A stretch of DNA of 64,000 nucleotides from Halorussus gelatinilyticus (GTDB taxonomy: Archaea; Halobacteriota; Halobacteria; Halobacteriales; Haladaptataceae). The notes below the pieces were generated by a model. It was not told the DNA's origin. It made no database searches and was given only the letters and a program-made list of their open reading frames with translations. Location of the stretch: positions 2,976,001 to 3,040,000 of the forward strand of contig NZ_CP096658.1 of the NCBI RefSeq assembly GCF_023238445.1. Reading direction: 5' to 3'. Position numbers and translations under genes: made by a program. Below, in pieces: positions 1-64,000 of this stretch (positions are counted from its first letter, which is position 1; every line of letters begins with the position of its first letter).

Positions 1-22
1 TCCACCTGAACGTGCCGGAACT

Positions 23-328
23 CTAGTTTTCGGCTTCCGCGGCTTCGCTGATCTTCATGTCGTCGAGCTTGCTACCGATTTCGTCGATCTTGTCGTCGAG
101 TTCGTCGACGAACTCCTGGGTGCGCTCGGTGGTGATGGCTCCCTGACTCGACGGCTCGATGAGGTTCTCCTCTTCGAGGACGCGGAGGGAGTATCGGACC
201 TTGTGGTGGGGGTAGCCGGTCTCGTTCGACATCTTCACGATGCCGATAGGCTCGCTCTCGATGACCATCTTCAGGACCTGCAGATGGCGCTCCAACATAT
301 CGACTTCCTTCTCAAGTCTATCTATCAT
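23..328 (-). CDS. Small winged-helix DNA-binding protein
   Basis: This 101-residue protein has a predicted winged-helix fold at residues 25-65 (IVKMSNETGYPHHKVRYSLR, then a wing) and a heptad-like acidic helix at about 72-92 that could dimerise. I infer a transcriptional regulator; no ligand domain is visible. It is divergent from purA, and similar small wHTH genes are common in haloarchaea. On its strand a TATA-like TTTAAAAGG lies about 27 bases upstream of the start, so the mRNA is probably leaderless. The target is unknown. Confidence 0.85.
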   Translation of the reverse strand: MIDRLEKEVDMLERHLQVLKMVIESEPIGIVKMSNETGYPHHKVRYSLRVLEEENLIEPSSQGAITTERTQEFVDELDDKIDEIGSKLDDMKISEAAEAEN

Positions 329-351
329 GGCATGTGTTAACTTGTCTTAGA

Positions 352-363
352 GCCTTTTAAAAG
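352..363 (-). promoter_or_regulatory. TATA box of the small wHTH gene
   Basis: A CTTTTAAAAGG-like archaeal TATA element is centred near 357. Counting 25-27 bases downstream on the minus strand gives a predicted transcription start at about 330, two bases before the ATG at 328. Confidence 0.55.
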
Positions 364-446
364 TTGTTGTCCGAGAAGCCGGGACGGACTCTTCGACTTG
401 TCGCTTTGTAGTGGGAGAGGTTAACAGTTCTGGCTTCGTACCGGTG

Positions 447-467
447 CGTATAAATCTCTTTATATCG
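447..467 (+). promoter_or_regulatory. Candidate TATA elements upstream of purA
   Basis: Two AT-rich TATA-like strings (GTATAAATC at 447-455 and TTTATATCGG at 459-467) lie in an otherwise GC-rich gap. They would place transcription start near 478-490, leaving a leader of about 100 bases before the purA ATG at 590, or serving an unseen upstream start. Confidence 0.4.
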
Positions 468-589
468 GAGTAATATCCTCGATTCTGGTTCTTTTGGCGT
501 CGGAACCGCCTAATGTGTGCAGGAACATGCATATTCCGGGCGAAAAGACCGTAATCGGTTTACGGAGCGGGAGAGAACCACTCCGCGTA

Positions 590-1954
590 ATGACCGTAAC
601 CATCGTCGGTTCGCAACTCGGCGACGAGGGGAAAGGCGGCGTCGTGGACCTCTGGGGCGACGCCGTCGACGTGGTCGCCCGCTATCAGGGCGGGGACAAC
701 GCGGGCCACACCGTCGTCGAGGACGGCACCGAATACAAGCTCTCGCTGGTTCCCAGCGGCGCGGTCCGCGGGAAGGTCGGCGTCCTCGGCAACGGATGCG
801 TGGTCAACCCCGCGACGCTGTTCGAGGAGATAGACGACCTGCGCGAACGGGGTCTCGACCCCGACGTTCGGGTCGCCAAGCGCGCCCACGTCATCCTCCC
901 GTACCACCGCGTGCTGGACGGCATCGAGGAGGAAGTCAAAAGCGAGTCCGACCAAGAGGTCGGGACGACCGGACGGGGAATCGGCCCGACGTACGAGGAC
1001 AAGATGGGCCGCCGGGGACTTCGCGTCGCCGACCTGCTGGACGCCGAGGGACTGCGCGAGAAGTTGGAGTACGTCGTCCCGCAGAAACAGCGCTTCGCCG
1101 AGGAGGTCTTCGGCGTCGAGACCGGCGACGAGTTCGACATCGGGAGCCTCTACGAGGAGTACAAGACCTACGGCGAGCGACTCGCCGACGAGGACATGCT
1201 CGTGGACGCCGGGAACTATCTCGCCGACCGCATCGACGGCGGCGACGAAGTGATGTTCGAGGGCGCGCAGGGCACCATCATCGACATCGACCACGGCAAC
1301 TACCCCTACGTCACCTCCTCGAACCCGACCGCAGGCGGGGCCGCGACCGGGACCGGTCTGAGTCCGGGCGTCGTCGGCGGCGGCGAGATAGTCGGCATCG
1401 TGAAAGCCTACCTGACACGGGTCGGGAGCGGTCCGATGCCGACCGAACTCGGCGGCGTCGAAGGCGACACGCCCGGCTACGACGAGCAGGGCGAGGGCGA
1501 AAACGAGGAACTGGCGACCTACATCCGCGAGGAGGGCGGCGAGTACGGCACCGTCACGGGTCGCCCGCGCCGGGTCGGGTGGCTCGACGTGCCGATGCTC
1601 CGCCACTCCGCGCGCGCCAACGGCTTCACCGGACTCGCGGTCAACCACGTGGACGTGCTGGCGGGACTGGACGAAGTGAAAGTCGGACACAGCTACCACC
1701 TCGACGGCGAGGAAGTGTTCACGATGCCTGCGACCACCGAGCGGTGGAGCCACTGTGAACCCAACTTCCGGACGTTCGAGGGCTGGGAGGACGTAGACTG
1801 GCAGGCGGTCGCCGACGAGGGCTACGACGCGATTCCCGAGAACGCCCGTGCGTACCTCGACTACCTCGCCGACGAACTCGACGCCGACGTGTACGCGGTC
1901 GGCGTCGGACCGGGCCGCGAGGAGACCGTCGTGGTCGAGAATCCGTTAGAATAA
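590..1954 (+). CDS. purA: Adenylosuccinate synthetase
   Basis: PurA catalyses GTP-dependent ligation of IMP and aspartate to adenylosuccinate, the first step from IMP to AMP. The 454-residue protein starts MTVTIVGSQLGDEGKGG, with the GDEGKG phosphate loop at residues 11-16. GTTGRGIGPTYEDK (IMP site) lies near residue 125, and TGRPRRVGWLD and NHVDVLAGLDE lie in the C-terminal third. Length and motifs match the family. The open frame runs 96 bases further upstream, but homology begins at the ATG at 590. It stands alone, divergent from the wHTH gene. Confidence 0.97.
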   Translation: MTVTIVGSQLGDEGKGGVVDLWGDAVDVVARYQGGDNAGHTVVEDGTEYKLSLVPSGAVRGKVGVLGNGCVVNPATLFEEIDDLRERGLDPDVRVAKRAHVILPYHRVLDGIEEEVKSESDQEVGTTGRGIGPTYEDKMGRRGLRVADLLDAEGLREKLEYVVPQKQRFAEEVFGVETGDEFDIGSLYEEYKTYGERLADEDMLVDAGNYLADRIDGGDEVMFEGAQGTIIDIDHGNYPYVTSSNPTAGGAATGTGLSPGVVGGGEIVGIVKAYLTRVGSGPMPTELGGVEGDTPGYDEQGEGENEELATYIREEGGEYGTVTGRPRRVGWLDVPMLRHSARANGFTGLAVNHVDVLAGLDEVKVGHSYHLDGEEVFTMPATTERWSHCEPNFRTFEGWEDVDWQAVADEGYDAIPENARAYLDYLADELDADVYAVGVGPGREETVVVENPLE

Positions 1955-2116
1955 CGCGACGAGAGCGCTTCGTTTTCTATCTCGCGCCCGCTCTACGGTT
2001 CGGCGGTCAGGCTTAAGACCGTGCGTACGTACCACATACCGGGGGCCGGGAGAGCGAAGAGTCGAGACGCAGAGCGGTCGCTCTACCGGTCTACCGGCTA
2101 TCGAACACGCACCGCC

Positions 2117-2398
2117 ATGCAGAAAGCCGAACTCATCTACCTTCACGCGCTGCTCGCAAAGACCCACGACTACCTCGCGGTCCGCCACGACCTGCCCGAG
2201 ACGTTCGAGGGGTACGAATCGGACGGAGTCGGACCGTATCAGATTCAGCGTCGGAAAGACGAACACGAGACGGCAGTCGGTCTCCTCGCCGAGAGACTCG
2301 GGGACGAGGTGAGAGCGGAACTACGAGGCGACTCAGTAGCGGAACCGGACGACGACGCGGGAGACGAGCCGCGAGAACTCGAACTCCGGGAAGCGTGA
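2117..2398 (+). CDS. UPF0058 family protein
   Basis: This 93-residue protein begins MQKAELIYLHALLAKTHDYL and contains the RRKDEHETAV stretch typical of archaeal UPF0058, a small helical family annotated as metal-binding or of unknown function. The frame is open upstream to 2021, but family similarity starts at the ATG at 2117. The last 20 residues are acidic and low in complexity, as is usual in haloarchaea. Molecular role unknown. Confidence 0.85.
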   Translation: MQKAELIYLHALLAKTHDYLAVRHDLPETFEGYESDGVGPYQIQRRKDEHETAVGLLAERLGDEVRAELRGDSVAEPDDDAGDEPRELELREA

Positions 2399-2645
2399 CG
2401 GCCCGCGTCGGCCGGAGCGGTCGCTGTTCCGAACGGGGACTCTCGTCGCCGAGAGCGCCGCAGTCGCTCGACGGGAATCGGCGGTTCCAAAAACGAACTC
2501 GTCTTTCGGTCGGCGCTCGGCAACCGAAGTTCTCACAACGGAGCATCGGAGCGAGTCGATTATCCTTTCGTTCCACAGTCGGGGCCGGTCGGAACCCGCC
2601 AGCGAACCCGTCACGCTTTTGCCCTCCCCACGCACAGACAGTAGC

Positions 2646-2840
2646 ATGAAGCAGTCGCTGATGGACATCATCTGTTGTCCGCTGGACAAGCAGGAACTCG
2701 AACTCGACGCGACCGAGACCGAGGGCGACGAGGAGGTCATCTCGGGCACGCTGACCTGTACCGAGTGCGGCGAGACCTACCCCATCGAGGACGGCATCCC
2801 GAACCTCCTCCCGCCGGACATGCGCGACGTGGAAGCGTAG
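2646..2840 (+). CDS. Trm112-like methyltransferase activator (UPF0434 type)
   Basis: A 64-residue zinc-ribbon-like protein. It opens MKQSLMDIICCPLDKQELEL and has a second pair CTECGETYPIEDGIPNLLP, the Trm112/YcaR-type signature. In eukaryotes and archaea Trm112 binds and stabilises several RNA and protein methyltransferases; that role here is by family only. The four cysteines (two CxxC-type knuckles) are intact. Confidence 0.85.
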   Translation: MKQSLMDIICCPLDKQELELDATETEGDEEVISGTLTCTECGETYPIEDGIPNLLPPDMRDVEA

Positions 2841-2873
2841 TTTTTTCTACCCTCCATTCGAGGTTCCGATAGC

Positions 2874-3455
2874 GTGTCAGAGAGTCTCCCCGTCCGCCTC
2901 AACCGCGACCGTCTACACGACATCGAGACGCGGGCGTCGTTCGAGACGACCGACTCGTTCGCGGTGATGGTCCACAACGGCGACGCGCCGGTCCACGTCC
3001 ACCTACATCTGGACGACGCGCTATCGGCGGTCGCTTCCATCCCCGCGAACAACCACTTCGTAGACGCCGACTCGACCCGGCAGGTCGGCGTCGAGGTCGA
3101 GGAGGGCGGTCCCCGGCCGGTCGAAGGCCAACTCAAAATCGTCACCGGCCACGGCGCGGAGACCGATTACGTCTCCGTCACGATTGCCGAACCCGAAGAA
3201 GAGGAGCCGGTCGCGGTGGACGAGACGCTCGCCGAACGTTCCGCCACGCCCGGCGACGCCGACGACGAGGAGGATGCCGGCTTCGAGTTCCCGACCGCGG
3301 CCCTCCGCCAGAACGGCCCGGTCGCCGTCCTCGGTCTCCTCGCGCTGGCCGTCGCCGCCGGGTCGGCCTCGCTCGCGGACGGCGTGGCCGTGTTCGCCGG
3401 GTCGCTGGCCGTCCTCGGGAGTCTCGTCGCCGCGGGCTATCTCCTCGCTCGGTAG
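2874..3455 (+). CDS. Haloarchaeal membrane-anchored protein (DUF7524-like)
   Basis: This 193-residue protein has a GTG start. Residues 1-110 look like a beta-sandwich with paired hydrophobic strands. An acidic linker follows (about 110-140), then two closely spaced hydrophobic helices (about 148-192) that should anchor it in the membrane, with the N-terminal domain on one face. I remember this architecture as a haloarchaea-only family (DUF7524), with no known function. It begins 33 bases after the Trm112-like gene and may be co-transcribed with it. Confidence 0.75.
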   Translation: MSESLPVRLNRDRLHDIETRASFETTDSFAVMVHNGDAPVHVHLHLDDALSAVASIPANNHFVDADSTRQVGVEVEEGGPRPVEGQLKIVTGHGAETDYVSVTIAEPEEEEPVAVDETLAERSATPGDADDEEDAGFEFPTAALRQNGPVAVLGLLALAVAAGSASLADGVAVFAGSLAVLGSLVAAGYLLAR

Positions 3456-3575
3456 CACAACATTCCCCATCGGAACAACAATACAGACATTCCTCAGAGG
3501 ATTCTACAGGTGTCTCAGATGAGCCAACCCGTGCCCATCGCATCGTTTTTGCTCCCGCTCGCCCTCGCTGTACAC

Positions 3576-4085
3576 ATGTCACTGGCCGAGGAGACTCGCG
3601 CGGCGGCCCGACGGCGGCCCTTCCTCGTGGACGCGCTCCGGGCGGGCGTCGTCAACTACACCGCGGCGGCACGCGAACTGGCCGAGGAGATGGACGGCGA
3701 CCCGGACAACGACTCGGTCGCCACCGCGCTCCGGCGGTTCGCCGATTCGTTGCCCGACCGCGACGCCGACTCGCGGAGCGCGCGCGTCTCGATGAAGAGC
3801 GGACTGGGCGAAGTCGAAGCGAGTGCAGACGCCGCGGACGCCCTGCTCGCGGTCGGCGATACCCGCCTCGCGCCCGGCGAGGGGTCGCTCACGGGCGTTC
3901 TTGCGTCGGGCGACGTGGCCGCCACCGCGCTCGGTCACGTTCTCGGGCGCTTGGACGCCGAAGGGGTGGCGGTCCGCGCGGCCGGACTCGCGGGCGAGAG
4001 CCTGCTCGTGGCGGTCGAGCGTCGCGACGGGCCGGACGCGCTCCGCGTCGTGGAGGACGCCCTCGACGCGGTGCCCGGCGAGTGA
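3576..4085 (+). CDS. Conserved haloarchaeal protein (DUF7523-like)
   Basis: This protein is 169 residues from the ATG at 3576 (MSLAEETRAAARRRPFLVDA); the open frame extends 66 bases upstream, but that part looks non-coding. The N-terminal part is helical and basic, and the C-terminal part (from about 75) alternates hydrophobic strands and helices. I know this as a haloarchaeal family of unknown function often near cysS. A perfect 29-base palindrome starts within its stop codon and may end the transcript before cysS. Confidence 0.75.
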   Translation: MSLAEETRAAARRRPFLVDALRAGVVNYTAAARELAEEMDGDPDNDSVATALRRFADSLPDRDADSRSARVSMKSGLGEVEASADAADALLAVGDTRLAPGEGSLTGVLASGDVAATALGHVLGRLDAEGVAVRAAGLAGESLLVAVERRDGPDALRVVEDALDAVPGE

Positions 4086-4112
4086 GTCGGTCGGCGAGTC
4101 GCCGACCGACTC
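4084..4112 (+). terminator. Perfect palindrome after the DUF7523-like gene
   Basis: Bases 4084-4097 (GAGTCGGTCGGCGA) are the exact reverse complement of 4099-4112 around a single central G at 4098. In RNA this would form a strong stem of 12-13 bp. It begins inside the TGA stop of the upstream gene and lies about 55 bases before the cysS TATA box. No T-run follows, so it may be an RNA-stabilising hairpin or a protein-binding palindrome rather than a classical terminator. Confidence 0.5.
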
Positions 4113-4167
4113 GCCGCACGAGGGCCACCTTCACGGAAGCCGGTAATCGGCGCGAAGTGCGCCTACC

Positions 4168-4177
4168 GAACGTTTAA
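4168..4177 (+). promoter_or_regulatory. TATA box of cysS
   Basis: CGTTTAAAAC is centred about 32 bases before the cysS ATG at 4205, the spacing expected for a leaderless or nearly leaderless haloarchaeal mRNA. Confidence 0.6.
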
Positions 4178-4204
4178 AACGCCACCTCCGGCTACTAGCC
4201 GCCA

Positions 4205-5653
4205 ATGACGCTCCACGTGACGAACACCCTCACCGGTGAGCGGGAACCGTTCGAACCGCAGGACCCCGAATCTGTACTGCTCTACTACTGCGGACTGACC
4301 GTCTCGGACTTCGCGCACCTCGGGCACGCCCGGGCGTGGGTCCACGTAGACGTGATGCATCGCTGGCTCGAAAATCTCGGGTACGACGTGCGACACGTCG
4401 AGAACTTCACCGACGTCAACGAGAAAATCGTCGCCCGCGTCGGCGAGGACGACCTCGGCGAGAGCGAAGACGAGGTGGCCCGCCACTTCATCTCGGAGGT
4501 TATCACCGACATGCGCTCGCTCAACCTCCGGCGCGCGGAGGTCTACCCCCGCGTCAGCGAACACGTCCCCGAGATAATCGACCTCGTGGAGACCCTCGTC
4601 GAGAAGGGCTACGCCTACGAGTCCAGCGGGTCGGTCTACTTCGACGTGACCGAGTTCGAGGAGTACGGCAAGCTCTCGAATCAGAACGTCGAGGAGATGG
4701 AAGCGCAGGGAGAAGAGGACGAACTCCGAGAGAAGCGCCACCCCGCCGACTTCGCGCTCTGGAAGGCCGGGGAGGCCCACCCCGACGACGCCGAACCGGG
4801 CGGCCAGACGTGGGAGTCGCCGTGGGGCGAGGGCCGCCCCGGTTGGCACATCGAATGCTCGGCGATGAGCATGACCCACCTCGACGAGACCATCGACGTT
4901 CACCTCGGCGGGCAGGACCTCGTGTTCCCGCACCACGAGAACGAGATCGCCCAGAGCGAGGCCGCGACCGGCCAGCAGTTCGCCAAGTACTGGATGCACG
5001 TCCGCCTGCTGGAGACCGGCGGCGAGAAGATGTCCTCCAGCCTCCAGAACTACTTCACGGTCCGGAACGCCGTCTCGGAGTTCGGCGGCGACGCCGTCCG
5101 GATGTTCCTGCTCTCGACGGCGTACAACAACCGCCAGACCTACAGCGAGGAGACGCTGGACGAGGCGGTCGAGCGCTGGGAGCGACTGGAGCGAGGCTAC
5201 GAAACAGCGGTCGAGGCGGCCGACAGCGCCGACGCTCGGACCAAGGTCGAGGACGCCGACCTACGGGACGCGGTGACGGCGACCCGCGAGGAGTTCGCGG
5301 CCGCGATGAACGACGACTTCAACACCCGTGAGGCGGTCACGGCGCTGCTGGAACTCGTCAGCGCGGTCAACAAGCACGTGGATTCCCGCGAGGAGTACGA
5401 CTACCGGGCGCTCCGCGACGCCGTCGAGACCTTCGAGCAACTGGGCGAGGAGGTACTCGGCTTCGCCTTGGCGGGCGACGGCGAAGGGAACGTCGAACTG
5501 CTGGACGAAGTGGTCGAACTCGTGCTGGACGTCCGGGAACGGGAGCGCGACGCGGGCAACTACGAGCGGGCCGACGACCTCCGCGACGACCTCGAAGCGT
5601 TGGGCGTCGAGGTCCAGGACACCGACTCGGGCGCGGAGTTCCGCGTGGAGTGA
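4205..5653 (+). CDS. cysS: Cysteinyl-tRNA synthetase
   Basis: CysS charges tRNA-Cys with cysteine. The 482-residue protein has the class I HIGH motif as HLGH at residues 38-41 and the KMSSS loop at 275-279. It also has the zinc-site residues Cys29 and the WHIECSAM cysteine, and the [19 protein letters not shown] block typical of CysS. Length matches full-length enzymes, and the helical C-terminal anticodon-binding region is present. Start chosen at the ATG just after the TATA box. Confidence 0.97.
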
Positions 5654-5699
5654 CCGCCCCGTACCGACTGTTCTCCCACTCCCGGCGGCGGTCCCGGAA

Positions 5700-5900
5700 G
5701 CGGTCGGCGAAAAACGGGTGAGCCGAAGGCCGACTACCTGCGCTCGTCGGTGCCGACGGCGGCGCCACCGAGGCGGTCAGCGACGCCGCGTTCTGGAACG
5801 ACATCGTCGTCGGCCTCCGCGCTGGTCGTCGGTGCGTTCAGCGCGTACGCGGCACGCGATCAGAAAAAGGAAGCCGAGAGACTCGAACGCGGAACGCGAC
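5700..5900 (+). pseudogene. Remnant of an SPW-repeat membrane protein gene
   Basis: Two adjacent frames carry pieces of one membrane-helix pattern. Around 5773-5817 one frame reads AVSDAAFWNDIVVGL; the next frame then continues SALVVGAFSAYAARDQKK to about 5870. Together they resemble the second half of haloarchaeal SPW-repeat proteins (FWN...VVGALVV..AYNAYAARD). The switch of frame and the absence of a start or upstream half argue for a decayed gene. Family assignment is from memory of the motif and is tentative. Confidence 0.45.
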
Positions 5901-5943
5901 CCGTCGCGGGAATCGACTCACTTCCGCCGTCGTTCGTTTCGTG

Positions 5944-6177
5944 TTACCAGCTGTCTACTTTTTGTCGGCGGTAGATCGCGACGTGGTACAGCGTGAGTTT
6001 CACCGAGAACGCTACCATCAGCACGGCGAACAGTCCGATTAGTTCGAGCGACCCGTCGTGAACGAAGCCGTTTATCAACTGCAGTACCGCGAACACCGGG
6101 AGTCCGAACGTGTAGATACTGGTCCGAACCGGGAACTCGCTGGCCATCTGCAAGAAGGCATCGTGGTCGTCCGTCAC
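5944..6177 (-). CDS. Small membrane protein, two predicted helices
   Basis: About 77 residues from a GTG at 6177 (MTDDHDAFLQMASEFPVRTS), followed by two hydrophobic segments (TFGLPVFAVLQLINGFV and LIGLFAVLMVAFSVKLTLYHVAIY) and a basic end. The frame is open to 6372, but the upstream part is proline-rich and atypical. I prefer the GTG because GGAG precedes it and a TATA-like ACTATAAT lies about 50 bases upstream. Another possible start is the ATG at 6147. No recognised family. Confidence 0.6.
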   Translation of the reverse strand: MTDDHDAFLQMASEFPVRTSIYTFGLPVFAVLQLINGFVHDGSLELIGLFAVLMVAFSVKLTLYHVAIYRRQKVDSW

Positions 6178-6365
6178 TCCGTTGTTTCCCCCAAGCACGT
6201 CTCGTTCACCGTCTTTCAGGGCCAGATTATAGTCCTTTTGGATGCTGCCGGGGGGCGCTTCGCCGGAGGGCGGGGCGTTCGACCTCGCCTCGTTCCGAAG
6301 CGGCCGCGGGGTCACGCCGGAAGCCACGAGATTCATAATCCCCGGCTGTCTACCCCGCGAGTAGC

Positions 6366-7004
6366 ATGACACGAAGAGCAGTCGCTGGCGTCTCGCTCGC
6401 CGTCCTCCTCGTTCTCGGCGGGTGTACCGGATTCCTCTCGGGTCCGGTGTCGTTCACCGCCTCGCAGGCGACCGTGAGCGACGCCGCGCTCGAAGAGACC
6501 GGCTACCAGCACAACAGCACCACGGCGATGAACGTCTCGCGGACCTTCTCGGCGGCCGGACAGAGCAAGGAGGTCGAGGTGACCAACTGGATTTCGGAGT
6601 ATCACCAGCGCGTCGGTCTACCGGGCGTCGGCCAGCAGAAGGTCGCCGTCTTCGCCACCTTCTCGAGCCCGCAAGTGGACATCCTCGGCAAGTCGTTCAA
6701 CCCCCTCGACAAGTACAGCGACCGCCAACTCGCACAGCGGTTCACCTCGCAACTCGATAGCGTAAGCGGCGTCCGCGAGGTCGGCAGCCAGAATCGCACG
6801 ATGCTCGGAAAGACCACCGAGGTCTCGAAGTTCGAGGCCAGCGTCACGACCGCCGCAGGCGTCCAGTTCGACGCCTACCTCTACGTCACGAAGGTCAAAC
6901 ACGAGGGCGACTTCGTGGTCGCCGTCGGCGTCCACCCCCAGAAACTCCCCGGACAGGAGCAGAAAATCTATCGACTCCTGCGGGGCGTCGAACACGCGGC
7001 GTAG
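6366..7004 (+). CDS. DUF6517-type secreted lipoprotein
   Basis: A 212-residue protein with a signal peptide and lipobox (LAVLLVLGGCTGF, lipid cysteine at about residue 20), so probably lipid-anchored outside the cell. The rest is a soluble domain with the pattern of haloarchaeal DUF6517 proteins (VEVTNWISEYHQ, QVDILGKSFNPLDKYSD, YVTKVKHEGDFVVAVGVHP). Function unknown. The start codon gives a complete signal peptide. Confidence 0.8.
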   Translation: MTRRAVAGVSLAVLLVLGGCTGFLSGPVSFTASQATVSDAALEETGYQHNSTTAMNVSRTFSAAGQSKEVEVTNWISEYHQRVGLPGVGQQKVAVFATFSSPQVDILGKSFNPLDKYSDRQLAQRFTSQLDSVSGVREVGSQNRTMLGKTTEVSKFEASVTTAAGVQFDAYLYVTKVKHEGDFVVAVGVHPQKLPGQEQKIYRLLRGVEHAA

Positions 7005-7077
7005 CGACCGACCACCCACCGAATCCGCGACCGACGGTCCGACAACGTTTTTCTCGGTCGCGCGTATCACCGACGAT

Positions 7078-7260
7078 ATGGATACTGCGCTGGCCGCCGG
7101 TCTCGCGCTCACGCTCGCCGGACTGGTCGGCTATCTGGTCGGCATCGTCGCACCGTACCCCGGCCGCGCCTTCTCCGTGACCGGCGTGATGATCGGCATC
7201 ACGCTGCTGGCAATCGGGCGCTGGAGCGACGGCAACGAGGGCGGAGGCGATTCGGCGTGA
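7078..7260 (+). CDS. Small two-helix membrane protein upstream of corA
   Basis: 60 residues with two hydrophobic helices (residues 4-27 and 33-48) and a short acidic tail. Its TGA overlaps the GTG start of corA in the shared bases GTGA, so the two are probably translationally coupled. Such a partner could be a CorA-associated membrane peptide, but this is inferred from position only. Confidence 0.7.
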   Translation: MDTALAAGLALTLAGLVGYLVGIVAPYPGRAFSVTGVMIGITLLAIGRWSDGNEGGGDSA

Positions 7261-8237
7261 CCGTCGAAGCGGTCGTCTACACCGAGACGGGAACGCGGAC
7301 TTACGACGACCTCCGGGCCGCCCGCGAGGCGACCGGAACCACGTGGGTTCACGCGTCGGACGCTACCACCGACGAGATGGAGCGGGTCGCCGACGCGTTC
7401 GGCATCCACCTGCTCGCGGTCGAAGACGTACGTAACGAGGTCCGCCCGAAGACCGAGGAGTTCGACGACCACACCTTCGTCCTGCTGAAGACCGCGACCC
7501 TCCGCCGCGGCGAGACGACCTTCCGCGAGGAGATCGCCGTGCGCTCGGTCGGCTTCTTCGTCGGCGACGACTGGCTCGTCACCATGTCGCCGGAACCCGT
7601 CGGCGCGGTCGAGCGCGTCTGGGACATGGTGGTCCGCGAGGAGGGGCGCATCCTGCGCAACGGGCCGGACTTCGCCACCTACCGCGTCGCCGACGGCATC
7701 GTGGACGCCTACTTCGACGTGCTGGACCAAATCGAGGACCAAATCGAACAGGTCGAAGAGGACGTGACGACCGCGACCGACATCGAGACCTTGGAGACCA
7801 TTAACAACGTCCGCCGGGAACTCCTCTCCTTTCGGAAACTGCTGTGGCCCTCGCGGGAGGCCATCGGTTATCTCGCCCGCGGCGACCCCGAACAGATTCA
7901 GGAGTCCACCGAGAAGTACTACCGCGACGTGTACGACCACCTCGTCCAACTCGTGGACCTGACCGAGACGTACCGAGACTTGGCGAGCGGCGCGCGCGAC
8001 ATCTACCTCAACTCGCTGTCGCTCTCGACCAACGAGGTGATGAAGAAACTGACCGTGGTGGCGACCATCGTCCTCCCGCTGACGTTCGTCGTCGGCGTCT
8101 ACGGCATGAACTTCGCCGATAGCCCCTACAACATGCCCGAACTGGGCTGGACCTACGGTTATCCGGCCGTGATGTTGGGGATGCTCGCGGTGACGGTGAT
8201 TCTGGTCGCGTACTTCCGGAAATCCGGGTACGTGTGA
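7257..8237 (+). CDS. corA: CorA-type magnesium/cobalt transporter
   Basis: A 326-residue CorA channel for Mg2+ (and Co2+) uptake across the cell membrane. The large N-terminal cytoplasmic domain and long stalk helix lead to two C-terminal membrane helices. The first ends in the diagnostic YGMN (residues 282-285), followed by the loop FADSPYNMPEL and the second helix ending in a basic tail. A GTG start overlaps the preceding small membrane gene. Confidence 0.93.
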   Translation: MTVEAVVYTETGTRTYDDLRAAREATGTTWVHASDATTDEMERVADAFGIHLLAVEDVRNEVRPKTEEFDDHTFVLLKTATLRRGETTFREEIAVRSVGFFVGDDWLVTMSPEPVGAVERVWDMVVREEGRILRNGPDFATYRVADGIVDAYFDVLDQIEDQIEQVEEDVTTATDIETLETINNVRRELLSFRKLLWPSREAIGYLARGDPEQIQESTEKYYRDVYDHLVQLVDLTETYRDLASGARDIYLNSLSLSTNEVMKKLTVVATIVLPLTFVVGVYGMNFADSPYNMPELGWTYGYPAVMLGMLAVTVILVAYFRKSGYV

Positions 8238-8458
8238 ACTGGCCCCCGCCGGCGGATTCGCCGGTCCGCGGATTCGCACGACGCCGAAGTACTCCGTTCT
8301 TTCGACCCTCGACCCACCGGTCGCGAAGGTTTACGTCCGAGAGCGTTACCAACTCTGCCCGGACGTTTCGCGCGGTTACGAGCGACGCGCCCGGACCGCC
8401 AGTCCGACTAACCTGAGACACGGCCGAGCCAACTCGCGCCGAACCAGCGCGTGCCGAG

Positions 8459-9322
8459 TCACGACCCCGTGCCGGTCTGCACGAGCAGGACGCCGCCGAG
8501 GACGAGTCCGCCACCGACCACCGTCAGCGGCGTAATCGGCTCGCTCAACACCGCCGCTCCGAGCAACAGCGTCACCACCGGCTCCGCGGTGCTGACGATG
8601 CTGGCCTTGCTCGCGCCGATTCGTTCGAGGCCCGCGAAGAACGTGAAGATGGGCAGAGCAGTGGCGACGACGGCGATGGCCACGACCAGCGTCCACTCGT
8701 AGTCGGTCGCCGGAGCGGCGAGTCTACCGGTCGCAATGCCGAACGCGAGGTAGGACGCGGCCGCGCCGGGCAGGACGTGGGCCGTGAGGACCTGCGGGTC
8801 CACCGACGCCAGCGCCGACCGACTCGCGGTGATGTAGCCCGCGTACACCACCGCGGCCCCGAGGACGACCGCGATTCCGCGCGGGTCCGCGCCAGCAGGG
8901 TCCGCGCCCGTCACGAGCGCCACGCCCGCGAGCGCGGCCCCGAGCGCGCCGAGCGTCCGGCGCGTCACCGGTTCGTCGAGTCGCAACGCCGCCGCGGCGA
9001 CGACGAAGACGGGGTAGGTGTAGAGGACGATGCCGACCAGTCCGGCGGTCATGAACTCCAGTCCCCAGAAGAACAGGCCGCTCATCGCCGCGTAGCCGAC
9101 CGCACCGAGCGCGACACCGACAGCCAGCGCTCGACCGCGGAGCAGGGAGAGCCGCCCGCGAGCGCCCAGCACCAGCCACACGAGTAGCGTGGCGAGGAGG
9201 AACCGAAACGAGAGAACCGTCGGAATCGACAGTCCCGCGGCCGCCGCCAGTTCGCCGAGGACGCCCAGCGTCCCGAACCCGGCCGCCGACACCAACACCA
9301 GCGCGGTTCCCAAGCGGTCCAT
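8459..9322 (-). CDS. EamA/DMT-family transporter
   Basis: A 287-residue protein with ten hydrophobic helices arranged as two EamA repeats (drug/metabolite transporter superfamily). The start MDRLGTALVLVSAAGFGTLG at 9322 begins the first helix directly; the longer open frame to 9511 is not membrane-like. The second repeat has the typical ASKASIVSTAEPVVTLLLGA stretch. The substrate cannot be predicted. It is divergent from another EamA gene with a 67-base gap. Confidence 0.88.
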   Translation of the reverse strand: MDRLGTALVLVSAAGFGTLGVLGELAAAAGLSIPTVLSFRFLLATLLVWLVLGARGRLSLLRGRALAVGVALGAVGYAAMSGLFFWGLEFMTAGLVGIVLYTYPVFVVAAAALRLDEPVTRRTLGALGAALAGVALVTGADPAGADPRGIAVVLGAAVVYAGYITASRSALASVDPQVLTAHVLPGAAASYLAFGIATGRLAAPATDYEWTLVVAIAVVATALPIFTFFAGLERIGASKASIVSTAEPVVTLLLGAAVLSEPITPLTVVGGGLVLGGVLLVQTGTGS

Positions 9323-9389
9323 GGGGCGGATTCGGAGGGCGCGCACAAAACCGGTTCGACTAAACCGCCACCGTTCGATTTCGGGCACG

Positions 9390-10322
9390 ATGACGTGGCT
9401 GGCGTCGCTCGAAGCGCGTACCCCGCCGATGGCCGCCCTCGCGGTCTCTATCGTCGCGGTCAGTACCAGCGCTATCCTCATCCGGTTCAGCGACGCGCCC
9501 AGCATCGTCAAGGCGCTCTACCGGGTCGTGTTCACCACGCTTCTTCTCGCCCCGTTCGCGGTCTCGCGGTACCGCGAGGACCTCCGCCAGCTTTCGAGCC
9601 GGGACGCACTGGTCGCGGTCGTGACCGGCGTCGCGCTCGCGGCCCACTTCGCCACGTGGTTCGAGAGTCTGGAGTGGACCAGCGTCGCCGCGAGCGTCAC
9701 GCTCGTCCAGTCCCAACCGCTGTTCGTCGCGGTCGGCGCGGCCGTCCTCTTGGACGAGACCATCAACCGCCGGATGGTCGGGGGCATCCTCGTCGCCGTC
9801 GTCGGCGTCGCCGTCATGTCGCTCGGCGGCCTGCTCTCGGGGGCCGCGACGGCGGGCGCGCGACCGCTCTACGGCGACGGTCTCGCGCTCGTCGGCGCGG
9901 TCATGGCCGCGGGCTACGTGCTGGCCGGGCGGTCGCTCCGCCAGCGAGTCGCCTTGGTGCCCTACGTCACCGTGGTCTACTCGGTCTGTGCGGTCGTCCT
10001 GTTCGTCGTCGCGCTGGTCGAGGTCGGCGGCGACGGGACCTCGACGGTCGCGGCCCTGACGGCGTACCCGCCCGAGGAGTGGCTCCTCTTCGTCGGCATG
10101 GCCGTCGGGCCGGGAGTCTTCGGTCACACGGTCATCAACTGGGCGTTGAAGTACGTCGAGTCGAGCGTCGTCAGCGTCACGCTATTGGGCGAACCGGTCG
10201 GTTCGACGCTCCTCGCGCTCGTCCTCCTCGGCGAGGTCCCCGACGCGTTCACGGTGGCCGGCGGAGCGGTCGTCCTCGCGGGCATCTACGTCACCGCGAC
10301 CGGCCGACCGAGCGACGCGTAG
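9390..10322 (+). CDS. EamA/DMT-family transporter
   Basis: A 310-residue ten-helix transporter of the drug/metabolite superfamily with two EamA repeats. It starts MTWLASLEARTPPMAALAVS at 9390. The C-terminal repeat has the conserved YVESSVVSVTLLGEPVGSTL. It is related to but clearly distinct from the divergent neighbour, so this is not a recent duplication. The short shared intergenic space probably holds both promoters. Substrate unknown. Confidence 0.88.
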   Translation: MTWLASLEARTPPMAALAVSIVAVSTSAILIRFSDAPSIVKALYRVVFTTLLLAPFAVSRYREDLRQLSSRDALVAVVTGVALAAHFATWFESLEWTSVAASVTLVQSQPLFVAVGAAVLLDETINRRMVGGILVAVVGVAVMSLGGLLSGAATAGARPLYGDGLALVGAVMAAGYVLAGRSLRQRVALVPYVTVVYSVCAVVLFVVALVEVGGDGTSTVAALTAYPPEEWLLFVGMAVGPGVFGHTVINWALKYVESSVVSVTLLGEPVGSTLLALVLLGEVPDAFTVAGGAVVLAGIYVTATGRPSDA

Positions 10323-10712
10323 GCGCTGTTTGTGGCGACGGCGGCGAAGTGGGGGATCGGACGAGACCGATTTCAGGCCGAACCAAGCGAACGTTCGCGC
10401 CGGAGTAGACACTCCTTTCTCGGTTTTCAGGCGCTCTCTGTGGGGTCTACAGCTGAAGGATAACAAAGGGTCACCGTAGCGGAAGCTTTGGCGTAACGAT
10501 GCTCTGACGCACGAATCGGCGATTAAGATGGTCAGAACGCACGGAAAACCCGAAATTAACCCCCAGAAACGCAGACGAATGCCCGACGCACACCCCCACC
10601 ACAGACGCCACGGAACACCGCCGACGCGGCGGTATTCCCACGCTAGCACAGGTACGCCGACCGATACGGCGCGGAACGAACACTCCCCGGACACCCCCGG
10701 AGGTGACGCCTC
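10323..10712. other. Gap upstream of the first PKD surface protein
   Basis: 390 bases with no convincing gene. The AT-richer part at about 10440-10560 may hold the promoter for the surface protein. The open frames seen here are basic and low in complexity and do not look coding. Confidence 0.5.
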
Positions 10713-13700
10713 GTGACCGAGCGCGCACGGAGCGTCCTGCTCACGCTCCTGCTCGTCGTCTCGTCGGTCTCGGCGGGCGTCGGTTCGGTCGCGGCGACGC
10801 CGACCGGCGACGCGACCACGTTCCACGTCACGCAGGGCCAGAACTGTTACGAGATCTCCCCCATCACGACCAGCGACGACACGGTAGAGGAGTTCTACGA
10901 CTACCGGTCCGGTTCCGAGACGAAGTACGCGTCCTACGGTGAAAACTCGAAAGCCATCCAAGACAATCAGGTCAGTCACCTCTTCGTCTACAAGGGCTCG
11001 AAGGGGCTGAGCCTCGTGATGCTCCACGACGAACTCAACTCGTCGAAGGCCGGCGCAATCTCGTTCGACATCTCGGGACTGCCCGCCGACCGCACGTGGG
11101 CCGTCGAGGACGACGACTACCCGAACCAGGACGACAACTTCGACCACAGCGGGACGAGTTCGTCCATCGACTGGATGTGGGACGACGGCCGAACCGACGG
11201 TGCCGCGGTCCGCGGTCTCGGCGGGAGCTTCGACGCCATCACCATCGAGTCGGCCTTCGGCGAGAACTCGTGGGCGTACCAGAAGCGCGACCCCAAGTGG
11301 GAGCAGGCGACCGATAACGTCGATTGGAAGCTCCGGTCCGGCGACGGGACCGAGTACGACCTCACCAAGGGCCAGAGCCTGACCATCGAGAAGGGCGGTT
11401 GCCCCGACGAGACCGCGCCGAACGCGGCGCTCTCGGCGACTCCTCAGACCGCCCAGACCGGCGAGTCGGTCTCCTTCGACGCCGGCGAATCGTCGGACGG
11501 CCAGACCTCCATCGCGGAGTACCGCTGGGACTTCGACGGCGACGGCCAGATCGACCGGAACACCACGTCGGCGACGACCTCGTACGCGTACGACGCCGCC
11601 GACACCTACGACGCCTCGGTGACGGTCGTAGACGAGGGCGGGAACACCGCCAGCGCGAACGAGACCGTCACGGTCGAGAGCGGTAATTCGAGCGGTCCGA
11701 CGGTGACGCTCGACGCGCCCGGGACGGTCAACGTCAGCGAACAGTTCACCGTCTCGGCGGACGCGCCCAACGCGAGCAACGTCAGCAGCTACGAGTGGAC
11801 CTTCGACAGTACGACGAAGAACGGCACGGAGGTCTCGCACAGCTACGACAAGGCGGGCACCTACGACGTGACGGTGAACGTGACCTACGACAACGGCACT
11901 AGCGTCGAGGAGTCCGCCACGGTCGAGGTGGTCGCCCAGAGCGACGGGTCGCCCACCGCGGCCTTCTCGTTCTCCTCGCAGACGGTCGCCAACAACGAAG
12001 CGGTCGAACTCGACGCGAGTAACTCCTCGGACGACGAGGGCATCGTCAGCTTCGACTGGCAGTTCGGCGACGGCGAGAGCGCGAGCGGCGAGACGGTCAA
12101 CCACACCTACGACAGCACCGGCGAGTACAACGTCACGCTCACCGTGACGGACACCGACGGTAACACCGACACCGCGAACGGCACCGTCACGGTGACGGAA
12201 CCGAAGACCATCGAGTACGTCAACGCGACGGCGGTGCGCATCCACGGCGACTACGAGACGGTGTTCGTGGACGCGACGTTCTTCGGCACCAGCGGCGTCG
12301 GCACCTCGAACTACGACCTCGGCCCGGTGAACGGAACGACGGTCGTCCACGCGCAGGACGAAGGCAAGTGGGGGCCGGTCATCTCCTCGGTCAGCGTCCA
12401 CGAGGAGGGCATCGACACCCCGGCGAACGCCAGCAAGAAGAACCCCGACTTCGAGGCGCAACTCGACGCGGTCCGACCCGAGCGCCCGAGCACCTTCGTC
12501 CAGAACGCGACGAAGGTGGACAACGGAACGTACAATATCACGTTCGGCTACGTGAACCCGAACGACCACGCGATGCTCGGCGGCAGTAAGCTCGTCAGCG
12601 CGAACGGCTCCGAGGAGTCCACGAAGACGTTCGAGCCCGGCCGTCACACGTTCACCGTCGAGTGGACCCCGGAGAACAACGACAGTAACCTCGTTTGGGA
12701 GACCGACTTCTCGACGTTCGGTCTCGGCGCGTCCACGACGACGAGTCCGACGCCCGAGCAGATCGAGTCCGGCGACATGCCGCCGGTCGCCTCGCTGGCG
12801 GCCGCCCCGACGACGGTCGAAGTGGACGAGACGGTCGCGTTCACCGCGGGCCAGTCCCGCGACGACGAGAACGTGACCGCGTACAAGTGGGACTTCGACG
12901 GCGACGGTACGGTAGACCGGACGACCGAGAAGTCCAACGTCACCCACCAGTACTCGGCCGCGGGAAGCTATCACGCGACCGTGACGGTCGTGGACACCAG
13001 CGGCCAGACCGACTCGACTCAGTCCACGGTGACCGTCGAGAAGGCCTCGACCGAACCGCCGAAGGACACCGGGCCCAACGCGGCGCTCGCGGTCGACGAC
13101 ACGTTCGCCTTCGGCTCCATCGGCAAGCTCGTCGCCAGCGGTTCGACCGGCGACGGCGACCTGACCTATCAGTGGGACATCGTCGGCGACGACGGCTACG
13201 AACACGACACCGGCAAGCAGTCGTACGTCGGTATCGAGACGTGGAACGTCTACGACGAGGAAGGCACCTACGAGGTCAGCGTCACCGTGACGGAGGCGGA
13301 CGGCGACACCGACACGGCGACGAAGACGGTCGAAGTCGTGGACCTGCAGGGTCCGACCGCGAAACTCGTCGCGCCCGACAACGTCACGGTCGGCGAGCAG
13401 TTCAACGTGACCGCGAAGGGCGCCGGCGACCCGAGCGGTCTCGACTACATCAACTGGAAGTTCGACGGCGAGAACCGCACGAAGGGCAAGGTTGCGACCC
13501 ACACCTTCCACGAGACCGGCAACAAGACGGTCACGCTCCTCATGCGGGACCTCGAAGGGCACAACACCCGGATGCAGACGACCGTCAACGTCCTGCCGGC
13601 GGACGACGACTCGAAGAACGGCGACGACGGCGACTCCAAGAAGGGAGTCAAGGACGGGAACAACGGCGGCTCGAACGGCGGCTACGTCCCGCCCGCCAAC

Positions 13701-14558
13701 CCCGGCGGAAACGGCGGGAACTCGAACGACGACAGCGACGCGAAGAACACCGACGACTCGAAGGTCACCGCGCCGCTGACGGACGCGGACGGTAACGTCG
13801 GGTCGGTCACCGTCCACGCGAGCAGTTCGGACGCCGACCCGACCGTGAAGGTCAGCGACACGGTTCCCGCGAACGTCACCGCGCCGACCGTCCAGAAGGA
13901 CGGCTTCGCGGCGCTCTCGTACCTGAACGTCAGCGGTGCCGACCGGACGACGTTCACCGTCTCGAAGGACCGACTGAACGAATCCGGCGCGGCCCCCGGA
14001 GCGGTCGAACTGTTCCGCTACGAGAACGGCTCGTGGAGCGCGGTCGAGACGAGTCGCCTCAACGAGACCGACGACGCCTACCGATTCGGTGCGAACGTCT
14101 CGAACGGCACGTTCGCGGTCGGCATCGGCAAGGCCGTCACGAGCGTCACCGACCTCTCGGTCGGGAGCGCGTCGGTCAAACCCGGAACCTCCGTGACCGT
14201 CACCGCGACGGTCCGGAACACCGGCCACGCCGCGGGCGAGCAGAAAGTCGAACTGACGGTCGGCGGCGAAGTCGTCGCCACCAAGACCGTCTCGGTCGCC
14301 GCGGGCGACGCGACCGACGTGACCTTCACGCACACGCTCGGCGAGAGCGGCGTCTACGAGGTCGCGGTCGGCAGTCAGAACGCGGAAATCGTCGTGGAAG
14401 GCGTCGATACCACGACGACCGACGACGAATCGAGCGGTATGCAGACCTCGACCGCGACGACGACCGACGACAACTCCTCCGGCGTCCCCGGATTCGGCGT
14501 CGGCGTCACGCTGGTCGCGCTAGTGGCCGCCGCGCTGGTCGCGCTCCGCCGACAGTAA
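10713..14558 (+). CDS. PKD-repeat cell-surface protein with PGF-CTERM anchor
   Basis: A 1281-residue secreted protein with a GTG start. It has a signal peptide (residues 1-29) and an N-terminal domain with paired cysteines (QNCYEISP and GGCPDETAP). Three PKD repeats (about 238-495) carry the YRWDFDGDGQID-type signature. A distinct domain follows (about 496-690), then three more PKD-like repeats (about 695-975), a Gly/Asn/Asp-rich linker and a CARDB-like domain. The Thr-rich stalk ends in VPGFGVGVTLVALVAAALVALRRQ-like PGF-CTERM, cut and lipidated by archaeosortase A in relatives. Many N-x-S/T sites suggest glycosylation. Likely role: S-layer-associated adhesion or stalk protein. Confidence 0.88.
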   Translation: MTERARSVLLTLLLVVSSVSAGVGSVAATPTGDATTFHVTQGQNCYEISPITTSDDTVEEFYDYRSGSETKYASYGENSKAIQDNQVSHLFVYKGSKGLSLVMLHDELNSSKAGAISFDISGLPADRTWAVEDDDYPNQDDNFDHSGTSSSIDWMWDDGRTDGAAVRGLGGSFDAITIESAFGENSWAYQKRDPKWEQATDNVDWKLRSGDGTEYDLTKGQSLTIEKGGCPDETAPNAALSATPQTAQTGESVSFDAGESSDGQTSIAEYRWDFDGDGQIDRNTTSATTSYAYDAADTYDASVTVVDEGGNTASANETVTVESGNSSGPTVTLDAPGTVNVSEQFTVSADAPNASNVSSYEWTFDSTTKNGTEVSHSYDKAGTYDVTVNVTYDNGTSVEESATVEVVAQSDGSPTAAFSFSSQTVANNEAVELDASNSSDDEGIVSFDWQFGDGESASGETVNHTYDSTGEYNVTLTVTDTDGNTDTANGTVTVTEPKTIEYVNATAVRIHGDYETVFVDATFFGTSGVGTSNYDLGPVNGTTVVHAQDEGKWGPVISSVSVHEEGIDTPANASKKNPDFEAQLDAVRPERPSTFVQNATKVDNGTYNITFGYVNPNDHAMLGGSKLVSANGSEESTKTFEPGRHTFTVEWTPENNDSNLVWETDFSTFGLGASTTTSPTPEQIESGDMPPVASLAAAPTTVEVDETVAFTAGQSRDDENVTAYKWDFDGDGTVDRTTEKSNVTHQYSAAGSYHATVTVVDTSGQTDSTQSTVTVEKASTEPPKDTGPNAALAVDDTFAFGSIGKLVASGSTGDGDLTYQWDIVGDDGYEHDTGKQSYVGIETWNVYDEEGTYEVSVTVTEADGDTDTATKTVEVVDLQGPTAKLVAPDNVTVGEQFNVTAKGAGDPSGLDYINWKFDGENRTKGKVATHTFHETGNKTVTLLMRDLEGHNTRMQTTVNVLPADDDSKNGDDGDSKKGVKDGNNGGSNGGYVPPANPGGNGGNSNDDSDAKNTDDSKVTAPLTDADGNVGSVTVHASSSDADPTVKVSDTVPANVTAPTVQKDGFAALSYLNVSGADRTTFTVSKDRLNESGAAPGAVELFRYENGSWSAVETSRLNETDDAYRFGANVSNGTFAVGIGKAVTSVTDLSVGSASVKPGTSVTVTATVRNTGHAAGEQKVELTVGGEVVATKTVSVAAGDATDVTFTHTLGESGVYEVAVGSQNAEIVVEGVDTTTTDDESSGMQTSTATTTDDNSSGVPGFGVGVTLVALVAAALVALRRQ

Positions 14559-14628
14559 CGCCGCCGCGCGACGCGGTCTTTCGCTTCGATTGTCCTTTTT
14601 TGGCGTCCCGGTTCTCGGCGAGCGACCG

Positions 14629-15081
14629 CTATCGACTCGACAGCGACCGCTTCATGCAGGTCGCCGAGTCGGGACAGAGGTCGGTGAACTCGGTGGTCTG
14701 GCGAATCGTCTCGGGCGCGGCGGCGCGCTCGATTTCGTCGTAACCCCGGTCGGCGAAGAACTCGGCCGCGGTCGTCGCGAGCAGGTAGAGCGTTTCGACT
14801 CCCGAATCGCGGGCGTCGCGCTCCAGCGCGTCGCAGAGCGCCGTCCCGAGTCCGTCGCCGCGGGCCGAGCGCTCGACGACGACCGACCGGAGGAGACCGT
14901 CGGACCCGTATCGCTCGACGCCGCCGACGCCGACCGCCTCGTCGCCGTCGTAAGCGACGTAGAAGCAGTCGGGGTTCGACCGCACGTCAGACGCGGGGAG
15001 GTCGTTTCGCTCCAACAGGGTCTCGACGTACGACAGCGCGTCCTCGTCTGCGGGCCGGAGCGTGACCGTCGAGTCGTTCAT
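14629..15081 (-). CDS. GNAT acetyltransferase, ArsN2-like
   Basis: A 150-residue GNAT-fold N-acetyltransferase. The acetyl-CoA loop is RGDGLGTALCDALE (about residues 84-97), preceded by the strand GLLRSVVVE. The pattern LLERNDLPASDV near the N-terminus and FFADRGYDEI followed by TTEFTDLCPDSATCMKR at the end match the ArsN2 group (arsenic-resistance-associated acetyltransferases). No arsenic genes lie nearby, so the substrate is uncertain. Confidence 0.82.
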   Translation of the reverse strand: MNDSTVTLRPADEDALSYVETLLERNDLPASDVRSNPDCFYVAYDGDEAVGVGGVERYGSDGLLRSVVVERSARGDGLGTALCDALERDARDSGVETLYLLATTAAEFFADRGYDEIERAAAPETIRQTTEFTDLCPDSATCMKRSLSSR

Positions 15082-15164
15082 ACGCCCCGTACCGACTCGC
15101 GCGTCTTACGTTTTCCTCCGCGAGCGACCCGACGCTTTTCACCCGTCGCTCCGTCGCGTCGGGT

Positions 15165-15656
15165 ATGAGCAAAGTCAACGAGGCAGACCTCGACTGGACG
15201 ACGCTCGAACGGGGCGAGACGAAACTCCGGCGCAAGCAGTTGGGCGAGGCCGCCGACGGCGAGCGGTTGGGCGCGAGCCTGTACGAACTCCCGCCGGGCA
15301 AGCGGTCGTGGCCCTACCACTACCACACCGGCAACGAGGAGGCGCTGTACGTCCTCGACGGGGCGGGGTCGCTCCGACTCGGCGGCGAGACGGTGGCGCT
15401 GGAGGCGGGCGACTACGTCGCGCTTCCCGCGGACGAGTCGGGCGCGCACCGCGTGGTCAACGACTCCGACGAGCCGCTGCGCTATCTGGCCGTCTCCACG
15501 ATGAACGACCCCGACGTGACCGTCTACCCCGACACGGGGAAGGTGGGCGTCTTCGCCGGGTCGCCGCCCGGCGGCCGCGACGAGCGGACCGTCCACGGCT
15601 ACTACGAGCGCGACGCCGACGTGGACTACTGGCGGGGCGAGGAGGACGAAACGTAG
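15165..15656 (+). CDS. Cupin-domain protein
   Basis: A 163-residue single-cupin protein. Motif 1 is PYHYHTGNEEALYVLDG (metal ligands His, His, Glu) at about residues 47-63, and motif 2 is the ESGAHRVVN-type stretch near 104. The later DDPDVTVYPDTGKVGVFAG resembles haloarchaeal and bacterial cupins placed among sugar-epimerase-like or unknown proteins. Catalytic role unknown. Divergent from the GNAT gene. Confidence 0.85.
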   Translation: MSKVNEADLDWTTLERGETKLRRKQLGEAADGERLGASLYELPPGKRSWPYHYHTGNEEALYVLDGAGSLRLGGETVALEAGDYVALPADESGAHRVVNDSDEPLRYLAVSTMNDPDVTVYPDTGKVGVFAGSPPGGRDERTVHGYYERDADVDYWRGEEDET

Positions 15657-15821
15657 GCCGCCTGACTGGAGTCCACCCTCGTTCTAAGCCGCGACTGACC
15701 GCGATTAAGCCCGAGCGACGAGTCTCGTCCGGGTCGGGCTAGTTCGGGGAAGCCGACGTATAACAAAGGCCGTCTCGGGGAAATCTCCGGGCAAGCGACC
15801 GCCCGCTCGCGGATTTCCCTC

Positions 15822-18800
15822 ATGACTCGGACACGCACGCGTCTCGCTATCGTCGGTATCGTCTTCCTCGTGGTCGGCGCGGCGATTCCGCTGTCGCCCG
15901 TCAGCGACACCGCCGCGGCCGCGGAGCACTCGTTCGTCGTGGAGCAGAACGGCCGGTGCTACGAGGTCTCGCCGCTCTCGAACGGCGAGGACGTGCGCTC
16001 GTTCTACGACTATCGGAACGTCGAGAACGACGACGGCGCGCAGAGGTACACCTATAGCTCGTACATGCCCGACCACCTCACGCGGGCCGACACCAGCCGA
16101 CTCTTCCTCTACGACGGTCCGAACGGAGTGAGCCTCGTGATAATCCACAACGAGGTCGGCGGCGACCGGGGCGACGGGAGCGCCGCGACGTTCCGGTTCG
16201 GCGGCCTGCCGAGCGGCGGGGACTGGGTGGTCGAGGACGACGACTACAGCGACCAAGACGACCGCTTCGCCCGGAATCGCATCGACTGGTCGTGGTACGG
16301 CGACCGGACCGACGGGGCGGTCTTCCGGGGACTCGACCGCGACGGCACCGCGGTCACCATCGACCCCGCCTTCGACGAGCGGGCCGCGCTCTACGACTCG
16401 CCGGTGGACCGCTCGGGCGACACCGCGGCGTGGCAGTTCCTGTCCGGGAGCGTCGGCGACCCGAGTGCGGTGAGCCTCGACATGGACGACCGACTCACGA
16501 TTCGGACCGGGACCTGCGAACCGGACGAGACCGCGCCGAACGCCCGACTCGACGTCGAGTCGGGCACGGTCGGCGCTCCCGTCACCTTCGACGCCAGCGC
16601 GTCCGCGGACGGCGAGACCGGCGTCGCGGAGTACCGCTGGGACTTCGACGGCGACGGCGAGGTGGACCGGACCACCGAGGACGCGACGGTCGCCCACGAG
16701 TTCGGCGAAGCGGGCACCTACGAGGCCAACGTGACGGTCGTGGACGAGGTCGGGAACGCCGACCGCGCGCAGGCGACGGTCGAAATCGGGACCGACGACC
16801 CGCCCGAGGCCGCTTTCCGGGTCGCCTCGCCCGAGACGCCGGTCGAAGGCCGGCAGGTCGTCCTCACCGCGGGCAACTCGACCGACGACACCGGCATCGA
16901 GAGCTACCGCTGGACGCTCGGCAACGACACCACGGCGACCGGTGAGCGCGTGGCCTACACCCCCGAAGAGAACGGCACGGTCCCCGTCTCGCTCGAAGTC
17001 GTGGACGAGACCGGGCAGAACGCGACCGCGACTCGGCAACTCGACATCGCGGCGGCCGACGAGACCTCGCCGGAGGTCGCGGTCGCGGCGAACCTGACCG
17101 CCGTCGAGGCGGGCGCGCCCGTCCGGTTCGACGCCAACGCCTCGGACGACCGCGGAATCGCGGCCTACGAGTGGGCCTTCGGCGACGGAACCGCGGCGAC
17201 GGACTCCGGCGGGACGGCGACCCATCGCTACGACGAGGCCGGGACCTACGAGGCGACCGTCACCGTCACCGACGCCGCGGACAACGCGGCCACCGCGAAC
17301 GTGACCGTCGAGGTGTTCCCCGAGGACGAGACGCCCCCGAACGCCGCGCTCGCTGCCGGGAGTAATCGAACGAAGACGGGGACGAACGTCACCTTCGACG
17401 CGAACGCGTCCGCGGACGGCGAGACGAGCGTCACGACCTACCGCTGGGACTTCGACGGCGACGGCGAGGTGGACCGGACCACCGAGGACGCGACGGTCCG
17501 CCACGCCTACGGGTCGGCGGGCAACTACACCGCGACCGTCACCGCAATCGACCGCGGCGGCAACGCCGACGACGCCACGGCCCGCGTCGAAGTCGAACGC
17601 GACGAGCGAGCCAAACGCGACGAAGACGGCGGTAGTTCGGGCGTTGGCGATGGCGGCGGCAGTGACTCGGGCAATGGCGGCGGAGGCGCGAGCGGAGGTG
17701 GCGGAGGCGGCGCGGCGAACCGCGGCCCGCCGCCGATTCTGACGGAGACCGAGACCCGCGGCCCGAACGCCGGACTCGTGGACGTGCGCAACGGTCGGGC
17801 CGAGGAGACGATTCGGGCCGCCCTGCCCGCGACCGCGGCGGCGAACGCCACCGGCGTCGCGTTCCGCGAGCTAGCCGTGAACCTCTCGCGCGACGAGACC
17901 CACCTCGTCGTGGAGACCGCCCGGACCCCCGACGACTCCACCGCGGTCCCGCCGGCGGACGTGACGCTGGCGTCGCTGTCGGTCGGCGCGAAGTACGTCG
18001 AACCGAGGCAGGTCGGGAGCGTGCGCTACGCCGTCGCAATCGACCGGTCCCGCCTCGACGAGGCGGGCCTCGCGCCCGCGGACCTGACCGCGTACCGGCG
18101 CGCGGGCGACGGGTGGAAGCGGGTCAACGCGACGGTCGAGTCGCGGGGCGAGACCGTCCGCCTGAACGTCGAGACCGACGGCTTCGCGCCGGTTGCAGTC
18201 GGCGCGGAGCGCGCGGTGACGGTCGCCGACGCCGACCTCGCGGCCAGCGCGGTCGCCGCGGACGAACCGGTCGCGCTGAACGCGACGCTCCGAAACGAGG
18301 GCGACTCGGCCGCGACGCTCGCCGCGAATCTCACCGCCGACGGCGAGGTCGTGGCGACGAAGACGGTCACGGTGCCCGCGAACGCGACTGTGGAGGTCAC
18401 GCTCGACGCCGAGCTCGCGCCGGGCACGCACGCGGTCGGTCTCGCCGGCGACCGCCTCGGGCCTGTGAGCGCGCGAGTCGGCAACGTGACCGTGGCCGAA
18501 CCGACCGCCGAGGTGGTCGTCGCCGACGTGTCGGTCAACGAGTCGAGTATCACCGCGGGCCAGCACGTCGCCGTCACCGCGACGGTGGAGAACCGCGGGT
18601 CGGCGTCCGGCGAGCGCACCCTCTCGCTCTCGCTGTTCGGCGAGGAGGTCGCCGCGAAGCAGGTGAACCTCTCGGCGGGCGAGCGCGCCGAGGTGACGTT
18701 CGTCCGGCGAATCGACGCGGCGGGCAACTACACCGCCGAGGTGGGCAACGCGACGGCCGCGGTCTCGGTCGCGGAGAAGCGCGACGGGGGCGAGTCGCCG

Positions 18801-18890
18801 AGTCCCGACGTGCCGATTCCGGGCTTCGGCGTCGGGGTCTCGGTCGCGGCGTTGGTGGCGGCGCTACTCGCCCTGCGCAAGCGAAACTGA
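15822..18890 (+). CDS. PKD-repeat cell-surface protein with PGF-CTERM anchor (paralogue)
   Basis: A 1022-residue secreted paralogue of the protein at 10713-14558. It shares the N-terminal cysteine domain (NGRCYEVSPLSNGED, WVVEDDDYSDQDDRF) and PKD repeats containing WDFDGDGEVDRTTEDATV, which occurs twice nearly unchanged. A Gly/Ser-rich linker (about 600-640) leads to two CARDB-like domains and the PGF-CTERM end (IPGFGVGVSVAALVAALLAL plus a basic tail). The start encodes an Arg-rich signal peptide. Likely anchored by archaeosortase A outside the cell and glycosylated. The two genes are separated only by the GNAT and cupin genes. Confidence 0.88.
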   Translation: MTRTRTRLAIVGIVFLVVGAAIPLSPVSDTAAAAEHSFVVEQNGRCYEVSPLSNGEDVRSFYDYRNVENDDGAQRYTYSSYMPDHLTRADTSRLFLYDGPNGVSLVIIHNEVGGDRGDGSAATFRFGGLPSGGDWVVEDDDYSDQDDRFARNRIDWSWYGDRTDGAVFRGLDRDGTAVTIDPAFDERAALYDSPVDRSGDTAAWQFLSGSVGDPSAVSLDMDDRLTIRTGTCEPDETAPNARLDVESGTVGAPVTFDASASADGETGVAEYRWDFDGDGEVDRTTEDATVAHEFGEAGTYEANVTVVDEVGNADRAQATVEIGTDDPPEAAFRVASPETPVEGRQVVLTAGNSTDDTGIESYRWTLGNDTTATGERVAYTPEENGTVPVSLEVVDETGQNATATRQLDIAAADETSPEVAVAANLTAVEAGAPVRFDANASDDRGIAAYEWAFGDGTAATDSGGTATHRYDEAGTYEATVTVTDAADNAATANVTVEVFPEDETPPNAALAAGSNRTKTGTNVTFDANASADGETSVTTYRWDFDGDGEVDRTTEDATVRHAYGSAGNYTATVTAIDRGGNADDATARVEVERDERAKRDEDGGSSGVGDGGGSDSGNGGGGASGGGGGGAANRGPPPILTETETRGPNAGLVDVRNGRAEETIRAALPATAAANATGVAFRELAVNLSRDETHLVVETARTPDDSTAVPPADVTLASLSVGAKYVEPRQVGSVRYAVAIDRSRLDEAGLAPADLTAYRRAGDGWKRVNATVESRGETVRLNVETDGFAPVAVGAERAVTVADADLAASAVAADEPVALNATLRNEGDSAATLAANLTADGEVVATKTVTVPANATVEVTLDAELAPGTHAVGLAGDRLGPVSARVGNVTVAEPTAEVVVADVSVNESSITAGQHVAVTATVENRGSASGERTLSLSLFGEEVAAKQVNLSAGERAEVTFVRRIDAAGNYTAEVGNATAAVSVAEKRDGGESPSPDVPIPGFGVGVSVAALVAALLALRKRN

Positions 18891-18927
18891 GATCGAACCG
18901 ACCGATTCGGTAACGCTCGATGAATCC

Positions 18928-18980
18928 CCCTCGCGGCGCGTGCTGGCGCGACCCCGTGTCGCGCCATCGTCACGCGAGGG
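18928..18980. terminator. Nested inverted repeats between convergent genes
   Basis: CCCTCGCG (18928-18935) pairs with CGCGAGGG (18973-18980). Inside it TGGCGCGAC (18944-18952) pairs with GTCGCGCCA (18958-18966) around a 5-base loop. The structure lies 38 bases after the surface-protein stop and between convergent genes. It could act as a two-way terminator or mRNA-end hairpin, or be a dispersed REP-like element. No clear T-run follows on the plus strand. Confidence 0.5.
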
Positions 18981-19154
18981 ATGAGAACCGCAGGCCGCAG
19001 GCCGAGGACCGCAATCGGGTGGGGAGGACGTGGCCCGCGGTCGCGGTGGGGGTGACTCCTTTTCGTCGGCAGTAGCTCGCTTCTCACTGATTTTCCAGTT
19101 TCGGCAGAGAAATCCCTCGGCCTCGGCGGCGACCACCGGTTTCCAAAACGTACT

Positions 19155-19859
19155 CTAGTCCGCGTACTCCGGCCGTTCGGCGTACTCGATGGGGTCCTCG
19201 ACGCCGACGTTCTGGAACGCCTGCAACCGGAACGCGCAGGCGTCGCAGGTGCCGCAGGCCGGGGCCTCCTCGCGGTAGCAACTCCACGTGTGTTCGTAGG
19301 GGACGCCCAACTCCACGCCGCGCTCGGCGATGTCGGTCTTCGACCACTCCACGAAGGGCGCGCGCAGTTCGACGTCGGTCTCGTCTTTCGTCCCGGTGTC
19401 GATGACCCGCTGGAAGGCGTCGAAGAACGCCGGGCGGCAGTCGGGGTAGCCCGAGAAGTCCTCGCTGTGGGCACCGATGAAGACGGCCTCGCAGTCGTTG
19501 GCCTCGGCGTAGGCGGTCGCCATCGCCAGCAGGTTGGCGTTCCGGAACGGGACGTAGGAGGTCGGGACCTCCTCGGAGTCCATGTCGGCGTCGGCCACGT
19601 CCATCTCGTCGTCGGTGAGGCTCGACCCGCCGATGGCCGCGAGGTGGCCCGTCTCGACCCGGAGGAAGTCCGCGGCGTCGAGTTCGTCGGCGAGTCGTCG
19701 GGCGCACTCGTACTCCCTGTCTTCGGTCTCCTGCCCGTAGGAGGTGTGGAGCAGATAGCAGTCGTACCCCTCGTCCGCGGCGAGGTAGGCCGCGGTGGCG
19801 CTGTCCATCCCGCCGGAGGCGAGGACGACCGCGCGCTTCTCGTCGTCCGTCTCGGTCAT
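19155..19859 (-). CDS. queC: 7-cyano-7-deazaguanine (preQ0) synthase
   Basis: QueC converts 7-carboxy-7-deazaguanine to preQ0 with ATP and ammonia. PreQ0 is the precursor of archaeosine at position 15 of archaeal tRNA. The 234-residue protein has the ATP-pyrophosphatase loop VLASGGMDSAT at about residues 11-21 and the zinc cysteines CYREEAPACGTCDAC near the C-terminus. Start set at MTETDDEKRAVV (19859). QueE and QueD lie upstream on the same strand, with one small membrane gene in between. Confidence 0.95.
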   Translation of the reverse strand: MTETDDEKRAVVLASGGMDSATAAYLAADEGYDCYLLHTSYGQETEDREYECARRLADELDAADFLRVETGHLAAIGGSSLTDDEMDVADADMDSEEVPTSYVPFRNANLLAMATAYAEANDCEAVFIGAHSEDFSGYPDCRPAFFDAFQRVIDTGTKDETDVELRAPFVEWSKTDIAERGVELGVPYEHTWSCYREEAPACGTCDACAFRLQAFQNVGVEDPIEYAERPEYAD

Positions 19860-19936
19860 GCCCGACGAGTGGACCGGCAAGCAGATGAGTCGCACGGTTC
19901 CGAGCGGCGCGAGAGTCGGCGGCGTGACGGAGTGCG

Positions 19937-20179
19937 TCAGTGCCGCGTGACGTGGTACAGCGCGCCCCAGACGAACGCGAGGCCCGACGCGATGAGGAGG
20001 CTGCCGGCGGTCCGGGGCGCGAGTTCGACGCCCGTCGTGGCGACCAGCAGGTCACCGACGAGGTTCGACACCTCCACGAACGAGGGCGTCTGGTTCCAGA
20101 CGTACTTCGAGATGACCGTGGCGACGATCATGCTGGCGAACGCCGAGAACGAGTGCGAGCCGCCGGAAGTGAGTGCCAT
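19937..20179 (-). CDS. Small membrane protein between queE and queC
   Basis: 80 residues with two predicted membrane helices (about 13-27 and 58-76), starting MALTSGGSHSFSAF. It sits in the preQ0 gene run on the same strand. I do not recognise the family. The clean start, stop and coding character make it likely real; a link to deazaguanine metabolism is only positional. Confidence 0.7.
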   Translation of the reverse strand: MALTSGGSHSFSAFASMIVATVISKYVWNQTPSFVEVSNLVGDLLVATTGVELAPRTAGSLLIASGLAFVWGALYHVTRH

Positions 20180-20242
20180 GTGGTAGTTTCTACTCCGTTA
20201 TCTATCGTCAGTGGTACGAGACCAATTAAAGATGACGGAGGG

Positions 20243-21040
20243 TCACGTCTCGGGCGCGTCGTTCCAGAGCGTGACGTGGAGGCGAGGCGTGTACCGGAAG
20301 CCGTACTCCTGCGCGAGTTCGGCGGCGAGAGGTCGGGTCTCGGCGATGCGCTCTCGCGTCGCCCCCTCGGGCATCAGCAGGACGTCGGTGTCCCGTATCT
20401 CGACCGCGGCGGCGTCCCGGATTCGCTCCAGCAGGTCGGTTATCTCGGCCGCATCGTCGCGCTCGCCCACGACGAACTTGAGTTGGAAGTCGTAACGCTC
20501 GACCAGCGCCGCGAGCGCGTCGAGGTCGATGCGGCGAGCGGCGTGGCGCTCGGCCCACTCGTCGGCGTCGGTCGGTTTCCCGTCGGGTCTGGCGTTCTCG
20601 TCGGGCGTCGGCGTGCTGGAGGCCAGTTTGGGACTCACGCTGGCGAGGTCGATGGGCGCGTCCCGACGGATGGTCCCGTTGGTCTCGACGGTGGTGTGGT
20701 AGCCCCGCGCGTCGAGTTCCGTCAGGAGCGCGACCGACGCGTCGTGCAGGAGGGGTTCGCCGCCCGTGAGGACGACGTGTTCGGCGTCGTAGGACTCGAC
20801 CTCGGCCACGATCTCCTCGACGCTCATCGTCGCGTGGGTCGGTTCCCACGAGGTGTGATACGAGTCGCAGAACCAACACCGGAGGTTGCACCCCGAGGTG
20901 CGCACGAAGACGCTGGGCACGCCCGCGAGGCGGCCCTCGCCCTGTAGCGACTCGAAGAGTTCGTTGACCGGGAGCGCGTCGGCGCTCCCTTCGGTCGTCG
21001 ATTCTCCCGTCTTCTCGTTCACGTCGCTGGTGACGGGCAT
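20243..21040 (-). CDS. queE: 7-carboxy-7-deazaguanine synthase (radical SAM)
   Basis: QueE rearranges 6-carboxy-5,6,7,8-tetrahydropterin to 7-carboxy-7-deazaguanine. The 265-residue protein has a radical-SAM cluster motif CNLRCWFC with cysteines at residues 51, 55 and 58. The preceding LFESLQGEGRLAGVPSVFVR and the later LTGGEPLLH and VETNGT motifs are standard for QueE. The start MPVTSDVNEK lies 3 bases after the queD stop, so the two are co-transcribed. Confidence 0.95.
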   Translation of the reverse strand: MPVTSDVNEKTGESTTEGSADALPVNELFESLQGEGRLAGVPSVFVRTSGCNLRCWFCDSYHTSWEPTHATMSVEEIVAEVESYDAEHVVLTGGEPLLHDASVALLTELDARGYHTTVETNGTIRRDAPIDLASVSPKLASSTPTPDENARPDGKPTDADEWAERHAARRIDLDALAALVERYDFQLKFVVGERDDAAEITDLLERIRDAAAVEIRDTDVLLMPEGATRERIAETRPLAAELAQEYGFRYTPRLHVTLWNDAPET

Positions 21041-21042
21041 CG

Positions 21043-21495
21043 CTACAGGGTGGCCCCGCCGCAGAGTTCGGCGGTCTCGCTGACCTGCACCGCGACCTCC
21101 GAGACGGTCTCGGGCAACTCGTCGGCGAGTCGGCGCTCCAGCACCGCGCTCATGACCTCGGCGGTCGGCGGCGCGTCCAGCACGACCAGCGCGTCGCCGT
21201 CGCCCGACGCCTCGAACGCCTCCACCAGCGGGTCGCCGTCCTCCAACAGGAACCTGTGGTCCCACTCGGAGATTATCGAGGTAATATCGCCCTTGTCCAC
21301 GACCCACCCTTCGTCGCGCAACTCGCCGACGACCTTGACGGTTATCTCGTAGTTGTGGCCGTGCGGTCGGCTACACTTCCCGTCGTGGTGCTGGATGCGG
21401 TGGCCGCTGGAGATGCGGATGGGCCGGTCGCGCCCGACGTAGAGCGTGCGCTCGCCCGACTCCGCGAGCGAGGATTCGAGGATTCGCTGAGACAT
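21043..21495 (-). CDS. queD: 6-carboxytetrahydropterin synthase (QueD/PTPS family)
   Basis: QueD makes 6-carboxy-5,6,7,8-tetrahydropterin from dihydroneopterin triphosphate, the first committed step to preQ0. The 150-residue protein has the zinc histidines (SSGHRI and HGHNYE), Cys41 just before them (GKCSRPHGHNY), and the late DAPPTAEVMS and ETAELCGGAT stretches of the family. It is the first gene of the queD-queE-membrane protein-queC run. Confidence 0.93.
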   Translation of the reverse strand: MSQRILESSLAESGERTLYVGRDRPIRISSGHRIQHHDGKCSRPHGHNYEITVKVVGELRDEGWVVDKGDITSIISEWDHRFLLEDGDPLVEAFEASGDGDALVVLDAPPTAEVMSAVLERRLADELPETVSEVAVQVSETAELCGGATL

Positions 21496-21535
21496 ATCCG
21501 AAGATTATCCGGCGCGCACTTAAGTTCACGCAAAC

Positions 21536-22552
21536 CTACCGCTCGGTGGTCGTCGCCGACAGCGAGACGGTCGCCGTCCCGGAGACGCAGCCCTCGACGC
21601 TCGCGGTCACGGTGCCGTCCGACGACGCGGCGTACTCGGCGTCCACGGTCTTCGACCACTCGACGCGACCGTTCGGGCCGACCGACTCTCGGACGATGTG
21701 GCTCTCGTCGTCGTCCGCGATGGTGGTCGGCCAGTAGACGGCGGCAAGAAACTCGCCCGCGATTCCGGAGACGTTCTCGGCGGTCAGCGAGAGTTCGACG
21801 CCATCGCCGCCGGCGACCGTCGCGTCGAACGACCGGAGTTCGAAGTCGGGCGCTCGCCGGCCGAGCGCGGTCGCCGTCTCGCCGGGGAGGTCCCAGACCG
21901 CCGACGCGCCGGCGTACCGACACCGAATCGCGGGCGAGTCGGCGGACAGCGGCGACGCTACCTCGAAGGCGACCCAGCCGACGCGGCTCTCGCCGCCGCT
22001 GTTCGCGTACGGGTCGTCGTACTTAATTTCGCCGCGGCCGGCCAGCGACGTGGTGAACGCGCCGGTGGTCCGCTGCTCGATTTCGACCGCGGGGAAGCGC
22101 TCGCCGCCGGCGACCAACTCGAAGGCGTCGTAGGCGGGCGGTCCCGCGGCGTCGGCTCCCGACCCGTCGTCGCTCTGGACAGCGGCCACGACGAACTGAG
22201 TTCCCTCGGACGCGAGGACGCCGCTCGACCCCATGATGGAGTCGTACGCGACCGTCGACCGAGCGACGGGGTTCGCCACGCCGACGCGCGCGTCGGCGAC
22301 CGACCGGACCGACGACTCCGGAAGCGCGAACGATTCCGCGTCGTCGGGCGTCCGGTCGTCGGTGGTCGGTTCGCCGGTCGTCGCCTCGCCGCCGGTCGTT
22401 CGTCGCTCGGTCGCGTTCTCGTCGGTCGCGGAGTCGTCGGTCGTCCCGTCGCGGGACGACCGACTGCCGCCGCCGAGACAGCCGGTCGCGCCGACGGCGG
22501 CGAGGGCGGCGGCGCTCGTTCGGAGCAGGCGGCGTCGTTCCTGAGAGGGCAT
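21536..22552 (-). CDS. Secreted lipoprotein, probably Tat-exported
   Basis: A 338-residue protein starting MPSQERRRLLRTSAAALAAV, with a twin-arginine-like charged region and lipobox TGCLGG at about residues 22-27. A Thr/Asp/Glu-rich linker follows (to about 75). The remainder is predicted beta-rich, with paired domains containing SVRSVADARVGVANPV and DFELRSFDATVAGGDGVELSLTAENV. Such haloarchaeal lipoproteins are usually lipid-anchored outside the cell; function unknown. Confidence 0.75.
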   Translation of the reverse strand: MPSQERRRLLRTSAAALAAVGATGCLGGGSRSSRDGTTDDSATDENATERRTTGGEATTGEPTTDDRTPDDAESFALPESSVRSVADARVGVANPVARSTVAYDSIMGSSGVLASEGTQFVVAAVQSDDGSGADAAGPPAYDAFELVAGGERFPAVEIEQRTTGAFTTSLAGRGEIKYDDPYANSGGESRVGWVAFEVASPLSADSPAIRCRYAGASAVWDLPGETATALGRRAPDFELRSFDATVAGGDGVELSLTAENVSGIAGEFLAAVYWPTTIADDDESHIVRESVGPNGRVEWSKTVDAEYAASSDGTVTASVEGCVSGTATVSLSATTTER

Positions 22553-22701
22553 ACGCGCCGATACTCGAAGCCCCGACAAGTGCTTTCTGTCGCGCCTCTG
22601 CCCGTCGCCGCCCGCTCAAGGAATGGCTACACCTATTTTTTGGAAAGATACTCCTACCTAAAACGTGTCTATACCATTCTCTACAGTGACTCTAGATTCC
22701 G

Positions 22702-23106
22702 CTACGACGATTCGTCGGAATCGTCGTCCGGCCGCTCGGCCAGTCGGTCGAACCGCGACTGGGCGGAGTCGGTCCGGCGCTCGGTCGCCGCGGCGTCGTA
22801 CGCCATCGAGACGACGAACCCGTTCGTAACGTCCAGTTCCAGCACGGCGTCCCGCCGCCGGGCGTCCGCGGGGAGTCGCCACGTCGGAATCGCGCGCTCG
22901 GCGACCACCTCGTCGTCGGACTCCATCAGGAGGACGGCGAGTTCGCGGCCGCCGCGCTCCGCGGGACGTTCGTCATGCTCCGTGCCATTCCCGTCGCGCT
23001 CCGTGGGGCCCCCGGCGTCGGCGGGGTCGAGTTCCTCGAAGCGGTCGAGGACCGCGACGTAGCGCCCGTCCGGAATCTCGGCTCGCTCGCTCTCGCGGTC
23101 ACCCAT
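22702..23106 (-). CDS. DUF3006-like protein paired with a secreted MBL protein
   Basis: 134 residues. The core YVAVLDRFEE...ELAVLLMESDDEVVAERAIPTWRLPADAR resembles DUF3006, a small beta-barrel-like domain often encoded next to ComEC-type metallo-beta-lactamase genes. The acidic C-terminal tail is haloarchaeal. Its start overlaps the end of the upstream metallo-beta-lactamase gene by 8 bases, so they are almost certainly co-translated. Role unknown, perhaps an immunity or accessory partner. Confidence 0.75.
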   Translation of the reverse strand: MGDRESERAEIPDGRYVAVLDRFEELDPADAGGPTERDGNGTEHDERPAERGGRELAVLLMESDDEVVAERAIPTWRLPADARRRDAVLELDVTNGFVVSMAYDAAATERRTDSAQSRFDRLAERPDDDSDESS

Positions 23107-24661
23107 CGTACTCGACCTCCAGCACGAGCGACCCGTCGGCGTCGCGGACGAAAACCGTGTCGCCCGCGTTGTTCCAGACCGGCGCGTCGGCGTTCCAGTG
23201 GTAGTCGCCGCCGCCGTCGGTCCCCCGACCGGTCCGGAGCGTCAGCGTCTCGCCCGGCGCGAGTTTGGTTCCCTCGGGGAAGACGTAGCGGTGGTCGGCC
23301 TCGTCGGAGACGGTCCACCCCGAGAGGTCGATGGCCCGGTCGCCCGCGTTCCGGAGGACGACGTACTCGTCGTTCAGGTTGGCGTCCTCGTCGCCGCGCG
23401 CGTCGGCGTGGACTTCGGCGACGGCCAGCGAGCCGGCGACCGAACTGCCGTCCGGCGATTCGGTCGCATCGGAGTCGTTCGCTCCGGTCGCGTCGGAGTT
23501 TGGCGCGTCGGTCGCGTCTGAACCGTTCGCTCCGGTCGTCTCGGTGGCGTCCGTCCTTCCGCCGTCGGTTGCGACGGTCGCCGTGCTTCCGGCGGACGGC
23601 GAGACGGCGCTCGGACCGACCGGGAACGTCGCCCGCCGTTCGAGCGCCCCGTCCGCGCCGGGCGCGACGCCCGGCGCGCTCCGGAGTTCAAGCGGGTCGG
23701 TCGGCGCGTCGCGTTGGGTCCGGACGACCGCGCGCTCGCCGTCGGTCTCGAAGACGACGGTGCCGTGGACGCCGGTCCAGTAGATCGGGACGCCCCGGTC
23801 GGCGAGGCGCGCCAGCACTTCGCGGTGCGGGTGGCCGTACGGCGAGTCGTAGGCGCTCTGGACGACGACCACTCGCGGGCTGACCGCGCGGAGCATCCGC
23901 GGTCCGGTGCTGGAGTTCGACCCGTGGTGGCCCGCCGCCAGCAGGGTCGCGTTCAGCGCCCCGGCGTAACGCTCGGTAAGGTAGCGCTCGGCCGCTCGCT
24001 CCGCGTCGCCGGGCAGGAGGACGCTCGCGTTTCCGTACCCGACCCGGAGGACGAGGCTGTTCTCGTTGCGCTCGCGGTCGGCGAGGTAGCCTTCCGGCGG
24101 TGCCAGCACCCGGACCGACGCGCCCGCCATCGGAATCTCGTCGCCCGCCTGCGTCCGGTAGAGGGTGACGTTGTGGCGTTCCACCGCGTCGAGGTAGTCC
24201 TCGTAGGTCCGCGTAGCCGCCGCGATGCCGGGGTCGTAGACGGCTCCGATTCCGTCGGCCTCGGTCTCGAAGTACTCGATGACCTCGGCGTGACCGCCGA
24301 CGTGGTCGGCGTCGGCGTGCGAGGTCACGAGGTAGTCGATTCGAGTGACGTTGCGCTCCCGCAGGTAGTCGAGAACGTGTTCGCCGTCGTCGTCCCAGTT
24401 GCCGGTGTCGTAGAGCAGGGTCTCGCCTTCGGGTCCGACGACGAGGACGCTACTGCCCTGTCCGACGTGGATGAAGTGAACCGAGAGGGTTCCCTCGCTG
24501 GCGTTCTGGTCGTTGGTCGGGGCGAGACCAACATCGGTCGTCGCGGCGCTCCCCGGCGAATCGCCGGGGGTGACGCCGCCGAGACAGCCGGCCACCGACG
24601 CGACGACGACGAGCGCGACGACGGCGTACGCGATTCGAGGCGCGCGGAGAGGGCGGCCCAT
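23099..24661 (-). CDS. Secreted ComEC-like metallo-beta-lactamase with lamin-tail domain
   Basis: A 520-residue lipoprotein: signal helix and lipobox SVAGCLGG (about residues 20-27), then a metallo-beta-lactamase domain (about 58-320) with HADADHVGGH and AAGHHGSNSSTG metal motifs as in the C-terminal domain of ComEC/Rec2. A Thr/Asp-rich linker with repeated SDAT units follows, and a lamin-tail domain (about 405-520) closes with LNDEYVVLRNAGDRAIDLSGW. ComEC-like MBL domains degrade one DNA strand in bacterial uptake. This extracellular form could be a surface nuclease; substrate unproven. Confidence 0.88.
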   Translation of the reverse strand: MGRPLRAPRIAYAVVALVVVASVAGCLGGVTPGDSPGSAATTDVGLAPTNDQNASEGTLSVHFIHVGQGSSVLVVGPEGETLLYDTGNWDDDGEHVLDYLRERNVTRIDYLVTSHADADHVGGHAEVIEYFETEADGIGAVYDPGIAAATRTYEDYLDAVERHNVTLYRTQAGDEIPMAGASVRVLAPPEGYLADRERNENSLVLRVGYGNASVLLPGDAERAAERYLTERYAGALNATLLAAGHHGSNSSTGPRMLRAVSPRVVVVQSAYDSPYGHPHREVLARLADRGVPIYWTGVHGTVVFETDGERAVVRTQRDAPTDPLELRSAPGVAPGADGALERRATFPVGPSAVSPSAGSTATVATDGGRTDATETTGANGSDATDAPNSDATGANDSDATESPDGSSVAGSLAVAEVHADARGDEDANLNDEYVVLRNAGDRAIDLSGWTVSDEADHRYVFPEGTKLAPGETLTLRTGRGTDGGGDYHWNADAPVWNNAGDTVFVRDADGSLVLEVEYDG

Positions 24662-24801
24662 CGAGTCACTTCACGGCCCGGAGCGGCAACACTCTTTCCC
24701 ACGTTGAGACGATTCTGACGGGCCGTCGCCGAGTTCGCGTCAAAAGATGGGCCGTCGGTCGCCACTCGTTCGGTGGAGAATCTTCCGTTACGCGGACCCG
24801 G

Positions 24802-24996
24802 TCACGACCGCACGAAGGTCAGTGCCCCGTCGCAGTCGGGACACTTCGGCGGCAGGTCGTCGTCCGTTTCGACGGTGTAGCTACAGTCGTTGCATTCGCA
24901 CGTCCCGGACCGGTCCTGCGGCGACGTGGTGCCACTCGGGTCGGGGTTCACTGTCAGGTGACGAAGACCGATCGGCGGCGAATCGCTCACGGCCAT
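24802..24996 (-). CDS. Small zinc-ribbon protein
   Basis: 64 residues. The C-terminal half has two knuckles, CECNDCSYT and PPKCPDCDGAL, forming a likely zinc ribbon. The N-terminal 30 residues look disordered. A small haloarchaeal zinc-finger protein of unknown role; a start further downstream is possible. Confidence 0.7.
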   Translation of the reverse strand: MAVSDSPPIGLRHLTVNPDPSGTTSPQDRSGTCECNDCSYTVETDDDLPPKCPDCDGALTFVRS

Positions 24997-25222
24997 GTTC
25001 GAAGGATGGATACGAACCCGTAAATATGTTCCATAGCCGTTAGGGCATAGCCTCTCGGGAGCGTATGATTTCCGGTAATACTCCCGGTTTTAGCTAGAAT
25101 TCGTGTGGCCGTATACCCGATGACGGCCGGGTCGTATCACGGCGAACGACGAACCCGTCGCTCGCCAACTCGTGGGCTCCGGAACGCACCCACCGACCCA
25201 CCGACTCCGTCCGGCTGACGAA

Positions 25223-25321
25223 CTACTCCCTCTTTTCGAGCGTTTGGAGTCGGTAGCCAAGGCCGACGACAGCGATAGCGGAAAGAGCGGCATCTACTGG
25301 GACGAGTACTGTTTCGCTCAA
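25223..25321 (-). CDS. 32-residue membrane peptide overlapping the rhodanese stop
   Basis: A TTG start overlaps the TGA stop of the rhodanese gene in ATTGA. It gives a 32-residue peptide with one hydrophobic helix (ALSAIAVVGLGYRLQTL) and a charged end. The helix-then-YRLQTL pattern recalls other small haloarchaeal membrane peptides. Because of its length and TTG start this is a suggestion only. Confidence 0.35.
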   Translation of the reverse strand: MSETVLVPVDAALSAIAVVGLGYRLQTLEKRE

Positions 25322-25650
25322 TCGTCGTCGGCGGAAGACGGTGAGCGGCTTTCCGGTCGCTCGAGTGGGCCGTCCCAACTCTCGTACCCGCCCGCCATAC
25401 TCGCGACCGTCGCGTCGTCGGCGTAGGCGTCGATGAGCCGTGCCGCTTGCTTGGACGTCTGACCGACGTAACAGGCGACTACTACTTCGTCCCCCCAGTC
25501 GCGGTCGTCGACGACGTCCTCGAGGTCACCTAACGGGATGTTCGCTGCGTGGGGGATGTGTCCCTCCCGGAAGTCGTCTGTATCCCTGATGTCGATAATG
25601 TCGACTCTCTCCGGACTGACCTCGTCGGGGTCGATTTCCGTGACGGTCAT
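25318..25650 (-). CDS. Rhodanese-domain sulfurtransferase
   Basis: A 110-residue single rhodanese domain. The active-site loop CYVGQTSKQAARL holds the catalytic cysteine at about residue 60, and the domain begins with VDIIDIRDTDDFREGHIPHA. It probably transfers sulfane sulfur, for example from thiosulfate brought in by the nearby importer. Its start overlaps the end of the TusA-like gene by 4 bases, indicating one operon. Confidence 0.9.
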   Translation of the reverse strand: MTVTEIDPDEVSPERVDIIDIRDTDDFREGHIPHAANIPLGDLEDVVDDRDWGDEVVVACYVGQTSKQAARLIDAYADDATVASMAGGYESWDGPLERPESRSPSSADDD

Positions 25651-25946
25651 TGTTTCCAGAGGTAGATCCGGTAGAGGCCGTTTCCACTGCGCCAGACCTT
25701 CGCCTCGGCCGCGTCGCTGACCGCTCGCGGAACGTTTTCAGTCGATGGGACGTGGTCGGTCTCCTGGACGAGTAACTCCCCCTCGTCAAGTTGTTGGATC
25801 GCCTTCTTCGCCTCGACCTGCGGATACGGACAGACCTCGCCGGTCATGTCCTGTACCTCCGAGGCCTGGGCGACCAACTCTTCGGCCGTTTCGTCGTCCA
25901 GTTCGTCCGGGCTGTCCGTCACGTCGTCTAGTGATGGTCCGCTCAT
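25647..25946 (-). CDS. TusA-like sulfur carrier protein
   Basis: 99 residues with the TusA/SirA motif MTGEVCPYPQVEAKKAIQQL, where the conserved CPxP cysteine lies at about residue 39. TusA proteins carry persulfide sulfur and often occur with YeeE/YedE importers. The gene lies between the importer and the rhodanese in one minus-strand operon. The acidic N-terminal 30 residues are an extra haloarchaeal extension. Confidence 0.88.
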   Translation of the reverse strand: MSGPSLDDVTDSPDELDDETAEELVAQASEVQDMTGEVCPYPQVEAKKAIQQLDEGELLVQETDHVPSTENVPRAVSDAAEAKVWRSGNGLYRIYLWKQ

Positions 25947-25988
25947 GATTGTCGTAGTTTCTCTGATGGTTGGTTGTCGTCCGATACG

Positions 25989-27155
25989 CTACAGGGCGCA
26001 ACCGACGTCGCGGTAGATCCAGTGGGTCATCACGTACACGCCGGCGACGATACCGATCGTCGCGACGAACGAGTGGACCGACAGCTCCGCGAGGCCGGAG
26101 TAGATGTTCCCGATGTTACAGCCGGGGGCGAGACGCGACCCCGCACCCATCAGGAAGCCGCCGCCGACGGCGTTGGGAATGCGCTTGCGCTTGGGTACGC
26201 GGATGGAGAAGTCGCCGCTCCAGTACGCGGCGATGAACGCACCCACGATGACCGCGGCAATCATCACCATATCGACGGTCAGGCGGACGCCTTCGCCCTT
26301 GAACAGCACCGACCCCCAGTAGGCGTACGAACCGCTGTCGAAGCCCGCACGCTCCAGCAGGTAGCCGGTCCACCGGGCCTCCGGGCCGGTGACGCCGACG
26401 ATCGAGACCTGAGTGAACCACAGGACTGCGAGGACGGTGATTCCGAGTGCTGCCGTGATCGGATTCCACGGTCGCTTCGACGCGGCGACCCAGTCGTCGA
26501 TCTCCGTGAAGCCGTGAAGGTACTCTTTCGTCCCGGCGACGAGCGACTGGAAGCCGGCGGCCGGGGCGGACACCTGGTGGCCGCCGTCGGCCGCGACGGT
26601 TTGGTCAGCGTCCGTGCCGCGTTGCCGCTCGCGGCCGACGACCGTCGAGTACACGACGACGACGCCGACCGTGACGAGCAGCGCGAGTACCGGGGCCGGG
26701 ACCGGTGAGACGGTGAACAGCGAGACCCCCTCACCGAACGTCAGCGGCTCGAAGTACACGGACTGGAGCGTCGGGAACAGTAGCGTGAAGACGACGTAGC
26801 CGACGCCCATGGCGAACAGGGTGAGCCAGAAGTGCAGATATCCCTGACCGGCCCGGTACAGCGTCCCGCTGGCGCAGCCGCCGGCGTACGTCATCCCCAC
26901 GCCGAAGACGAACCCGCCGAGGAGTCCGGTCAGGCCCCAACCGGGGGTCCAGAACCCCTGGTAGTACCCTAGTTCGTAGGCGATACTCCAGAACAGCATC
27001 GTGAGCGTCGTCGCGGCGAGCACGGCCTTCGTCACGCGCGAGTCCTTGAACGCGAACAGATCACGGAACGCGTGGACGAAACAGAATCGGCCCTTCTGGA
27101 GGAAGGCGCCGAGACCGAGGCCGACGAGGCCCGCGATGAGTAGTTGAGACACCAT
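25989..27155 (-). CDS. YeeE/YedE-family (TsuA-type) sulfur compound importer
   Basis: A 388-residue membrane protein with about ten helices in two halves. Each half holds a conserved glycine-cysteine motif: GMTYAGGCASGTLYRAGQG (about residue 90) and GSRLAPGCNIGNIYSG (about 352). In bacterial TsuA these cysteines guide thiosulfate through the pore. With the TusA-like and rhodanese genes immediately downstream this forms a thiosulfate uptake and sulfur-relay operon. The start MVSQLLIAGLVGLG opens the first helix. Confidence 0.9.
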   Translation of the reverse strand: MVSQLLIAGLVGLGLGAFLQKGRFCFVHAFRDLFAFKDSRVTKAVLAATTLTMLFWSIAYELGYYQGFWTPGWGLTGLLGGFVFGVGMTYAGGCASGTLYRAGQGYLHFWLTLFAMGVGYVVFTLLFPTLQSVYFEPLTFGEGVSLFTVSPVPAPVLALLVTVGVVVVYSTVVGRERQRGTDADQTVAADGGHQVSAPAAGFQSLVAGTKEYLHGFTEIDDWVAASKRPWNPITAALGITVLAVLWFTQVSIVGVTGPEARWTGYLLERAGFDSGSYAYWGSVLFKGEGVRLTVDMVMIAAVIVGAFIAAYWSGDFSIRVPKRKRIPNAVGGGFLMGAGSRLAPGCNIGNIYSGLAELSVHSFVATIGIVAGVYVMTHWIYRDVGCAL

Positions 27156-27499
27156 TCGGGTAAACAGAACTACTTCGTCCTTTAGTCAGTCACTCTGCCT
27201 TCCGGTACTGCCGACGGCTATGACGGGTGCTGCATCCTCGTGCAGCGGTAGAGACGGGTTCTGCCCCGACCGTCGGAGGATGTCCGTTAGTCGCGTTCGC
27301 TGCGGCGACATAGGTAACTACAATATTTGCCACGAGGGCGAAACGGCGACGCCCGCGAGGGCGGGCGATCCGCGCGCTGGAGTCGCCCGCGGTTGAACGC
27401 CTGATTGTAGAAGCGTGCGTACTTCTCTCGTGCACCAGCGATACCGAGAACGGCTACTTGGGCATAAGAAGTAGGTGTTTCCCCACCCGTATCGAAATA
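27156..27499. other. Gap between the sulfur operon and the exchanger remnant
   Basis: 344 bases without a supported gene. A minus-strand frame at about 27340-27460 reads QVAVLGIAGAREKYARFYNQAF, which looks faintly coding but matches nothing I know and has no clear start. It may be a remnant. Confidence 0.35.
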
Positions 27500-28256
27500 G
27501 TGCTCAACCGGCTTCGTCATCCACTCGTCGCGGTTGCCGTCGCGCTGGCATTGATCGTTCCGTGGATCGGGACGTTCGTTTCGTCCGGTGGATACGGAAC
27601 CGTCCACCCGGGCGAGAACATCACGCCGGGCATGGCCGTCCTCGTCGCTGGCTTCGCAATCGTGGGTGCAGCGTTCCTGCTCGCGTGGGCAGCCGAAACC
27701 GCCGAAAAGGACGTCCCACAGGCGTTCGCCATCGCGGTGCTGGCAGTGCTTGCCGTGGCCCCCGAGTACGCCGTCGATGGTGAACAAAGCGCGTTCGACT
27801 GCTGGCTTCAACGCGCTCATCTCCTCGAAGCTCAACCAGTGGACGTTGCTCATCGGCACGCTCGCTATCGTCTACTCCATCTCGGCCGGCGCTATCGGGA
27901 CACTTTCGTTTGATCCGAAACAAGCAGCGGAAATCTGGATCACCGCTGCCCAGAACTTCTTCGAGATTGCTATCTTGGTGAACTTAGAGATCAGTATTCG
28001 TGAGGCTATTGCGTTGCTCGTCCTGTTTGCTACACAGGTTCTTGCCGAGTTTTACGTGATCAAGACTTACGCTGAACCGACCACGACGACGGTCAGTATC
28101 TCTATCCTCTACGCCTACACCGCTATCTACGCCGTCCTCGGTGTCGGATTATTCGTCAAAGGTAACGAGAGCGTTCGTGAACTCTTCCAGCGAAGCACCT
28201 CGAATATTCGGACTGCGATAGGAATTGTTGCGAGCCAGTCAGAACACACGGAGTGA
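27500..28256 (+). pseudogene. Sodium/calcium-exchanger-family antiporter with internal deletion
   Basis: The GTG at 27500 begins an intact N-terminal part (LNRLRHPLVAVAVALALIVP, then the HPGENITPGMAVLVAG helix) up to APEYAVD, ending at 27778. From 27780 a different frame continues with VNKARSTAGFNALISSKLNQ and several C-terminal helices to the stop at 28256. Full-length relatives have about 200 further residues between these points. The gene therefore has a large internal deletion with an out-of-frame joint and should be inactive. Family: cation:proton or Na+/Ca2+ exchanger type. Confidence 0.8.
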
Positions 28257-28381
28257 GAGTAGAACGGTTTCGGAGGCTCTGACGATTACACGTGTCGTTG
28301 TCTCGATATCTTCCTCAGCAATTCCTACGAATCGAATTGGTCCGGTAAAACGGGAAATCGTCGGAAGGAAAGCGAAAGGAG

Positions 28382-28425
28382 TGCTCCGTCAGGGATTCGA
28401 ACCCTGGTCCTTGCCGTGAGAGGGC
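28382..28425 (-). other. 3' part of tRNA-Glu(CTC): putative attachment site
   Basis: Read on the minus strand, the sequence gives an anticodon loop CTCTCAC (anticodon CTC at 28420-28418), the 3' anticodon stem GGCAA and a 4-base variable loop. A perfect T arm CAGGG-TTCGAAT-CCCTG (28406-28390) follows, then ACGGAGC-A, the 3' acceptor strand and discriminator of archaeal tRNA-Glu. The 5' half is missing: pairing in the anticodon stem fails two bases beyond 28425. This is what remains at one end when an element integrates into a tRNA 3' end. The intact tRNA should lie at the element's other end. Confidence 0.75.
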
Positions 28426-28963
28426 GCATCAAGCCTCTTATAAATACTTGATGGCTAGCCCTCGATCCCTTATCCCGCGTCGCCTGTTTTCGTCCGTGTA
28501 GGCGTCTCTAACGGGCCCGGAATTTATATAACACGGTGGAATTGCCGGAAAGGCAATGGAAGTTCAATGGAATTCACCCCGGTCCATGCCCAACGTGGGT
28601 CAAAGAGCGGCAAGGAACTGGGGTCGCGGATTTCTCGATACTTTATATGTGAGCCGGGGGGTCAGCCATTATTTCGATACATCCTATTCCGGATAACCGC
28701 GATTCTTTATAAGGGGTCTCCGAAAGTGGCCGTCCTAAAGACGAACATCGGGATTTACCTGAAGTAAACCTAGACCGCTAACGACTCCTTGCGGGTTCAA
28801 CCATGGTCAGGTAATCTGTCGATCTATCTCTGTGTCGATGATCGATTTCTGCCAATCAACTTCGAGAACTCACCATCGCTCTTCATCTATAAGAAATCGT
28901 GATTTCTGAAATCGCAGTTTCCGAAATCGGAAGTTCAAATTAGGAAGAGATACAACTGGCTGT
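28426..28963. other. Non-coding stretch just inside the putative att site
   Basis: 538 bases, AT-richer, with several TATA-like strings (28523-28531, about 28638, about 28704) and a small inverted repeat ATTGCC-GGAAA-GGCAAT at 28541-28557. I see no credible protein gene. The part nearest the ATPase gene holds repeated GAAATCG words, listed separately. Confidence 0.45.
28892..28932. repeat. Clustered GAAATCG words before the ATPase gene
   Basis: Three GAAATCG words occur about 15 bases apart (near 28893, 28908 and 28923). The first overlaps the inverted repeat GAAATC-GT-GATTTC. The cluster is about 35 bases upstream of the ATPase start and could be an operator. Confidence 0.4.
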
Positions 28964-30346
28964 ATGGCTCAATTCGTTGATCGAGACGTCGAACTCGATC
29001 AACTCACAGACTGCCATGAGTCCGAGACCGCAGATCTGGTCGTGATTTACGGACGGCGTCGTCTCGGGAAGAGTGAGCTCGTTCGTCAGTCTATCGCTGA
29101 CCGGGACGACGCCGTCTACTACCAAGCGGTCGAGTCAACGGCGCAGAACCAGCTCGAACAGTTCGTCGATACCACCACCGCACAGTTCTCCTCATTGCGG
29201 AACGTCCGCCGTGATTGGGAGGCCCTTCTCGAAGCACTCGGTGAGGAAGACGCTATCGTCGTCATCGACGAGTTCCCCTTCCTCATTGAGGAGGACGAGT
29301 CGCTTCCCTCGCGGATTCAACGCGTCTGGGATATGGAGCTCCAAGAAACCGGGATGACGCTCGTTCTCGTCGGCTCCTCGATCAGCGTCATGGAGGACAA
29401 GGTACTCTCCGGAAGCGCACCGCTGTACGGTCGCGGGACGGCGACGATTGACCTCAAGCCCCTCTCCGCAGCTGATGCGCGCCAGTTCTTCCCGGAGTAT
29501 GACCCCGAGACTGCCATCACCGCGTGGTCGATCTACGGCGGCACACCGTACTACCTGCAGACTATCGATCCAGAGCAGTCGCTGGGGACAAACGTTCAGC
29601 AATCGATCCTCTCGGAGCGCGGCCTCTTGTACTCAGAGCCGGAGTTCTTACTCCGGACCGAACTTCGGCAGCCGAACACGTACTTCAGCATTCTCTGCGC
29701 GCTCGCTCACGGGCGTCGGACCCCCAACGAGATCGCGGGCATGGCCGGCGTGGAGTCGGGATCGCTCAGCACGTACCTCCAGAAGCTTCGCCGGCTCCGC
29801 CTCGTCGAACGCCACATTCCCGTGACAGAATCGCCGATGGCCTCTCAGCGCGGCCGATATCGCATCGCCGCGCCGCTGTTCCGGTTTTGGTTCCGGTTCG
29901 TGTACGGGAATCAGGACCAACTTCGGATGCTCGGCGACGACGCCTACGACGAACTCGTTGCGCCCGAACTCGCGGATTACGTGAGTCCGTTGTTCGAACG
30001 CCTCTGCCAGCGAGCGCTCCCGAAACTCATCGACCGCCGATTCCGTGACGTCGGGCAATGGTGGTTCAAAGAACACGAACTAGATGTCCTCGGTCTCGCC
30101 GATGACGGAGTCGTCGCGGGCGAGTGTAAGTTCACCTCCCGGCCCGTTAGTGAAGGCGTTCTCACCGATCTCGAACGCACGACGACGGAGGTGCGCTGGT
30201 CAGGGGAGCCAGCAGACGGGGAGACGCTATACGTCCTGTTCAGCCGCTCCGGCTACACCGACGATCTCGAACACGTCGCTGACAAACGCGATGACGTCCT
30301 CCTCTTCGACCTCTCGGACGTCCTCTCATCACTATCAAATACGTAG
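28964..30346 (+). CDS. Archaeal AAA ATPase with DUF234 domain
   Basis: A 460-residue protein. The N-terminal P-loop is YGRRRLGKSELV (about residues 29-40) and Walker B is AIVVIDEFPFL (about 97-107). A winged-helix segment follows (about 255-300, GRRTPNEIAGMAGVESGSLS). A C-terminal DUF234 nuclease-like domain holds HELDVLGLADDGVVAGECKF, a D-x-E-C-K pattern of PD-(D/E)XK folds. This archaeal STAND-like ATPase family is abundant and linked to mobile elements; substrate unknown. It is near the att site and the integrase. Confidence 0.88.
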   Translation: MAQFVDRDVELDQLTDCHESETADLVVIYGRRRLGKSELVRQSIADRDDAVYYQAVESTAQNQLEQFVDTTTAQFSSLRNVRRDWEALLEALGEEDAIVVIDEFPFLIEEDESLPSRIQRVWDMELQETGMTLVLVGSSISVMEDKVLSGSAPLYGRGTATIDLKPLSAADARQFFPEYDPETAITAWSIYGGTPYYLQTIDPEQSLGTNVQQSILSERGLLYSEPEFLLRTELRQPNTYFSILCALAHGRRTPNEIAGMAGVESGSLSTYLQKLRRLRLVERHIPVTESPMASQRGRYRIAAPLFRFWFRFVYGNQDQLRMLGDDAYDELVAPELADYVSPLFERLCQRALPKLIDRRFRDVGQWWFKEHELDVLGLADDGVVAGECKFTSRPVSEGVLTDLERTTTEVRWSGEPADGETLYVLFSRSGYTDDLEHVADKRDDVLLFDLSDVLSSLSNT

Positions 30347-30370
30347 CAGAGAACTGCGAGCCGCAGCTTA

Positions 30371-31555
30371 CTACTTTCCTTCTATACTCACGTGCACCGC
30401 TGAACAATTCGGAATATGGTCGGAATAGTTCGCTATTGCGGCTCCGCACCAGTCACACGTTTGCTGTTCCCGTAGGGCTGACTCTTTGTCGATTGGTTGT
30501 CGGCAGTGGAGACACCGATCCTTCTCGCGTGGAGTTCGTTGATGACAACGCGGGCATTCGACCGGAGCCGTCGACTCAGGCTCTTCCGCGTCACTGATCT
30601 CCAACCCATGGGCACGAGCGACTTCTCGACCGGTGTCGTCAGCGAAGACGGAAACGTACCGGGAAGCAACGTCACTTCCGCGAGTCCACCCATGATGGTC
30701 CTCGATGTGTGCCTGATTAAGTCCTCGTGAGGCGAGGTGGGAGGCACTCGACTTTCGGAGGTTCGTGAACGTCACCGGTTTACTCACTCCTGCCCGGTCT
30801 GCCGCGTCCTTCACGGCGGTTCGAAGGGCGTTATAGCTGGGTGCTTCTGGCGCGGTCAATTTCGCCCACAGGGGTGCGTCCGGATCAGCACCCGGGTGAT
30901 CGGCGAACCACCGCTGGAGGAAGGGAACGCTCGGAATCAGGGGGACCGTCCGCTGTCCCATCTTTCCTCGGACAGTGATTTGATAGCCGTGTGCGTACTC
31001 CGTCACGTCACCGAGAGTGAGACTGCGAAGCTCCCCAGACCGCGGTCCAGCATCCCATGCCACAGCAATCAGCGCTGCATCACGAGCATTACGCGTCGCC
31101 TCGATCAGAGGAAGTACGTCCTCCTTCCACTGAAGCATATCACTAGGTTCAGGAGCCGGATCATACGTACTCGGAGTGTTTGATGGAATCCAAGCCATCG
31201 ATTCAGGCGGATCGTCGCCGTTTCGGTCGGTAACGCGCCGCCCGAATTGCTTCAGCGCTACTCGGTAGTCCCGGTTAGTCTCGGGGTTATCGTACGTGCG
31301 GTGAATCCATCGAACGATCTCTTTCGCAGCATCCTCGCTTTCGAGCGCATCGACCGGACTTCCAGCGTGCTCGGCCATTCTCACGTTATGGCGGAGTAGC
31401 TTGAGATGCCGTTGATCCCCGACTTGACTCGGAATGAGGAAGAGTCCGTTACTGAACTTTAGCAGAGCCTCCTGATTAGCGTCATCGAGCTCTCGTTCCC
31501 CGTTTCGAATCTTCTCTCGAAGCGTCTCGATCTGGCTGTCGGCGTTTTTCGTCAT
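30371..31555 (-). CDS. Tyrosine recombinase/integrase with C-terminal zinc ribbons
   Basis: A 394-residue site-specific recombinase. The N-terminal core-binding (SAM-like) part covers about 1-150. The catalytic part has the first arginine in DAGPRSGELRSL, the second in TNLRKSSASHL (the usual leading His is Asn), His in DHHGWTRGSD and the nucleophile Tyr in ASRYVSV. After about residue 325 come zinc knuckles CPRCHQRT, CLHC and CDWCGAAI. It is probably the enzyme that integrated this element. It reads toward the tRNA-Glu fragment, with the ATPase gene between. Confidence 0.9.
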   Translation of the reverse strand: MTKNADSQIETLREKIRNGERELDDANQEALLKFSNGLFLIPSQVGDQRHLKLLRHNVRMAEHAGSPVDALESEDAAKEIVRWIHRTYDNPETNRDYRVALKQFGRRVTDRNGDDPPESMAWIPSNTPSTYDPAPEPSDMLQWKEDVLPLIEATRNARDAALIAVAWDAGPRSGELRSLTLGDVTEYAHGYQITVRGKMGQRTVPLIPSVPFLQRWFADHPGADPDAPLWAKLTAPEAPSYNALRTAVKDAADRAGVSKPVTFTNLRKSSASHLASRGLNQAHIEDHHGWTRGSDVASRYVSVFADDTGREVARAHGLEISDAEEPESTAPVECPRCHQRTPREKDRCLHCRQPIDKESALREQQTCDWCGAAIANYSDHIPNCSAVHVSIEGK

Positions 31556-31629
31556 GAACCAAACCGTGGGAGGGTTACACGAGACAGGTGGGCGAATGTT
31601 ATGACATCCCCACCAGACGGGGTATCGTA

Positions 31630-32130
31630 TCAGAAGTTCGTTGGAGGGAGGAGGTCACAGAGGACAGGTGCTTGTTCAAGGAGTGTGTCAAAGAGCCGTT
31701 CAGTACGCCGGTACAATATGTGGTGTTCATCGACAGTGTAGGCAGCCTCCTTATCGTCCGTTCGAGAAATGAAGTCATTGTCGAGAAGCGGAGCGAGAGT
31801 AGCATCCAGCGCACGTCCCGAACGTCCGGACTCAACTTCGAGTGTACGACGAGGAAACCGGGAACGGAAACCACGCATACAGCAGCTCAAAACGTGGACG
31901 CGGCGGTCAATGAACAACTCATTTAGCTCAGAGCGGTGGGTCCGTGTCCAGTAGTCATCAAGTTTGACGTAGATCTTGACGATGGCAGGCAGTTCGTTAA
32001 GACTGCCGTTAGCGGGAACGACCCCGAGGTCGTTGAGCGCGTGAAGGTCGTGCGTGTCGAGAGACTCACCCAGCGGGTGGAGATCTGTCCGAAGCGCCCC
32101 ATAATACCGTGTTATGGGGGCCTCTATCAC
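31630..32130 (-). CDS. Hypothetical protein
   Basis: A 166-residue protein (MIEAPITRYYGALRTDLHPL) with a mixed helical pattern. The middle resembles a winged helix (ALDATLAPLLDNDFISRTDD, then a wing-like VDEHHILYRRTERLFD), so it may be a small DNA-binding protein. It is upstream of the integrase on the same strand, separated by 74 bases. I do not recognise the family; the start could be internal. Confidence 0.5.
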   Translation of the reverse strand: MIEAPITRYYGALRTDLHPLGESLDTHDLHALNDLGVVPANGSLNELPAIVKIYVKLDDYWTRTHRSELNELFIDRRVHVLSCCMRGFRSRFPRRTLEVESGRSGRALDATLAPLLDNDFISRTDDKEAAYTVDEHHILYRRTERLFDTLLEQAPVLCDLLPPTNF

Positions 32131-32192
32131 CGGTTCAAATCTACTCGTTTAGTGGAATATCCCATCATAGGTTCGGAGTTACGGAGGTTTCA

Positions 32193-32420
32193 TGGCGGGA
32201 ATTCAGTCCTTCGCAGTGTGAGATGCGATTGATGCGCTTGAAGACGAAGGCGTCCTATAGGAAATCAGGGAAAGACTGCAATAAGGCCTATCATGCGAAG
32301 GAAATCTTCGATATACTTGACTATCCAAAGGAGCGTATTCAAACTCTTTCACCCAATTGGACATCGCCGACTCCATTAATGAGGTGGATTCCTGGTTTGA
32401 GGACTGCCGGAAGATAGCGA
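32193..32420 (+). pseudogene. Decayed remnant, possibly a Fic-like C-terminus and another gene
   Basis: One frame reads AIDALEDEGVL, then a stop, then EIRERLQ; after a frame change it continues NKAYHAKEIFDILDYPKERI. This resembles the C-terminal wHTH of haloarchaeal Fic proteins. A third frame follows with LDIADSINEVDSWFEDCRKI. Stops and frame changes within about 230 bases show decay. Family is tentative. Confidence 0.35.
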
Positions 32421-32480
32421 ATCGCCTTAACATCATATACCCAGTAGACAAGAAACCAATCGTATGGTATCTAATACTAA

Positions 32481-32490
32481 CCTTTAAATT
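32481..32490 (+). promoter_or_regulatory. TATA box of the tandem zinc-domain gene
   Basis: CCTTTAAATT is centred 29 bases before the ATG at 32515, consistent with a leaderless transcript. Confidence 0.55.
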
Positions 32491-32514
32491 TGACTGGACG
32501 TATCGAGGTTTGCT

Positions 32515-33180
32515 ATGACCGAGCACACCGAGTTGGAGATGGTGGAATCGACTGCATTTGACGAGAATCTTGAAGAGATCATTTACCACTTAGACCTGGA
32601 GCCGAATGCAAAGGAGATACTCGAACTCCTCGATGTGGATGGTCTCGAAGACGTGTGTGCGATGTGTGGCGAACGCGCCGTGTGGTACACGTCCGAGATT
32701 CAAGCGGAAGCTGGGTTCGACTCCGATGAGGGCCGAATCACGCGTTGTTGGTGTGATGAGTGTATCTCGGGACCGTTCATCGAGCTCTGGAAGACGTGGC
32801 CATGGACGCCGGACGAGAAACTCGAAAACTACACTGATCCCATACCCTCAGACAGTCACTGCGTCGACGGCGGACTGGCCACGCAGCAAAACAACCCTGA
32901 AGTCGTCTCTCACCTCGATTTGCAAAACAACTCGTCAGACGTCACTGGAATACTGAAGCAGTACGGCATCGCCTGGGATGAAGCCGTGTGTCACGACTGC
33001 GGACAGCAAGCTGTCTGGTACTATGCAGAGATCTACGATGTCAGTCGCGCATACGATTTCGAGGCCGCTCGTGAGAACGAACTCCTGTGCGATGACTGCA
33101 TCGACCCAGGACTGGTAGACCTCTGGGCTCGCTGGCCGTGGACGCCGGACGGAGACTATGAGAAGGAAACGTGTGAATGA
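32515..33180 (+). CDS. Tandem four-cysteine domain protein
   Basis: 221 residues made of two copies of one domain. Copy 1 (about 47-100) has CAMCGERAVWYTSEI, then CWCDEC and ends FIELWKTWPWTPDE. Copy 2 (about 160-215) has CHDCGQQAVWYYAEI, then LLCDDC and ends LVDLWARWPWTPDG. Each has two CxxC pairs, so each probably binds one zinc. An acidic helix precedes each copy. I do not recognise the family. It has its own TATA box and is flanked by non-coding DNA, so it is expressed alone. Confidence 0.75.
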   Translation: MTEHTELEMVESTAFDENLEEIIYHLDLEPNAKEILELLDVDGLEDVCAMCGERAVWYTSEIQAEAGFDSDEGRITRCWCDECISGPFIELWKTWPWTPDEKLENYTDPIPSDSHCVDGGLATQQNNPEVVSHLDLQNNSSDVTGILKQYGIAWDEAVCHDCGQQAVWYYAEIYDVSRAYDFEAARENELLCDDCIDPGLVDLWARWPWTPDGDYEKETCE

Positions 33181-33442
33181 TATGTAAATAAGAATACCTA
33201 CACTCACAACTAAGCAGTCCAGCCATCGGGAATGATCCGCTCAGCGTCCAAGGTCCCGGCGTTCTATGCAGTAACACATATCCGTACTATCCCGTATGAA
33301 TCGCTGTCGATCAGAAGTAAAGATTCCACCATAGCCAATCGTCGAAGGTGAGTCCAACTTCAAAGTACAAGTGTCAATTACTACTGTTATAATTCCAGCT
33401 CGAAATTTAATGTTACACAATACATAGTGGTAGGAAAGGGGC

Positions 33443-33997
33443 TTAACCGCGGCGTTCACAACCTTTTGGAATTAGTTTTTCGAGCGCAACGATTCCTCCG
33501 TACACGAGGTCAACAATAGTTCCAAGATTCCGCATCATATAATATATCTCTCCCGCCTTACCTCCCCTTGCCTCCGGAACAAAGAATTGTAGCTGCTTCT
33601 TTTCGTCATAGACCACGGTACACTGAGGAGGGTCCTGCGGTTCATCCATCTCCGGATTCCGCACTTTGGGCCGATTCCGTAATTGTTCGCTTTTATCAGC
33701 GAATTTGCCATTATCCCACGACCAGTATGTTTTAGGCTCGAAGTAGAGAATCGGAACCTGATTATGTTGTTGATCAGTAGATTCTTCTAACGCCTCAAGG
33801 TCCTCTTCCGGATTCTTGTTGAACGCCCGTGTCTTTGTCACAGTTCCCGAGGCGACGTATGTAATAGCGTGGTGATTGTCCATTGCTCGAAGCGCAATTA
33901 CGTCACCCTCGCGGACATCTCGCAGTTCATTGCACGTTACTGCTTGGTCTCGGATATCATTTGGGCCACCGTTATCGTCCCATCTTCTGTCTTTCAT
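33443..33997 (-). CDS. Hypothetical protein
   Basis: 184 residues from the ATG at 33997 (a GTG at 34009 is the alternative). The TATA-like TTATAAATA centred near 34034 predicts transcription start at about 34007, supporting the ATG. The protein begins MKDRRWDDNGG and contains VREGDVIALRAMDNHHAITY, a barrel-like core as in nucleotide- or RNA-binding folds, then a long polar middle. No family recognised. Confidence 0.6.
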   Translation of the reverse strand: MKDRRWDDNGGPNDIRDQAVTCNELRDVREGDVIALRAMDNHHAITYVASGTVTKTRAFNKNPEEDLEALEESTDQQHNQVPILYFEPKTYWSWDNGKFADKSEQLRNRPKVRNPEMDEPQDPPQCTVVYDEKKQLQFFVPEARGGKAGEIYYMMRNLGTIVDLVYGGIVALEKLIPKGCERRG

Positions 33998-34009
33998 CTG
34001 TTGAAGCAC

Positions 34010-34972
34010 ACCTTTTATCTCCCACCCGTATTTATAACCTTGGCTTGCTCATGGACTTCATACACTTCCTCAAACGCCGTGACAATGTAGCCTTGAGAAC
34101 CAGGAGTGATTTACTCCGAAGTAACTTCTATAGATACTCTGATAACTACTGACTCTATAGTTACCGGAATAGCTAATATATGTATCTTTGATTGGCACCC
34201 GATTTCGAGATGTGCTTGATCTCAATGGCCAAGCAAGGTAACTCTGTCACTCCCCTTCATACCTAATACAATTATTTATATTAATCAAGTATAAAATAAT
34301 AATACTGGATTTGCTTACGGTAAATTCTCTGCATCATGAGGAATCCATCTCTAGATACACCTCGTAATGATAAACGAGTCGAATGTATCTGATTTAGCGC
34401 CGAGTTGGTGAATAATTTGGCGAAAGAGCAGAAGGAAGTCCGTCCCAGGTACAAGGTACCTGGACACGAACTCCTCGTCGGTCGTACCCACGTATGGTTT
34501 GCGTGGGAATCACGAGGGGTCAGTGGCAGGGACACTGACCCCTGTAGATGACCGTTGCATGCCCTCAGCCGGATGGCCTCATCGGGCCCTTTCCATCGTA
34601 TACTCCGCTTTCGCATAGTCGTTCGACTAGCGGACGTTGGACAGATATACATTCAACTTCCGTTCGCTTAATCGTTGGGATAGCATCCTCTTTTCATGAC
34701 GAACGCTCGGGGAGCGCCGTCGGAAAAGGTTTATACAGCGACTCAACTAGTCTCATGTGAACGATTTCGTTCGTTTGCACACTGATGAGTACGCTGTATC
34801 GGTCACTGTCGGTCAATGGGTTCTGTCTCCCCCTGAGGTGGCTGATACAGCTTGACAGAGACGTACCGGTTCAGAGTGATGTCCGCACTCGAATTGACAG
34901 ATGATTCCCAGGACCGATGGCTAGTTTCACCCTCCTCGTCAGCACCCAGAAACGACCCGAGGCACGATACAC
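34010..34972. other. Long AT-rich gap with a hairpin cluster
   Basis: 963 bases with no convincing gene; short frames on both strands lack coding character. The left half (to 34320) is very AT-rich. The middle holds three close hairpins, listed separately. A TATA-like GTTTATAC at about 34729 points rightward and could drive a small RNA or the nuclease gene. Confidence 0.5.
34445..34542. repeat. Three consecutive hairpins
   Basis: Within 98 bases there are three perfect stems. CCAGGTAC/GTACCTGG (34445-34463) has an 8 bp stem and 3-base loop. CCCACG/CGTGGG (34487-34507) has 6 bp and a 9-base loop. GGGGTCAGTG/CACTGACCCC (34516-34542) has 10 bp and a 7-base loop. The set could be a structured RNA, a transposon end or a recombination site. 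Confidence 0.55.
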
Positions 34973-36889
34973 ATGAGTACAGACACTAGTACAAGTACAC
35001 TTGAAGCGATAACCGCTGAACTTAAAGCCGAGATTCCTGATGAACTCACCATCTCGAAGGTCACGTACGAAGGCCCTGAACTGATTCTCTACACCGACAC
35101 CCCACGAGAATTTGCTGAGCGGGATGGATTGATTCGCCAACTCGCGAGTACCGTCCGGAAACGAATCACCGTTCGGCCAGCCCCAGGCACCCAGACAAGT
35201 CCGGTGGATGCCGAGCCCCGTATACGCGATCTCATTCCGGACGCGGCGGGCATTACGAATCTCGAATTTTATCCCGAGACCGGTGAGGTCCTTATCGAAG
35301 CCGACAAGCCAGGGCTCGTTATTGGGAGTCGTGCCAGTACGCTCCGCGAAATCACGCAAGCTGTCGGCTGGACGCCAGAGGTCCTGCGCACACCACCGAT
35401 GGAGTCATCGACGGTCGATAACGTGCGGAACTTCCTCAAACAAGAACGTGGCGACCGACGGCAGTTCCTTGAGCGCGTCGGCGAGCAGATTCATCGTGAG
35501 TCCAATCAGGACCCCGAGTGGGTTCGCGTGACGACGCTGGGCTGTTGCCGCGAAGTTGGGCGGGCGAGTTTCATCTTGAGTACGCCAGAAACACGAGTTC
35601 TCATCGATTGTGGTGATAAGCCCGGCGCCGAGGGCGAAGTGCCCTATCTGCAACTCCCGGAGGCGAACCCAATCGCCGACCTCGATGCAGTCGTCCTGAC
35701 CCATGCACACCTCGATCATAGCGCCCTCCTCCCGCTTCTCTTCAAATACGGCTACGACGGCCCCGTTTATACGACGGAGGCGACACGGGACTTGATGGGC
35801 TTATTGCAACTGGACTATCTCGATGTGGCTGCAAAGGAGGGGCGCACACCGCCGTACGAGAGCGAGATGGTCCGCGAGGAACTCAAGCATACGATTCCGC
35901 TCGACTACGGCAATGTCACCGATATCGCCCCAAACATCAAACTCACGCTCCACAATGCGGGGCACATCCTCGGTAGTGCCGTTGCCCACTTCCACGTCGG
36001 TAGCGGGTTTCATAATCTCGTCTTTTCGGGTGACATCCACTATTCGGACACCCGCCTGTTCAACGGGGCTTCGAACGAGTTCCCGCGTGCCGAGACGCTC
36101 GTACTCGAATCGACCTACGGGCGGCGAAACGATTACCAGACGGATCAAGCAGATAGCGAACGGAAACTGATTACCCTTATCAACGACACGTACGAGGACG
36201 ACGGAACGGTCGTCATCCCGGCCTTCGCTGTTGGGCGCTCGCAGGAACTCATGCTCGTCCTCGAAGAGGCGATGCGCAAGGGCAAGATTCCGACCATGCC
36301 GGTCTACCTCGATGGGATGATTCGCGAGGCAACGGCCATTCACACGGCGTATCCCGAGTTCCTGCGCGATGGGTTACGACAGCGGATTCTCCACGACGGC
36401 GATAATCCGTTCCTTGGGGACCAGTTCCAGCAAGTCGACGGCGGTGAGGAGATGCGCCACGCGATTGCTGCCGGTGACCCGTGCATCATCCTCTCGACGT
36501 CAGGGATGGTGTCTGGCGGGCCGATCATGTCGTGGCTCGAACTACTGGGCGGTGACCCGGAGAATCTGTTGCTGTTCGTGGGGTATCAGGCACAGGGGAC
36601 ACTCGGTCGGCGGATTCAACGTGGCGAACGCAGGATTCCGTTCAGTGACCGTCGACGCGAGAAAGAACTCACACTCCAGTTCCGCGTCGAATCAGTCAGC
36701 GGGTTCTCCGGGCATGCTGACCGAAACGGCCTCGAGGACTTCGTCAGGACAATGGATCCGCGTCCACACAAGATTCTCTGCGTCCACGGCGACGAATCAG
36801 CGACCGATCAGCTCTCATCAGCCCTCTACCAGAAATTTAATCTCAGGACGTTTGCCCCAAAGAACACGGAAACGTTCCGTCTTGAGTAA
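34973..36889 (+). CDS. aCPSF1/FttA-type beta-CASP ribonuclease
   Basis: A 638-residue protein. N-terminal KH-type RNA-binding region (about 1-150, GLVIGSRASTLREI near 114-128), then a metallo-beta-lactamase domain with HAHLDHS at 244-250, NAGHILGSA and FSGDIHYSD. An inserted beta-CASP domain has AFAVGRSQELMLVLEEA, and the closing SGFSGHADRNGL and CVHGDE motifs are present. aCPSF1 (FttA) cuts RNA 3' ends and terminates transcription in archaea. Chromosomal copies are essential, so this one on a mobile region is probably an additional copy. Catalytic residues look intact. Confidence 0.9.
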   Translation: MSTDTSTSTLEAITAELKAEIPDELTISKVTYEGPELILYTDTPREFAERDGLIRQLASTVRKRITVRPAPGTQTSPVDAEPRIRDLIPDAAGITNLEFYPETGEVLIEADKPGLVIGSRASTLREITQAVGWTPEVLRTPPMESSTVDNVRNFLKQERGDRRQFLERVGEQIHRESNQDPEWVRVTTLGCCREVGRASFILSTPETRVLIDCGDKPGAEGEVPYLQLPEANPIADLDAVVLTHAHLDHSALLPLLFKYGYDGPVYTTEATRDLMGLLQLDYLDVAAKEGRTPPYESEMVREELKHTIPLDYGNVTDIAPNIKLTLHNAGHILGSAVAHFHVGSGFHNLVFSGDIHYSDTRLFNGASNEFPRAETLVLESTYGRRNDYQTDQADSERKLITLINDTYEDDGTVVIPAFAVGRSQELMLVLEEAMRKGKIPTMPVYLDGMIREATAIHTAYPEFLRDGLRQRILHDGDNPFLGDQFQQVDGGEEMRHAIAAGDPCIILSTSGMVSGGPIMSWLELLGGDPENLLLFVGYQAQGTLGRRIQRGERRIPFSDRRREKELTLQFRVESVSGFSGHADRNGLEDFVRTMDPRPHKILCVHGDESATDQLSSALYQKFNLRTFAPKNTETFRLE

Positions 36890-36945
36890 CTTCCTGCGTC
36901 AGTTCGTAGCTGTAATCGGCGTGATGCTGTTCATCGGGACGAAAT

Positions 36946-36954
36946 CTATTTATC
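36946..36954 (+). promoter_or_regulatory. TATA box of cassette copy 1
   Basis: CTATTTATC is centred at about 36950. The first conserved leader block begins 37 bases later, exactly as in copy 2 (TATA centre 56243, block at 56280). Confidence 0.6.
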
Positions 36955-36977
36955 GGTCACGACAAAAGGTGGAACCG

Positions 36978-37149
36978 TATTCAGGGCTCCGTCCCGTCCT
37001 TTCTCCACTCGCCCATCGGTTCGCCACCATGCAGGGGCGTCCTCCGATGGCACTGCTCTGAGATGCGCCGTGCCCACGGCGGTCCGTCCCCGGCGGTCGC
37101 TGGGTGTCCCTGACGGGGCTGGGCAGTACCTACCAGAGACACCACACCC
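36978..37149 (+). ncRNA. Conserved leader of cassette copy 1
   Basis: About 170 bases between predicted transcription start and the zinc-ribbon gene. It shares with 56270-56441 an 18-base block (36987-37004), an 11-base block TCGCCCATCGG, a 30-base identical block (37045-37074) and a 17-base block (37110-37126), with nearly the same spacing. The 30-base block contains GGCAC and GTGCC, able to pair, and the mini-frame ATG GCA CTG CTC TGA. A leader RNA, riboswitch-like element or separate sRNA is possible. Confidence 0.6.
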
Positions 37150-37362
37150 ATGACCCACGAAACAGACCTTCCGTGCGCCGACTGTGGGACAGCCCTCACC
37201 GAGCGAACCCGCCACGTTCAGGACCTTCCCATATCGACGCCGTGGCGTGGTACCGTCGACGTTGCTGAATGTCCGCTTTGTGGTGCGAGGTACTATCCGG
37301 AGCAAACCCTGACGCGACTGGCTGGATCACCACGTCGGCCACAGTCTCGGAGTGAGGGCTAA
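37150..37362 (+). CDS. Small zinc-ribbon protein, cassette copy 1
   Basis: 70 residues with CADCGTAL and CPLCGARYYPEQTLTRLA, a two-knuckle zinc ribbon like the N-terminal part of MqsA/YgiT-type proteins. It is clearly homologous to 56442-56654 (shared ETDLPC.DCGT.L.ERT and CP.CGARYYPEQT). Followed after 5 bases by the DUF7504-like gene. Function unknown. Confidence 0.8.
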   Translation: MTHETDLPCADCGTALTERTRHVQDLPISTPWRGTVDVAECPLCGARYYPEQTLTRLAGSPRRPQSRSEG

Positions 37363-37367
37363 CGACC

Positions 37368-38030
37368 ATGGAGGACGTATCACAGCAACACGAAGACGGC
37401 GGTGACCCCATTATTGAGTCCTTCCCCGATGCAGTCGCAGCGGGCACAACGGTGTTGGTTGCTGGGACGATTGACCCGACAGAATATGCACTCTGTCTCC
37501 GTGCCCTCAGTCACTACAGCAGCGGCACTGATACGGCACTCGTCGTCACGACGACCGAAGGTGCATCACAGACCAGAGGCCAGTACGAACGCGTCTGTCC
37601 GAATGCTGACCCTCCACAACTCCGTCTGGTCGATATGGCGTCCGATCAGTATATCACGGCCCTCTACGAGGACCTTCCGACGATCTCTATCCCCGCACCA
37701 GATGACCTCGAACGCCTTGTCCTCGCCCTCTCTGAACTAGTCGAGACGAGCGGGCCAACACCAGGGCAGCGCCATCTCGTTATTCGCTCCCTCTCGCCAA
37801 TTTTAGCTTCCAACCCCGTCGAACGGGTTTCCACGGTTCTCGATCGCATTTCCGGGCTTCGCACTCCAGGTGGACTTGGCCTCTTCGGCCTCGATTACAC
37901 GGCTCATGACGAAGACACGATGGCGGAACTTGCCACCTGTGTCGATGGCATCCTCTGGGTGACCGAACAGCCTGATACTGGAATCGAGTTCGAGCTCCGA
38001 TCGACGCGAGCACATCTCAACCGCCGTTAA
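37368..38030 (+). CDS. DUF7504-like protein, cassette copy 1
   Basis: 220 residues with an alternating alpha/beta pattern like a RecA/KaiC-type fold without an obvious P-loop. Key segments are TTVLVAGTIDPTEYALCLRAL, VVTTTEG, HLVIRSLSPIL and GLGLFGLDYTAHDEDTM. Homologous along its length to 56654-57307. I recall such haloarchaeal proteins as DUF7504, often linked to signalling or gas-vesicle-like regulators, but I cannot confirm that. The preceding gene ends 5 bases upstream. Confidence 0.75.
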   Translation: MEDVSQQHEDGGDPIIESFPDAVAAGTTVLVAGTIDPTEYALCLRALSHYSSGTDTALVVTTTEGASQTRGQYERVCPNADPPQLRLVDMASDQYITALYEDLPTISIPAPDDLERLVLALSELVETSGPTPGQRHLVIRSLSPILASNPVERVSTVLDRISGLRTPGGLGLFGLDYTAHDEDTMAELATCVDGILWVTEQPDTGIEFELRSTRAHLNRR

Positions 38031-38043
38031 TTGGTGAGATCGA

Positions 38044-38451
38044 ATGACTGATTCGCATACGGAACTGCCCGAAGGATGGGTTGAAGTACCACCCGCTGAG
38101 CAGCAGGAGTCCATCCTTTTCGAATATCAGTATCAGACCGACACTGAAACGACAGTTCTCGTCTCCGTGCTCACGCATGTGTCCGACGCACCACTTTACA
38201 AACTCCGGCTGTCGACGATTACACCGAGGGCAACGGTGACGCGACACGATTATCCCGTTGCGCAGTATGAAACGAAGGAGAAGGCGCGGACGAACGCGAT
38301 TGCGTTCCTCCACCACGTGTCGGCTGCGCTCGAAAACGGAACGCTCTCACAGCAAGCACCGGACCCCGAGACGATTCAGTCACTCATTGCGGACTTCAGC
38401 AGTGATGGTCTCTTTCCCCGATTCCGCTCGCTCTCGCGCAAACTCCTATGA
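38044..38451 (+). CDS. Hypothetical protein after cassette copy 1
   Basis: 135 residues with a beta-rich N-terminal half (WVEVPPAEQQESILFEYQYQ, then paired strands) and a helical C-terminal half. It starts 13 bases after the DUF7504-like gene, so it belongs to the same transcript; cassette copy 2 lacks it. No family recognised. Confidence 0.65.
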   Translation: MTDSHTELPEGWVEVPPAEQQESILFEYQYQTDTETTVLVSVLTHVSDAPLYKLRLSTITPRATVTRHDYPVAQYETKEKARTNAIAFLHHVSAALENGTLSQQAPDPETIQSLIADFSSDGLFPRFRSLSRKLL

Positions 38452-38475
38452 GGACAGGAGAAATACATTCACGTC

Positions 38476-39399
38476 TTAGTCCGAGTCGGGATACGGAACT
38501 GTGAGCGACTCCCCATCAGCAGGGATACAGACGTCTGTATTAACGAGTTCACTCGCTTCGGTTTCTAACTGTTCAGTCTCGTTTGAATAGCGGGATGAAA
38601 TATGGGTCAGTGCGAGTCGGTCGACACCAGCTTGACGTGCGATCTCGGCAGCCTCTCGACTCGTCGAGTGCCCCGTCTGTTTGGCCCGGTTGCCCCGGTC
38701 GGACGCGAACATCGCTTCGTGGATGAGAAGATCCGCGTCCGTCGCAGCGGAAACCGTGGTGTCCGTCGGTCGGGTATCACCCGTATACACAACTCGACGT
38801 CCGGGCCGAGGGTCGCCAACCACCTGCTCCGGGTAGACGACCGTTCCATCATCAAGTTCGACAGGGGTGCCCTCATGGAGTTGTTGGAATTTTGGTCCAA
38901 CGGGAACGCCAAGTTCTTCGGCCCGTTTACGATTGAATCGTCCTTTGCGCTGGGCCTCGATGAGCGCATATCCCACCGATATCGTTCGATGATTCGTTTC
39001 GAAGGCCCGAATCGTGTACTCGTCGCGGTCAACCGCAGCATCACCGGGACTGACTTCGTGAATGGGGACTGGATATATCGGATTCGTCTTCGTCGCCTTG
39101 AGCAAGTGTGCGACGGTATCGGCGGTTCCTGCTGGCGTGTAGATTGGAAGTGACGCTGTTCGTTCGTTAAAGTCCAACGTTTGGAGCAATCCCGGAAGTC
39201 CGAGTACGTGGTCGCCGTGCAGATGGGTCAGTAAGATCGCGTCGATATCGAAGCCGGTCGAAAAGCGCATCATCTGGCGTTGCGTCCCTTCCCCGACATC
39301 GAAGAGGAACCGCTCACCCTCGCGCCGAAGCAGGATCGCACTCGGATTCCGTTCGGTGGTGGGGATGGCTCCACTGGTTCCGAGAAAGGTGACGTCCAT
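38476..39399 (-). CDS. Ribonuclease Z (tRNase Z), probable second copy
   Basis: 307 residues from MDVTFLGTSGAIPTTERNPS. Metal motif HLHGDHVLGLPG (His59, His61, Asp63, His64) and later YTGDTRPTD, LIHEAMF and LTHISSRYSN match RNase Z, which removes tRNA 3' trailers. The open frame continues upstream to 39498, but the family start is at 39399. Located in the accessory region beside another RNA-cutting enzyme (the aCPSF1-type gene). Confidence 0.92.
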   Translation of the reverse strand: MDVTFLGTSGAIPTTERNPSAILLRREGERFLFDVGEGTQRQMMRFSTGFDIDAILLTHLHGDHVLGLPGLLQTLDFNERTASLPIYTPAGTADTVAHLLKATKTNPIYPVPIHEVSPGDAAVDRDEYTIRAFETNHRTISVGYALIEAQRKGRFNRKRAEELGVPVGPKFQQLHEGTPVELDDGTVVYPEQVVGDPRPGRRVVYTGDTRPTDTTVSAATDADLLIHEAMFASDRGNRAKQTGHSTSREAAEIARQAGVDRLALTHISSRYSNETEQLETEASELVNTDVCIPADGESLTVPYPDSD

Positions 39400-39678
39400 A
39401 CCTGGGAGTACCAACTCGCGCGCCATACGAACTTCGGCATGACCGAGCACTCCCAGAACGTGCCTTCCCTTCTGGACCTCTTGTCGGTTAACGCCCAAAC
39501 TCGAACGAGAACAGACCTTTGTTTACTGTGGAACCTGTACTCACCCTTGGCGGCGATGACGAATAGTTACCCCACTGAGCCCCTTGTGATGACGATGGCA
39601 ACTGAGCCGCCACTTCCATTCAACGAGCATGCGTTGTATGGTCCACTGCCAATTAAATACGAGTTGCTCTGTAGCGGG

Positions 39679-39798
39679 TTAGCCTCGGCTGAGGACGTGC
39701 TGACAGACCGGACACATCTGGTTGCCGTCATTGGTTTCAAACTCGGATTCGCTCCCGGTCCAGCCGCACTCGGGGCATTGTGCGATCTCGGGCGTCAT
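39679..39798 (-). CDS. 39-residue zinc-ribbon protein
   Basis: MTPEIAQCPECGWTGSESEF followed by MCPVCQHV: two CxxC knuckles in 39 residues, a typical haloarchaeal micro zinc-finger protein. The longer frame to 39870 has no coding character. Role unknown; it lies near two other small genes. Confidence 0.6.
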   Translation of the reverse strand: MTPEIAQCPECGWTGSESEFETNDGNQMCPVCQHVLSRG

Positions 39799-39925
39799 TC
39801 TACGTGGTTGTAGATTCTCTAATAGGATGTACCTTGGTATAACGTCGGAATCGTGTATCTGACGTGGCACTTCGTTGAATCACTGCCGAGCCACCAATGA
39901 TGGCTCGGCCCAGTGGAAGAGTCTA

Positions 39926-40153
39926 CTATTGGTGATCGAACTGCCAGGTGGTGCGTTCGACTTGATAGCTTCTGCAGTCAGGACAGACGTGATACTGGAG
40001 GTCGAACTCGGATTCACATCGTCGGCATTCATACGCCGACACGGCCTCTGTATCAGAATCCAATAGTGAACAGACGTCGTGGACAATTCCCACGGTTTCA
40101 CCCTGTAGCGGCGCTTCAACGCCAATTGGCTTAACTATTACACATAATTCCAT
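39926..40153 (-). CDS. Small zinc-ribbon protein
   Basis: 75 residues from MELCVIVKPIGVEAPLQGET. The N-terminal half is a short beta pattern, and the C-terminal half has YECRRCESEFDLQYHVCPDC, a clear zinc ribbon. Divergent from the small wHTH-like gene at 40278. The open frame extends to 40264, but the extra residues look non-coding. Confidence 0.65.
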   Translation of the reverse strand: MELCVIVKPIGVEAPLQGETVGIVHDVCSLLDSDTEAVSAYECRRCESEFDLQYHVCPDCRSYQVERTTWQFDHQ

Positions 40154-40277
40154 CAAATACTGGGGAACAGACTGGAATGACACAGATGGCGTACTGTCGA
40201 CGAACACGGAGTTATAACAGGGGCGGACGTTCATATACGTCGAACTCATTTGTCCCAAACGCACGGAGTTCCTACAG

Positions 40278-40496
40278 ATGCAACAACCCCTCCCGTCCTA
40301 TGCAAAGGAGGTCTTGGAAACGCTCAAACCCCAAATCACGGCAGCAGATGGTCGACTCCCTATTGACGAGGCAAAGAAACGCCTTTCTGACGAGTTTGAA
40401 CAGGCAACTGTTGAGGCCGCGTTGGAACAACTCCTCCAACGCGGCTACCTGTACGAAGTAAACGGTCAGTTACGAATCACCGAAGATCACATCTAA
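40278..40496 (+). CDS. Small winged-helix-like protein
   Basis: 72 residues: LPIDEAKKRLSDEFEQATVE, a helix-turn-helix, then ALEQLLQRGYLYEVNGQLRI, a wing-like hairpin. Probably DNA-binding; divergent from a small zinc-ribbon gene. Confidence 0.65.
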   Translation: MQQPLPSYAKEVLETLKPQITAADGRLPIDEAKKRLSDEFEQATVEAALEQLLQRGYLYEVNGQLRITEDHI

Positions 40497-40883
40497 AGTC
40501 CAATTGCAGCGTATTCCCTGCGGAAATACTGATTCGTGGCTCTGTTGTACCAATATTTGTTCGACATCTTTCTACTGAAATAACCGTTAGGTAGGTGTGC
40601 GAACGGAGCAGGGACAACCATCACCGATGGCGTTCGCACGTTCTATCTCAAATTCCCCAGCGACACGACAGTCTTTAAAACGATCTACCTCCGTTGGAGT
40701 TGGAGGCGCACAACGTCAAAGTGCCTACGAACCGTCAATCCAGACAACCATGCACGTCAGTAGGTCTGCCTATCCATCGCCACTGGAGAGGACTGTGTCC
40801 GTCAACTGTACAAGCGGGGACCATTCATCTCGCCACGACGTTACCGGCGAGTGGTGCTCTCCCGCAGACACTCACTCAGAACG
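40497..40883. other. Gap before the ion-transport operon
   Basis: 387 bases without a gene. GTGCGAACG near 40597 and CGTTCGCAC near 40635 form a 9-base inverted repeat that could be an operator. The string GGCTCTGTTGTAC at about 40541 faintly recalls haloarchaeal IS ends, without other support. A TATA-like CTTTAAAAC lies at about 40674. Confidence 0.4.
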
Positions 40884-41894
40884 ATGACCACTGAAAATCT
40901 CTTCTTTCTCGCTCTCGGGAGTCTCCTATTAATCTCGTCGATTATCGACCTCCTCTGGACGACGCTCTGGGCAAACGGTGGTGCAGGCCCCCTTTCCACC
41001 CGGTTGACAACCGGAGCCTGGCGTGGACTCCGGACGCTTGGCGGCGGCCAGACACGACTTCTCAATCTCGCTGGCCCAATCATTCTCACGTTGATGCTTA
41101 CGATGTGGGTCGCGCTCATTTGGGGCGGGTGGACGTTCATCTTCGCTGGCGGTGAGAACGCGCTCACGGACACACGTGACACCGGCCCCATCAGCTGGGC
41201 GGAGCGTACGTACTTCGTCGCGTATTCGCTGTTCACGATGGGGAACGGCGATTTCACGCCAACAGACGGCATCTGGCAGATTGCAACGTCGCTCACAACG
41301 GCCAGCGGGATGCTGTTCGTGACAATGGGCGTCTCATACGTCCTGTCGGTGCTCGGCGCGGTCGTCGATAAACGCTCGTTCGCTTCGACAGTCACTGGAA
41401 TCGGAACACGAAGTGAAGCGTTCGTCCGAGATGGCTGGAATGGCGAGGACCTCAGCGAACTTGATCTCCCACTCGATACGCTGGCGTCCGACGTAGGTCG
41501 TCTCGCCAAGCAACACAAGGCCTACCCGATACTACACTATTACCACAGCAACGAGGAAGACGACGCCTCGGCGTTGGCCGTCGCTATTTTCGACGAGGCA
41601 CTCACTATGCTCCGGTTCGGCGTTCCCGAGGACCATCGACCGAACACTCCCCTCCTCAATACTGCACGGTCGAGCACACAGGCCTACCTTCAGACGCTCC
41701 ATTCCATGGGCATCCAACCTGCTGACGAAACCCCCCCGCCTCCTGATTTAGACTGCCTTCGTGAGGCAGGTGTCCCCACGGTTTCGGATGAAGAGTTCGC
41801 CCAGGCCCTCGACGAGCTGAGCGAGCGTCGGCGAAAACTGCTCGGGGCCGTCACCGCCGATGCATGGTACTGGCCATCTGAAAACAATGAGTAG
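40884..41894 (+). CDS. Potassium-channel-like membrane protein
   Basis: 336 residues. Helices at about 5-25, 57-85 and 120-160. The pore loop YSLFTMGNGDFTPTDGIWQ resembles two-helix K+ channels, but the filter is TMGNGD rather than TVGYGD, so ion selectivity is uncertain. The C-terminal 170 residues are soluble and helical. Its stop overlaps the start of the DUF421 gene, so the two are co-translated. Likely role in ion or pH balance together with the antiporter. Confidence 0.8.
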   Translation: MTTENLFFLALGSLLLISSIIDLLWTTLWANGGAGPLSTRLTTGAWRGLRTLGGGQTRLLNLAGPIILTLMLTMWVALIWGGWTFIFAGGENALTDTRDTGPISWAERTYFVAYSLFTMGNGDFTPTDGIWQIATSLTTASGMLFVTMGVSYVLSVLGAVVDKRSFASTVTGIGTRSEAFVRDGWNGEDLSELDLPLDTLASDVGRLAKQHKAYPILHYYHSNEEDDASALAVAIFDEALTMLRFGVPEDHRPNTPLLNTARSSTQAYLQTLHSMGIQPADETPPPPDLDCLREAGVPTVSDEEFAQALDELSERRRKLLGAVTADAWYWPSENNE

Positions 41895-42435
41895 TGTCAA
41901 CTTCTTCTTTGCCGGCTGGGAGACAGTCCTCCGAGTCATCGTCGTTGGCATTGCGATGTATGTGTCTCTCGTCGTGTTCCTCCGCCTCTCGGGAAGTCGA
42001 ACGATTGCGAGCATGAACGTCTTCGACTTCATCGTGACCGTCGCGCTTGGGGCGGTGTTCGGTCGGGCCCTCACGGCCAATTCTGTTGCACTCGCGGAGG
42101 CTCTCACTGCCTTCGCACTCCTCATCGTCCTACAATACACCGTTGCGTGGCTCCAGACGCGATGGCCTCGGTTCGAACAAGCGGTTACGAACGACTCAAC
42201 GCTGCTCTACTTCCATGGGGAGTTCCTTCAGGATGCGATGCGTGATCAGCGCGTGACTGAGAACGAGCTACGGGGGGCCGTTCAGAAAGAGAACGTCGGT
42301 TCGATGGATGAAGTCGAAGCGCTCGTCCTTGAGTCAGACGGCAAGGTTTTGGTTATCACTTCGGTCGGGGACGGCTCGACTCTCGGGCGGATCATCTCCG
42401 ACGAACGAACGACGCAGTCTCTCAGTGAGCCATGA
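41887..42435 (+). CDS. DUF421 (YetF-like) membrane protein
   Basis: 182 residues: three N-terminal membrane helices (VLRVIVVGIAMYVSLVVFLRL and following) with the LSGSRTIASMNVFDFIVTVALG signature, then a soluble domain (FLQDAMRDQRVTENELRGAV...VEALVLESDGKVLVI) as in YetF/YcaP proteins. Function poorly known; some roles in spore membranes in bacteria. It overlaps both neighbours (ATG of the next gene within its stop), within a three-gene ion-transport operon. Confidence 0.88.
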   Translation: MSSVNFFFAGWETVLRVIVVGIAMYVSLVVFLRLSGSRTIASMNVFDFIVTVALGAVFGRALTANSVALAEALTAFALLIVLQYTVAWLQTRWPRFEQAVTNDSTLLYFHGEFLQDAMRDQRVTENELRGAVQKENVGSMDEVEALVLESDGKVLVITSVGDGSTLGRIISDERTTQSLSEP

Positions 42436-43685
42436 ACGGGCTATACAGCTGGCTCCTCCTCTTCGGCCTGGTCGTCTTGCTCTTGGGGGTGTTCACGAAG
42501 TGGTTCCAGAAACGGTGGTACCTTACCGAACCACTCACTGGCGTCGCCCTCGGTGTAATCCTCGGCCCGGCGGGGCTGGGTCTGTTGAGTCTCTCCGCCA
42601 CCGGTGACCAAACCCAACTTCTTCAGGAGGTCTCGCGGGTGACTCTCGCCGTCGCGGACATGGGCGTCGCGTTGCGTCTTCCAAGCGGGTATCCGTTGAA
42701 GAACTGGCGGTCGCTTGCGGTCGTCCTGGGTCTCGGCATGGTTCTGATGATGGCGGTGAGCGGCCTCCTCGTGTGGGGGCTTCTCAGCGTCTCGTTCTGG
42801 GTGGCGATGCTCATCGGGGCCACAGTCGCATCGACCGACCCGATCGTCGCCACGACCATCGTGACCGGCGACATCGCGGAGAAGTACGTGCCTGAACGAG
42901 TCCGTCACTTCATCTCCGCTGAGTCGGGTGCCAATGACGGAGCCGTGTATCCCCTGGTTTTGCTCCCGATACTTGTCCTAACACAACCACAGGGAGAGGT
43001 CATTTCGCAGTGGCTCGTCAACGTGATTGGATGGCAAATCGGTGGCGCTGTGCTCCTCGGCGCGATTCTCGGGTACGGTTCGTCGAGACTCCTGACGTGG
43101 ACTGAATCTGTGGGTATCGTCGAGAAGGGGACCTTCCTCGCGTATACCTTCGCGCTTACCTTCGTCGTCTTAGGTGCGGCTCGTCTGCTCGGGGTTGACG
43201 GGGTCTTAGCTGCGTTCGTCGCTGGCATTGCCTACCGGATGGGACCCGGTACTGATGAGCCGACAGAAGAAGCACAGATACAGCAGGCAATGACGAAGTT
43301 TTTCGTCCTCCCGGCATTTGTCTTCGTGGGCCTGGCGATACCGTGGGACGCGTGGCTGGAACTTGGTTGGCGTGGACTCTTACTTGCAGTGCTGATTCTA
43401 CTCCTTCGGCGACCGCCCGTCATCCTGGGATTATCTCGGTGGTTCCGGCCCCTCCACACGCGAAAGGAGAAGGTGTTTACTGCTTGGTTCGGTCCAATCG
43501 GGATTTCGACGCTCTTCTATGCGATGCTCGCTGAACGACAGACCGGGTTGGACAGTATCTGGCCGGTCGCATCGCTCTTGTTGTGCGCTTCCCTCGTCGC
43601 ACACGGCCTCTCGGCCACGCCGTTCTCCCACCGGATGGAAGGTGGTGAAGGCGGCGACACGTCTTCTGAATCAGGACGTCCCTGA
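42432..43685 (+). CDS. Cation:proton antiporter (NhaP/CPA1 type)
   Basis: 417 residues with about twelve helices. The unwound-helix motif ASTDPIVATTIVTGD and the ESGANDGAVYP motif carry the acidic transport residues of CPA1 antiporters. It exchanges Na+ or K+ for H+. The ATG overlaps the stop of DUF421. Together with the channel-like gene it suggests a cation and pH homeostasis module. Confidence 0.9.
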   Translation: MNGLYSWLLLFGLVVLLLGVFTKWFQKRWYLTEPLTGVALGVILGPAGLGLLSLSATGDQTQLLQEVSRVTLAVADMGVALRLPSGYPLKNWRSLAVVLGLGMVLMMAVSGLLVWGLLSVSFWVAMLIGATVASTDPIVATTIVTGDIAEKYVPERVRHFISAESGANDGAVYPLVLLPILVLTQPQGEVISQWLVNVIGWQIGGAVLLGAILGYGSSRLLTWTESVGIVEKGTFLAYTFALTFVVLGAARLLGVDGVLAAFVAGIAYRMGPGTDEPTEEAQIQQAMTKFFVLPAFVFVGLAIPWDAWLELGWRGLLLAVLILLLRRPPVILGLSRWFRPLHTRKEKVFTAWFGPIGISTLFYAMLAERQTGLDSIWPVASLLLCASLVAHGLSATPFSHRMEGGEGGDTSSESGRP

Positions 43686-43701
43686 TACCCTACTGATACA
43701 A

Positions 43702-43893
43702 ATGCTACGTGAAGAGTGGAGAACGACAAGAGCTATCCCGCCACCAATCGTAATAAGGGACGTGAGAGGGCTGAGTGCCACGACCAAAGCGACGGATCAC
43801 CTAGAAGAGGCACTTGATGCAGAAAACGTGGAAGAAAAAGACTTCCATATCAGACAGTCGTTACAGCTGATCGACATAGGGTCATCCTCGTAG
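43702..43893 (+). CDS. Small conserved-looking protein
   Basis: 63 residues from MLREEWRTTRAIPPPIVIRD. The end ATDHLEEALDAENVEEKDFHIRQSLQLID resembles small haloarchaeal helical proteins with the EALDAE...HIRQ pattern. It follows the antiporter by 16 bases and may be co-transcribed. Function unknown. Confidence 0.55.
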   Translation: MLREEWRTTRAIPPPIVIRDVRGLSATTKATDHLEEALDAENVEEKDFHIRQSLQLIDIGSSS

Positions 43894-43937
43894 CTCTCTT
43901 TTGGCCACTAGCCGTTCAATGGTGGGTGTTGGTCTCC

Positions 43938-44171
43938 TTATTCAGTCCGGGTAAGTTCCGGTTCTGCGTCATCACGTTCACCGTCGTAGACTAATTCGTA
44001 CGTTGTCACCCCGTCAGACGTTTGTATCTCAACTTCCGTGCGTTTCATTCCTTCTACAAATGAATAGTGAATTGAGAGTTCTACCGGATGGTCAAACGTC
44101 TGGACGATCGTATCGATTGCTTCCTGTAATTGTGCGGCTTTCGGTGACTGCGGTGTACGCTTTTCCGTCAT
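43938..44171 (-). CDS. Small hypothetical protein
   Basis: 77 residues. A helical N-terminus (AAQLQEAIDTIVQTFDHP) is followed by a beta-rich part (VELSIHYSFVEGMKRTEVEI), with an acidic end. It looks coding by amino-acid use but is not recognised. Confidence 0.6.
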   Translation of the reverse strand: MTEKRTPQSPKAAQLQEAIDTIVQTFDHPVELSIHYSFVEGMKRTEVEIQTSDGVTTYELVYDGERDDAEPELTRTE

Positions 44172-44291
44172 TTGTGCCCCTTTTACTATACTCTTCCCTC
44201 ACTGTTCCGATTCTACGTCTGAGTCGCACACCTAGTTAGATTGTCCATGAAGGAAGAGAACTGCTCGTCTGCGTGGCGAACCTGCGTTCTG

Positions 44292-44588
44292 CTATTCGAG
44301 GTTCGGGACCTCATCTTCGACCCGCCCGGAGAGTTCGACTTCAACTTCCAGCTCCGGTTCGCCGTCGCCTTCGAACTCGATATCCAACTCGATCGGCTCA
44401 CCAAACGCGAACGGCAGCTCCCAGTCGTCACCCGTGATGGTAATCTCGTCGGAATCATGGAACTGCTCGCCCAGCTCGATCAGGAACTCGCCAGCGTCCT
44501 CTGCACTGATATAGTACTCCTCCTCGAAGTAGCCATCCGTGATCGTGCTCATCTTCGCTTCCTCGTCTTCGGCGGGCACTTCAGGCAT
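44292..44588 (-). CDS. Amphi-Trp domain protein
   Basis: 98 residues with the amphi-Trp pattern: EEYYISAEDAGEFLIELGEQ, then DEITITGDDWELPFAFGEPI and IELDIEFEGDGEPELEVEVE. This small domain is widespread in haloarchaea; its function is unknown, possibly binding amphipathic surfaces. A frameshifted relative lies at 52734-53011. Divergent from the ArsR-like regulator. Confidence 0.85.
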   Translation of the reverse strand: MPEVPAEDEEAKMSTITDGYFEEEYYISAEDAGEFLIELGEQFHDSDEITITGDDWELPFAFGEPIELDIEFEGDGEPELEVEVELSGRVEDEVPNLE

Positions 44589-44648
44589 GGTTCAGCCGGG
44601 AGTTAGCCTTCGACACGGATAAGTATTCTTTGGAAGATTATCTCCACT

Positions 44649-44972
44649 ATGGATTCACTCGAGATACTCGGGTCGAAAGCTCGACTCGACATCCTCCGAG
44701 TCCTTTCACGGCGGGATATGTACGTGTCCGAGCTGATGGAGGAAGTCGGGATGGATGGCAAAACAGCCACCCATCACCTCGATGTGTTGGTGGATGGTGG
44801 CCTCCTTGAATCGTATACGGAGGGGCGTCGTCGATACTTTTCGCTAGTCCGTGAGGTTCGGTTTGAGGTTTCGCCCACCGAATCGCCGGTTTGTCGTCCA
44901 GTTTCCAGAACAGGAAGAGATATGATGTTCCTCGAACGCCGGAAAGAAACGGTCGGTCCAGACACGTACTGA
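44649..44972 (+). CDS. ArsR-type winged-helix regulator
   Basis: 107 residues beginning LEILGSKARLDILRVLSRRD, then recognition helix KTATHHLDVLVDGGLLES and wing EGRRRYFSLVREVRF: a standard ArsR/wHTH repressor core. The C-terminal SPTESPVCRPV...RDMMFLERRK has one cysteine and no clear metal site. Divergent from the amphi-Trp gene, which it may control. Confidence 0.82.
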   Translation: MDSLEILGSKARLDILRVLSRRDMYVSELMEEVGMDGKTATHHLDVLVDGGLLESYTEGRRRYFSLVREVRFEVSPTESPVCRPVSRTGRDMMFLERRKETVGPDTY

Positions 44973-45267
44973 GGAACTGGCTCACATGATCGTTCCGTGA
45001 AGAGGCGTTTAGCTGGTATAGGCGTCGATAATCTCGTCGAGTGTTTTTCCGCGTCTTGATCGTCCTTAGACTCCGGCGGTCGGCTGTCGCCCGTTTCCGT
45101 CTCTTGCGCTGCCACGGTTGCGCCGCTCAGCTGAGAAGGCATATAACGGGTTATGCGATCGAACAGTATTATGGTTCAGGATACTTCACCCGTAGGTTAC
45201 CCCATATCCATGTATCACGATGCTCACTTCGAGAGGTTTTTATCCGAACTTGTGTGTATTTTCGCGT

Positions 45268-46128
45268 ATGCCGCGGGAGTTCATTTCTGAATACGGCCTC
45301 GACCCGGGAGACTACGTCCAACAACTCGTCGATCAATTTCGTGACCGCTGTCCGAAATTCAGTGAGCAACCAATTGAGGAAGCGATTTTCGTCGACGACG
45401 GCCCCATTGACTATCTCGTCTGGTTCGCGCTCGACGATTACGAGCATCACACCTTCTTCTACCACGATGACAACCCCAACCAAGACGTCGTCCGCCGATT
45501 TATCTTCCTCTCGCCTTCTGAGCAGGAGATGCTGGAGTTCAAAGCTCTCCTGCAGAAGTACTACGGCGTGTACACCGAACTCAAGATTGCGAGGCTCCTC
45601 GAACTCCGGGATACGTATCGTCCACAGGTCGGTGAGCGCCCACGGCTAAATCTCGGTATCTGTCACAACCCGGAGGACGACCGAGTTGTCTCTGGCGTGA
45701 GCGGCATACCACGTCCCCATGAACAGGACATCTTCGACGACGCTGCCAAAATCGTCCCCGACAAGAACTTGGAGAAGTTCATCACGCGAACGGTCCAAAC
45801 AGTTCATACACAAGTCGAAGAGAAAGCAGATCGTCACACAATCTCTGCGGACATTAGAACGGTGTTGGAGGATGATCCGGATTTCAGTTTGGAAACGACG
45901 AAACCGCTTCCGAAAGGGATTCACCCGAAGTACACGGAGCACGAGGCCGAGCTCTGGCAAAAGCCTGCGTCACGCGTCGAGTACATGGAGGGGTCTCAAG
46001 GGTTCCTCCAGATTTGGATTCCGACGGACGAAGACGAGATCGCGCTCGTGAATGCGACGGCGGGCAAGTACGACCGCGAGACAATCGTCGATGCAATACG
46101 GGACAGATTCGAAGCAACAGTCGCCTGA
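45268..46128 (+). CDS. Hypothetical protein
   Basis: 286 residues starting MPREFISEYGLDPGDYVQQL. A TATA-like GTTTTTATC 25-33 bases upstream supports this start as leaderless. The fold looks mixed, with DDYEHHTFFYHDDNPNQDVV in the N-terminal half and a C-terminal domain (about 180-286) with FLQIWIPTDEDEIALVNATA. I do not recognise it. The macro-domain gene converges with it. Confidence 0.65.
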   Translation: MPREFISEYGLDPGDYVQQLVDQFRDRCPKFSEQPIEEAIFVDDGPIDYLVWFALDDYEHHTFFYHDDNPNQDVVRRFIFLSPSEQEMLEFKALLQKYYGVYTELKIARLLELRDTYRPQVGERPRLNLGICHNPEDDRVVSGVSGIPRPHEQDIFDDAAKIVPDKNLEKFITRTVQTVHTQVEEKADRHTISADIRTVLEDDPDFSLETTKPLPKGIHPKYTEHEAELWQKPASRVEYMEGSQGFLQIWIPTDEDEIALVNATAGKYDRETIVDAIRDRFEATVA

Positions 46129-46142
46129 ACTGGGTTATCTAC

Positions 46143-46655
46143 TTACGCACTCTTTCGGACATCCTCCGCGATTCGTTCAAGTACCTCGTATTCTCGTTGG
46201 GAGTACGCAATGACTCGGACGTCGGACAGTGCCGTCGGCTGGTAGTCCCGGATTGCCTCACAGACGAGTCGAGCTCCATCTTCGAACTCGTAACCAGCGG
46301 CTCCCGTCCCGAGGATTGGGATCACGAGCGACTCACAACCGAGATCATCGGCCTTCGCCAGCGAATTCCGTGTCGCTTCACGGATACTCTCTGCCGTCGC
46401 CTGGCCGTCGCCGTAGTGGGGCATCGCTGCCGCGTGAATGACGTACTCGGCGTCCAACTCGTATGCGTCAGTGACGGCGACCGCGCCGAGTTCGACAGGG
46501 CCCTTGGAGACGGCCTCGTCGTTGATTGGTCCGTTCGCGCCCCGGCGAAGCGCACCGGCGACCCCGCTTCCCATCTGGAGACTGGTCCCTGCGGCGTTCA
46601 CAAGTCCATCGGCCTCTTGTGATGCGATATCACCTTGAACGACTGTGAACTCCAT
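46143..46655 (-). CDS. Macro-domain (ADP-ribose-binding) protein
   Basis: 170 residues from MEFTVVQGDIASQEADGLVN. The NAAGTSLQMGSGVAGAL loop and ILGTGAAGYEFEDGARL phosphate-binding loop identify a macro domain, which binds ADP-ribose and often removes it from proteins, RNA or DNA. A second, divergent macro gene lies at 50355. Both surround the aIF-1A and CDC48 genes. Confidence 0.92.
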   Translation of the reverse strand: MEFTVVQGDIASQEADGLVNAAGTSLQMGSGVAGALRRGANGPINDEAVSKGPVELGAVAVTDAYELDAEYVIHAAAMPHYGDGQATAESIREATRNSLAKADDLGCESLVIPILGTGAAGYEFEDGARLVCEAIRDYQPTALSDVRVIAYSQREYEVLERIAEDVRKSA

Positions 46656-46863
46656 ACGAACACTCTCTATGCCGGTCCTCAAAAACGGGAGGGGGTCTGA
46701 TATTACATTGAACAGTACCATATGAGAGATACGTGGCAGAGAGAATCCAACCGAACTTGATCTCTTTTGGTGCGAACAGAGTATTGAACAACCGGATTTC
46801 CTCGTGGATTGGTTCCAAGGTCCAATCGAACGATTTTAGTCTTCGACGCTCCTATGAACGCAT

Positions 46864-47049
46864 ATGGGTTTTGGGAGTTACGATGAATCCGAGCAACAGA
46901 ATCAGGAGGTCAACACTGACGACGACGGCGAAGGCGTGAGCGTTCACGAAAACGACCACGAAGGCGAACTCAAATTTGAAACGGGTGCCTCGACCGACGA
47001 CCTCGTCGACAAACTCCAGGACATCAAAGACGACACCGAAGACGAGTAA
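46864..47049 (+). CDS. DUF5786 protein
   Basis: A 61-residue very acidic protein beginning MGFGSYDESEQQNQEVNTDD and ending ASTDDLVDKLQDIKDDTEDE, the pattern of haloarchaeal DUF5786. Function unknown. A TATA-like GATTTTAG about 28 bases upstream fits a leaderless mRNA. Confidence 0.85.
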   Translation: MGFGSYDESEQQNQEVNTDDDGEGVSVHENDHEGELKFETGASTDDLVDKLQDIKDDTEDE

Positions 47050-47699
47050 CTGAAACACTCGGGAAATCCGTGGCCCCCATGGCAGAGTAGAATTTCACTC
47101 GCCTACGTCCTACACTCGGTTTTCAGCTAGTCCTTTCAGTATTTCCTATAAAAAACGCACCTCGTGTACCCCTACCCGAGGTATCTCGAAGGATGTATGG
47201 AGTGTAGTAAATACTTTCTGTTCCCAAATGGGTTCATTGAATGGCCCAACCAAACTGGATACCGTAACCGTTGTTGGCAACAGTAGCTCGATCGTCGCTG
47301 TTCTCAATCCGTAACTGTTAACCGGCTGTGGTAGCTACGTTGAACCGTCACGGCGACTCGCTCTTTGGACGGTTCTGACGGTAGCGATAGCGGTGTCCGA
47401 TGAGGCCATTCGGCTGAGGACAGGACGCAGAACGGTTCCCCACGACCAATCAGGCGCGCTCGTTGTGGGGCCTTCTGCTCTTTTGCCACTCGCAACGCAA
47501 CTCGACTGCCTGAGCCTCTGACATACCCTTCTTTCTAGGGCACAACGGCGGGAGTAGGACAGTTTTGCGGTTCTCGGGTGGCAGTACATTTTGGAAGTTG
47601 TTCATCCCTGTTCAGCGGTGACGATTCTATGAATTGGGGTGCCCTTGTTGTCAGTAAGGACTCAAGAGGTTTTTTCCGTGCCCGGAGTATCTACGACGT
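47050..47699. other. 650-base gap without a supported gene
   Basis: Frames up to 84 residues occur on the minus strand, but none has coding character or homology I know. The stretch may hold degraded DNA or regulatory elements for the aIF-1A gene; I see no repeat ends. Confidence 0.5.
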
Positions 47700-47984
47700 A
47701 TGAGCGAAAACGCAGACCGTCGAAATCTTCGCATGCCGACTGACGACGAGTTATTCGGCGTCGTGACCGAACACAACGGCGGAAACCACGTCTGCGTCCG
47801 GTGTGAAGACGGGAAGAATCGAATGGGCCGCATCCCCGGGCGGATGAAGTACCGCGTCTGGATCGAACAAGACAATGTCGTCCTCGTCGAACCCTGGGAC
47901 TGGCAGGACGAGAAGGCCAACGTCGAATGGCGCTACAACCAACAGGATGCCGACCAGCTCCGCGCTGAAGGTCACATCGAATAG
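47700..47984 (+). CDS. Translation initiation factor aIF-1A (probable extra copy)
   Basis: 94 residues: [60 protein letters not shown], the OB-fold and C-terminal strand of aIF-1A, which helps select the start codon on the small ribosomal subunit. Haloarchaea often have more than one copy. This one lies in the accessory region. Confidence 0.92.
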
Positions 47985-48088
47985 GCCGTCCCGCTTTTAC
48001 AGGACGAACTTTGCGTTCAAACCTGGTCGGTTAGCGCTGTAGGCGAGACGCAAGTCGTAGTCACAGAGATCCTAACTAGCACCGAGGG

Positions 48089-50320
48089 TTAACGGAACCC
48101 TCGTGGTCCACTGACACTGCCGTCATCGAGTTGGCCATTCTCGAAGTCGTCCGTGATACGTTCGTACCGTGTTTCGACTGTCTCTGTCATGGTCGGACGA
48201 ACATCCGCAATTGCCTTGCTGAAATGATGCAGTGCAACCTCTGATGGCTCCGCCTGTTCACGCAACGCTTTGATTGCTGCTTCTTGGGCGACCGCTTCGA
48301 TGTCACTTCCGACGTACCCTTCAGTCATCTCTGCGAGGTCTCGGAAACTCACGTCCGATGCGAGTGGTGTGTCATCTGTCTGTACCTTGAAGATCTGTGT
48401 ACGTCCCTCAACGTCCGGTGCGCCAACGTTGACGAGTCGATCGAATCGACTGGTCCGCAGGATTGCTTCGTCGAGCATATCCGGGCGGTTCGTTGCCCCG
48501 ACCACCATGACGTCCTCTAGCGGTTGGATTCCATCGAGTTCGGTCAGGAGTTGATTGACGAGTCGATCCGAGCTCTCCCCACCCAATCCCTGTGAACGGC
48601 CAGCTGCAAGGCTATCGAGTTCGTCGAAGAAAACGACCGCCGGTGCAGACTCTCGTGCTTTCCGGAACGTGTCGCGGATCGCCGCTTCGGACTCCCCCGT
48701 CCATTTTGAGAGTATTTCGGGACCCCGAACCGGGATGAAGTTCGCGTCAGCTTCGTTCGCAACGACTTTCGCGAGCAGGGTCTTCCCCGTCCCCGGTGGT
48801 CCGTAGAGAAGCACTCCCGTGACCGAATCGATTCCCAACCGATCGAATTTCTCTGGCGACTGGAGCGACCATACGATGCTCTCTCGGAGGGCCTGCTTCG
48901 CGTCCCGGAGCCCGCCGACGTCGTCCCACGTTACGTCTGGGAGTTCGACGCGCACGTCACGTAACGCGGAGGGCTTGATCTCGCTGAGAACGCTGTCGAA
49001 ATCGGTCGTGGTCACGCTCATGCGATCGAGGAGTGCCGGTGGAATCTCCGCGTCCTCCTCGTCGTCGAGGTCAATATCTGGCAGATACCGTCGGAGTGCG
49101 TGCATCGCTGCCTCTTTCGCCAGTGATGCAATGTCTGCGCCGACGAATCCGTGGGTGTCGGCAGCGAGCTGGTCGAGGTCAACGTCGTCGGCAAGTGGCA
49201 TGCCACGCGTGTGGATTTGAAGAATTTCCTCCCGGTCGTGTGCGCTGGGTACGCCGATTTCGATTTCGCGGTCGAATCGTCCGGGACGCCGAAGTGCGGG
49301 ATCAATCGCGTCAGGTCGATTCGTCGCGCCGATTACGACGACGTCACCGCGATTTTCGAGGCCGTCCATCAACGGGAGGAGTTGGGCAACGACGCGTCGT
49401 TCGACCTCGCCAGTCACGTCGTTACGCGTGGGCGCAATCGAATCGAGTTCATCGAGGAAGATGATGGCTGGCGGGTTATCGCTAGCAGACGCGAATATTT
49501 CGCGGAGTTCCTCCTCGGATTCGCCGTAGTACTTGGAGATGATTTCCGGACCGGCAATCGAGTGGAATGAAGCGTCGGTTTCGTTGGCGACCGCCTTTGC
49601 GAGTAACGTTTTTCCGGTACCCGGTGGCCCGTGCAACAGGACACCCTTTGGTGCCTCGATGCCCAGCTTTCGGAACACCGTGGGATGGGCAATTGGAAGT
49701 TCGATCATCTCACGGACGCGTTCGACTTCGTTTTCGAGCCCGCCGATCTCCTCGTATGTGATGATGTTGTGGTCGTCTGTCGTGGATTGGTCGGTCACTG
49801 GTGTTTCACGAATGGTGATGCTCGTTTTCTCGGTGATTTTACCGGTCTGGTTGGGCTTGATTTCGAGTGCGATGAGCGAAAGCGTCTCGCCCGGTGTTTG
49901 GACGAACGGCTGGTCGGAGGAATCGACCGGAACGAGGTCATCTTCACTGACGGGCCGATTACGGAGTTGGTGTTCGATGAGACCTGCGACATTCGGGCCG
50001 ATGGGAACGTGGACCTCCTCTGTCGGTGCCAAGATGATGTGCCTGATAGCCCCGAGAGTGGCCTTCTGCACCGTAACGTGATCGCCGAGCGTGACGTCGG
50101 CGTTTTGTCTCGTAAACCCGTCAATACGGATCGTTTCGTCGTTCCAGTCCTCGAAGTCGGTCTGCTGGACCTTCGCAACGGTCGTAGTACTGCCCTCGAT
50201 GGTCACGAACCCACCGGGCGTGAGCTGTAGTTCCTCAAGCACGGTAGGGGCCAGTCGGGCAACTCCCTGTCCGGTATCGTTTGCATATGCTTGCTTGACT
50301 TGGAGTTGGATGTCGCTCAT
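48089..50320 (-). CDS. CDC48/VAT AAA ATPase
   Basis: 743 residues. N-terminal double-psi barrel and substrate domain (about 1-185). D1 AAA domain with Walker A GPPGTGKT at 231-238 and Walker [14 protein letters not shown]2 with Walker A at 507-514 and [15 protein letters not shown]. These hexamers unfold proteins, feeding the archaeal proteasome. Start chosen at [18 protein letters not shown]; the longer frame to 50620 overlaps the macro gene. Similar chromosomal copies exist in all haloarchaea, so this may be an additional one. Confidence 0.93.
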
Positions 50321-50354
50321 GCTCTCACGCGATTCAAATGCAGGTACGAGAGAT

Positions 50355-50897
50355 TCAGAGGCCGGTACTGAAAAAGGGTACGGACACCCCGAAAATCTCT
50401 GCTTGGGACGTTGTTCTGACCTCGTACGCGACAGCACGAAGCTGTTCGAGTTGTTGCTCTGTATGGCCAATAATCCGTACGTCAGCCAGCGAGGTGGGTT
50501 CGAACGCCCAAATCCTCTCACAGATGAATCGGGCGCCCGCCTCGAGTTCATAGCTGCCACCACCCCAGCCGAGGACTGGAAGGACGAGCGTTCGACAATC
50601 CAATGCATCAGCCCGTGCAAGTACGGTCTGAGTCACATCGCGAATGCTCTGCTCCGTTGCGTCGCCCTCATCGGGACTCGATATCGCATGGAGCAGATAA
50701 ATTGCGTTCAGCCCATGGGGGTCAGTGACAATTACATCACTACAGGACACCGGTCGATGCTGATTAATCTCGTCCATTATCGGACCACGTGCCTGTTCGC
50801 AGATCGCGGCGCTGACACCACAGTCCATCGAAGAATCCGGACTATTTGAATTCACGAGTGCATGGGCCGTCGCCTCAGTAATAGTCCCCTGATCCAA
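50355..50897 (-). CDS. Divergent macro-domain protein, unusual start
   Basis: 180 residues from a TTG at 50897. The macro core is present: QGTITEATAHALVNSNS near the start, IMDEINQHRPVS, and VLPVLGWGGGSYELEAGARF. Homology seems to extend upstream as FTIQFALDQG, where an ATA at 50918 stands at the place other macro genes have ATG. So it starts at TTG, uses ATA, or has lost its start. Related to 46143-46655. Downstream gene CDC48 begins 35 bases later. Confidence 0.75.
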   Translation of the reverse strand: MDQGTITEATAHALVNSNSPDSSMDCGVSAAICEQARGPIMDEINQHRPVSCSDVIVTDPHGLNAIYLLHAISSPDEGDATEQSIRDVTQTVLARADALDCRTLVLPVLGWGGGSYELEAGARFICERIWAFEPTSLADVRIIGHTEQQLEQLRAVAYEVRTTSQAEIFGVSVPFFSTGL

Positions 50898-51039
50898 GGC
50901 AAACTGTATAGTGAATATAGGGGAGAGGGAAGTAAAGGCTGTGGCTATTGGTATTTATTGACGCACACCCGATAATGGCACTGTAGGTAGTAATCTTCTC
51001 GAAAACGGATATCTGTAGTGGCGAGACTCCGAGTCTCCG

Positions 51040-51171
51040 TCAGAATGTGACTTGCCAGTCGTGACCGCAGTCGGGACATTTGAAGCGCAGGACCCTGTTG
51101 CCGTCACTGTCGTGGGAAGTCCCCATCTTATTCATCACAAGTGTGTCACAGGCAGGACAACTTGCTGTCAC
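51040..51171 (-). CDS. 43-residue zinc-ribbon micro-protein
   Basis: From a GTG at 51171 the frame reads MTASCPACDTLVMNKMG, then VLRFKCPDCGHDWQVTF and stop. Two CPxC knuckles with the usual C-terminal GHDW mark a small haloarchaeal zinc-finger protein. Confidence 0.6.
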   Translation of the reverse strand: MTASCPACDTLVMNKMGTSHDSDGNRVLRFKCPDCGHDWQVTF

Positions 51172-51350
51172 GGTTCAATCTCACCACGCCGTTGCAAAGA
51201 CCTTGTCGGCCCCGATGGAGTCCGTAAGGTAAAACTGCGAAACCGAGAGAACCGCTCGGGGTCACTCCCCGAGGCACTCGACACTCTGTCTATAGGAATT
51301 TCTGGAATCAGAAGTCCTTTTCCCGCGTACGGAATACGACTGATGAGACC

Positions 51351-52592
51351 ATGGGCTCGACGCGAGCAGAATTCTATTCCCTGTACTTGACGCGGTTTGC
51401 TGGCAGCCTCGGCTTCATCACCATCCTCACGCTCCTGCCAACGTACATCGACGTCCTCGATCCCTCAGGCGTTGCAGTCGGACTGTTCATCACCGCATTA
51501 GGCGTCGGGCGAACTGTTGCTATCGTCCCTCTAAGTTGGGCCGGCGATCGGTACGACAAACGGACCATCCTCCTCATCGCGCTCGTAACGAGTATCAGTG
51601 CATACCTGCTTTTTGCGGCGATTTCGAGCAGTCTCGGGTTCATCGCCGCGCGAACCTTACAGGGCCTTGGCATCGTCGGGACCGGACTCATCAGCCTCGC
51701 GTTGATCAGTGAACTCGCACCCGCTGGTGACCGCGCGAACGTCATCGGCAAGTACAACTCGTGGCGGATGGCCGCAGGCATCATCGGCACGCTCGGTGCC
51801 GGACTGCTCTACCAGCAGTTCGGCTTCACGCCAATCTTTGCGATCCTCGCACTGCTCCTCACGGCGGCACTGCTCGGTGTGTGGCTGTTCATCGATCCGG
51901 ACGACACGTCAGTCTCTGGCTTCGCGTTGTTTGACCTCGCGTTCAACCAACGCATTCTCACGCTCACGAGTTTCCGCGCCCAGTACGCAGTAGCCGTCAC
52001 CCTCGTCCGAAAGTGGGTACCGATCTACGTGGGCGTCTCCGCCGCACGCGGTGGCCTCGCATTAAGTCCGTTCATCGTCGGGACGGTCATCGCCGCGGAG
52101 AAGTTCATGAACATGGTCTCCCAGCCGTACATGGGTCGCCTTTCTGACCGGTATGGGCGAGCGCTGTTCGTGTTCGCTGGTGGCGGTATCTACGGGCTCG
52201 TGGCGCTCGCAATCCCGTTCGCTGGTCCCCTTGGCTCGACGCTCGGACTGCCAGGGACACTCCCCGTTCTCGGAAACGTCTCTCCAGCGTATCCCGTGGT
52301 GTTACTCCTGAATGGCCTGCTTGGTCTCGCCGATAGTCTACGAGAGCCCGCAAGTATGGCGTTGTTTGCCGACGAGGGCGATGGCGAGGGGATTGCGAGT
52401 AGTTTCGGAATTCGGTCGTTGGTCTGGCGTCCAGGAGCAATTCTCGCACCGATAGTTGGAGGCTACTTGATGAGCGAAGTGGGAATGGAATGGGTGTTCT
52501 TCCTCGGCGGTGCTGCGGCTTTAAGTGGCGTACTGACGTTCGTTCTCGTCCTCTCGTCAGTTCATGGTCAACGTGCACTCGCAGAGTGGTGA
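51351..52592 (+). CDS. MFS transporter
   Basis: 413 residues with twelve predicted helices. The MFS loop 2-3 signature is WAGDRYDKRTILLIA, and the loop between helices 8 and 9 is MGRLSDRYGRALFVF. The first helix begins just after MGSTRAEFYSLYLTRFAGSL. Substrate unknown; the sequence resembles haloarchaeal drug or metabolite efflux members. A paralogous-type MFS gene lies at 54717. Confidence 0.88.
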   Translation: MGSTRAEFYSLYLTRFAGSLGFITILTLLPTYIDVLDPSGVAVGLFITALGVGRTVAIVPLSWAGDRYDKRTILLIALVTSISAYLLFAAISSSLGFIAARTLQGLGIVGTGLISLALISELAPAGDRANVIGKYNSWRMAAGIIGTLGAGLLYQQFGFTPIFAILALLLTAALLGVWLFIDPDDTSVSGFALFDLAFNQRILTLTSFRAQYAVAVTLVRKWVPIYVGVSAARGGLALSPFIVGTVIAAEKFMNMVSQPYMGRLSDRYGRALFVFAGGGIYGLVALAIPFAGPLGSTLGLPGTLPVLGNVSPAYPVVLLLNGLLGLADSLREPASMALFADEGDGEGIASSFGIRSLVWRPGAILAPIVGGYLMSEVGMEWVFFLGGAAALSGVLTFVLVLSSVHGQRALAEW

Positions 52593-52733
52593 TCGAACAG
52601 CAACTCCGCAATGCATCGATAGGGCTTCTTTGTTCCTAAGGAAGCACGCCAAACTGCTCCGGCGAGACAGTATTTCCTTGGCTGTGTACGGGTTTCATGC
52701 CGTTTTATCCTTCTCCTTGACGTGCCGATGAGT

Positions 52734-53011
52734 ATGGGGGAACTCGAAACTGAAGCACAGAAATCACGGGCAGAGGTTGAAACTATCTCCGTGAGTTGGC
52801 CGACAAACTTGATGGAAGTGGTGATGTGACGCTTGAACTCGGTGGAACGCAGGTGAACCTAAATCCGTCTGACCCGATCGCCTTCAAACTGGAGGGCGAA
52901 TCGGACTGGTCCGAAGTTGACGCCGAAGCGAAACAAAGTATCGAATTCGAATTGGTCTGGTGGCGTGAGGCCCAAACCGCGGAGGAAGGGACGTTGGACG
53001 TCCGGGAGTAA
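52734..53011 (+). pseudogene. Frameshifted amphi-Trp gene
   Basis: The ATG at 52734 starts MGELETEAQKSRAEVET, the normal beginning of haloarchaeal amphi-Trp proteins. About 50 bases later the frame changes and the rest continues LRELADKLDGSGDVTLELGG, to WSEVDAEAKQSIEFELVWWRE at 53011. Intact relatives join these in one frame, so one base has probably been lost or gained at about 52780-52790. Compare the intact gene at 44292. Confidence 0.75.
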
Positions 53012-53338
53012 CAATCCCAATCACGGTTTTACAGCTCGTTGGAATTGCTTTGTTGAAAACAGTAGCTGATAACTGGTTCAGGCTGCCTGCGATAAGTATA
53101 GCAGTAGTTGGTAACACGGTTTCTTTATTCAGAACCATCCGTGTAACCGTCGCGCAATATAGAGCGTCCATTGACCGAAACGGCTTTGTGGAGAATCATG
53201 ATGTGGGACGATTGACCCAGATAATCAAAACGTAGCTGAGAATGAAAATCTCGTGGTTTGATACCGATAGCAATCAAATTCCCCACGTTGGCAAATGTGA
53301 GTCACAGCCTGAGTAGTCCGGCCCACGAAAGACACACC
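53012..53338. other. Gap with no supported gene
   Basis: 327 AT-rich bases. I see no credible ORF or repeat; promoters for the DUF7344-like gene presumably lie here. Confidence 0.45.
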
Positions 53339-53680
53339 ATGACAGACCCCACTAATTCGGCGTCACTCGACGCCATGTTCGACGAGCTGTGGAACATCTA
53401 CCGCTATCGCCTCTTGTTGGCTGTTTCCGACCATACCCCACGCACCGAAGACGAGTTTACCCCCGAGAGCCTCGCGTCAGACGAGCCAGATGATGACGAC
53501 CTCGACGGAGTAAAAACGGAGTTACAAAACACTCATCTGCCAAAACTGGCCGAGCACGGCTATATCGAGTGGGACGCCGAGACACAGACGATATGGCGTG
53601 GGCCAAACTTTGAGGAGATTGCGCCACTCCTCAGACCGGTGGATGACCACCGCGATGAGTTGCCAAAAGGGTGGCTATAA
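53339..53680 (+). CDS. DUF7344-domain protein
   Basis: 113 residues from MTDPTNSASLDAMFDELWNI. The pattern YRYRLLLAVSDHTPRTEDEF, then KTELQNTHLPKLAEHGYIEW and DAETQTIWRGPNFEEIAPLL matches the haloarchaeal DUF7344 winged-helix-like domain, usually a transcription regulator. A second such gene is at 58323. Confidence 0.8.
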   Translation: MTDPTNSASLDAMFDELWNIYRYRLLLAVSDHTPRTEDEFTPESLASDEPDDDDLDGVKTELQNTHLPKLAEHGYIEWDAETQTIWRGPNFEEIAPLLRPVDDHRDELPKGWL

Positions 53681-53887
53681 TGGCAGCCAAGCAGATGGAG
53701 TCAAAGAACGCACATCACGGAAAACGGGTGTTACTATCGACTATGAATTCTGTCACCCAGTTTCTCAACACGACAACCGGGAGTTAATATGTTAACAATT
53801 CACAAGACTGCAAATCGTAGTGAGCGGATGAGCAGCCGATCACCAAACTACCGCTGCTCACAGAACAATGAGAGGTCTTTAGATCCC

Positions 53888-54259
53888 ATGGATATACTCA
53901 CCACTCTTACCAAACTGGTTCGGGACACAGACACCGGAGTGAAGAGAGAATCGGGAAGTGGACGCGACCGTCTCGCTGCTGCCGTTGACGCAGAGTCGGA
54001 GATGGATTGCGCCCTCCTCATGTGGGGCACCAGAAAGAAAACCCTCCTCAAACTGGTCGAATTGTATGGTGGGCGGGTACACCAAGCGGAGTTAGTTGAT
54101 CGCACAGGGTGGTCAAAATCCTCAGTTAGCAGACATCTATGTGAATTGGAAACCGACGGTGCGATCGCCCGTGTTCGAATCGGGCGTGGCAAAATTGTTC
54201 TGTTTCCCGATGACCCGCGTCTGGATGACCTCTCGAACTCAGACATCACTGACCGATAA
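53888..54259 (+). CDS. Winged-helix transcription regulator
   Basis: 123 residues from MDILTTLTKLVRDTDTGVKR. After a polar part comes the wHTH LLKLVELYGGRVHQAELVDR, WSKSSVSRHLCELETDGAIA and wing RVRIGRGKIVLFPDD, as in IclR/MarR-like haloarchaeal regulators with an N-terminal membrane or sensor part in longer members. Starts at 53789 or 53828 are possible; the extra residues look non-coding. Confidence 0.7.
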   Translation: MDILTTLTKLVRDTDTGVKRESGSGRDRLAAAVDAESEMDCALLMWGTRKKTLLKLVELYGGRVHQAELVDRTGWSKSSVSRHLCELETDGAIARVRIGRGKIVLFPDDPRLDDLSNSDITDR

Positions 54260-54716
54260 CTCGGAACAGTGTGAACGCTTCCACCAGTTCCATGACACCC
54301 GCAACTGTCTCGCAGGTACTTCCCCTCGGTGAAACAGTCATGCTGGGGCGGTGTTCGGCGTGATAGGTGCGCTAATCGGTGAACTCCCCCAGCGTGTCTT
54401 CTATGCGCACGCTGAGACCATCTCGACCTGCCCGCCGCAAGTATCGTAGTCACGTCGTTGCTGATTGCTATACTAATAATGAGCGGTTCTTATCTAACTC
54501 CGCATAGATACCGTTCCGTGAATGAGCGAACACGATAAGTTCGCACAACACATTGAGCAAAATCACCGAATAAGTTATGTAATATTTACTAAATAAAGAA
54601 ATAGTATTACCAACTATTGATAGGGCTTGTATTCACCAAATCGGACTGGCTCGTATCGTGAGTGAGTTCCTGTTTCGACAGATAGTAGTTTGAGGGTTTA
54701 CGCGAATCACCCGTTT
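54260..54716. other. Gap holding the DUF7973-like remnant
   Basis: 457 bases. Apart from the remnant, the right part (54540-54610) is very AT-rich and may contain the promoter for the following MFS gene. Confidence 0.4.
54336..54480 (+). pseudogene. C-terminal remnant of a DUF7973-like membrane protein
   Basis: One frame reads GAVFGVIGALIGELPQRVFY, AHAETIST; another frame a little later continues IVVTSLLIAILIM. This matches the conserved C-terminal end of a haloarchaeal membrane family I remember as DUF7973, but it is broken by a frame change and lacks the rest of the gene. Confidence 0.5.
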
Positions 54717-56048
54717 ATGGCGCACGAACAGGCCGAGGCTGAGGGGCCTATTGACGCATTCCGGCAGTTCTTTGCCCTCCAACGAGACGTGCTGGTGCTT
54801 TCCCTGGCAATGTTCGCCTTTAGTCTGGGCTTCCAGATGACCTCCCGATACCTGCCCGAGTACATCGTCGCACTCGGCGCGTCTGGGTTCGTCGTCGGAC
54901 TGTTCGGGACGGTCGGCAACATCATCTCGGCGGTCTACCCATACCCCGGCGGCGCAGTGTCCGACCGCATCGGCTCACGGTACACGCTCACGATCTTCGG
55001 GCTCCTCTCAACTCTGGGCTTTGGGTTCTGGTTCCTCGCACCTGCCATTGGGACGATAGAACTCGCAGGCGTTTCTCTCCCGCCCTGGATCTGGATTTTC
55101 GTGGGACTGTTCCTGGCTCAGGCGTGGAAGTCGTTCGGCCTCGGCGCGACGTTTGCGGTCGTCAAGCAGGCGACCGACCCGTCGCGGCTGGCAGCAGGCT
55201 TCGCCAGTACGGAGACGTTCCGTCGGACCGCATTTCTGATTGGGCCGGTGCTGGCAGCCGTCCTCATCGGGTTTCACCCTGACTTCACTGTGAACTTCCA
55301 ATACGTTCTCGGGGTTGCAGTCGTCTTCGGGGCCATCGGCACCGTTGTCCAACATTTCCTCTATGATGCCAGTTCCGACACCATCGGGGACTCCTTCGAA
55401 GGCCTCGACCAGATTCGGCAGGACCTCCGGGACATGCCCGAGGAACTCCGCCCGCTACTCGTCGGCGATACACTCGTCCGCTTCGCAAACGGTATGGTCT
55501 ACGTGTTCTTTGTCCTCGTTGTCACTCGGTTCCTCAGCGTGGACGTGGAGATGACCGTCTTTGTCGGTGGTTTCACGTACCCGATTGATCTTCCGCCGGA
55601 GGCGTTCTTCGGGTATCTGCTGGGCGTTGAGATGGTGGTTGCGTTGCTCGTAATGGCTCCTGCCGCCAAGGCGGCTGAGTACGTGGGACTCAAGCCCGTC
55701 GTCGCAATTGGATTTGCGGTCTACGCTCTGTTCCCGATTGTACTTATCAACACCCCCGAAAGCACACTTGCCTTGATACTCGTGTTTGCGTTCTCGGGAC
55801 TTCGTTTCGCGGGCCTCCCCTCGCATAAGGCACTTATCGTCGGGCCTGCCGAGCAGGATACCGGTGGCCGCGTCACGGGCATGTACTACTTGCTCCGGAA
55901 CACGATGGTCATTCCGAGCGCGGCGCTCGGCGGTTACCTCTGGGACTTTGTCAGCCCCGAGATCACCTTCACGGTCGCGTCTGTCATCGGGCTCGTCGGC
56001 ACCGGCTACTTCCTGCTCTTTGGCAAAGAATTCGACGCGTACCGTTAA
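54717..56048 (+). CDS. MFS transporter
   Basis: 443 residues from MAHEQAEAEGPIDAFRQFFA, with twelve predicted helices and the loop 2-3 signature GGAVSDRIGSRYTL. Between the halves is a soluble stretch (DASSDTIGDSFEGLDQIRQDL). The longer TTG-initiated frame at 54690 adds nine residues and is less likely. Substrate unknown. It does not share close similarity with the MFS gene at 51351. Confidence 0.88.
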   Translation: MAHEQAEAEGPIDAFRQFFALQRDVLVLSLAMFAFSLGFQMTSRYLPEYIVALGASGFVVGLFGTVGNIISAVYPYPGGAVSDRIGSRYTLTIFGLLSTLGFGFWFLAPAIGTIELAGVSLPPWIWIFVGLFLAQAWKSFGLGATFAVVKQATDPSRLAAGFASTETFRRTAFLIGPVLAAVLIGFHPDFTVNFQYVLGVAVVFGAIGTVVQHFLYDASSDTIGDSFEGLDQIRQDLRDMPEELRPLLVGDTLVRFANGMVYVFFVLVVTRFLSVDVEMTVFVGGFTYPIDLPPEAFFGYLLGVEMVVALLVMAPAAKAAEYVGLKPVVAIGFAVYALFPIVLINTPESTLALILVFAFSGLRFAGLPSHKALIVGPAEQDTGGRVTGMYYLLRNTMVIPSAALGGYLWDFVSPEITFTVASVIGLVGTGYFLLFGKEFDAYR

Positions 56049-56238
56049 CCGGCTCCATCCATTGTCTTGCTACGCAAGATCAGTATATTCAGCACAGCTT
56101 TGTAGACCGGACTGGTGATTGAGAAAAGTAGTACCATAAGGTGCGCACTACGTACTTACCAGCCCCCGTCCCAGTCCCATCCGTTATTACTGATTTCAAG
56201 AGCGAACTCAGAACCTATCATCGACTGACTGAGCGTAA

Positions 56239-56247
56239 CTTATATCC
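56239..56247 (+). promoter_or_regulatory. TATA box of cassette copy 2
   Basis: CTTATATCC is centred at about 56243, predicting transcription start at about 56270, ten bases before the first conserved leader block. Confidence 0.6.
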
Positions 56248-56269
56248 GGGGCCTCCATCATATATCAAG

Positions 56270-56441
56270 GTACCCGAGACTCCGTCCCGTCCTTTCTTCG
56301 TTCGCCCATCGGGGTGCCGCCAGTATGGAGGCATCATTCGATGGCACTGCTCTGAGATGCGCCGTGCCGGATGATTCCGCCGACCATTGGTGGCCAGCCG
56401 TGGGGCTACCAACTGACGGGGCTGGGCAGCCATCTACAATC
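56270..56441 (+). ncRNA. Conserved leader of cassette copy 2
   Basis: About 172 bases from the predicted start to the zinc-ribbon ATG. It repeats the blocks of copy 1: 56280-56297 (18 bases identical), TCGCCCATCGG, 56339-56368 (30 bases identical) and 56413-56429 (17 bases). Distance from the first block to the 30-base block is 59 (58 in copy 1), and from that to the gene 74 (76 in copy 1). Sequence between the blocks differs, so the blocks seem under selection. Confidence 0.6.
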
Positions 56442-56654
56442 ATGACCACTGAAACTGACCTTCCCTGTACGGACTGTGGCACGGACCTCCATGAACGAAC
56501 CCTGCCAGCTCACACGCTCTTAGCCTCGATTGAAGGCCATCAATACATCAACGTAGCTGACTGTCCCACCTGTGGTGCTCGGTATTATCCCGAGCAGACA
56601 GTAACAGTACTTGCAGAGGTATTGGGAGCACAGCGAACGGAGGAGGAGAGTTAA
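56442..56654 (+). CDS. Small zinc-ribbon protein, cassette copy 2
   Basis: 70 residues with CTDCGTDL and CPTCGARYYPEQTVTVLAEV. Homologue of 37150-37362. Its TAA overlaps the ATG of the DUF7504-like gene by one base, so translation is coupled. Function unknown. Confidence 0.8.
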   Translation: MTTETDLPCTDCGTDLHERTLPAHTLLASIEGHQYINVADCPTCGARYYPEQTVTVLAEVLGAQRTEEES

Positions 56655-57307
56655 TGCCTGTGGACACCTATTGCGGTGTCGACAACGAGGACCAACTCAG
56701 CGACGTTGCGGACGCTGTTTCAGCACCAACCACGATGCTCATTGCGGGCACAGTCGACCCGACGGAATACGCACTCGGTCTCCGCCTATTAGCGCACGCG
56801 GGAAGTGCTGATGATACTGCGATCATCGTCACGACCACAGAAGGCCGTGAGCAGGTGATTGCTCACACCCGGGATGGCGTCGTCGAAGACGAGGTGCCTT
56901 CGGTGGCCGTGGTCGATACCGTGTCTGAAGATCAGTACCTTACCGCACCGTACGCAGATATCCCCACGGTCTATATGCCCTCAGCGGGGGATCTAGAACG
57001 GGTTGTAATCGGCCTATCAGATTTGACCGGGACTGTCGTACCGTCTACGGGAACTCGACACTTTGTCATCCGGTCGCTCACACCACTGATTGAGGGAGCA
57101 ACTACGGAACGGGTCTGTCGGCTTCTTGAACGAGTGAAGGGACTTCGAGTGGGTGACGGACTCGGAATCTTTGGCATCGATTTTACGGCCCACGACGAAG
57201 AGACAATGAACGAGTTGACAGCGGTGGTAGACCGCCTGCTGTGGGTGTCCGAGGATTCTGACGGGGGATTACAGTTCGAACTCCGAACAACGAGACGTCG
57301 CCTCTAG
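56654..57307 (+). CDS. DUF7504-like protein, cassette copy 2
   Basis: 217 residues, alpha/beta pattern, homologous to 37368-38030: AGTVDPTEYALGLRLLAHAG, IIVTTTEG, RHFVIRSLTPLIEGATTERV and GLGIFGIDFTAHDEETMNEL. No P-loop or other catalytic motif seen. Family name from memory (DUF7504). It overlaps the upstream zinc-ribbon gene by one base. The N-terminal 20 residues differ from copy 1. Confidence 0.75.
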   Translation: MPVDTYCGVDNEDQLSDVADAVSAPTTMLIAGTVDPTEYALGLRLLAHAGSADDTAIIVTTTEGREQVIAHTRDGVVEDEVPSVAVVDTVSEDQYLTAPYADIPTVYMPSAGDLERVVIGLSDLTGTVVPSTGTRHFVIRSLTPLIEGATTERVCRLLERVKGLRVGDGLGIFGIDFTAHDEETMNELTAVVDRLLWVSEDSDGGLQFELRTTRRRL

Positions 57308-57591
57308 CACTAACGCATACTGTTAAGAAGGCCGTCAGTAGAGGTGTAGCATCGAACTTCACATCTCTCGTGGCCACACAGGAACTAGTCTCATCACAGC
57401 AGAACTTGATAGGTCGGGTGAGATGGACATCTGCGGAGAAAGGCGATAGGATGAAATCGACCACGTTTGAGCTTGTAATTAAGGACAAACAGGTTTAGTT
57501 CGTACTCACCGGAGATGGAAGTGGCGACGCCGATGCACCGGTCATCGAACGGCGGAACCAACTCGGTCGATTATATCCCCCGGCAGATGGC

Positions 57592-57750
57592 CTACGATTC
57601 GACGTATTCGATGTATTCGCGATAGACGAGGTTTCGGGAGAGCCCATGTTCAAGCGCGGCTTCCGAGATTGCGTCTGCCGTATCCATTCCCTCGTCCACA
57701 TAGCGTTCCGCCGTTCGAACAGCGGGACCCAAACTTGGATACTGGTTCAT
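57592..57750 (-). CDS. Small helical hypothetical protein
   Basis: 52 residues from MNQYPSLGPAVRTAERYVDE. Helices DTADAISEAALEHGLSRNLV suggest a small helix-turn-helix. The frame is open to 57882, but the upstream residues look non-coding. No family recognised. Confidence 0.45.
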   Translation of the reverse strand: MNQYPSLGPAVRTAERYVDEGMDTADAISEAALEHGLSRNLVYREYIEYVES

Positions 57751-57921
57751 GACTGCCTCGGTCGGACGAAAATACCGCTCGCCCAGTACACGTCTTTCAT
57801 GTAGTCCTTCCCGTAAAAAAGTGTGTGTAAGGACACCACACACTACGTCCGATAACGCGGTGGCCAAAGGACAAGAGAACAATTGAAGTAGATCGATTGG
57901 ATAGACCGAAGACGCACATTA

Positions 57922-58173
57922 ATGACCGAGATACTCCAATTTTCGACGCCCTCTTGCGGCCAGTGTCCGCAGCAAGCAGAAATCCTCCAATCGCTGGCAG
58001 CAGACCGACCAGATGTACAGTTCGAGAAAATTGATGCGACGGAGGCGACGGCCAAAGCCAACGAGTACGGTGTGCGGTCCGTCCCGTCAACAATCGTTCT
58101 TGACGATGATGGAACGGTCATCTCGAAGTTCGATGGTCTGACGCAAGCCAACGCAATTGAGAACGTTCTGTAG
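57922..58173 (+). CDS. Thioredoxin-like protein
   Basis: 83 residues, a compact thioredoxin fold. Active site CGQC at residues 12-15 in FSTPSCGQCPQQAEILQS, and cis-proline in VRSVPSTIVLDDDG. It is likely a small disulfide reductase or glutaredoxin-like protein; partners unknown. Confidence 0.88.
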   Translation: MTEILQFSTPSCGQCPQQAEILQSLAADRPDVQFEKIDATEATAKANEYGVRSVPSTIVLDDDGTVISKFDGLTQANAIENVL

Positions 58174-58322
58174 CAACGATTTCTCCATATAGCATTCGTC
58201 CCTTCAAGTCACGATTTTAGGTAGGCTGTACTATGAACGGATTCTTACCTTGCAAAACCCTCTTCTTCTAATAGAACCGCTCCGACCGTATACAATGCAG
58301 AGCGTGAATTGAATAGCGGTGA

Positions 58323-58631
58323 TTATAATTTGTGTTGAACAATTCGTCTTTCTTGGTCATACTCGATAATGTTGGCCTCTTTGAGCTTCGGGATATGAAC
58401 GTGATAGAGTGACGCATGAACACGCGTGACCGCCTCTGTGGTCGGAGAAGCTTCGCCATTCTCACGTTTCGCAACTTCATGAGCTAAATCTGTCAAGCTC
58501 ATCGACGTCTCGTGACTCTGTAATGTCGAAAGGACGTATCGTCGCCGTTCAGCCCGTAGCACGTCAAAAAGAGTATTGACAGACACGGTGTCGCTCTCAA
58601 CGAGGTCAAGAAACTCCTCCAACTCGTCCAT
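58323..58631 (-). CDS. DUF7344-domain protein
   Basis: 102 residues: VNTLFDVLRAERRRYVLSTL, LTDLAHEVAKRENGE, then RVHASLYHVHIPKLKEANII, EYDQERRIVQ. This is the typical haloarchaeal DUF7344 winged-helix pattern of short regulators. Likely DNA-binding; target unknown. Confidence 0.82.
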   Translation of the reverse strand: MDELEEFLDLVESDTVSVNTLFDVLRAERRRYVLSTLQSHETSMSLTDLAHEVAKRENGEASPTTEAVTRVHASLYHVHIPKLKEANIIEYDQERRIVQHKL

Positions 58632-58835
58632 TGGTAACGACTATCAATCTACTAGTCTATATTATTATGGTTTTGGGAAAGAGCAACTATACAACGTCTG
58701 CGGATGCGATAAATTGTGTGTCACGTTCCCACATTTAGAGAACCGGAATCAGGTTATCTGTACCAAGCTGTTTGATGCGATAGTTTCGACAGCGAGACCT
58801 GTACCTCCTTGTGGTCGGCCGGCTGACTGTCTCTT

Positions 58836-59228
58836 ATGGTGGAAGTTCGAGCACTCACGACCGATGCCGTGATCGTGCTCGACGGGGAAGTACTGCTCCT
58901 CGAACGTGACCATCCTCCGTTCGACGGGTATTGGGTGCTCCCCGGTGGCGTCGTCGAACGGGACGAGACCGCACGGGAGGCGTGCGTCCGCGAAACGAGA
59001 GAGGAGGTCGGACTCGACGTCACTGTCGAGGAGTTCGTCGGTCTCTACGACGATCCAGACCGCGACGAGCGCGGGAACGTCAGTGCGGCGTATCGGTGTA
59101 CGCCCGCCACTGACGACCCGCCGGTTCCCCGCGAGGAGGCCCGACAGGTAGCGACGTTCGATCCGACTGACCTCCCGGGAATGGGCTTCGATAACGAACG
59201 GATCGTCACGGACGCGCTCCACGAATGA
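58836..59228 (+). CDS. NUDIX hydrolase
   Basis: 130 residues with a complete Nudix box GGVVERDETAREACVRETRE followed by EVGL. It starts VEVRALTTDAVIVLDGEVLL. It hydrolyses a nucleoside-diphosphate-linked compound such as ADP-ribose or oxidised nucleotides; substrate not predictable. More GC-rich than its neighbours. Confidence 0.92.
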   Translation: MVEVRALTTDAVIVLDGEVLLLERDHPPFDGYWVLPGGVVERDETAREACVRETREEVGLDVTVEEFVGLYDDPDRDERGNVSAAYRCTPATDDPPVPREEARQVATFDPTDLPGMGFDNERIVTDALHE

Positions 59229-59258
59229 GATGTCAACCGTCGAGGGGGCGCGGGTTTA

Positions 59259-59465
59259 CTATCTCAACCGCGTCGTCGGACTGTCTAATTCGAATCGATT
59301 CCCCGACGGCAGGTCGTACATCTCCTTGGTGTTGTCCCGAGTCAGAACGGCGCTGGACGCGTGTTCGGATTCCAGCATCTCGACTTCGACGACGCTATCG
59401 TCCGGGAGTACCATGTACTCAGGCCAGTTGAAGACGAAAGTCACGACGAGACCGTCAGCCAACAT
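59259..59465 (-). CDS. Small hypothetical protein
   Basis: 68 residues, beta-rich: LVVTFVFNWPEYMVLPDDSV, then VEMLESEHASSAVLTRDNTK. Looks coding. No family recognised; it converges with the Nudix gene. Confidence 0.5.
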   Translation of the reverse strand: MLADGLVVTFVFNWPEYMVLPDDSVVEVEMLESEHASSAVLTRDNTKEMYDLPSGNRFELDSPTTRLR

Positions 59466-59534
59466 GTCTTACACGTTCGATTCCGGATTAGTAGGCAGTA
59501 ATGCTCAGGAGGAATCCGGTCAAAGCACGAAACG

Positions 59535-60557
59535 ATGAGCAGTCAAATCGTCGTCCATCCTGAATTCGACCGAGTGTGGCCGTTCGCAGCCGACCACCTA
59601 CACAGTCTCTGGGCCGAGCAGGGACCAGTTGAGTTCACTCGACTGGACGACACCGACAGCCGCGATTTGTGCCAGGTACTTCCAGATCCGCAGACGGTCA
59701 CCCGGTTGGTCTCTCTCGGGGTGCCTATCTCCAACGACTGTCTCGATCAACTTACTGCGCTCGAAGAAGCAGTCGTCTACTCGCCATCTTCGATGTATTC
59801 CACGGACGAGGAGATCGCTACCCAACTCGAAGCGAGCGGGGTAACCGTCTATCGCCAACCGTCAGAGGGGTTCTGGGGCCAGTCGGTCGCCGAATTCGCA
59901 GTCGGGTTGACGATCGCAGGCCTTCGCCGGATTCCCCAACTCCACAAGGAGATTATCACCAACCAAGAGCCCTGGGACTACGATCCGGATGAGACGCCCG
60001 AACCAGGTGGACGCGGCCACCAGTTCGGTGACGACCCCGCGTTCACCAACGGGACGATTGCAGGCAAACGCGTCCGAATTGTCGGCGTTGGCAACATCGG
60101 GAGCCGATACGCGGACTTCACCTCCAGCATGGGAGCGACTGTCGCCGCGTACGATCCGTATGCCGATGAGCCCTGTTTCCACCGGTCAGACGCCCGCAAG
60201 GTCTGGCGGCTTGACGAACTCGTGACTAACGCCGACATCTTCGCTCCGATGGTCCCGCTGACTGAGGAGACAGAAGGACTGGTGACAGCCGAGCACATTA
60301 ACGCACTCCCAAGCGGCTGTCTCATTGTGCTTGTCACTAGAGCACAGGTTTGCGATATGGAGGCGGTGCGTGACCGCGTCAGCGCCGATGAGATTGCGCT
60401 TGCCGCGGACGTCTAGGACATCGAACCGCTCCCCCTCGACGATCCGCTTCTTGATCGACATAACGTCGTTCATACACCTCATCTCGCCGGACGTACACGC
60501 CACGCAAACGAACAGTGGGCTGAAACGCTTGCTGCACAGTTCAAACCGAGGAACTAG
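59535..60557 (+). pseudogene. D-2-hydroxyacid dehydrogenase gene with premature stop
   Basis: The open frame encodes 293 residues with a normal NAD-binding Rossmann loop VGVGNIGSRYADF and catalytic-domain features, ending at a TAG (60414-60416) just after ADEIALAADV. In the same frame, DIEPLPLDDPLLDRHNVVHT and PHLAGRT (with the conserved late histidine) continue to a second stop at 60557. So one in-frame stop removes the last 46 residues, including the active-site histidine. The protein is probably inactive unless the stop is read through. Confidence 0.82.
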
Positions 60558-60699
60558 AGGTTCAGTTTCTACTCACACTTCTCGGCAGTTACTGACGTCA
60601 AACCTAGTAGGGATCTGTCATAAAGAGATATAGAATCCATATCGAACAAATACCGGATTTTTACGCTAATCGGACGCCTGCGAGACGCTTGTTAACCGG

Positions 60700-62565
60700 T
60701 CAGGCGTGGAGTTCGGGGTGACACCGTTCAAGCGCTTCGTGGACTGCGTTGCGGCGACCGACAAATGTGAGGTGGTCACCCTGCTGGAGCAACAAGTCCG
60801 GTTCGGGAATTTGTGACTCGCCGTCGCGACTGACCAGCGCAATTAGCACCCCATCGGGGAGTTCCCGATCGAGATCGCTGATGGTTTTTCCGACGAGTCG
60901 CTCTGCCGTCACCTCGATTTCTTGGACATCACCGGTCCGCCCGAGTTCCGACATCCACTCCGAAAGTGCGGGCCGCTCGACCGCGTTGTCCATCGATTGG
61001 GCAATGGACTCGTCCGCCGAAATCGCACGAACACCGAGTTCCTCGAACGCCTCCGCGTTGCCCGGTGTATTCACGCGTGCAATCACCGTCTCGACATCGA
61101 ACTTCGAGTTGGCCAGTTGGGCGACGAGCAGGTTCGCATCGTCATCCCCAGTTGCAGCGGCGACGATCTTGGCGTTCTCCGCGCCGGCGGATGTAAGCAC
61201 ATCGCTGTTAGCACCGTTACCATGGTGGACGGTGAACCCGGCGTTCCGTGCTGTCTCGACCGTTGCTTGGTCCTGCTCGATGATGACGACGTTCTCGCCC
61301 CGGTCCTCCAGTCGTTCGGCGAGACCACGACCGACGCGGCCCCCGCCAACGATGATGACACGCATTGGAATGACGTCGAGTACTTCTGCGATGTGTCTGG
61401 CAAAACCTCCTTCGAAAACGACCGTTGCCAAAATTACGAGGAATACCGTTCCGACGAGGGTCGTTGCTGCCTCGGGACTGGACGACCGAAGTTGTAACGC
61501 GAAGAGGGTCGCGACGCTCGCCGGGATGATTCCGCGCGGGGCGACGGTACTCATGAAGAGTTGTTCCCGAAACGTGAACTGATCGCCGTAGGTACTAATC
61601 AAGACTTGAAGTGGGCGAACGAGACACGTGACTCCAAGGACCACGAGGAGACCCCCAACGCCCAGTGCCAGCAAGTCGTCGAACGAGAGCAGTGATGCAA
61701 GGACAATGAAGACAAATGATAGCACGACGAGAGTGATATCGCCCTTGAACGCGGCGATTTCGTCTTCGTAGGGGAGATCGGCATTGCCGAGGAGGACGCC
61801 AGCTGTTGCGACAGCGGCGATCCCTGATTCGTGGGACAGCGCTTCTGCAACCCCATAGGTTGCGATTGCACCGATAAGGATAATGAGCCGTGAGTTCTGG
61901 ACGGCGTTCGTTGGCGATAAGTCAACGTGTTTGAGCAGGTACCACAGGATGCTCGCGGCGAGCACGCCGACGAGGATACCAACACCGAGTCGAGTGATGA
62001 ACGATTGAAACAGGCTCGTCGTCTCGGGATTCCCTGGCGTAACGAGATCGAACACGACGACGGAGAGAATCGCTGCCGTCACGTCGTTGACGATCCCTTC
62101 CGTTTCGAGTGCTGCCCCAACCCGGTCACGCACCGGCACGACGTCTAGGAGCGGTGTAATGACGGTGGGTCCTGTTGCGACGAGTAAAGCTCCAATGAGA
62201 AGTGCCAGTCCCCATGAAGTACCGAGCGCGAGTCGGACAACGATGGCAGTTCCGACCAGCCCGATGATTGCACCGACCGTTCCGAGACGGAACGCGGCCC
62301 GTGGCGTCTGGCGAAGCTTCTCCCGTTTCAGGTGGAAGGCGCCCTCGAACACGATGATTGCGACACTCAGGCCAACGATTGCCGGGAGTGACGAGCCGAA
62401 GGCCGCTGGCGTGATAATGCCGAGTCCCTCTGGTCCCACCGCAATGCCGGCAAGGATGAGAAACAGGACGCTTGGAATTTCCAGCCGGTCGGCTAACACC
62501 TGGGCAGCGACACCCAACCCTAAGATGGTCACCACAAGGGGAAGTAATCCAGTCCCCGCACTCAC
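60700..62565 (-). CDS. Cation:proton antiporter with TrkA domains
   Basis: 621 residues. The N-terminal part (about 1-395) has some 12 helices of the CPA1/CPA2 type, with ATGPTVITPLLDVVPVRD and TEGIVNDVTAAI. A TrkA-N nucleotide-binding domain follows (MRVIIVGGGRVGRGLAERLE from residue 401), then a TrkA-C domain (about 545-621). The regulatory domains probably sense NAD(H) or another ligand to gate cation exchange. Start chosen at the first helix. Confidence 0.92.
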   Translation of the reverse strand: MSAGTGLLPLVVTILGLGVAAQVLADRLEIPSVLFLILAGIAVGPEGLGIITPAAFGSSLPAIVGLSVAIIVFEGAFHLKREKLRQTPRAAFRLGTVGAIIGLVGTAIVVRLALGTSWGLALLIGALLVATGPTVITPLLDVVPVRDRVGAALETEGIVNDVTAAILSVVVFDLVTPGNPETTSLFQSFITRLGVGILVGVLAASILWYLLKHVDLSPTNAVQNSRLIILIGAIATYGVAEALSHESGIAAVATAGVLLGNADLPYEDEIAAFKGDITLVVLSFVFIVLASLLSFDDLLALGVGGLLVVLGVTCLVRPLQVLISTYGDQFTFREQLFMSTVAPRGIIPASVATLFALQLRSSSPEAATTLVGTVFLVILATVVFEGGFARHIAEVLDVIPMRVIIVGGGRVGRGLAERLEDRGENVVIIEQDQATVETARNAGFTVHHGNGANSDVLTSAGAENAKIVAAATGDDDANLLVAQLANSKFDVETVIARVNTPGNAEAFEELGVRAISADESIAQSMDNAVERPALSEWMSELGRTGDVQEIEVTAERLVGKTISDLDRELPDGVLIALVSRDGESQIPEPDLLLQQGDHLTFVGRRNAVHEALERCHPELHA

Positions 62566-62705
62566 GATCGAGACACCTGTCTGGATGAATTCGCCCGTGA
62601 TATAAAGGTGCCGTGAAATTCAGGTACTATTGAGAATCCTCTACGCCCAGTGGAGAGGATTGACTGAACCGGAACCCCTTTTCGGGCCGTTGTAAAAGGG
62701 TTTGT

Positions 62706-63857
62706 ATGCGAGTCACAGACGTCGAGACGTTCGTGGTTGATGCCGACTGGCGCAACTGGTTCTTCGTCCAAGTTGAAACAGATAAAGGGATTACTGGTGT
62801 CGGAGAAGCACTGAGTGGTGAAGGACTCACAGCCGCGTTAGAGGCGACTGCGGAGGCCCACAAACACTACGTCATCGGGGAGGACCCCCTCAACCGAAAG
62901 AAGATCAATCGCCAACTCCGCCGATATCCGTTTGCATGGCGGGCTGGGAAGCTCATTAACGCCGTCTCCGCAGCGTTCGATATCGCGCTCTGGGACATCG
63001 CCGGGAAGTATTACGATGAGCCCGTCTGGAAACTCCTCGGCGGGAAGGTGCGGGACGAGATCCCCGTCTATGCCAACGGCTGGCACATCGGCGAACGTAC
63101 CCCCGAGAACTACGCCCATCACGCCAAGAAGGCCGTCGAGGAACAGGGCTATCCCGCGTTGAAGTGCGATCCGTTCGCCCACTATGAGTACTCGCTGTCA
63201 GACGATCAGATCGAGGAGGTTGCGGAACTCCTCGAAGCGGTTCGTGACGCCGTCGGTTGGGACGTCGGTATCGCGCTCGACTGCCACGGTCGATTCACGC
63301 GGCGAGGTGCAATCGAGGTCGCAGATGCCCTCGAAGAGTACGACATCATGTTCCTCGAAGAACCCGTCGAGCTGGAGGACCGGGACGTGATGGCGGACGT
63401 CACCCAGCACGTCGACATGCCGGTGGCGACGGGTGAACGCCTATACAACAACGAAACGCTGGAAGATGTCGTCCGCAAGCAGGCCTGCGATATCGTCCAA
63501 CCGGACGTAACCAACTACGGGAGCCTTCAGGAGGTCCAGCACGCCGCAGCCATCGCGAAGTCACGCTACCTGACGGTCGCGCCGCACAATCCGAATGCAG
63601 GCATCAGTACGGCAGCGTCCGTCCATCTCTGCGCAGGGATCGAGAATCTCGAAGTGCTTGAACATATGAGCCGTGACGTCGAGTGGGGCGACGAGATCAT
63701 CTAACACGACTTCGAGGTCGAAGATGGGACGATAGCGGTTCCCGACGAACCGGGGCTCGGTGTCGAGTTCGATGCCGACGCCGCACGTGAGTATCCCGGC
63801 GAGCCCAAGGATAGTCACAGTCTCTTCGACGAGGAGGGCGCGCTAAAGCGGCCATAA
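62706..63857 (+). pseudogene. Enolase-superfamily dehydratase gene with premature stop
   Basis: The open part encodes 332 residues of the mandelate racemase/galactonate dehydratase type: N-terminal capping domain, then KCDPF, ALDCHGRF, LEEPVELED and VATGERLYN ligand motifs. A TAA at 63702-63704 follows WGDEII. In the same frame HDFEVEDGTIAVPDEPGLGV continues to 63857, the normal C-terminus of the family. One changed base, such as CAA to TAA, would explain it. The missing 51 residues close the barrel, so activity is probably reduced or lost. Confidence 0.82.
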
Positions 63858-63896
63858 CCAGTTTTAGGGGAAATTGGAAGTCATCGGACAGTACCG

Positions 63897-64000
63897 TTAC
63901 TCCTCACCCGTCGTGGCATCCGGACGGGTGAGGAGGTATCCGAAACCGTACAGCACTGCTGCAACGACGACTGCGAGGAGTGTAACGAGTCCTGCTGGGA
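63897..64000 (-). CDS. Membrane protein C-terminus (partial)
   Basis: The last 34 residues of a minus-strand gene that enters the window from the right: a hydrophobic helix PAGLVTLLAVVVAAVLYGFG, then YLLTRPDATTGEE and stop. The rest is outside the window; family cannot be named. Confidence 0.6.
   Translation of the reverse strand, partial: PAGLVTLLAVVVAAVLYGFGYLLTRPDATTGEE

Follow-up and report, generated by a model that had tools for sequence, protein, structure and literature searches.

The window analysed here, a 64-kb stretch of the Halorussus gelatinilyticus genome, contains two copies of a small cassette in which a 70-residue zinc-ribbon protein is encoded next to a DUF7504 protein. 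In copy 1 the zinc-ribbon gene, whose product has two CxxC motifs, occupies 37150..37362 (+) and the DUF7504 gene 37368..38030 (+); the equivalent genes of copy 2 are found at 56442..56654 (+) and 56654..57307 (+). Both DUF7504 products match PF24336 above the Pfam cut-off of 27 bits, with 64.3 bits (E=2.5e-17) for copy 1 and 51.9 bits (E=1.7e-13) for copy 2. The zinc ribbons resemble the small two-CxxC C(P)XCG zinc-finger micro-proteins of Haloferax, which are of similar size (PMC6562870, PMC11241148), although the 70-residue proteins of the cassettes fall under every curated Pfam and NCBIfam cut-off. Directly 3' of the copy-1 DUF7504 gene is a third gene of the unit (38044..38451, +), encoding 135 residues with no family assignment and no Pfam match, an arrangement that recurs in about a dozen related loci.

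An AlphaFold2 model of the copy-1 DUF7504 protein (pLDDT 85.3) has a KaiC/FlaH-like RecA fold, and Foldseek matched it to KaiC, FlaH and other RecA-superfamily ATPases with a probability of 1.00, E values down to 1e-6 and a query TM-score of ∼0.5. The Walker A motif GxxxxGK[S/T] was not found in any of 17 DUF7504 sequences, the aligned stretch being VLVAGTIDPTEYAL-like and devoid of GK[S/T]. As none of the 17 has the P-loop lysine or serine/threonine, DUF7504 is probably not an ATPase, and a fold of this kind without Walker A makes it a probable binding protein.

The DUF7504 proteins of the two copies are only 48% identical to one another. Each is closer to other Halorussus proteins, copy 1 being 78% identical to a plasmid copy from Halorussus aquaticus and copy 2 sharing 75% and 68% identity with two further Halorussus copies. 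A recent single duplication, which the sequence-only reading had listed among the findings that would count against it, is therefore contradicted, and the leader described below is also conserved in other genomes. Judged by these identities, the cassettes represent two old lineages with separate relatives that share an island.

The leader domain and its base pairing

The likeness between the cassettes extends upstream of the genes, and the four leader blocks and their spacings given in the sequence-only reading proved exact at both loci on direct reading. From the TATA centre to CTCCGTCC the distance is 37 nt in copies 1 and 2 alike (∼36950 to 36987 and ∼56243 to 56280); from this first block to a 30-mer it is 58 nt in copy 1 (30-mer at 37045) and 59 nt in copy 2 (56339); and from the 30-mer to the ATG it is 76 nt in copy 1 (ATG at 37150) and 74 nt in copy 2 (56442). 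A 29-mer from the 30-base block occurs twice in the 64-kb window but is absent from all 100 dinucleotide shuffles with as many as 3 mismatches allowed, and the 26-nt core of the leader has two sites in the 3.67-Mb home genome, which are those of copies 1 and 2. Direct repeats shared by the copies include D3 (84% identity over 43 nt) and D5 (92% over 39 nt). By sequence, a BRE/TATA element precedes the leader at 36940..36954 (+; CGAAATCTATTTATC) in copy 1 and at 56234..56247 (+; CGTAACTTATATCC) in copy 2, and a CG[A/T]AAC-TATTTA-like element stands at an equal distance from the leader in nearly all relatives.

The whole structured domain spans 36984..37126 (+) in copy 1, as defined by alignments A3, A5 and A6 and a match of 134.9 bits to covariance model R1, which was itself built from the leader family; copy 2 spans 56277..56429 (+; R1 match 131.5 bits). 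Reading from the 5' side, the plan consists of the BRE/TATA, ∼36 nt, the 5' strand of a closing stem (P1), a pyrimidine-rich stretch (CUUUCUUCG and variants), an inner domain, the P1 3' strand, 10-40 nt and the start codon. In copy 1 the P1 5' strand GCUCCGUCCCGUC (36986..36998, +) pairs with the 3' strand GACGGGGCUGGGC (37112..37124, +), a pairing supported by covariation, and the pyrimidine-rich CUUUCUCC (36999..37006, +), which is kept in nearly all relatives, sits just inside it. In the core-bearing group the inner domain is made up of P2 (CAUCGG/YCGAUG plus CGCC/GGCG) and P3 (GGCACUGCUCYGAGAUGCGCCGUGCC). Here, P2 occupies 37014..37049 (+), with CAUCGG at 37014-37019, CCGAUG at 37044-37049 and CGCC/GGCG inside, and the P3 hairpin is the near-invariant 26-nt core GGCACUGCUCUGAGAUGCGCCGUGCC at 37049..37074 (+), identified by conservation in 18 leaders and by genome scans and identical in sequence in copy 2 (56343..56368, +). 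P1 begins ∼36 nt past the TATA centre, that is, ∼10 nt inside the predicted 5' end of the RNA, and ends ∼25 nt 5' of the start codon in H. gelatinilyticus. In two distant leaders (L054 and L055) the domain is reduced to P1 alone, a hairpin whose 14-nt loop contains the pyrimidine stretch.

Evidence that this domain acts as RNA comes chiefly from P1. In an 18-row alignment of core-bearing leaders, 95.0% of cells pair, compared with 32-46% when the partners are slid, and the P1 strands of these leaders have a mean identity of 71-73%. In A7, a 21-row alignment with ten rows of diverged leaders, 81.7% of P1 cells are paired against 34-44% for slid partners, and both sides are altered in 7 of 12 pairs, which supplies the covarying base pairs that the sequence-only reading had proposed looking for. 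The P1 covariation score in A7 is 0.252, compared with 0.03-0.14 for slid partners, and is reached in 1 of 500 shuffles. More distant leaders, which were positioned by eye, have P1 at the same position with a different helix in each, for example CGCGUCGGCGC, GGUCUCGUUUC, CGGCCUCAUUCC and UCGGUUCCGA. Tests of P1 in single leaders, anchored on the pyrimidine motif in place of a low-power search of wide windows with RNAduplex and ungapped helices, combine to 1e-12, a value to be read with the leaders being non-independent and some of the distant ones not significant singly. Hence pairing is maintained across ∼100 nt while the sequence has wholly changed, and it is this fixed pairing with changing sequence that argues for P1 acting as RNA.

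For the inner hairpins, pairing is complete or nearly so (100% of cells in P2 and 98.6% in its inner stem across the 18 leaders). Because the paired columns of P3 are invariant and those of P2 nearly so in these leaders, the support for both comes mostly from pairing and from a few relatives, namely a C-G to U-A change in P2 of the Haloarcula leader L101 and compensating changes in P3 of L043 and L050. P3 is lost in the most distant relatives. Folding of single leader sequences gave no better energies than shuffles (z +0.43 and -1.24) and is for that reason left out of the evidence. An alternative pairing, GGCGUCC/GGAUGCC, was rejected as part of the main structure, with 85.7% of cells paired against the 100% and 98.6% of P2 and its inner stem and with a break in the copy-1 type; it is a possible switch candidate.

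The same blocks might be read as DNA, in the form of operator sites, or as a small open reading frame rather than as structured RNA. Their very strong conservation agrees with a protein-binding site, and ATGGCACTGCTCTGA reads MALL* in most core-bearing leaders. Compensatory changes ∼100 nt apart speak against either reading. The leader peptide MALL* was rejected, since three leaders have lost its stop and one its ATG, and the core's other ATG frame has neither fixed length nor fixed end; antisense or long open reading frames through the leader were likewise rejected, as indels interrupt all frames. We therefore regard a DNA-level element or hidden peptide as very improbable, and the comparative sequence evidence gives us strong confidence that the leader is a structured cis-acting RNA.

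Distribution of the leader and its link to DUF7504

With up to 3 mismatches allowed, the 26-nt core was found in 9 of 292 haloarchaeal genomes belonging to several families, with 0-1 mismatch seen and nearly always a perfect match. R1 recovered the same genomes at 121.8-162.4 bits and all other matches at or below 32.2 bits; two of its four weak matches (in genomes G175 and G266) are diverged leaders upstream of DUF7504. An exact scan for the core across 84,980 GTDB species returned 10 places, all haloarchaeal (Halorussus, Halosimplex, Halorubrum, Haloarchaeobius and strain XH8) and all before zinc-ribbon/DUF7504 genes or their remnants. Further core-bearing leaders were present in plasmid records of Halorussus limi, Haloplanus, Halalkalicoccus and Haloarcula sinaiiensis, the total being 22, and a DUF7504 profile search led to a further ∼20 distant leaders organised in the same way. 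The 18 places matched by the broader model R2, in 17 of the 292 genomes, were all of this kind, a result that shows the absence of other sites and not new members, its diverged matches having been in its training set.

Thus every scan (core, R1, R2 and GTDB) puts the leader in a consistent position upstream of one gene set. The sequence-only reading had proposed a conserved leader ahead of zinc-ribbon/DUF7504 pairs, a proposal that would be weakened by blocks at random sites; the covariance models and scans bear it out, with these genes downstream and no sites of a different kind across 292 genomes. Ordinary core DUF7504 genes, which are near-universal, had the leader in 0 of 16 loci sampled, and in viral contigs neither the 26-nt core nor DUF7504 relatives were found. 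What comparison of the relatives shows is that the DUF7504 transcription unit has, at its predicted 5' end, a structured RNA linked to it in cis.

Within this gene set, the zinc ribbon is the less constant member. The zinc site or the whole gene is lost in 6 of the 22 core-bearing loci, which have no two-CxxC open reading frame, and the leader and invariant hairpin are retained in them; in Haloarcula sinaiiensis L101 the leader is followed by DUF7504 with no zinc ribbon between. The function of the leader is therefore independent of the zinc ribbon, and the earlier suggestion that the zinc-ribbon protein autoregulates its synthesis through the leader is not supported. DUF7504 is intact in 21 of the 22 loci, and as far as gene content can tell, the leader tracks DUF7504, not the zinc ribbon. 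The broken DUF7504 gene (L033, 3720-3880) lies on a Halorussus aquaticus plasmid, where it contains stop codons directly 3' of an intact leader and zinc ribbon; it is a decaying second copy, with an intact DUF7504 gene on the same plasmid.

This association also bears on a trans-acting function, in which the P1-closed domain would be cut from the 5' UTR to act elsewhere as a small RNA. The domain is self-contained, is encoded beside RNA-cutting enzymes and has a core that outlasts decay of the first gene, as might be expected of such an RNA. On the other hand, the home genome has no complementary site (16-mer with up to 2 mismatches, and the P3 loop), and the leader never occurs apart from DUF7504 genes, making a small RNA of this kind distinctly improbable.

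Among 18 aligned leaders the 26-nt core has a mean pairwise identity of 98.9%, compared with 46.7% amino-acid identity for the downstream DUF7504 protein. A hairpin so much more conserved than the protein 3' of it points to a specific, searchable molecular partner. In Haloferax volcanii, 72% of protein-coding transcripts have their 5' end at the start codon or no more than five bases from it (PMC4983044); given that most mRNAs of this organism begin there, a long structured leader common to many genera is unexpected. DUF7504 is not mentioned in the literature searched, and none of the titles on structured RNAs in archaea seemed to describe the leader. Cis-acting leaders as such are well known; against the sources searched, this family is new, as are its hairpin core and its association with mobile RNA-processing genes.

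Riboswitch or protein reader

We favour a protein as the reader of the leader, with a riboswitch as the main alternative. As a riboswitch, the leader would bind a small molecule or ion through the invariant P3/P2 core, with P1, near the start codon, serving as the switching stem. A closing stem of free sequence and fixed pairing round a conserved core, placed before the start codon, is typical anatomy for an aptamer, and persistence of the leader after zinc-ribbon loss would also suit this reading. Unlike riboswitch aptamers, however, the leader has no assigned ligand and no Rfam match. No model of Rfam 15 (4227 models) matched in the 64-kb window at gathering thresholds, and in the leader region at E values up to 5 there was no riboswitch and only a chance serC match of 12.2 bits inside coding sequence. 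CUGAGA in P3 recalls one arm of the TPP riboswitch, which was rejected, the second THI-box arm being absent and cmscan giving no match. Moreover, the most distant leaders that precede this gene lack the core, and its product has no role as an enzyme or transporter from which a ligand might be guessed. A riboswitch is in our judgement unlikely.

Overall, we lean towards a reading in which the zinc-ribbon/DUF7504 mRNA begins with this leader and the leader represents an undescribed family of cis-acting, structured, protein-read RNAs, the protein-read mechanism itself being proposed more tentatively. A trans-acting factor would read P3, the exposed pyrimidine-rich stretch, or both, and an RNA-binding or RNA-processing protein would be a likelier reader than the zinc ribbon. 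Opening and closing of the P1-sealed leader would then set the amount of DUF7504, possibly by way of translation, 5'-end stability or early termination. Candidate readers are DUF7504 itself, aCPSF1/FttA and aRNase J, the last two present as spare enzyme copies on the islands that carry the leader.

One branch of the protein-read model is autorepression, with DUF7504, or an intact zinc ribbon, binding the leader to hold down its own production. Of the cassette genes, DUF7504 alone is present almost without exception, and its KaiC/FlaH-like fold without Walker A would suit a binding protein. It has no known RNA-binding signature, however, and its near-universal core relatives were without such a leader where sampled, while the zinc ribbon is missing from six leader loci. 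We consider autoregulation to be on the unlikely side.

The leader of E. coli rne is an autoregulatory 5' UTR that is read by a nuclease. The haloarchaeal leader is likewise a structured 5' UTR, and the RNA-processing enzymes encoded beside it are possible readers. It differs in that the regulated gene is DUF7504 rather than a nuclease gene, there is no sequence relation between the two leaders, and reading by a nuclease is only putative.

The island and its RNA-processing enzymes

Copy 1 lies directly downstream of a paralog of the termination nuclease aCPSF1/FttA (34973..36889, +; TIGR03675 and PF17214), whose gene ends ∼100 nt before the first block of the leader. The protein scores 913.6 bits against the TIGR03675 cut-off of 580.2 and has KH, MBL and beta-CASP domains; the canonical aCPSF1 of H. 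gelatinilyticus is encoded elsewhere in the genome. Island aCPSF1 proteins of different genera, nine in all, group in a single clade (support 100/100) apart from 31 canonical proteins. Beside the cassette, at 38476..39498 (-), is an RNase Z paralog (TIGR02651, 348.5 bits, over the cut-off), and plasmids of Halorussus and Haloplanus (L098, L099 and L105) likewise have an RNase Z paralog shortly 3' of the cassette and oriented against it. The surrounding island (∼28900-58600), which has a lower GC3, contains aCPSF1, RNase Z, a Cdc48-family AAA gene (48089-50620), macro-domain and DUF5786-like proteins and thioredoxin, together with an Na/H exchanger, an ion channel, YetF and MFS genes; its content suggests a role in stress or RNA processing.

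Related gene sets are found on plasmids of other haloarchaea. Across ∼38 leader/DUF7504 regions, the recurrent neighbours are DUF5786, an aRNase J paralog, island-type aCPSF1, macro-domain proteins, RNase Z, transporters and the 135-residue third gene. The aRNase J paralogs (L030, 1005; L101, 2533-3879; L102, 5597-6943; L123, 12254; L132-L138) are 78-87% identical to the L101 protein and occur near many leader/DUF7504 loci, including some without aCPSF1. The carriers of the cassette are thus plasmids and islands with spare RNA-processing enzymes (the dedicated aCPSF1/FttA clade, aRNase J and RNase Z), and the leader is probably an undescribed gene-control element on mobile DNA beside them. Spare aCPSF1/FttA and aRNase J on mobile DNA link the leader to the question of how archaea control termination and RNA decay. 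The aRNase J of H. volcanii associates with Cdc48a, and aCPSF1 turned up in those tandem-affinity fractions too (PMC10470531).

Orthologs of aCPSF1/FttA bind U-rich RNA (PMC8716108, PMC11616081), through their KH domains (PMC8716108), which fits an exposed pyrimidine stretch as a target by analogy and is not proof of it. The leader is similar to aCPSF1/FttA-dependent terminators (PMC11616081, PMC8716108) in having an exposed, pyrimidine-rich, U-containing stretch with an aCPSF1 paralog nearby, but the stretch is short, has no pure U-tract and is near the 5' end and not at the transcript end. An aCPSF1 paralog is adjacent in about half of the core-bearing loci, and core-bearing leaders are also found in genomes with a single aCPSF1 (G026, G146 and G256). 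The island aCPSF1 is therefore not required and cannot be the sole reader.

A more ambitious reading, which we regard as quite unlikely, makes the leader the sensor of a mobile archaeal RNA-surveillance system, reporting the state of termination and RNA decay and switching on the KaiC-like DUF7504. It draws on the second set of enzymes on plasmids and islands, namely aCPSF1/FttA, aRNase J, RNase Z and Cdc48. If true, this reading would tie a structured regulatory leader to haloarchaeal termination and decay factors.

PADLOC defence profiles gave no match for the zinc ribbon, DUF7504, the third gene, aCPSF1 or RNase Z. The island aCPSF1 matches the model of the type VII CRISPR nuclease Cas14 at 319.9 bits, under the 800-bit cut-off, a score sufficiently explained by the shared MBL/beta-CASP fold. 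The island aCPSF1 gene also has a 5' region of its own extending ∼190-215 nt past the TATA (window 34729-34790; L025, L028, L029, L030, L032, L098 and L099). In most copies a hairpin of the type GAACGAUUUCRUCCGUUCG lies ∼29 nt past the TATA, and this region may be a second regulated leader.
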